In this document: positions 1-26,422 of the stretch, in pieces
How the letters are laid out: every line of letters begins with the position of its first letter
Numbering within the stretch: the stretch's first letter is position 1
Origin: Oscillospiraceae bacterium
GTDB lineage: Bacteria > Bacillota_A > Clostridia > Oscillospirales > Oscillospiraceae
Assembly (NCBI GenBank): GCA_017381835.1
Contig: JAFOBK010000122.1
Span: forward strand, 1-26,422
Direction of reading: 5' to 3'
DNA length: 26,422 bases
Translations under genes and position numbers: made by a program
The notes under the pieces: model-generated
Seen by the model: only the letters and a program-made list of their open reading frames with translations
Database searches by the model: none
Told to the model about the DNA's origin: nothing

Positions 1-372
1 ATTATCGGTATCCACGCCCAGGGCAGCTGCATAGTCAGGATCCAGGGCATGCTCTGCATCCACAAAAGCAACTTCGCCGCCCTGCTTCTGAGCCTGCGCC
101 AGAATGTGCAGAGCCAGGGTGGTCTTACCGGAGGACTCAGGTCCGTAGATCTCAATGATACGGCCTTTGGGAACACCACCGATACCCAGCGCTGCATCCA
201 ATGCCAAGGAGCCGGTGGGAATTGCTTCTACATTCATTTCGGGGCGATCGCCCAAACGCATAACAGTGCCCTTACCAAAATTCTTTTCAATCTGAGAAAT
301 CGCGGTAGCCAGTGCCTTCTTCTTGTCCGCTGCGGGAGTGGGGGCTTCATAAGCAGTCTTTTTGGTAGCCAT
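1..372 (-). CDS. recA: RecA recombinase, N-terminal part (cut by window edge)
   Basis: The first 124 residues of RecA, the ATP-dependent strand-exchange protein of homologous recombination and SOS induction. The rest lies beyond base 1. Visible are the N-terminal polymerisation helix region ([16 protein letters not shown], about 20-35), the conserved [13 protein letters not shown] segment, the Walker A motif GPESSGKTT (77-85) and the VDAEHAL segment (105-110), whose Glu is catalytic in the family. I chose the ATG at 372, one base after the prmC stop (TAA, 376-374). The AGGAAGG site inside the prmC end then lies about 9-12 bases upstream. An in-frame ATG at 381 would sit almost on top of that site and is less likely. 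The tight junction implies co-transcription and translational coupling with prmC. RecA is certain; only the start has mild doubt. Confidence 0.97.
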
Positions 373-373
373 A

Positions 374-1252
374 TTACTCATCTTCCTTCCTGTCGTACCG
401 GGCAATCACAGCCCGTTCTCTGTCATGATAATCCTTTGCTCTCTCCAAAATGGTGTACCCGTTTTCTTCCAGGATCGCACAAACATCATCGCCCTGATCA
501 TCGCCAAATTCAAAGCATAGATATCCGCCGGGTTTCAGGACAGCAGAATATTGGGATGCAATGGACCAGTAGAATTTCAGTCCGTCATCACCGCCATGGA
601 GCGCCATACGGGGTTCAAAACCTGCCACACTATGAGGAAGTTCCAGCATATCACGGGTGGTGATGTAGGGGGGATTGGACACGATCAGGTCGAACTTACC
701 CAAAAATGCGGGAGGTGCTTCCAAAGCGTTTACCCTTACGCAGGATACACGGCTTGTCAAATGATGAAGTACGATATTTTGCTTAGCCACTGCCAGCGCC
801 TCCTGGGAGAGATCTGCCAGGGTAACCTTGGCATCCTTCACCCGGGATGCAATGGCCAGGCCAATACATCCGGATCCGGTGCACAAGTCAAGTATACGAG
901 GTTTAGTGTCCAAAAAAAGGGACTGTTGAATCGCAAGTGCTGCAACCGCACAAGTGTCATCCCGAGGGATCAGCACATCGGGGGTTACGATCAGATCCAG
1001 ACCGTAAAACTCCCACTTGCCCAATACATAAGGCAGAGGCTCACCGTTCAGCAGTCGCTGCACCGCAGCTTCCATCTGCTGGCAGACACTATCATTCACA
1101 TATTTATCCCGCTGGGAGAGTACCTGCTCCTGAGTCATACCGGTAATATGACACAGCAGGTTTCTTGCCATAAGGCTGGCGTCCTGCGGGGTTTCCTGGG
1201 TCAGCAGCACTCTGCGGGCATCCAAATACAAATCGGAAATTGTCTTTACCAC
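374..1252 (-). CDS. prmC: Release factor glutamine methyltransferase PrmC
   Basis: A 292-residue class I SAM-dependent methyltransferase. In the family it N5-methylates the Gln of the GGQ motif in release factors RF1/RF2 in the cytoplasm. Residues 1-75 match the helical substrate-binding domain. The SAM-binding motif I is [12 protein letters not shown] (about 122-133) and the catalytic NPPY is at 193-196. The family's usual PRPET stretch reads PRDDT here (97-101), a minor change. The start is GTG at 1252, overlapping the yqhQ stop by 7 bases, with AGGAGGG about 9 bases upstream. Clostridial genomes often place yqhQ and prmC beside prfA; here the next gene is recA. The family is confident. Confidence 0.95.
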
Positions 1253-2226
1253 CGGTCCGCACCCTCCTGCGTGGGCAGAACAGCCTGGACGGCAGTAATG
1301 CCTACTTCGATCATATCATCATCGGGTTCCCGGGTGGTGATCCGCTGCATCCAAAGTCCGGGTGCAGTCAGTAACTTTGTAAACCAGTTGTCGTATCTGC
1401 CCACAAGGCGATTGATTTCATAAGCAATAGACACGATCACAGGCAGCAGCAACAGCTTTACGACAATCATAATCAGTCTGCAGCCGACGGTTCCACGAAT
1501 GGCATCCAATGCAGGAATCATAGAATACAGACCTGTGGATACCAAAGAGAACAGCAGAACAGACAGCAGCACCACGATCAGAAGAAAACTGGTACCGCAG
1601 CGGGGATGGAACCGGCACTGTTTGCGGACATTTTCTACAGTCAGAGGCAGTCCTTCCTCATAGCAGCAAATGGTCTTATGCTCCGCGCCGTGATAAGCAA
1701 AAACACGCTGCATATCCTTGGGGATAGATGCCAGTACCATGTATGTCACCAGGATGATCACACGGATCAAACCCTCGATCAGATTCAATGCCAAAACGTT
1801 GGACACCCAGCGCTCAAACAGAGAGCCCAGCAGCATGGGCAACACAAAGAACAAGGCAACGGTGAAGAGCAGGCTGACGCAAACAAGAATCTTCATAACC
1901 GTTTCCTGGTTTTTCTTTTCGCTCAGCTTCTTTTCCAGCCATTTATCAAACTTGGAATCCGCATCGCTGGCTGCTTCCGGATTTAAGTCCGCAGACTTCA
2001 TAAGCGCTTTGATGCCGGTAAGCTGGGCATCAAAGAAGTTCACGGGGCCACGGAGAAAAGGCCAGGAGAGCGGAGAATTTTTCGGATGAGTCTTTCTGGG
2101 CATGATCTCGGTGTCCAGGCCTTCCGGAGTGCGCACAACAATAGCATCTTTCTCAGGACCGCGCATCATAATGCCTTCAATCAGTACCTGACCGCCGATC
2201 ATTGTTTTGAATTTTTCGTTTGCCAT
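1246..2226 (-). CDS. yqhQ: YqhQ family membrane protein (DUF1385)
   Basis: A 326-residue integral membrane protein of the DUF1385/YqhQ family, whose biochemical role is not established. The family's N-terminal GGQVLIEGIMMRGP signature (about 11-24) is intact. It is followed by the soluble segment with the R-G-P-V-N-F motif (59-64) and then hydrophobic segments near residues 110-135, 145-165, 212-238 and 248-270. A conserved cytoplasmic YHGAEHKT block (about 178-185) and CRFHPRCGTSF (about 203-213) carry His and Cys residues that look like a metal site, although that is inference. The start at 2226 is supported by AAAGGA six bases upstream. It lies 14 bases after the histidine kinase gene and overlaps prmC by 7 bases, so it is part of the same transcript. 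Confidence 0.93.
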   Translation of the reverse strand: MANEKFKTMIGGQVLIEGIMMRGPEKDAIVVRTPEGLDTEIMPRKTHPKNSPLSWPFLRGPVNFFDAQLTGIKALMKSADLNPEAASDADSKFDKWLEKKLSEKKNQETVMKILVCVSLLFTVALFFVLPMLLGSLFERWVSNVLALNLIEGLIRVIILVTYMVLASIPKDMQRVFAYHGAEHKTICCYEEGLPLTVENVRKQCRFHPRCGTSFLLIVVLLSVLLFSLVSTGLYSMIPALDAIRGTVGCRLIMIVVKLLLLPVIVSIAYEINRLVGRYDNWFTKLLTAPGLWMQRITTREPDDDMIEVGITAVQAVLPTQEGADRW

Positions 2227-2240
2227 AGGGGTTCCTTTCT

Positions 2241-3677
2241 TTATGAGGAGATGGGAAGCTGAACCGTTACCAGGGTACCGCCGTCCGGAGCATTCTCCAG
2301 AATCAGCTGACCGCCGTGCATTTCCACAATCTCATCACAGACAGCCAAGCCTATACCGGAGCCACGAGCCTTGGAGCTGCCTTTATAGAATTTCTTTTTC
2401 ACCAGAGGAATTTCATCCTCAGGAATTCCCGGACCGAAATCCCGGATGCGGACAGCAATGCTGCCTTCCAGGTTCCGGATCTCCGCTTCGATCCGGGCAC
2501 CTTCGCCGCCGTGCTTGGAGGCATTGTCCAGAATATTCAAAAATACCTGGCGCATACGCTGGGGATCGCAGGAAATCTCGGGAATATCGTCCTCATTTTC
2601 AATGTACTCAAGATGGATGCCATCCGCTTCCAGACGGCTGCCGTACATGAAAACAGTATCTTCAAATTCGCTGCGAAGATCTGCCATTTCCATATTCAGA
2701 GTCATACGGCCGTCCTGAATACGGGTAAAGTCCAGCAGGCTCACCACCATCTCTGTCAGGCGACCGGCCTCTCGATGGATGATTTTCATGCCTCGCTGAG
2801 TACTTTCATCCAGGTCATCGGACTGCAGAATGGTTTCACTCCAGCCGGTAATAGCGGTCAGAGGTGTACGCAGTTCATGGGACAAGGAGGAGATAAACTC
2901 CGTCTGAGTTTTCTCATTCTGGTTGATCTTCATGGACATTTCGTTGATGGTATCTGCCAATTCACCCATTTCATCGTCATATTTCTTGGGAATCTGAATA
3001 CCATAACTGCCGCCGGCGATCATTCTAGCCTTCTCAGAAATCTGCAGCACCGGCTCCAGTACAGAGCGGGCATACTGATTAATGCTGAACAGCAGAAGCA
3101 TCACCATAATCACCACAACAATCGTAGTGGACAAAGACACGATAGAAATCTGTCGGTTTATATCCGAAGTCATCGTCACAAACCGCATAGCGCCAATCAC
3201 TTCGCCGCTGGTAGCGATCAGGGGGGTGGAAACGGACATAATCCGGATGCCGGATGCAGGATCCTTACCGGTAAAAGTGCAGACGCCCCGGCTGCTGACC
3301 GCTTCATAGATCTCATTGGTTGCCACAACACTGCCATCGCAAGTGCCTTTGGAAGAAGCGATCACCTTACCATCCGGATCCACAAACTGAAGATCCAGTT
3401 TCAGGCCGGTATCGCAGGTCTGTGTATAGAGGACGCAGGCTTCATAAAAGTCGGTCTCACTCTTATTCACCCGATCATCAAAATAGGCAGTAGTGGTATC
3501 CGCATAGCTCAGTAATTCTGCTTTTCTGGCGCTGTATACAACACCGGCAAATACAGAAGTTGCCAGCAGGACACAAAGGATGCCAACTGCGCAGGCAACA
3601 ACCGTCGCATACATCAGCCAGCGCTGGCGCATACCGACCCTTTTACTTTTCAGGTTTGTTTTTCTTTGCGTTCTCAT
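2241..3677 (-). CDS. Membrane sensor histidine kinase (PhoR/ResE type)
   Basis: A 478-residue two-component sensor. Order: a basic N-terminus, membrane segment 1 (about 24-49), an extracytoplasmic sensor of roughly 130 residues, membrane segment 2 (about 182-200), a HAMP linker (202-255), a HisKA domain with the phosphorylated His267 in SLSHELRTPLTA, and an HATPase_c domain with the N box (LDNASKHG), G1 (DFGPGIPED) and G2 (GSGIGLAV). The sensor contains four Cys residues (near 81-133), which might form disulfides; that is inference. I start at the ATG at 3677, giving a 4-base ATGA overlap with the regulator gene. A GTG at 3686 is in frame but less likely. It phosphorylates the regulator encoded immediately upstream. 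The signal it senses cannot be told from sequence. Confidence 0.93.
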   Translation of the reverse strand: MRTQRKTNLKSKRVGMRQRWLMYATVVACAVGILCVLLATSVFAGVVYSARKAELLSYADTTTAYFDDRVNKSETDFYEACVLYTQTCDTGLKLDLQFVDPDGKVIASSKGTCDGSVVATNEIYEAVSSRGVCTFTGKDPASGIRIMSVSTPLIATSGEVIGAMRFVTMTSDINRQISIVSLSTTIVVVIMVMLLLFSINQYARSVLEPVLQISEKARMIAGGSYGIQIPKKYDDEMGELADTINEMSMKINQNEKTQTEFISSLSHELRTPLTAITGWSETILQSDDLDESTQRGMKIIHREAGRLTEMVVSLLDFTRIQDGRMTLNMEMADLRSEFEDTVFMYGSRLEADGIHLEYIENEDDIPEISCDPQRMRQVFLNILDNASKHGGEGARIEAEIRNLEGSIAVRIRDFGPGIPEDEIPLVKKKFYKGSSKARGSGIGLAVCDEIVEMHGGQLILENAPDGGTLVTVQLPISS

Positions 3678-4360
3678 GCGCCCCACTTATAGCCGAATCC
3701 CCACACAGTAGTGATATAAGTGGGATTTGCGGTATCATCCTCGATCTTAATACGCAGACGGCGGATATTCACGTCCACGATCTTCAGCTCACCTTCATAC
3801 TCTCTGCCCCAAACCGCAGACAGAATGTCCTCGCGGGAAAGTGCTCTGCCGGGGTTCTGCATGAACAGCTTCAGGATAGAGTACTCCACCTGGGTCAGAC
3901 GGATACGGTTACCGGACTTCTCCAGGGTATGATTGCGGGTATTCATCACAAAGGGGCCCTGGGACAGCAGTTCCATATCCATGCCGCTCTCACCGCCAAT
4001 ACGGCGATACAGAGCGTCAATACGGGCTGTCAGCTCCGCAGGAGAGAAAGGCTTGGTCACATAGTCATCTGCACCGGTCATCAGGCCGGTAACCTTGTCC
4101 ATCTCCTGGGCACGGGCAGTCAGCATAATGATACCGATCTGACGGCTGGTGGCGCGGATGCGGCGGCAAACTTCAAAGCCGTCAATATCAGGCAGCATAA
4201 CATCCAAAATGGCCACGCCAATATCGGGATGCTCGCGAAGTCTGTCCAGAGCCTCCTGGCCGGTACCTGCCTCGATTGCCTCATAACCGGCACGCTTCAG
4301 GTTGATCACCACGAAACTGCGGATATTTACTTCATCCTCTAAAATCAATACTTTTTTCAT
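3674..4360 (-). CDS. OmpR/PhoB-family response regulator
   Basis: A 228-residue cytoplasmic transcription factor. The receiver domain (1-120) shows the acidic pair E8-D9, the phosphoacceptor Asp53 in AILDVMLPD, Thr81 and Lys103 (VTKPF). The C-terminal winged helix (about 130-226) has the usual REDILSAVWG and VDVNIRRLRIKIE stretches, ending in TTVWGFGYKW. It starts at the ATG at 4360 with AAGAGGT about 7 bases upstream. Its gene overlaps the kinase gene by ATGA, so the two form a cognate pair. Targets are unknown. The pair heads a transcript that continues into yqhQ, prmC and recA, so this promoter probably also feeds those genes. Confidence 0.95.
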   Translation of the reverse strand: MKKVLILEDEVNIRSFVVINLKRAGYEAIEAGTGQEALDRLREHPDIGVAILDVMLPDIDGFEVCRRIRATSRQIGIIMLTARAQEMDKVTGLMTGADDYVTKPFSPAELTARIDALYRRIGGESGMDMELLSQGPFVMNTRNHTLEKSGNRIRLTQVEYSILKLFMQNPGRALSREDILSAVWGREYEGELKIVDVNIRRLRIKIEDDTANPTYITTVWGFGYKWGA

Positions 4361-4416
4361 CGTATACCTCTTGTATCTTTCTGTTCGTACTGTATGCGCG
4401 AAAATTCTTAACAGTT

Positions 4417-4425
4417 AGTATAGCA
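4417..4425 (-). promoter_or_regulatory. Extended -10 promoter for the two-component operon
   Basis: On the minus strand the sequence reads TGC-TATACT, an extended -10 element with a near-consensus hexamer. The matching -35 position 17 bases upstream (TTCCTT) is poor, which fits an extended -10 promoter. It lies in the only gap (86 bases) between dnaE and the regulator gene and would give a 5' leader of about 50 bases. Confidence 0.6.
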
Positions 4426-4446
4426 TATTTTCTTCCAAAAAGGAAG

Positions 4447-7895
<3,449 letters not shown>

Positions 7896-7899
<4 letters not shown>

Positions 7900-8810
7900 T
7901 TTTCTGCCTCCTGAGCCAATTGCACCAGTTTTTTCAGCCGATGATTCATGGCGGGTTTCGAAATTGGCGGGACCATCATTGCTGCAAGCTCACTTAGAGA
8001 TGCTTCCGGGTTCTTTTCACGGGCATCAGCCGCCTGCTTGATTTTAGCCGGCAAATGGTCATACATACTCCGCTGCTGGAGCACACGGATGGCATTGAGC
8101 TGCTCCTGGGCAGCTTCCACTACTTTTGAAATGTTGGCGTCGTCGCAATTACAGCGGCGATTCACATTATTGTTCAGTTCCTTCTCCAGCTTCGCTTCCA
8201 TAATGCCCATAGCCGCAACATGGGCACCCAAATATGTAAGGCAATCGGAAATCAGGTCGCTCTGCTTAAAATACAGCACCTGTCCCCCACCCCTGGCTGC
8301 AGTTTTCGGCGCAAAGCCCATGGCTTCCTGCATCAGGCTGAAACCCTCGCGGGCAACACTTTGGTGGGTAGTGTTCAGCTCCATATGGTAGCCTTTGGAA
8401 GGGTCTGTGACAGAACCGCCTGCCAGGAATGCACCACGCAAAAAAGCAGCCTTGCAGCAGTCATCTTCAATAACCGCCAAATTGATATGCATAGAAAGGG
8501 TATCCTGAGGGTCAAAACCGTACCACTCCATGATATCGCTGATCTTATCCGGATCGGTGATCTGAAAATTCAGTTTTCCCTTTGCTTCTTCAGATGGCTC
8601 TACATCAAAATCCATGTAAAAAGCTTTTTTAAACAATTTTGGCAATAACTGAGCAAATTCCCGACTTTCCGTAATAATCCGGATATTTTCACCGGTAAAA
8701 CTATTGCAGAAAAGGAGGATACCGAAGCATTCGGCAAGGGCGCAGCAATGCTTGGTGGGAATATTGCGGCAAACCTCTGCCTTTGCTGCTGCGGAAAATG
8801 ACAATGCCAT
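7896..8810 (-). CDS. whiA: DNA-binding protein WhiA
   Basis: A 304-residue WhiA homologue. The family combines a degenerate LAGLIDADG homing-endonuclease-like N-terminal fold with a C-terminal helix-turn-helix. In Actinobacteria it controls sporulation genes; in Firmicutes it affects division and chromosome segregation. Visible are AFLRGAFLAGGSVTDPSKGYHMEL in the first domain, the NRRCNCDDANISK segment, and the terminal helix-turn-helix (about 255-300) with SLSELAAMM and ISKPAMNHRLKKL. The reading frame stays open to 8879, but the ATG at 8810 is preceded by GGAGGT at 5-6 bases and begins with the typical WhiA N-terminus, so I start there. murB ends 22 bases upstream. The rapZ and yvcK genes that commonly sit between them are absent. 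Confidence 0.95.
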
Positions 8811-8832
8811 AGTTACCTCCATTTCACCTATC

Positions 8833-9741
8833 TTACCAAATACGAACTTCCGGCTCCAGCCGGATGCCGGTATCCGCAAATACTTTATCGGAAACCCGGC
8901 GCAAAACCTCTTTCACATCGGCAGATGTCGCTCCGCCGTTATTCACAACAAAACCCGCGTGCTTAGTGGACACTCCGGCACCGCCTACGCAAAAACCTTT
9001 CAAACCTGCCTGATCAATCAGGGCAGCTGCATAACCGCCTACGGGCCGCTTAAAAGCAGAACCTGCAGAGGGCAAATCCAGCGGCTGAGTGGTCTTTCTG
9101 CGATTCATAAGGTCTGCCATCTTTTCACGGATCTCTTCCTGAGGCTTCGGCTCCAGCTCAAAAATAGCACTCAGGACAATTCCATCCTTTTCTTCCAAAA
9201 TGCTGTGCCGGTAGGAAAACTCCATGCAGCTGCAGCCCATTGTGGAAATATTTCCATCCATGTCCATAACCTCAACACTGCGGCAAACCTGGCAAATCTC
9301 ACCGCCATACGCGCCAGCATTCATATAGACACCGCCGCCCACAGTACCGGGAATGCCATGGGCAAATTCCAAACCACTGAGGCCTAAACCGGCAGCAAAT
9401 ACAGCCGCGCGGGTCATGGTCACACCGGCTGCCACGCGAATGTGGGTATCATCCAGCTGCTCCATACCGCCCATGCAATCTTTCAGACAAATGACCAGGC
9501 CGCGGATTCCTTCATCCGGTGCCAGGATATTGGTACCTGCGCCTAAAATAGCAGGAGTAATGTGTAATAAAGCGGAGGTTTTCAAAAGCTTAGCCAGCTC
9601 CTCCGGATTTTTGGGAAATGCCATTGCCTCAACAGGGCCGCCAATGCGGAAAGAGGTATGTTTTGCCATAGGCTCGTCCATAGCAAATTCAATTTGGGGC
9701 AATAAAGTAACGAGTTTCTTCTGAAATTCGGTCAATTCCAT
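8833..9741 (-). CDS. murB: UDP-N-acetylenolpyruvoylglucosamine reductase MurB
   Basis: A 302-residue FAD-dependent enzyme that reduces UDP-GlcNAc-enolpyruvate to UDP-MurNAc with NADPH, the second step of peptidoglycan precursor synthesis. Visible are HTSFRIGGP (about 27-35), the FAD-binding GAGTN segment, GIPGTVGGGVYMNAGAYGG, the catalytic Ser region (SAGSAFKRP) and the terminal catalytic Glu (EPEVRIW). The frame is open to 9993, but the extra 84 residues include a terminator region and have no MurB homology. The ATG at 9741 has GGAGGC 7 bases upstream and gives the family length. This lone-domain form with SAGSAF is the type IIb class. First gene of the murB-whiA-dnaE transcript. Confidence 0.96.
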   Translation of the reverse strand: MELTEFQKKLVTLLPQIEFAMDEPMAKHTSFRIGGPVEAMAFPKNPEELAKLLKTSALLHITPAILGAGTNILAPDEGIRGLVICLKDCMGGMEQLDDTHIRVAAGVTMTRAAVFAAGLGLSGLEFAHGIPGTVGGGVYMNAGAYGGEICQVCRSVEVMDMDGNISTMGCSCMEFSYRHSILEEKDGIVLSAIFELEPKPQEEIREKMADLMNRRKTTQPLDLPSAGSAFKRPVGGYAAALIDQAGLKGFCVGGAGVSTKHAGFVVNNGGATSADVKEVLRRVSDKVFADTGIRLEPEVRIW

Positions 9742-9772
9742 AACAAACGCCTCCGGGTGTATAATCTTATTT

Positions 9773-9801
9773 AGTATATCACAAATAGAAAAGATATGCA
9801 A
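9773..9801 (-). promoter_or_regulatory. Sigma-A promoter of murB-whiA-dnaE
   Basis: Minus-strand -35 TTGCAT (9801-9796), a 17-base spacer and -10 TATACT (9778-9773), ending 31 bases before the murB start codon. A 9-base dyad lies directly upstream of the -35. Confidence 0.7.
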
Positions 9802-9802
9802 T

Positions 9803-9828
9803 TGTAACAAATAGAGTTTTTTGTTACA
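9803..9828. promoter_or_regulatory. Perfect 9-base inverted repeat upstream of murB promoter
   Basis: The arms TGTAACAAA (9803-9811) and TTTGTTACA (9820-9828) are perfect inverted copies with an 8-base spacer. The site ends one base from the murB -35 hexamer, where an activator or repressor could bind. It has no T tract of its own, so it is not a simple terminator. The binding protein is unknown. Confidence 0.5.
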
Positions 9829-9834
9829 GACAAT

Positions 9835-9868
9835 AAAAAAACAGCAACCAAACGGTTGCTGTTTTTTT
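9835..9868 (-). terminator. Intrinsic terminator of the ferredoxin gene
   Basis: The stem ACAGCAACC/GGTTGCTGT (9841-9849 with 9854-9862) has a 4-base loop. On the minus strand it is followed by six T residues (9840-9835). The plus strand also carries a T run (9862-9868), so it could act in both directions. It lies 10 bases after the ferredoxin stop codon. Confidence 0.9.
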
Positions 9869-9878
9869 ATGTAGTGTG

Positions 9879-10265
9879 TTACTTCTCGACGATCTCCAGG
9901 ATCTCCATGGGGCAAGCCTTGACACAGATGCCGCAGGCGATACACTTGGTGGTAGGACCGTTTTCGGGAGCTACCATGACCTTCATGGGGCAAATCTCAA
10001 CGCACTTGCCGCAAGAGGTGCAGAGCTTCTTGTTGATCATGTAGACACCGGTCTTGGGGTTCTGGGTAATCGCACCAGCCTCACAGACCTTAGCGCACTT
10101 GCCGCACTGAATGCAGACCATAGGCTTAGCCTCGCCCTTCTTATCCACGATCTGGATGCAGGACAGGTCCTGATGGAACTGCTTATAGAAAGCGGTGGAA
10201 CATGCGTCAACACACTGCAGACATGCCATGCACTGTCCGCCCTTTTTAACTGTAAGCTTCTTCAT
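9879..10265 (-). CDS. Polyferredoxin-like electron carrier with four Cys motifs
   Basis: A 128-residue soluble iron-sulfur protein. There are four Cys groups: C12-C15-C18-C22 (CMACLQCVDAC), C51-C54-C57-C61 (CIQCGKCAKVC), C82-C85-C88-C92 (CTSCGKCVEICP) and C108-C111-C114-C118 (CIACGICVKACP). A lone C36 sits between the first two. The groups can hold up to four 4Fe-4S clusters, as in electron-transfer subunits of the HycB/CooF/HydN type. No partner oxidoreductase lies beside it: it has its own promoter and terminator, so it probably acts as a free carrier or serves enzymes encoded elsewhere. The start at 10265 has AAGGGG about 8 bases upstream. Family sure; partner unknown. Confidence 0.9.
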   Translation of the reverse strand: MKKLTVKKGGQCMACLQCVDACSTAFYKQFHQDLSCIQIVDKKGEAKPMVCIQCGKCAKVCEAGAITQNPKTGVYMINKKLCTSCGKCVEICPMKVMVAPENGPTTKCIACGICVKACPMEILEIVEK

Positions 10266-10298
10266 TCAAAGAATCCCCTTTACTTATAGTTCGGTTAT

Positions 10299-10327
10299 AT
10301 TATACAAGGACATTCCCAAAATAGCAA
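10299..10327 (-). promoter_or_regulatory. Sigma-A promoter of the ferredoxin gene
   Basis: Minus-strand -35 TTGCTA (10327-10322), a 17-base spacer and the perfect -10 TATAAT (10304-10299), with the start codon 33 bases downstream. A further TTGACA lies upstream, but its best -10 is at 19 bases. Confidence 0.8.
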
Positions 10328-10396
10328 TGGTTATTTTCATAATATCATAAAAAAAGTAATTTTTGTCAAATCCAACAATTTGAAATATTTCAGCTG

Positions 10397-10425
10397 TTTA
10401 AAGTTCATATTGACGGACATACTAT
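10397..10425 (+). promoter_or_regulatory. Probable promoter of the lipoprotein gene
   Basis: -35 TTTAAA (10397-10402), a 17-base spacer and -10 TACTAT (10420-10425), 29 bases before the ATG. Each hexamer matches consensus at four of six positions. A TTGACG inside the spacer lacks a good -10 partner. Confidence 0.5.
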
Positions 10426-10454
10426 CTGCGTAATCTAAATTTTGGAGGCTAAAT

Positions 10455-10757
10455 ATGAAAAAGCTTTTCTCAATTGCACTGGCGCTTGTCCTTACCTTTA
10501 CGCTGGCTGCCTGCGGCTGTCAGGCTACGGATCCCGTGCCCGCAACCACTGTGCCCACAACTATTCCTGCCACAACAGCACCTACAACCATCCCCACTAC
10601 CGCCCCCACAACGGTTCCTCCTATGGACCCGAGCATGGAAACCAACATTCCTGATCCCAGTGTAGATACCTCTGTCCCTGATATGACGGAAGATACCACA
10701 GATCAGACCGAGGAAAGCAGTCTGGCCGGTAATGAAGGCCGGATGCGGATGCGATAA
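10455..10757 (+). CDS. Small Thr/Pro-rich lipoprotein
   Basis: A 100-residue secreted lipoprotein of unknown function. It has a lysine start (MKK), a hydrophobic stretch and the lipobox LAAC, so signal peptidase II would cut before Cys20 and a lipid would anchor the protein outside the membrane. Residues 24-56 are repeats of Thr and Pro (PTTIPATTAPTTIPTTAP and similar), a flexible and possibly glycosylated stalk. An acidic Asp/Thr/Glu segment follows (57-90), and the C-terminus is short and basic (GRMRMR). There is no recognisable domain. GGAGG lies 7 bases before the ATG, and a strong terminator follows the stop. It is a single-gene unit, divergent from the ferredoxin gene. Confidence 0.8.
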   Translation: MKKLFSIALALVLTFTLAACGCQATDPVPATTVPTTIPATTAPTTIPTTAPTTVPPMDPSMETNIPDPSVDTSVPDMTEDTTDQTEESSLAGNEGRMRMR

Positions 10758-10788
10758 AAAAACCGGGAACGATGTTCCCGGTTTTTCG
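10756..10788. terminator. Bidirectional terminator between convergent genes
   Basis: A perfect 10-base stem, AACCGGGAAC (10761-10770) with GTTCCCGGTT (10774-10783), and a 3-base GAT loop. T residues follow on the plus strand (10782-10786), and the A run 10756-10762 gives a T run on the minus strand. It serves both the lipoprotein gene and the decarboxylase-like gene ending at 10815. Confidence 0.93.
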
Positions 10789-10814
10789 TACATAATATTT
10801 TCTTATTTATAGAC

Positions 10815-11693
10815 TCACAAAATCGTCACATAGCGGGTCAAGTTCTTCTTCATCCGCTCTGCTGCCTCCACCCCGCAGGCGACATACTCAGCTCCGTTTG
10901 CCTGTTCGGTACTCCAGGCGCAGGTAACACCGGCACCGGCGCAGGCAATGGCACCGTGACCCAATTTATCAAAGGCATAACTGCAGTTCTTAGCATTGGC
11001 ATTGGAATAATCATAACCATCTACCAACAAGAACAAGCTCTTATAGCGTGCCCGCAGTTTCTTCAGAACATCCGCAACAGTTGCCGGTCCAATCGCTGCG
11101 ATCTGACTATATCCGCTGCGGCCGGTCAATGGTTCGCAAAACCGATAGACAATATCCGCAGCTGCCATATGAACAAGGCGGGATCCAGTCAGCAGATCCT
11201 GCAGTTCTGCCGCAGATTTATTGGCTGTACGAAGCACCACAAACAAATCCTTACCGCTGTTTTTCACCGCTTCCACATAAGGCTTCAGCACATCGCTGCC
11301 GGCATAGGTACTGACTGCCAGGCCGTCGAACTGCCAAAGACAAGTATCTGCAAACAGGCTATTTACTGCATATTCTGCTGCCTGGCGGGACAAACACTCC
11401 GGCGCATCCAGCAGAACATAGTAATCCAGGGACTTGGCATAGGCAGTCAATCTGCTCATCAGAAATAAGCCATCGGGCCCAAGAAGGCTGAATCTGCCCA
11501 TGTTAAACCGCGCAGCGGGAACAATATCTTTCAGTCCATCCAGCAGTTCCCTGCAAAAACGCTCATATGCCCGGATCTCATTTTCTTCTTCAAACAAGAT
11601 ATGGGGTGGAACTTTATTCGGTTCCACAGAAAAATCCACCATTGACGGGTTCTTCATTTTCCGGATTTTTTCCTGCAGTTTGTCCATAGCCAT
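10815..11693 (-). CDS. OMP decarboxylase-like protein lacking active-site residues
   Basis: A 292-residue protein that lines up along its length with type 2 PyrF (orotidine-5'-phosphate decarboxylase): MDKLQEKIRKMKNPS at the start, DIVPAARFN (56-64), GPDGL and AYAKSLDYYVLLD (72-96), SDVLKPYVEAVKNSGKDLFVVLRT, SGYSQIAAIGPAT and a C-terminal amphipathic helix. The catalytic positions are lost. The VGLDPR region reads VDFSVEP (19-25), KPQ reads RFN (62-64), DxKRxD reads DAPECL (96-101), the phosphate-binding PGYGAQGG reads DGYDYSNA, and the SRG region reads AGAG. It probably does not decarboxylate OMP and may be a binding or regulatory pseudoenzyme. The ATG at 11693 has GGAGGG 7 bases upstream; a GTG at 11711 overlaps that site. 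Family by my own recall, not a search. Confidence 0.75.
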   Translation of the reverse strand: MAMDKLQEKIRKMKNPSMVDFSVEPNKVPPHILFEEENEIRAYERFCRELLDGLKDIVPAARFNMGRFSLLGPDGLFLMSRLTAYAKSLDYYVLLDAPECLSRQAAEYAVNSLFADTCLWQFDGLAVSTYAGSDVLKPYVEAVKNSGKDLFVVLRTANKSAAELQDLLTGSRLVHMAAADIVYRFCEPLTGRSGYSQIAAIGPATVADVLKKLRARYKSLFLLVDGYDYSNANAKNCSYAFDKLGHGAIACAGAGVTCAWSTEQANGAEYVACGVEAAERMKKNLTRYVTIL

Positions 11694-11751
11694 GTCCGAT
11701 CCCTCCAACACAAATTCTCACTAAGAAACGGGAAAATTTGCATTTTCTTTT

Positions 11752-11779
11752 ATTATAACAGATTTTTCCACTTGCGCAA
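11752..11779 (-). promoter_or_regulatory. Promoter of the decarboxylase-like gene
   Basis: Minus-strand -35 TTGCGC (11779-11774), a 16-base spacer and the perfect -10 TATAAT (11757-11752). The -35 sits in the centre of a dyad (11764-11789), which suggests an operator. Confidence 0.65.
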
Positions 11780-11789
11780 GGTGGGAAAA
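11764..11789. promoter_or_regulatory. Imperfect dyad over the -35 (possible operator)
   Basis: The left arm TTTTCCACTTGC (11764-11775) is nearly mirrored by GCAAGGTGGGAAAA (11776-11789), with two extra bases in the right arm. It is centred on the -35 of the minus-strand promoter, in the divergent region shared with the small plus-strand gene. Confidence 0.4.
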
Positions 11790-11847
11790 CTTTACGATAA
11801 AAAACTTTTCTGCGCCGGGCATACTAATGTCGAAAGGAGGGATTACA

Positions 11848-12027
11848 ATGCAACTTAAAGGATTGGCAATTACAATGGGTTTGGGTGCTGCCGCAGGCGC
11901 GGTGGCAATTATGATGATGCCCAAAACCAACCCCACCAGAAAGCTGGCATCCAAAGCAGCAGAAAAAGTCGAAGGTGCTGCGGTGCATTTGGGCAATAAG
12001 CTTTCCAGTGAGATTGATCACATGTAA
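11848..12027 (+). CDS. Small single-span membrane protein, unknown function
   Basis: A 59-residue protein I do not recognise. A glycine/alanine-rich hydrophobic segment (about 5-25, GLAITMGLGAAAGAVAIMMM) should span the membrane. It is followed by a basic PKTNPTRK and an amphipathic helix rich in Ala, Lys and Glu (about 33-57). The general build resembles YtxH-type small proteins, but I see no motif proving this. The ATG at 11848 has AAAGGAGG 7 bases upstream. The frame opens at 11827, but that ATG lies upstream of the ribosome site. It is divergent from the decarboxylase-like gene and convergent with the clp gene. No good sigma-A promoter is visible before it. Confidence 0.7.
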   Translation: MQLKGLAITMGLGAAAGAVAIMMMPKTNPTRKLASKAAEKVEGAAVHLGNKLSSEIDHM

Positions 12028-12057
12028 AAAAATCCCCGATGCCTATGCATCGGGGAT
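12025..12057 (-). terminator. Intrinsic terminator of the clp gene
   Basis: An 11-base perfect stem, ATCCCCGATGC (12032-12042) with GCATCGGGGAT (12047-12057), and the loop CTAT. The A run 12025-12031 gives seven T residues on the minus strand. On the plus strand there is no T run, so it mainly ends the clp transcript, although the hairpin directly follows the small plus-strand gene. Confidence 0.9.
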
Positions 12058-12062
12058 TACAC

Positions 12063-14348
12063 TTATTGAGCATTGACCACAATTTCTTCATTCTCCACAG
12101 TAATGGAAATAGAGGAAATGGGATATTCGAAAGAATCAATGATCTTTTCGCTGATAGGATCTTCCAGGCTGCGCTGAATCTCACGGCGCAGATTACGAGC
12201 GCCATAAGTGACAGAAAATGCTTTCTTCACCAAATATTCACGGACAGAAGGATCGATGGTCAGCTCCAGTTCGCGAGCCGCCAGGCTTTCACGCAGTTCC
12301 TTCAGCATGATATCTGCAATGCCAACAAAGTTTTCTTCTGTCAGATGGTTAAAGGTGATGATCTCATCCACACGGTTGATAAATTCAGGACGCAGGAAGT
12401 CCTTCAGGGCCTTCATGGTCTTTTCCCGAACCATATCCGTGTCGCTTCTGCCGAAGCCAACACCACCAACGCGGCCATCAGAACCGGCATTGGAAGTCAT
12501 GACAATGATAGCATTCTCAAAGTTCACCGTTCTGCCCTGAGCATCGGTAATACGGCCGTCATCCAGCACCTGCAGAAGCACATTCAGCACATCAGGATGA
12601 GCCTTTTCAATTTCATCGAAAAGTACTACAGAATAAGGCTTTCTGCGGATTTTTTCCGTCAGCTGGCCGGCTTCATCATAACCAACATAACCGGGAGGAG
12701 AACCGATCAGCTTGGAAACCGTGTGCTTCTCCATAAACTCAGACATATCCAGGCGGATCAGAGAGTCTACAGAATCAAACAGATCATTGGCAAGGCACTT
12801 CACCAACTCTGTCTTACCCACACCGGTGGGACCAACAAAGATAAAGGACACAGGTCTGCGCTTAGGGCTGATACCTACACGGTTGCGGCGGATTGCCTTT
12901 GCAACAGCTTCCACAGCCTGATCCTGACCGACAATATGCTCCTTCAGACGGTCTGCCAGACCCTTAATCTGCTGATACTCCTGAGCCTTGATCTTGGAGG
13001 CGGGAATCTTGGTCCACAGTTCGATAATACGTGCCAGGTTCTCCATGGTGACCGCAGGCGCGGGCACTTTTTCCAGCTGCTCAATCTCATTGGCCAGATT
13101 GCAAAGACGGCTGCGAATCATAGCAAGGCGCTCATAATGCTCATTCTCCGTATCTTCGGTGAGCATACGCAGCTCCAGTTCATAGTCATCCCGCTCTTTC
13201 TTCAGCTCTGCCAGGCGGGAGATTTCCTTACAGCGCAGGTTCAAATCAGAACATGCTTCATCCAGCAGGTCGATGGCCTTATCGGGCAGGAAACGGTCGG
13301 AAATATAACGCTCGGAGAGAATGACACACTGGCGGGCAATCTCAGGAGAGATGGTAACACCGTGGAACTCCGCATAAGCCTTGGCAATACCCTGCATGAT
13401 CTGGCAAGCTTCCTCAATAGAAGGCTCGGCAACAGACACCGGCTGGAAACGGCGCTCAAGCGCTGCATCCTTTTCAATATGCTTGCGGTACTCATTAAAA
13501 GTAGTGGCGCCGATCACCTGAATCTCACCCCGGGACAGGGCAGGTTTCAGAATATTGGCAGCATTCATAGAGCCTTCCGCATCACCGGCACCAACCAGGT
13601 TGTGCACCTCATCGATTACCAAAATGATGTTGCCACAGGCTTTGATCTCAGAGATCAGCGCCTTCATACGGCTTTCAAACTGGCCGCGGAACTGGGTGCC
13701 AGCCACAAGTGCGGTCAGATCCAGCAGGAATACTTCCTTATCACGGAGCTTATAAGGCACATCACCTGCTGCGATCCGCTGGGCAAGACCTTCTGCAATT
13801 GCCGTCTTACCAACGCCAGGTTCACCAATCAGACAAGGATTGTTCTTCTGACGCCGGTTCAGAATCTGAATCACACGCTCAGTTTCCACATCACGGCCGA
13901 TAACCTTATCCAAAGTACCTGCCTTTGCACGGCCGGTCAAATCCATGCAGTAGGTATCAAGGAATTTATGCTTATTATGCTTCTTCCCCTTAGAATCTTC
14001 CTTCTGCTCTTCTTCCGGTTCTTTCTTCTTTTTAGAAGGCAGGCTTCCGGCACCAAACAACTGATTCATCATGGGGAACGTGGCAGTACGGCTATCCGGT
14101 TCGTCGTCATCAGTTTCAGATTCACCGGGCATGCTGAACATACTGCTCATTTCATCGCTGAGGGTATCCAGGTCTTCTTCAGAAAATCCCATCTGCTTTA
14201 CTACATCCTCGATTTGAGGAATACCCAGACTCCGGGCGCAGCGCAGGCAATAGCCCTCATTCATAGTCACGCCGTTCTCCATCTTGGTGATGAAAACCAC
14301 GGCGATATTCTTCTTACACTTGGTACACAGTTTCGGCTGCATACACAT
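12063..14348 (-). CDS. clpE: ClpE-type AAA+ ATPase with N-terminal zinc finger
   Basis: A 761-residue Hsp100/Clp unfoldase. The N-terminus holds a Cys4 zinc finger (C8, C11, C34, C37), as in ClpE and McsA, instead of the double Clp_N domain of ClpC. A charged Lys/Glu linker (about 95-130) follows, then NBD1 with Walker A GEPGVGKT and Walker B VIDEVHN, a middle coiled-coil region, and NBD2 with [15 protein letters not shown] and an arginine-finger region. GGVGFG in NBD2 matches the VGF-type loop that docks on ClpP, so it likely feeds ClpP for degradation. The ATG at 14348 has AAAGGT 5 bases upstream; an ATG at 14342 is the alternative. It lies 81 bases after truA with its own inverted repeat. 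Symbol by domain layout. Confidence 0.88.
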
Positions 14349-14368
14349 CACTACCTTTCTTGGGAAAA

Positions 14369-14403
14369 TCCGTTTGTCTAGCCTGAACAATATCACAAAC
14401 GGA
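14369..14403. promoter_or_regulatory. Inverted repeat upstream of clpE (operator-like)
   Basis: Perfect 9-base arms TCCGTTTGT (14369-14377) and ACAAACGGA (14395-14403) enclose 17 bases that include GATATTGT on the minus strand, a possible -10 area. The site lies 20 bases upstream of the clpE start. It does not resemble the CtsR heptad repeat or the CIRCE element. Confidence 0.5.
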
Positions 14404-14429
14404 CAAAAAAAGCGAAAACAAATTATGAA

Positions 14430-15200
14430 TTATTCGGCGGCAACTTCAAATTTATCGATACCGTCATCATACCAAAGGTGGGTCATGTACAAACCCCCGG
14501 GAGGTACAGTAGGACCGGCCGCAGTACGGTTACCGGATTCCAGGATTGCGCCGATATCCTCAGGCTTAATCTTACCTTCTGCGGCATACACAACGGTACC
14601 TGCCATAGCACGGGCCATGTTGTAGAGGAAACCGTTGGCACAGACCTTCAATTCGATAATATTGCCTTTGCGCTCCACATTATAATAGTATACGGTGCGG
14701 ACTGTGGATTTAACATCGGTACCTACAGAGCGGACAGCCGCAAAATCGTGGGTTCCCACAAACTGGTCAGCAGCCGCCTGCATGACGGATTCATCCAGAT
14801 GGCGGGGATAGAACCAGGCTCTGTTTACATAGAACGGATCCCTTACACGGGAGTTATAGATGGTATAGGTATATTCTTTCCGAACGCAGGAGCCAATAGC
14901 ATTAAAGTTTTCATTCACTTCAAAAGCCTTGGTTACCACGATATCCACGGGAAGGTGGGTATTGAGGGCATAGGGCAGCCGATCCACCGGAATGGTAGAT
15001 GTGGTACGGAAATTGGCCACATAGACTCTGGCGTGTACACCGGCATCGGTACGGCCGCAGCCGGTCACATGGACGTCATGGCCCACGATCATGGAGATGG
15101 CTTTTTCGAGAGTCTGCTGTACTGTAGCCAGATTCTTCTGCATCTGCCAGCCATGATAACCGGTGCCTTCATAGGTCAGGATCAAAGCAATATTGCGCAT
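14430..15200 (-). CDS. truA: tRNA pseudouridine(38-40) synthase TruA
   Basis: A 256-residue enzyme that converts uridines 38-40 of the tRNA anticodon stem-loop to pseudouridine. The catalytic Asp52 lies in GCGRTDAGVHA (47-57). Other family marks are YEGTGYHGWQ (10-19), the VRKEYTYTIYN segment (about 108-118), VGTHDFAAVRS and the C-terminal NGFLYNMARAMAGT. The length is normal. The ATG at 15200 has GAGGT upstream and starts 7 bases after the ecfT stop. truA next to the ecf genes is a common Firmicutes order, where the group usually adjoins ribosomal protein genes. Here clpE follows. Confidence 0.96.
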   Translation of the reverse strand: MRNIALILTYEGTGYHGWQMQKNLATVQQTLEKAISMIVGHDVHVTGCGRTDAGVHARVYVANFRTTSTIPVDRLPYALNTHLPVDIVVTKAFEVNENFNAIGSCVRKEYTYTIYNSRVRDPFYVNRAWFYPRHLDESVMQAAADQFVGTHDFAAVRSVGTDVKSTVRTVYYYNVERKGNIIELKVCANGFLYNMARAMAGTVVYAAEGKIKPEDIGAILESGNRTAAGPTVPPGGLYMTHLWYDDGIDKFEVAAE

Positions 15201-15207
15201 ACCTACC

Positions 15208-16017
15208 TCACAGACCGAAATGCGCCAGCACAGATACCACTACAATCAAACCAATACCGATTCCCAGCGCTACAAAGTCAAAATAGGAGAAGCGCAGCAG
15301 CTTCATCTTCGTACGGCCTTCACCACCCTGGTAGCAACGGCATTCCATGGCAGTTGCCAATTCATCGGCACGGCGGAACGCACTGATGAAAAGGGGCACC
15401 AGAATGGGCACCAACGCCTTTACCCGCTGCAGCAGGCTGCCGGTTTCAAAATCAGCGCCCCTTGCCTTCTGGGCGGACATGATCTTATCGGTTTCCTCAA
15501 TAAGAGTGGGAATAAAGCGCAGGGCGATGCACATCATCATAGATAGCTCATGAACAGGCACCCGAATCACCTTCAAAGGATTCAGAAGAGACTCCAGACC
15601 GTCAGTCAGGCTGATGGGCGATGTGGTATAGGTCAGCAGGAAGGTGCCGGAGATCAGCATCAGAATATGGATGACCATAAACAGCGCACGTACCACGCCC
15701 TCGGAATAAATAGTGATGAACCAGAAATCAATCAGAGGTTCACCCTCACCGGTGGTGAAAAACAGATTCAACACACCGGTAAATACCAGAATCAATACCA
15801 GGGGCTTCATGCCACGGACAATGGACTTGACGGGAATCTTGGAAATGTAGATGGTTGCTGCCAGGAAAATAAACATGACTGCGTAGGAAACCCAATTGAC
15901 AGCACAGAACAGCGCCACAATATAGACCACCAGCATGATCAGCTTTGTTCTGGGGTCCAAACGGTGTACCACGGAATTTCCGGGGAAATACTGACCGAGG
16001 GTAATATCTTTAAGCAT
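15208..16017 (-). CDS. ecfT: Energy-coupling factor transporter transmembrane protein EcfT
   Basis: A 269-residue polytopic membrane protein that couples the two EcfA ATPases to interchangeable substrate-binding S components for vitamins and metals. The N-terminus has the typical HRLDPRTKL (18-26). About five to six hydrophobic segments follow (near 28-58, 68-90, 108-130, 152-172 and 245-266). The coupling helices carry the two Ala-Arg-Gly-like motifs, QKARGADF and AMECRCYQG. The start ATG at 16017 overlaps the ecfA2 stop by 8 bases, so translation is coupled. No S component is encoded in the window, so this is the shared group II module. Confidence 0.95.
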   Translation of the reverse strand: MLKDITLGQYFPGNSVVHRLDPRTKLIMLVVYIVALFCAVNWVSYAVMFIFLAATIYISKIPVKSIVRGMKPLVLILVFTGVLNLFFTTGEGEPLIDFWFITIYSEGVVRALFMVIHILMLISGTFLLTYTTSPISLTDGLESLLNPLKVIRVPVHELSMMMCIALRFIPTLIEETDKIMSAQKARGADFETGSLLQRVKALVPILVPLFISAFRRADELATAMECRCYQGGEGRTKMKLLRFSYFDFVALGIGIGLIVVVSVLAHFGL

Positions 16018-16873
16018 TGACCGCGCCCCCTTTCAGTCGTTTCAGTTCCGCAACAGCCTGCTCCATAGTATAAACCTGATTAACAGGCAGACCCATCTGC
16101 TGCAGTCTTAAGAAAACACGGGTAATTTCCGGAATATCCAAACCCATATCCAGCATTTCCTGAGCACGGTTAAAGACTTCCATAGGTGTGCCGTCCATAG
16201 CAAGATGGGCATCGTACATCACCAGCAGGCGGCTTGCCATACGGGCCACATCATTCATGGAATGGCTGACCATCATGATGGTAGCATTCTTTGCTTTGCG
16301 ATAATTGTCAATGTTCTCCAGAACCTCTTCCCTGCCCTCCGGATCCAGGCCGGCGGTGGGTTCATCCAGGATCAGAATTTCCGGCTCCATTGCAATTACA
16401 CCGGCAATGGCCACGCGGCGCTTCTGACCGCCGGACAGATCAAAGGGAGATACTTCCAGCTGCGCATCGGTCAGACCGACAAAATTCGCAGCCTCGCGAA
16501 CACGACGATCGATCTCATCGTTGGATAAGCCCATATTCTTGGGGCCAAAGGCAATGTCCTTATAGACCGTTTCTTCAAAAAGCTGATACTCCGGATACTG
16601 GAACACCAGGCCTACACGAAAACGGCTTTCCCGGGTCAGCTTCTTATCGGACCAAATGTCCTTGCCGTCCAGGATTATCTGGCCGGATGTAGGCTTCAGC
16701 AGACCGTTCAGGTGCTGCATCAGCGTAGACTTACCGGAACCGGTATGGCCAATCACACCGATAAACTCGCCGCGCTCAACAGTAAAGGAAACGTCCTTCA
16801 GCGCAACATGCTCAAAGGGTGTTCCGGCACTATAAATATGATTCAGATCTTTGATCTCTAAAATAGGTGCCAC
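16010..16873 (-). CDS. ecfA2: Energy-coupling factor ATPase EcfA2
   Basis: A 287-residue ABC-type ATPase, one of the two nucleotide-binding subunits of the ECF transporter. Walker A is GHTGSGKST (42-50), the Q loop is in LVFQYPEYQLFE, the signature is LSGGQKRR, Walker B is ILILDEPTAGLDP, and the H loop is in MVSHSM. FQYPEYQLFE and the C-terminal extension of about 60 residues are typical of EcfA2. The start is GTG at 16873 with AGGAGG 8 bases upstream. It follows ecfA1 by 19 bases and overlaps ecfT by 8 bases. Confidence 0.95.
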   Translation of the reverse strand: MAPILEIKDLNHIYSAGTPFEHVALKDVSFTVERGEFIGVIGHTGSGKSTLMQHLNGLLKPTSGQIILDGKDIWSDKKLTRESRFRVGLVFQYPEYQLFEETVYKDIAFGPKNMGLSNDEIDRRVREAANFVGLTDAQLEVSPFDLSGGQKRRVAIAGVIAMEPEILILDEPTAGLDPEGREEVLENIDNYRKAKNATIMMVSHSMNDVARMASRLLVMYDAHLAMDGTPMEVFNRAQEMLDMGLDIPEITRVFLRLQQMGLPVNQVYTMEQAVAELKRLKGGAVNA

Positions 16874-16892
16874 TTTTCTAACCTCCTGTGGG

Positions 16893-17741
16893 TCAGACCT
16901 TTAATACCTCATAAAGTGTCTGCGCACATTCTTCTGCATTCAGCCGCTCCAGCGGCAGGTTAAATCCTTCTTTATTCAGCTCCCAGCACAGTTCCACTGT
17001 TTCAGGAGCAGCAAGACGCATATCGTGAAGCTCCTCTACATGAGAGAATACTTCCTGAGGTGTGCCATCCAGCGCCACTTCGCCCTTGTGAAGAACCACA
17101 ACACGCTGGGCCTGGGCCGCCTCATCCATATGGTGAGTAATGAGGACAACGGTAATGTCCTTATCCTGATTCAGCCGACTGATGGTCTCCATGACCTCAC
17201 GGCGACCCTTGGGATCCAGCATGGCAGTAGGCTCGTCCAAAACGATGCACTTAGGCTCCATAGCGATAACGCCTGCAATGGCGACGCGCTGCTTCTGTCC
17301 ACCGGACAGAAGATGGGGCGCATGCTCACGATATTCATACATACCAACCTGCTTCAGCGCATTGTCTACACGGTGGCGGATGGCGGGGCTTGCTACACCA
17401 AGGTTCTCCGGGCCGAAAGCAACATCTTCTTCCACCACATTGGCGACGATCTGATTGTCAGGGTTCTGGAATACCATACCCACCGTACGGCGAATCTGGA
17501 TCAGCTTTTCTTCATCGGCAGTATTCATTCCGAATACAGAAACACTGCCGCCGCAGGGAAGCAAAATTGTATTAAAATGCTTAGCCAAAGTGGATTTGCC
17601 ACAGCCGTTACCACCCAAAATAGCCACAAAAGTGCCCTGTTCGACGGTAAGGCTCAGGTCCTTAAATACGGCAACGCCGGGCGTGTCATCCACGCCCGGA
17701 TAGGTATATGCCAAATGTTCTACATTGATCGCAGTCTGCAA
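16893..17741 (-). CDS. ecfA1: Energy-coupling factor ATPase EcfA1
   Basis: A 282-residue ABC-type ATPase that pairs with EcfA2. Walker A is GGNGCGKST (43-51), the Q loop segment is MVFQNPDNQIVAN (typical of EcfA1), the signature is LSGGQKQR, Walker B is CIVLDEPTAMLDP, and the H loop is LITHHMDEA. The start codon is TTG at 17741, with GGAGG about 8 bases upstream; no better ATG lies in frame. The rare start may lower its translation relative to EcfA2, which is inference. It begins 19 bases after the methyltransferase stop. Confidence 0.94.
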   Translation of the reverse strand: MQTAINVEHLAYTYPGVDDTPGVAVFKDLSLTVEQGTFVAILGGNGCGKSTLAKHFNTILLPCGGSVSVFGMNTADEEKLIQIRRTVGMVFQNPDNQIVANVVEEDVAFGPENLGVASPAIRHRVDNALKQVGMYEYREHAPHLLSGGQKQRVAIAGVIAMEPKCIVLDEPTAMLDPKGRREVMETISRLNQDKDITVVLITHHMDEAAQAQRVVVLHKGEVALDGTPQEVFSHVEELHDMRLAAPETVELCWELNKEGFNLPLERLNAEECAQTLYEVLKV

Positions 17742-17760
17742 AATATGTCCTCCTATCCTA

Positions 17761-18627
17761 TCAGGGAGTCCATCTTCCTGTTGCGCCGCAGGGCAGCAAC
17801 AAGCCGGAAGACTTCACCGGCAGGCACAGTTCACCAACTTCCGTATGGCCGCCATGCTTACTGCCAAAAACCACATCGGCTGCATAACCAACAGCAGAAG
17901 GTGCCAGACCGGTGGTATAGGAATTGATGATCACGAACAGCGGATTATCCGTCAGCAGTTTTGCGGTTTCCTGGAGGAAGGGGTAGAAACTGGTTTCCAT
18001 CTTCCAAATCTCACCGCTGGGGCCACGGCCATAGCTGGGAGGATCCATGATAATACCGTCATAACGGCGGCCGCGGCGGATCTCACGCTGGATAAACTTG
18101 CCGCAATCATCCACGATCCAGTGGATGGGACGGTCAGCAAGGCCGGAGGCAGCAGCATTTTCCTTTGCCCAGGCAACCATGCCTTTGGAAGCATCCACAT
18201 GATAGACCTCTGCACCGCCGGCAGCAGCTGCCAAAGTAGCGCCACCGGAATAGGCAAACAGGTTCAAAACACGAACCGGGCGGCCGGCATTTGCCACCTT
18301 ATACCGGATAAAATCCCAGTTTGCTGCCTGCTCGGGGAACACACCGGTGTGCTTAAAGTTCATGGGCTTGACATTAAATGTCAAATAATCCTTGTAGCGG
18401 ATCTGCCAGCGCTCAGGCAATTTGTGATCAGACCAGTGACCGCCGCCGGTGGAGGAACGCACATATCTTGCATCATAACGCTTCCAGGCGGGATGGTCAT
18501 GGGGGGTATTCCAAATTACCTGGGGGTCGGGACGCACCAGGGTATATTTGCCCCAACGCTCCAGACGCTCACCATTGGAGGTATCCAAAACCTCATAATC
18601 CTTCCATTGATCGGAAATCCAAATCAT
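17761..18627 (-). CDS. RlmI-like SAM-dependent methyltransferase
   Basis: A 288-residue class I methyltransferase of the RlmI/RlmK-like group that modifies 23S rRNA bases. Motif I is VLNLFAYSGGATLAAA (120-135), the acidic SAM-ribose residue is Asp145 (VDASKG), and the catalytic-type motif is DPPSYG (195-200). Unlike full RlmI it has no N-terminal PUA domain; its first 100 residues form a short beta-rich lead. The substrate is therefore uncertain (rRNA is the best guess). The ATG at 18627 starts 37 bases after the PBP stop. It is likely co-transcribed with the PBP gene upstream and the ecf genes downstream, an order that suggests convenience rather than a shared pathway. Confidence 0.88.
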   Translation of the reverse strand: MIWISDQWKDYEVLDTSNGERLERWGKYTLVRPDPQVIWNTPHDHPAWKRYDARYVRSSTGGGHWSDHKLPERWQIRYKDYLTFNVKPMNFKHTGVFPEQAANWDFIRYKVANAGRPVRVLNLFAYSGGATLAAAAGGAEVYHVDASKGMVAWAKENAAASGLADRPIHWIVDDCGKFIQREIRRGRRYDGIIMDPPSYGRGPSGEIWKMETSFYPFLQETAKLLTDNPLFVIINSYTTGLAPSAVGYAADVVFGSKHGGHTEVGELCLPVKSSGLLLPCGATGRWTP

Positions 18628-18664
18628 GGTAAACTCCTTATATTTTTAGTGAAAAGCATTCCTA

Positions 18665-21364
18665 TTAGAGGCCGAAGATAGATTCGATGGTTTCTTTGCG
18701 CTTCTTTTTCTTATCTTCTTTTTCTTTCTTCTTTTCCTCTTCTTCCTGCTTTTTCTTTTCCTCTTCTTCTTTTTCCTTCAGGTATTTTTCCCAGGCTTCC
18801 TCGGTGTGATCCTCACACTCCTTGATTTTCTCCTCGTCATCATTGCCAACAACGATAAAATCCTTGTTCAGGAAATCCTTATCCAGACCCCTTCCGACAG
18901 CCTTGGCTGCCGCGTTATACTCGCTCTTGGTCATGCGGACATAGCTGGATTCTTCGATCTCGATAGTATCATCAATCTCTGCAAACTTTTCACACCACTC
19001 GGTAGCCAGACCACCGCCGGAACAAAGCTCAACAGTAACATGTCTATCGCACTTGCCGGAAGGTCTGTCCTCGGAATAAACCCTAACTGTTGCAACACGC
19101 TCGATCTCACGGGCATCCTTCTTGCAGGCTTCCGTTGCGATCTTGCCGGAGTCCAGGCAAATGCTGACCCAGCCCATCTGGCTGTCATCATACAGTGCCT
19201 TACGTTCCAGACCCTCATGCAGAGGCTGCATAACCTTCTTAAACAGAACCGCTGCAGGGTTCACAGAAGTGGGACGGATAACCTCAGGTCTGTCATAGCC
19301 GGTCCAAACCGCTGCGGTATAATAGCCGGTGAAGCCGCAGTACCAGCGGTCCTTAAATTCAGAAGTAGAACCGGTCTTGCCTGCAATGGTCTGACCCTGG
19401 AAGTCTGCCTGGGTACCGGTACCATTGGCAGTTGCGTTGATCAGACAGTAGTTCATATAGTTGACAGACTTTTCGCTGAGGATCTGCTCCTGAGACTGGG
19501 TATTATCAATGACCAGATTACCCTCGCTGTCATAAACCTTGGTAAAGGTGCGCTCCTGACGGCGGATACCGTTATTGGCAAAGGTGGCATAGGCGCCTGC
19601 CATATCACGGACATGGACACCCCAGGTCTGTGCGCCCATTGCAAGGGGTGCAAAACCGTTATCGGAGTGGACAGTGCCACCTTCATCCACATACTCATCC
19701 ACCAAAGAAGTGAGGCCGAACTTGTTCTTGGCAAAATCGTAGCCATAGTTGACACCGATCATATTCAGAGAATGGGCTGCCACCGCGTTGACGGAACGGG
19801 TAACCGCGCTGTGGATGGTGCTGGAATAACCATACTTATAGTTATCGTTTCTGGGCCATGCGCCGTTATCATAGTTCAGGGGCAGGTCAGGTACAACCGT
19901 TGCAGGAGACAGCGTTCCTTGTTCAAAGCCGGGTGCATAGATAGACAGAGGCTTGATGGAAGAGCCTGACTGCAGCTTGGAGTCGGTTGCACGGCTCCAT
20001 TCCAGGTAACCGGTCTTTTCACCCACACCGCCAGCCATTGCCACAATATCACCGGTGGTGTTATCAATCACCACAATGGCAGACTGCAGCTGCTGGCCGC
20101 TTCTGGTTTCAGGAATTTCATTCAGGTCTGTATAGATCTTGTCTACCTGCTTCTGTACATCAACATCAATTGTAGTATAGATATGGTAGCCGCTGCGCTT
20201 GATCTGCTGAATCATCAGATCACGGGTTGCGCTGTTCCAGGCCATGTGGTTCTTTTCTGCCAGAGCCTTTGCCACATCCATCAGAACGGCATCGGCAAAC
20301 CAGCTGTAGTTATCCTGAGAACCGTCTTCAATAACAGGCACTTCATTGCCACAGTCAGGGCAGTAGAACTTGCCTTCCGTTTCCTTCAGCGTGCTGACAA
20401 TGCCCTTGTAATTGCAGGACTTATTCTTGCAGTAAGCCATGCTGTCAGGCAGGTCGATGCCGTTTTTCAGCACCAGCTCCTGGGCAAGGGCCTCTTCATA
20501 TTCTTCATCTGTCAGCCAGCCGTACTTGTTCATAGCCCACAGAATGTTTTCTTTTCTGTCGTTATTATTCTCCGGGTTCTGATAAGGATCGTACCAGGTG
20601 GGAGAGTTGGTAATGCCGATGATACTTGCGCATTCGGCAGCAGTCAGGGATTCCACTTCTTTACCGTAGTAGGTTTCAGCGGCGCTGCGGATACCTCGGC
20701 AGCCCTGACCCAAATAAATAAAGTTCAGATACAGCTCCAGGATCTCATCCTTATCGTACTGCTTTTCCAGCTGGACAGCACGGAAGATTTCCAGTACCTT
20801 ACGCTGAACGGTAACATCGTCAGCGCCTTCGTCTTCCGTCAGCAGGACATTTTTAATCAGCTGCTGGGTAATACTGGAGCCGCCCACAGAGTCATCGCCG
20901 AAGAACATTCTTGCGCAGGCTTTCACAGTAGTGATCCAGTCAACACCCTGATGTTCAAAGAAACGGTGGTCTTCAATGGCAACCGCCGCATGGATCATAT
21001 CCTCCGGAATATCCTCAAAGTCTACCCAGGAACTGCTGGTGACCGCAAAGACATCCTGATACTTTTGAATATTGCCGTTGGAATCCAAATAATATAAATA
21101 GGAGTTCTGCTCCAGCTCATAATCGTCAATATCCACACTTGCCATGGGTAGGATGTCTTCCTGCAGATAATCACCCAGAACACCGGCAAACACAAAGCCA
21201 CAGATGACAACTACCATCAACACGGTGCATGCCGCACCAGCAGCAATCTTAAAAGCACCAAACGCCACGCGCCAGACTGCGTAGAGAATACGCAGAAAGA
21301 AGTTCGGCTTCCAATCCTGCCGCAACGGTTTTTGCTTCTTATCTTTTTTCTTTCCGTTGAACAT
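18665..21364 (-). CDS. Class A penicillin-binding protein with zinc-ribbon-like insert
   Basis: An 899-residue bifunctional peptidoglycan synthase (PBP1A type). One membrane segment (about 40-64) precedes a GT51 glycosyltransferase with catalytic Glu131 (AIEDHRFFEHQG) and GGSSITQQ (161-168). The transpeptidase has S468-x-x-K471, S524-V-N526 and K663-T-G665. Between the domains lies a Cys4 insert (C312, C317, C335, C338; YCPDCG) that looks like a zinc ribbon and is not part of the usual PBP1A plan. The extracellular C-terminus has further Cys pairs (736/747, 772/781/791) in SGKIATEAC-type repeats, then a Lys/Glu-rich tail (858-890). The ATG at 21364 has GGAGGT 8 bases upstream. Likely heads the operon to truA. 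Confidence 0.95.
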   Translation of the reverse strand: MFNGKKKDKKQKPLRQDWKPNFFLRILYAVWRVAFGAFKIAAGAACTVLMVVVICGFVFAGVLGDYLQEDILPMASVDIDDYELEQNSYLYYLDSNGNIQKYQDVFAVTSSSWVDFEDIPEDMIHAAVAIEDHRFFEHQGVDWITTVKACARMFFGDDSVGGSSITQQLIKNVLLTEDEGADDVTVQRKVLEIFRAVQLEKQYDKDEILELYLNFIYLGQGCRGIRSAAETYYGKEVESLTAAECASIIGITNSPTWYDPYQNPENNNDRKENILWAMNKYGWLTDEEYEEALAQELVLKNGIDLPDSMAYCKNKSCNYKGIVSTLKETEGKFYCPDCGNEVPVIEDGSQDNYSWFADAVLMDVAKALAEKNHMAWNSATRDLMIQQIKRSGYHIYTTIDVDVQKQVDKIYTDLNEIPETRSGQQLQSAIVVIDNTTGDIVAMAGGVGEKTGYLEWSRATDSKLQSGSSIKPLSIYAPGFEQGTLSPATVVPDLPLNYDNGAWPRNDNYKYGYSSTIHSAVTRSVNAVAAHSLNMIGVNYGYDFAKNKFGLTSLVDEYVDEGGTVHSDNGFAPLAMGAQTWGVHVRDMAGAYATFANNGIRRQERTFTKVYDSEGNLVIDNTQSQEQILSEKSVNYMNYCLINATANGTGTQADFQGQTIAGKTGSTSEFKDRWYCGFTGYYTAAVWTGYDRPEVIRPTSVNPAAVLFKKVMQPLHEGLERKALYDDSQMGWVSICLDSGKIATEACKKDAREIERVATVRVYSEDRPSGKCDRHVTVELCSGGGLATEWCEKFAEIDDTIEIEESSYVRMTKSEYNAAAKAVGRGLDKDFLNKDFIVVGNDDEEKIKECEDHTEEAWEKYLKEKEEEEKKKQEEEEKKKEKEDKKKKRKETIESIFGL

Positions 21365-21450
21365 TCTATATACCTCCGAATGGACAGCAAACAGCTGCCA
21401 TGGTGAAAAATTTCAGTAAGATCTGCATCAAAGCATACGATCGTGCATAG

Positions 21451-21459
21451 ATTATAGCA
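21451..21459 (-). promoter_or_regulatory. Extended -10 promoter of the PBP gene
   Basis: The minus strand reads TGC-TATAAT, a perfect -10 with the TG extension. The -35 position (TTTCGT, 17 bases away) is weak. The start codon lies about 87 bases downstream. Confidence 0.65.
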
Positions 21460-21501
21460 TATACAGCCACAAAACGAAAGTCCTAATTTGTGAATTAACC
21501 G

Positions 21502-21570
21502 TTAAAATACACGATAAAGCGCATTAAGAAAAAAAACCAACAAAATATTTGGAACTTTTCGTATTCTCAT
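21502..21570 (-). CDS. Doubtful 22-residue hydrophobic reading frame
   Basis: A tiny frame with a basic start (MRIRK) followed by a hydrophobic Leu/Phe-rich stretch and a basic end. GGAAGGGG lies 5 bases upstream of the ATG. No promoter is evident, and the AT-rich base composition makes such frames likely by chance. It could be a leader peptide ahead of the PBP gene. Confidence 0.15.
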   Translation of the reverse strand: MRIRKVPNILLVFFLNALYRVF

Positions 21571-21670
21571 TTTTGCCCCTTCCGGGAATAATAACCTGAA
21601 ATTGCAAGATAAATTTTACCGGAATCTATAGCACATGCAGATTTGGCATATCTCCTCCTTTGATTTCCAC

Positions 21671-21699
21671 TTGATTTTCACTCAGCATCGGGTTAGAAT
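21671..21699 (+). promoter_or_regulatory. Sigma-A promoter of the DUF1292 gene
   Basis: -35 TTGATT (21671-21676), a 17-base spacer and -10 TAGAAT (21694-21699). The start codon is 38 bases downstream. Confidence 0.8.
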
Positions 21700-21736
21700 A
21701 TAGACACAAAAGGAAATGAATTGGAGGATATCCATT

Positions 21737-22012
21737 ATGGCAGATGAATACGGTTCTGATTTTATTACCATCGTTGATGAAGATGGTACCGAATTTGAGC
21801 TGGAAGTTCTCAGCTCCATCGAATATAACGGTGAAACATACCTGGCTGTCACCCTGGCCGGCAATGAAGATGCCGATCTGGAAGTCAGCATTCTGAAGTC
21901 CGTGGAAGAAGAGGACGGCGAACCCATTTTGTGCGCTGTAGAAGACGAAATCGAACTGGAAACCGTCTATAACCTGATCATGGATCAGATCTACGAAGAG
22001 GAAGAAGAATAA
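21737..22012 (+). CDS. DUF1292 family protein (YrzB-like)
   Basis: A 91-residue strongly acidic cytoplasmic protein. The IVDEDGTEFELEVLSSIEYNGETYLAV segment followed by a second beta-rich half is the DUF1292 pattern; the function of the family is unknown. It ends in a run of glutamates. The ATG at 21737 has GGAGG about 9 bases upstream; an earlier in-frame ATG at 21716 precedes that site and is rejected. In many Firmicutes the gene follows ruvX. Here ruvX is about 4 kb away on the other strand. The stop codon is only 6 bases before the 5' arm of the structured RNA, so the two may share a transcript. Confidence 0.9.
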   Translation: MADEYGSDFITIVDEDGTEFELEVLSSIEYNGETYLAVTLAGNEDADLEVSILKSVEEEDGEPILCAVEDEIELETVYNLIMDQIYEEEEE

Positions 22013-22018
22013 TCAACG

Positions 22019-22241
22019 CCTGCTTGGTGCGTAGCGTGTCCTTTTGGACCCACATTTTTTATTTGGGACGTTAGACTTCCCTATCTGTTTGCAGACCTCC
22101 CGCCTACGCTTTGACGATAGGTGGATGTTGGGAGCAGTAACGATTGGGAGCGGCAACCCACCTGCCATTTCGTGCAGGTCATAATCGGATGCGTTACGGC
22201 CAAAGCGGGTATTGCATGGGGAGCTTGCTCCCCATGTTTTT
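22019..22241 (+). ncRNA. ssrS: Structured RNA of ~190 nt plus terminator, probably 6S RNA
   Basis: The ends 22019-22041 and 22187-22209 pair in a nearly continuous helix of about 22 base pairs, with one bulge on each side. Inside is an apical rod with stem CCGCCTA/TAGGTGG (22100-22106 with 22118-22124). A small hairpin, ACCTGC/GCAGGT (22160-22165 with 22174-22179), lies on the 3' side of the open middle. A long closing stem, a central bubble with a 3'-side hairpin, a terminal rod and a length near 190 nt are the 6S RNA plan (the RNA that binds sigma-A RNA polymerase). A perfect terminator follows (22215-22236). No open frame fits. That it is an RNA gene is likely; 6S identity is inference from shape, so the symbol is tentative. 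Confidence 0.65.
22215..22241 (+). terminator. Terminator after the structured RNA
   Basis: The 10-base perfect stem CATGGGGAGC/GCTCCCCATG (22215-22224 with 22227-22236) has a TT loop and is followed by five T residues. It separates the RNA from the phosphatase gene. Confidence 0.92.
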
Positions 22242-22284
22242 ATTTCCTCCCTAAAAAGAGAATGACCAAAGGAGGCTTACATAT

Positions 22285-22995
22285 ATGAAAACACTTGTTG
22301 CAGACCTGCACATGCATACGCTGATGAGCGGACATGCCTTCGGTACCATTCGTGAAATGGCTATGGGCGCTGCAGAAAGAAATCTTCAGCTCATCGGCAT
22401 CACCGAGCACGGTCCCGGTTTACCCGGTGCCTGTGACCCTATATACTATCTTAATTTCAGAGCTGCCCCCAGAAAACTTTATAATGTAGAAATTCTCTAT
22501 GGCTGCGAAGTCAATATTTGTACCGGTGGAACCCTTTCCCTGGGCCGCCGCTATTTAGACGCCCTGGACTATGCCATTGCGGGCATTCACGGTTTCTGCT
22601 ACGAAAATGAGGGCGTTGCCAAAAACACAGACAGTATTATTAAATGTATGGCAGAATCCAAGGTGCGTTTTATCTCCCATCCCGATGACAGCCGTTATCC
22701 TATAGACTATCCCGCTTTGGTGCAGGGTGCAAAAGAATACGGTGTGGCGCTGGAAGTGAACAACAGTTCCCTCTCCCCCATCAGTTTCCGGCCCGGTTGT
22801 CTGGAGAATTATCGCCGCATGCTTCCGCTTTGCATGGAATACGGCGTTCCTGTAATTGTGGATTCTGATGCCCATGATCCCGGTGCCGTAGGAGATTTTT
22901 CTCTGGCGATCAATGTACTGGAAGAAGTTGGATTTGATCAGGATCTGATTATAAATACTGATGTGCAAAAAGTTAAGCAGTTTCTGCTGAAGTAA
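22285..22995 (+). CDS. PHP-domain phosphatase (YcdX family)
   Basis: A 236-residue trinuclear-metal hydrolase of the PHP superfamily, cytoplasmic. All nine family ligands are visible: H9 and H11 (DLHMHT), H17, H42 (ITEHG), E75 (GCEVN), H102 (GIHG), H132 (SHPDD), and D195 and H197 (SDAHD), with spacing matching E. coli YcdX. The natural substrate is uncertain; histidinol phosphate is possible but this group is usually a general phosphatase, and no his genes are nearby. AAAGGAGG lies about 9 bases before the ATG. A terminator on each side makes it a single-gene unit, but I see no clear promoter in the 43 bases between the upstream terminator and the ATG, so read-through from the RNA is possible. 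Confidence 0.92.
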   Translation: MKTLVADLHMHTLMSGHAFGTIREMAMGAAERNLQLIGITEHGPGLPGACDPIYYLNFRAAPRKLYNVEILYGCEVNICTGGTLSLGRRYLDALDYAIAGIHGFCYENEGVAKNTDSIIKCMAESKVRFISHPDDSRYPIDYPALVQGAKEYGVALEVNNSSLSPISFRPGCLENYRRMLPLCMEYGVPVIVDSDAHDPGAVGDFSLAINVLEEVGFDQDLIINTDVQKVKQFLLK

Positions 22996-23009
22996 AACCG
23001 AATATCCCG

Positions 23010-23039
23010 AGGCCTGGGGAATTTTCCCAGGCCTTTTTT
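23010..23039 (+). terminator. Terminator of the PHP phosphatase gene
   Basis: The stem AGGCCTGGG/CCCAGGCCT (23010-23018 with 23026-23034) has a 7-base loop and is followed by six T residues. Confidence 0.92.
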
Positions 23040-23104
23040 CTCTATTTTTGATACAAGAAACTGTAAACTTTTTGTATTTTCGTGAATCTGTAACACAAAA
23101 GCAC

Positions 23105-23133
23105 TTGAAAGACACGAAATGATGGGTTATAAT
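23105..23133 (+). promoter_or_regulatory. Sigma-A promoter of the parvulin-like gene
   Basis: -35 TTGAAA (23105-23110), a 17-base spacer and the perfect -10 TATAAT (23128-23133). The start codon is 67 bases downstream. Confidence 0.85.
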
Positions 23134-23199
23134 ACCCTGGTCTGTTGCCCGATTTGGCAAAAGACCTTACCAAGCGTATTTATGAGAGGAAATGATTAC

Positions 23200-24858
23200 A
23201 TGAGCGCATCTGCAAAAAAGAAGCTTCGTAAAGAAGAAACAGCTGCTCAGCTGACCGAGAAGCAGCTGAAGGCACAGAAAGAAACCAAAAAGCTGAAGAC
23301 CTATACCACCATTTTTGTTGCGGCAATTGCCGTGATTCTGGTTGCCGGTCTGATTATCACCGGTACTACCTTCTTCAAGAACTCCGGTATTAAGGAGAAG
23401 AACACCGTTGCTGCCGTTGTCGATGACTACGAGTTTAACTCTGTGGAAATGAGCTACTACTATGTAGACACCATTGAGAGCAGCTACAATGAATGGTATT
23501 CTTCCTACGGTGAGAACACCGCTATGTATGTAAGCCTGATGATGGGCCTGGATATCACACAGCCTTTGGGCGCTCAGACCTACAGCGACAGCACCACTTG
23601 GGCTGACTACTTCATCGATGTTGCTATGAACAGAGCTCAGAGCGACTATGTTCTGTCCAAGAGAGCTGCCGAAGAAGGCTTCACTATGAGCGAAGATACC
23701 AAGGCAACTCTGGAGCAGACCTTTAACAATCTGCCTGCATTCGCAACTCTGGCCGGCTACGGCAATGCAGACGCTTACCTGCGTGGCATTTACGGCAACG
23801 GCGCCAATCTGGAGTCCTATCGTGCATATGCAGAAAAGTCTGCACTGGCCGCTGATTACTACATGGCTCATCAGAACGATATGGTCATTGATGACGCTGC
23901 AATCCGCGCACACGAAGCCGAGAATTTTGATAAGTACTCCTCTTTCTCCTTTGCTTCCTATGTGATCAGCTACAGCAATTTCCTGACCGGCGGTACCACC
24001 GACGAGAATGGTAACACCACTTATTCCGATGCAGAAAAGGAAGCTGCACAGGCTGCTGCTAAGGCTGCTGCAGAATCCCTGCCCCAGTGCACCACTCAGG
24101 AAGAACTGGACGCTGCCATCGCCGCAATTTCTTCCGACGAGACCGCCAAGAGCAATCTTTACAACAAGGTCAGCTACAGCTCCATCAACACCAACGCAGT
24201 CGATTGGATGGCAGACAGCAGCCGCAAGGCCGGTGATTTCACCGTTATTGCTAACGAATCCACTACTGTCGATGCCGACGGCAAGGAAACCACTTCCGTC
24301 ATGAGCTATACCGCATATGTATACCTGGGCCGCGAGGACAACAATGTACCTCTGGCAAATGTCCGTCACATCCTGGTTAGCTTCGAAGGCGGCACCACCG
24401 ACGAAACCGGTAACACCGTCTACTCCGATGCAGAAAAGGCAGCTGCCAAGGAGCAGGCTGAGAATCTGCTGGCACTGTACGAGATGTCTGCCATGACCGA
24501 GCAGGACTTTGCAGATCTGGCAACCGCAAACACCGATGACACCGGTTCCGCTGCAAACGGTGGTCTGTATGAGGATATCGCTCCTGTGCAGGGTGTCTTC
24601 GTTGAGTCCTTCACCAACTGGTCCACCGATCCTGCCCGCGAGGCCGGCGACACCGGTATCATTGAGAGCCCCTACGGCTACCATGTTATGTACTACGTCG
24701 GTGATGACGAGATGACCTACCGCAACAGCATGATCACTGCAGAGCTCCGTACTGAGTACATGAACACCTGGTACGAAGAAGTTCTGGCTTCCGCTTCTCT
24801 GACCGTAAAGGATACCTCCGCACTGAACAGAGACAAGATTATCTCTCAGGCATTTTAA
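23200..24858 (+). CDS. Membrane-anchored peptidyl-prolyl isomerase with tandem parvulin-like domains
   Basis: A 552-residue secreted foldase-like protein. A basic coiled N-terminus (1-34) and one membrane segment (about 36-58) anchor it; there is no lipobox, unlike PrsA. A SurA-N-like helical region follows. The C-terminal domain (about 385-510) has the parvulin marks VRHILVSF, GGLYEDIAPVQGVFVESF and the IIESPYGYHVMYYV ending. An upstream region (about 250-385) repeats part of it: GGTTDENGNTTYSDAEK is matched by GGTTDETGNTVYSDAEK 133 codons later, so one domain seems duplicated and the first copy degenerate. It probably helps exported proteins fold. The ATG at 23200 has GAGAGGA about 8 bases upstream; an in-frame ATG at 23119 lies inside the promoter. 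Confidence 0.88.
   Translation: MSASAKKKLRKEETAAQLTEKQLKAQKETKKLKTYTTIFVAAIAVILVAGLIITGTTFFKNSGIKEKNTVAAVVDDYEFNSVEMSYYYVDTIESSYNEWYSSYGENTAMYVSLMMGLDITQPLGAQTYSDSTTWADYFIDVAMNRAQSDYVLSKRAAEEGFTMSEDTKATLEQTFNNLPAFATLAGYGNADAYLRGIYGNGANLESYRAYAEKSALAADYYMAHQNDMVIDDAAIRAHEAENFDKYSSFSFASYVISYSNFLTGGTTDENGNTTYSDAEKEAAQAAAKAAAESLPQCTTQEELDAAIAAISSDETAKSNLYNKVSYSSINTNAVDWMADSSRKAGDFTVIANESTTVDADGKETTSVMSYTAYVYLGREDNNVPLANVRHILVSFEGGTTDETGNTVYSDAEKAAAKEQAENLLALYEMSAMTEQDFADLATANTDDTGSAANGGLYEDIAPVQGVFVESFTNWSTDPAREAGDTGIIESPYGYHVMYYVGDDEMTYRNSMITAELRTEYMNTWYEEVLASASLTVKDTSALNRDKIISQAF
23989..24446 (+). repeat. In-frame 59-base direct repeat inside the parvulin-like gene
   Basis: Bases 23989-24047 and 24388-24446 match at about 50 of 59 positions by direct reading and lie exactly 399 bases (133 codons) apart. 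The similarity at DNA level suggests a fairly recent duplication or gene conversion between the two domains. Confidence 0.8.
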
Positions 24859-24873
24859 TCGTATAAACAAAAG

Positions 24874-24910
24874 CCTCCTGTGGAATGATTTCCACAGGAG
24901 GTATTTTTTT
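24874..24910 (+). terminator. Terminator hairpin containing the next gene's ribosome-binding site
   Basis: The 12-base perfect stem CCTCCTGTGGAA/TTCCACAGGAGG (24874-24885 with 24890-24901) has the loop TGAT and is followed by TA and seven T residues (24904-24910). The ATG of the half-permease begins at the very next base. The right arm holds the only ribosome-binding sequence, AGGAGG, 9 bases from that ATG. Termination and start-site masking are thus one structure. Confidence 0.92.
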
Positions 24911-25264
24911 ATGAAAAATTGGATTGGGACAGCTATTTCAGCAATAGGGGCCGGAACACTGAACGGAATATTCGGAGCCGGCGGTGGAATGGTACTGGTT
25001 CCATTGATGGGAAAACTGACTGATTTGGAAGAAGCTCAACTCTTTAGCTGCTCCGTAACCATTCTTTTTCCCTTGTGTATCGTATCACTAATTTTCGCTG
25101 ATGGCTGGGCTTCATTTTCGCTCTTACAAGCTCTCCCCTATCTGATTGGCGGTTTCCTGGGCGGCATTGCCGCAGGAATATGGGGAAAATACATCCCCAC
25201 GCTTTGGCTGCACCGCACATTGGGCATCCTGATTCTATGGGGAGGTATCCGATATCTATGGTAA
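24911..25264 (+). CDS. TauE/SafE-family half-size permease, first half
   Basis: A 117-residue membrane protein with about four hydrophobic segments (near 5-22, 25-38, 44-64 and 72-115). GTLNGIFGAGGGMVLVPLM (15-33) is the glycine-rich first-helix signature of the TauE/SafE (TSUP) anion exporters. Full members are about 250 residues with two such repeats, so this is one half. The partner half follows with a 7-base overlap. The pair presumably forms a heterodimer that moves a sulfur-containing or organic anion; the substrate is unknown. Its ribosome site AGGAGG sits inside the hairpin of the upstream terminator, so expression needs read-through and opening of the stem. Confidence 0.85.
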   Translation: MKNWIGTAISAIGAGTLNGIFGAGGGMVLVPLMGKLTDLEEAQLFSCSVTILFPLCIVSLIFADGWASFSLLQALPYLIGGFLGGIAAGIWGKYIPTLWLHRTLGILILWGGIRYLW

Positions 25265-25626
25265 ATATTCTGCTTTCCGCACTGATTGCCGTGCTTCTGG
25301 GGTTTCTTGCGGGTATGGGTGTAGGCGGCGGGAGTTTGCTGCTGCTTTGGCTGACACAGGTGGTCGGGATGACACATCCTGATGCCAGGATCCTCAATCT
25401 GCTGTTTTATCTCCCCGCAGCCGCCGCAAGTATTCTGTTTCGGGGCCGCAGGCAGGTTCCGTGGAAAATGATACTGCCGGGAATCGCCGCGGGTTGTATA
25501 GCTGCCGCGCTGAGCACAGTGCTAAGCCGCCATCTAAATGTGGAGCTACTGAAAAAACTATTGGGTGCGCTCCTCATTTCCACGGGTTTGAGAGAAATCT
25601 TTTATCGGCCACGGAAGGCGAGATAA
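25258..25626 (+). CDS. TauE/SafE-family half-size permease, second half
   Basis: A 122-residue membrane protein with about four hydrophobic segments. LLGFLAGMGVGGGSLLLLWL (about 14-33) repeats the family's glycine-rich signature seen in the first half, so the two proteins are homologous halves of one transporter. The ATG at 25258 overlaps the end of the first half by 7 bases, with GGGGAGG 11 bases upstream, so translation is probably coupled. The second frame is shifted relative to the first with a proper stop and start, and both halves have clean ends, so this looks like a true split rather than a frameshift. Its last 25 bases overlap the end of ruvX on the other strand. Confidence 0.83.
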   Translation: MVNILLSALIAVLLGFLAGMGVGGGSLLLLWLTQVVGMTHPDARILNLLFYLPAAAASILFRGRRQVPWKMILPGIAAGCIAAALSTVLSRHLNVELLKKLLGALLISTGLREIFYRPRKAR

Positions 25627-26018
25627 CCTTCCAAAATCAAGGACGCAGCCACTGCATCCACCGTATCTTTTCTCTTCTTACCGTGATAATTATGCTGGGA
25701 CAGAATGTTATGGGCTTCCACTGTGGTACGGCGCTCATCCCACATATTCACCGTAAGACCGGTTGCTTCTCTCAGCTTCTGCGCAAAGGCTTTACACAGC
25801 TCTGCTCTGGCACCCTCGGTGCCATCCATATTCTTGGGAAGTCCAACAACAATCTCACCCACATCGGAGCCCTTCAGCAGCTCGCAAACCGCCGCAATGG
25901 TCTTATCCATATTGCGGCTGTGGATGACTTTAGTGCTTCCGACGATGCTGCACAGCAGGTCAGAAATCGCAATTCCCGTCCGTGCGTCACCATAATCGAT
26001 GCCCATAATTCGCTTCAT
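25602..26018 (-). CDS. ruvX: RuvX/YqgF-family RNase H-fold nuclease
   Basis: A 138-residue protein with the RNase H fold. Members act in pre-16S rRNA processing and as putative Holliday junction resolvases. The acidic active-site residues are visible: the Asp in MGIDYGDARTG (5-15), the Glu/Asp region VVGLPKNMDG, DERRTT, and the C-terminal Asp in KDTVDAVAA. The ATG at 26018 has AAAGGAGAG about 8 bases upstream; the frame is open to 26054, but that start lies upstream of the ribosome site. It has its own promoter and no terminator before the opposing half-permease gene, whose end it overlaps by 25 bases. It is usually next to ireB and a DUF1292 gene; here it is alone. Confidence 0.94.
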   Translation of the reverse strand: MKRIMGIDYGDARTGIAISDLLCSIVGSTKVIHSRNMDKTIAAVCELLKGSDVGEIVVGLPKNMDGTEGARAELCKAFAQKLREATGLTVNMWDERRTTVEAHNILSQHNYHGKKRKDTVDAVAASLILEGYLAFRGR

Positions 26019-26052
26019 TTTTACGCTCTCCTTTGGTTTTATGTTTGTCCCC

Positions 26053-26061
26053 ATTATATAG
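26053..26061 (-). promoter_or_regulatory. Promoter of ruvX
   Basis: The minus strand has TATAAT (26058-26053) preceded by TTTTTTGCTA. The -35 position at 17 bases (TTTATT) is weak within a T-rich tract. The start codon lies 35 bases downstream of the -10. Confidence 0.6.
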
Positions 26062-26092
26062 CAAAAAACACAAAAAATAAAGAAAAAAATTG

Positions 26093-26121
26093 TTGACTTC
26101 TCATACCCCCTGTGTTAGAAT
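26093..26121 (+). promoter_or_regulatory. Strong sigma-A promoter of rpmG
   Basis: -35 TTGACT (26093-26098), a 17-base spacer and -10 TAGAAT (26116-26121). It is divergent from the ruvX promoter. Confidence 0.85.
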
Positions 26122-26249
26122 GATTCTACCTGTGAAAAGGGCTTTTTTTGTGCGCCTTTTTCAGCTCCGGAGTGGCAATTGTAGTGGCCGCTTACTAAAT
26201 TTTTTCTAGACGGAGTGATACAGGGAGGCAAATTTAAGGAGGTGCCGTT
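26122..26249 (+). other. Leader of the rpmG transcript
   Basis: About 120 bases lie between the promoter and the L33 start. A hairpin can form from TGAAAAGGGC and GCGCCTTTTTCA (about 26132-26162), and a direct repeat AGTGGC occurs at about 26171 and 26184. There are two ribosome-site-like stretches, AGGGAGG (about 26222) and AAGGAGG (26236-26242); only the second fits the ATG. I do not recognise a named leader element. Confidence 0.4.
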
Positions 26250-26399
26250 ATGCGCGTTAAAGTCACTTTGAGATGCTCCGAGTGCAAGCAGAGAAACTAC
26301 AACACCATGAAGAACAAGAAGAACGATCCCGACCGTCTCGAAATGAAGAAGTACTGCAGATTCTGCAGAAAGCACACCACTCACAAAGAGACCAAGTAA
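26250..26399 (+). CDS. rpmG: 50S ribosomal protein L33, zinc-binding form
   Basis: A 49-residue ribosomal protein of the large subunit. Two CxxC pairs (C9/C12 and C36/C39) form the zinc ribbon, making this the C+ type. The sequence [12 protein letters not shown] and the Lys/Arg-rich body are typical. AAGGAGG ends 7 bases before the ATG. The frame ends 15 bases before the next start codon, which fits the usual order rpmG-secE-nusG. No tRNA-Trp lies in the gap, as it does in some species. The strong promoter upstream fits high expression. Confidence 0.96.
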
Positions 26400-26414
26400 G
26401 GAGGTCAAGCAAAC

Positions 26415-26422
26415 ATGGCAGA
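26415..26422 (+). CDS. secE: Start of next gene, probably secE (cut by window edge)
   Basis: Only ATG-GCA-GA is in the window, behind GGAGG that begins at the end of rpmG and ends about 11 bases upstream of the ATG. Identity rests only on the usual rpmG-secE-nusG gene order. Confidence 0.5.

Follow-up and report, generated by a model that had tools for sequence, protein, structure and literature searches.

A descendant of type 2 OMP decarboxylase with an apparently rebuilt active site in an Oscillospiraceae bacterium

The gene under study lies on the minus strand of the window (the whole stretch of DNA analysed, 26,422 nucleotides), between a ferredoxin gene and a Clp-like ATPase gene on the same strand. 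The features of the locus were as follows.

9879..10265, minus strand: multi-[4Fe-4S] ferredoxin, on the same strand as the altered PyrF and a recurrent downstream neighbour of altered type 2 PyrF (PyrF2) genes
10781-10763, minus strand: terminator-like hairpin and T tract, read from the sequence, separating the altered PyrF from a convergent lipoprotein-like ORF
10815..11693, minus strand: altered type 2 PyrF, 292 aa from the ATG, with the pocket set R62, D96, P98, R155, N158, Q165, D225 and D228
11694..11711, minus strand: upstream in-frame GTG start, less likely than the ATG at 11693
11757-11752, minus strand: TATAAT, −10 like, read from the sequence
12063..14396, minus strand: ClpB/ClpA-like AAA+ ATPase, the upstream neighbour, also found upstream of the altered PyrF in genomes G001, G002, G281 and G137

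The frame is intact, as the initial annotation had stated: the ORF was confirmed at 10815–11693 (−), or at 10815–11711 (298 aa) if begun at the in-frame GTG. M1 of the ATG version was invariant in a 30-row alignment in which 28 rows begin at that position, the other two (P0072 and P0110) extending beyond it, and the sequence GGAGG was read directly 5′ of the ATG. The perfect −10 and clean terminator described previously were borne out in part. TATAAT is present on the minus strand, but the −35 is weak (TTGCGC, 3/6, with a 16-nt spacer) and the promoter scan listed nothing at TATAAT or 5′ of the gene; a hairpin (CCGGGAAC-ATC-GTTCCCGG) followed by T7 stands 3′ of the stop codon, but was not among the calls of the terminator scan, possibly owing to pairing between its A and T tracts. 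The Rfam search gave no element at the altered PyrF gene; elsewhere in the window, a 6S RNA (RF00013) was found at 22014–22215 (+) with 51.4 bits, above the gathering score.

Two small frames flank the gene on the opposite strand. The convergent lipoprotein-like ORF (10455–10757, +) encodes 100 aa with a Thr/Pro-rich stretch and had no match in Pfam. Between the altered PyrF and the Clp-like gene there is a small ORF of ~58 aa (11849–12025, +), and an opposite-strand frame of 87–100 codons (stop to stop) occurs at this site in the window, G001, G002, G281 and G137.

The window protein scored 100.1 bits (E 1.2e-28) against TIGR02127 (pyrF_sub2, NCBIfam), without reaching the cut-off of 110.6 bits, and the second-best NCBIfam model (42.3 bits) was likewise an OMP decarboxylase (OMPDC). 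Against PF00215 (OMPdecase/HUMPS, Pfam) it scored 22.1 bits, below the gathering cut-off of 27. The predicted structure had the OMPDC fold, 3r89 being the closest solved structure; the VIA-align rows were OMPDCs only among the 50 matches listed, a result that excludes nothing. Homology to OMPDC is thus clear from TIGR02127 and the fold despite the score below cut-off with PF00215, and both the profile search and the structure prediction, suggested as checks in the initial annotation, upheld its identification of a full-length, true PyrF2 descendant. Chance similarity was ruled out by the E value; an origin as a phage or defence gene was ruled out as well, with no match in PADLOC and a single PHROG at E 0.068.

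In human OMPDC, according to PMC12631982, Lys281, Asp312, Lys314 and Asp317 make up the catalytic tetrad, and Gln430, Tyr432, Gly450 and Arg451 hold the phosphate. By our own reading of the motifs, this tetrad, together with Gln430 and Arg451, falls at window residues 62, 96, 98, 101, 230 and 254. All 19 aligned canonical relatives had K, D, K, D, Q and R at these positions, whereas the window protein has R, D, P, L, S and A. Compared with type 2 OMPDCs, it therefore lacks the catalytic Lys and second Asp of the Lys...Asp-x-Lys-x-x-Asp tetrad as well as the phosphate gripper Gln and Arg. The Lys of KPQ has become R62; in DxKRxD only D96 is retained (Lys to P98, second Asp to L101); PGYGAQGG has become DGYDYSNA; and the Arg of SRG is A254. 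Each of these changes had been correctly listed beforehand.

R62, R155, D225 and D228 are new relative to type 2 OMPDCs, and the altered residues recur. R62, D96, P98, R155, N158 and D228 were common to all 120 homologues listed (of 4266 with E ≤ 1e-5; identity 68–99 %), with D (115) or E (5) at position 225, and the possibility of a strain oddity was thereby ruled out. Across 148 clade sequences, R62, R155, D225 and D228 were each present at 97–98 % (weighted), and the former gripper Arg position was among the most variable of the protein (92nd percentile of entropy). Since the new residues are shared across the clade and not random, the active site is, as far as sequence can tell, rebuilt rather than merely erased. 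Alignment and the strand ends of the model, rather than distances, suggest that R62, R155, D225 and D228 sit at the same barrel mouth as the OMPDC active site.

HUMPS and KGPDC belong to the OMPDC suprafamily, in which new chemistry has arisen on the same barrel fold, and both keep the DxK motif. The window protein has lost DxK, and the sole match naming HUMPS was the PF00215 hit below cut-off. Type 1 OMPDC (PyrF1; TIGR01740) shares the superfamily, but in relatives it is a separate gene elsewhere and the probable functional replacement; DxKxxD and PGVR were intact in the three PyrF1 proteins read (G316, G352 and G001). Same-strand frames around these resembled pyrK, pyrD, pyrE and pyrB by eye, and pyrE and pyrB beside the PyrF1 of G001 were confirmed by profile. 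With tetrad, phosphate grip and family cut-off score lost and the fold kept, the window protein apparently represents an altered and new branch within an established family, and as an intact, selected gene lacking catalytic residues it would class as a pseudoenzyme.

Two relatives of the window protein (L001 and L002, 52 and 50 % identity) were found in GTDB contigs, in genomes G001 and G002. A survey of 300 genomes from the family of G001 gave matches to the window profile in 150 and to TIGR02127 in 151; one genome (G207), which had PyrF1 and matched TIGR02127 only (E 9e-4), was set aside from the PyrF2 count. In the genomes with two PyrF2 matches (G010 and G290) the matches were partial. Motif reading arranged the proteins in a series from canonical through intermediate to rebuilt or eroded forms, the window's among the last. 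Classes I, D and S were assigned by visual inspection of the motif table, ahead of the searches for PyrF1, pyrE and pyrB, and Lys loss in part defines class I. The 22 intermediates, defined by loss of the catalytic Lys (replaced by M in 14, S in 4, A in 2 and N in 2) with the rest of the site largely present, retained the Asp of GLDP in 21, K62 in 20, D96 in 21, the gripper Gln in 19 and the Arg in all 22. Neither gripper residue was lost in any of the 33 lysine-keeping proteins read.

In a quick PyrF2 tree (SH-aLRT without bootstrap; the DxKRxD columns alone left out), 62 of 89 rows formed a single lysine-less clade (SH-aLRT 97) adjoining the canonical proteins of G018 and G126/G237/G035. A second lysine-less clade of six short proteins (SH-aLRT 100) was nested among canonical ones, G182 and G063 were on long branches, and lysine loss required a minimum of four changes. 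The short PyrF2 descendants of 241–266 aa in G036, G127, G189, G238, G038 and G276 (L070, L076, L071, L075, L072 and L074) lost the Lys apart from the window's lineage, yet are still retained. G337, which has an altered gene and PyrF1, also carries another, more divergent type 2 PyrF-like match (G337:C23:28009-28905, L159), either contamination or a paralogue; this copy was left out of the tree and of the counts.

Gene neighbourhoods were compared across these forms. At 20 canonical loci, pyrC preceded pyrF2 in 15, pyrK and pyrD followed in 14, and a histidine phosphatase-GNAT fusion came after pyrK/pyrD in 13. None of pyrC, pyrK and pyrD was found in the fetched stretches of the 22 intermediates; upstream flanks were short in some loci (155–480 bases in L112, L114 and L122), so missing neighbours there mean little. 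The fusion was downstream of PyrF2 in 17 of the 22 intermediates and in 3/7 short loci, including G182, where there is also a pyrC-like gene. Outside the window's clade, all eight rebuilt or eroded loci had it as well. Examples of this fusion gene, which follows canonical and altered PyrF2 alike, are L088:9261-10433 (+) and L120:6796-7935 (+). Within the window's clade, the altered PyrF sits between the Clp ATPase and a ferredoxin-murB-whiA-dnaE block, and the fusion was near it in one of six loci (G137 only). A same-strand ferredoxin was downstream in 6/6 window-clade loci, 16/19 further loci of the genus, 6/22 intermediates and 4/8 other rebuilt or eroded loci, and in none of the seven short or 20 canonical loci. 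The altered gene appears to be a vertical descendant at the site of the old pyr operon, which the initial annotation had overlooked.

Loss of the catalytic lysine went together with redundancy. Among the 300 genomes, PyrF2 scored ≥ 233 bits in 106, none with PyrF1, and below 233 bits in 44, of which 25 had PyrF1; it was absent from 149, of which 115 had PyrF1 (score class vs PyrF1, Fisher p 7e-17, uncorrected for kinship). The catalytic Lys was kept in 35/35 proteins read from the high-scoring genomes and lost in 41/41 read from the low-scoring ones, G125, G290 and G190 being left unread. As 115 of the 141 PyrF1 genomes lack PyrF2, a displaced PyrF2 is gone more often than kept.

TIGR01740, TIGR00336 (pyrE) and TIGR00670 (pyrB) were then counted over their cut-offs in 70 genomes, which were picked rather than random: 20 of the 33 lysine-keeping genomes then read, all 40 lysine-lost ones then read and 10 of the 149 without PyrF2. 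The 20 lysine-keeping genomes had PyrF1 in none, pyrE in 18 and pyrB in 19. The lysine-lost genomes comprised 24 with PyrF1 (pyrE in 23, pyrB in 23; the misses, in G167 and G270, were a near-cut-off and a partial match) and 16 with none of the three genes, and those without PyrF2 had PyrF1, pyrE and pyrB in nine each. Independent contrasts for this link numbered two on well supported branches, both in the expected direction in every pairing, and four on all branches, too few for a sign test. Contrast labels were given to genus rows by presence of PyrF1, to G413 and G338 by absence of PyrF1 and pyrB, and to G012 and G162 by absence of PyrF1 only; four P rows, the window and G181 were unlabelled.

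In the genus of G001, a match was found in 96 of 136 genomes, 94 of them at ≥ 278 bits with the window profile, above every listed canonical protein (at most 271), the other two (G313 and G429) being fragments. The catalytic Lys was lost in all 28 of these genomes read. PyrF1 was present in 84 of the 96, and the other 12 had pyrB in three and no pyrB over cut-off in nine. Among the 40 genomes without a match, 34 had PyrF1; there the altered gene is either dispensable or hidden in a draft gap. Recurrence of relatives in genomes with a normal pyrF, proposed as a check in the initial annotation, was thus seen in 84 of the 96 genomes. It had been missed that this normal PyrF belongs to type 1 and is a replacement, not a paralogue, that there are graded intermediates, and that some altered proteins sit in genomes for which searches for PyrF1, pyrE and pyrB gave none. 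A role as a PyrF1 subunit was ruled out, since 16 of the 40 altered genomes had no PyrF1 over cut-off. In G172 there are two complete type 1 pyrF genes (contigs G172:C7 and G172:C65), both with a pyrE and a pyrB of their own in the vicinity.

Purifying selection acts on the altered protein. By simple Nei–Gojobori counts, with dS close to saturation in many pairs, dN/dS was 0.03–0.27 in altered pairs of ≥ 70 % identity where dS was computable, for example 0.03–0.05 (G199/G139/G283), 0.04–0.10 (G055/G200/G284) and 0.27 (G038/G189). Values were 0.04–0.19 in the window's genus, 0.11–0.51 in canonical pairs of ≥ 70 % identity and up to 0.56 in more distant altered pairs; G281/G316 was saturated. 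No internal stop was found among the matches listed to the window profile in the family survey and the genus of G001. The claim that this is not a decaying pseudogene was therefore sustained; the low profile score and the 40/136 genus genomes without a match could be read as decay, but the low dN/dS and the new residues shared by all listed homologues already contradict it, leaving it hardly credible. Because it is kept under selection, the altered protein has probably taken another job.

We consider it on balance probable that the window gene is the lineage's own PyrF2, displaced and now a ligand-binding pseudoenzyme with its pocket refitted for a different ligand. This explanation builds on the homology, predicted fold, loss of catalytic residues, intermediates, shared site, redundancy link and purifying selection observed here. 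A type 1 PyrF encoded in another pyrimidine operon would have taken the job of a vertically inherited PyrF2, or the job would have been lost along with the pathway. The catalytic lysine would have gone first; that the intermediates keep the nucleotide grip without it would fit a pseudoenzyme binding a UMP-type ligand, most nucleotide-binding residues being retained. In the window's clade the phosphate grip would then have been abandoned and the pocket refitted with two Arg and two Asp residues that are fixed in almost all members read, and with these at the barrel mouth the ligand has probably changed to one without phosphate. The protein would presumably act without catalysis, in a regulatory or partner-binding role. 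Neither OMP nor PyrF1 seems to be required for this role, because the gene is still kept in genomes that gave no match over cut-off for pyrE or PyrF1. More tentatively, a new family may have come from OMPDC by displacement by a type 1 enzyme or pathway loss, Lys loss with nucleotide binding kept, and, in one large clade, conversion of the pocket to a new reaction or to a new ligand lacking phosphate, with a separate origin of the shorter lysine-less relatives on at least one further occasion.

The main rival, which we regard as rather unlikely, is a new enzyme on the OMPDC barrel whose pocket (R62, D96, R155, N158, Q165, D225 and D228) would carry out another reaction. The newly fixed polar residues placed at the barrel mouth, dN/dS well below 1, the recurrent downstream ferredoxin and the precedent of HUMPS and KGPDC would all suit it, and the new charges may form a new catalytic set, or internal salt bridges only. 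However, the intermediates resemble binding-only proteins, no general acid/base pair was identified in the pocket, and the window gene is flanked by opposite-strand ORFs, so that no operon partner indicates a pathway. Salt bridges would also suit an improbable ligand-free scaffold, in which PyrF2 once moonlighted with a partner, nothing but surface or dimer contacts was kept and the new charges fill the empty pocket. Presence of the altered PyrF both with PyrF1 and in genomes that yielded none of PyrF1, pyrE and pyrB (in the genus, PyrF1 and pyrB only were searched) is consistent with this, but pocket positions are among those newly fixed. That the protein is still an OMPDC using other catalytic residues is very improbable: it is a PyrF2 orthologue and keeps D96, but the lysine-less form occurred only where redundant (40/40 picked genomes), in 16 of which no OMP source was found, there being no pyrE over cut-off, and PMC12631982 gives Lys281, Asp312, Lys314 and Asp317 as the human catalytic tetrad.

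Returning to the displaced, refitted PyrF2, the altered protein was still under selection in the relatives examined, and active-site loss went with PyrF replacement or pathway loss. OMPDC, which helps to produce a building block of RNA, is a textbook case of an extremely proficient catalyst. Here, living relatives seem to preserve the successive stages of a working enzyme, a binder without the lysine and a rebuilt pocket, and an enzyme's loss of one job and gain of another becomes directly testable here. Judged by titles or opening lines of abstracts, no paper listed among open-licence PMC full texts dealt with a natural altered or pseudoenzyme PyrF. In the 300-genome sample, 25 of the 41 lysine-lost proteins read passed the TIGR02127 cut-off, and 12 of these lie in genomes with none of PyrF1, pyrE and pyrB over cut-off; to annotate them as PyrF there would falsely imply part of the pyrimidine pathway.
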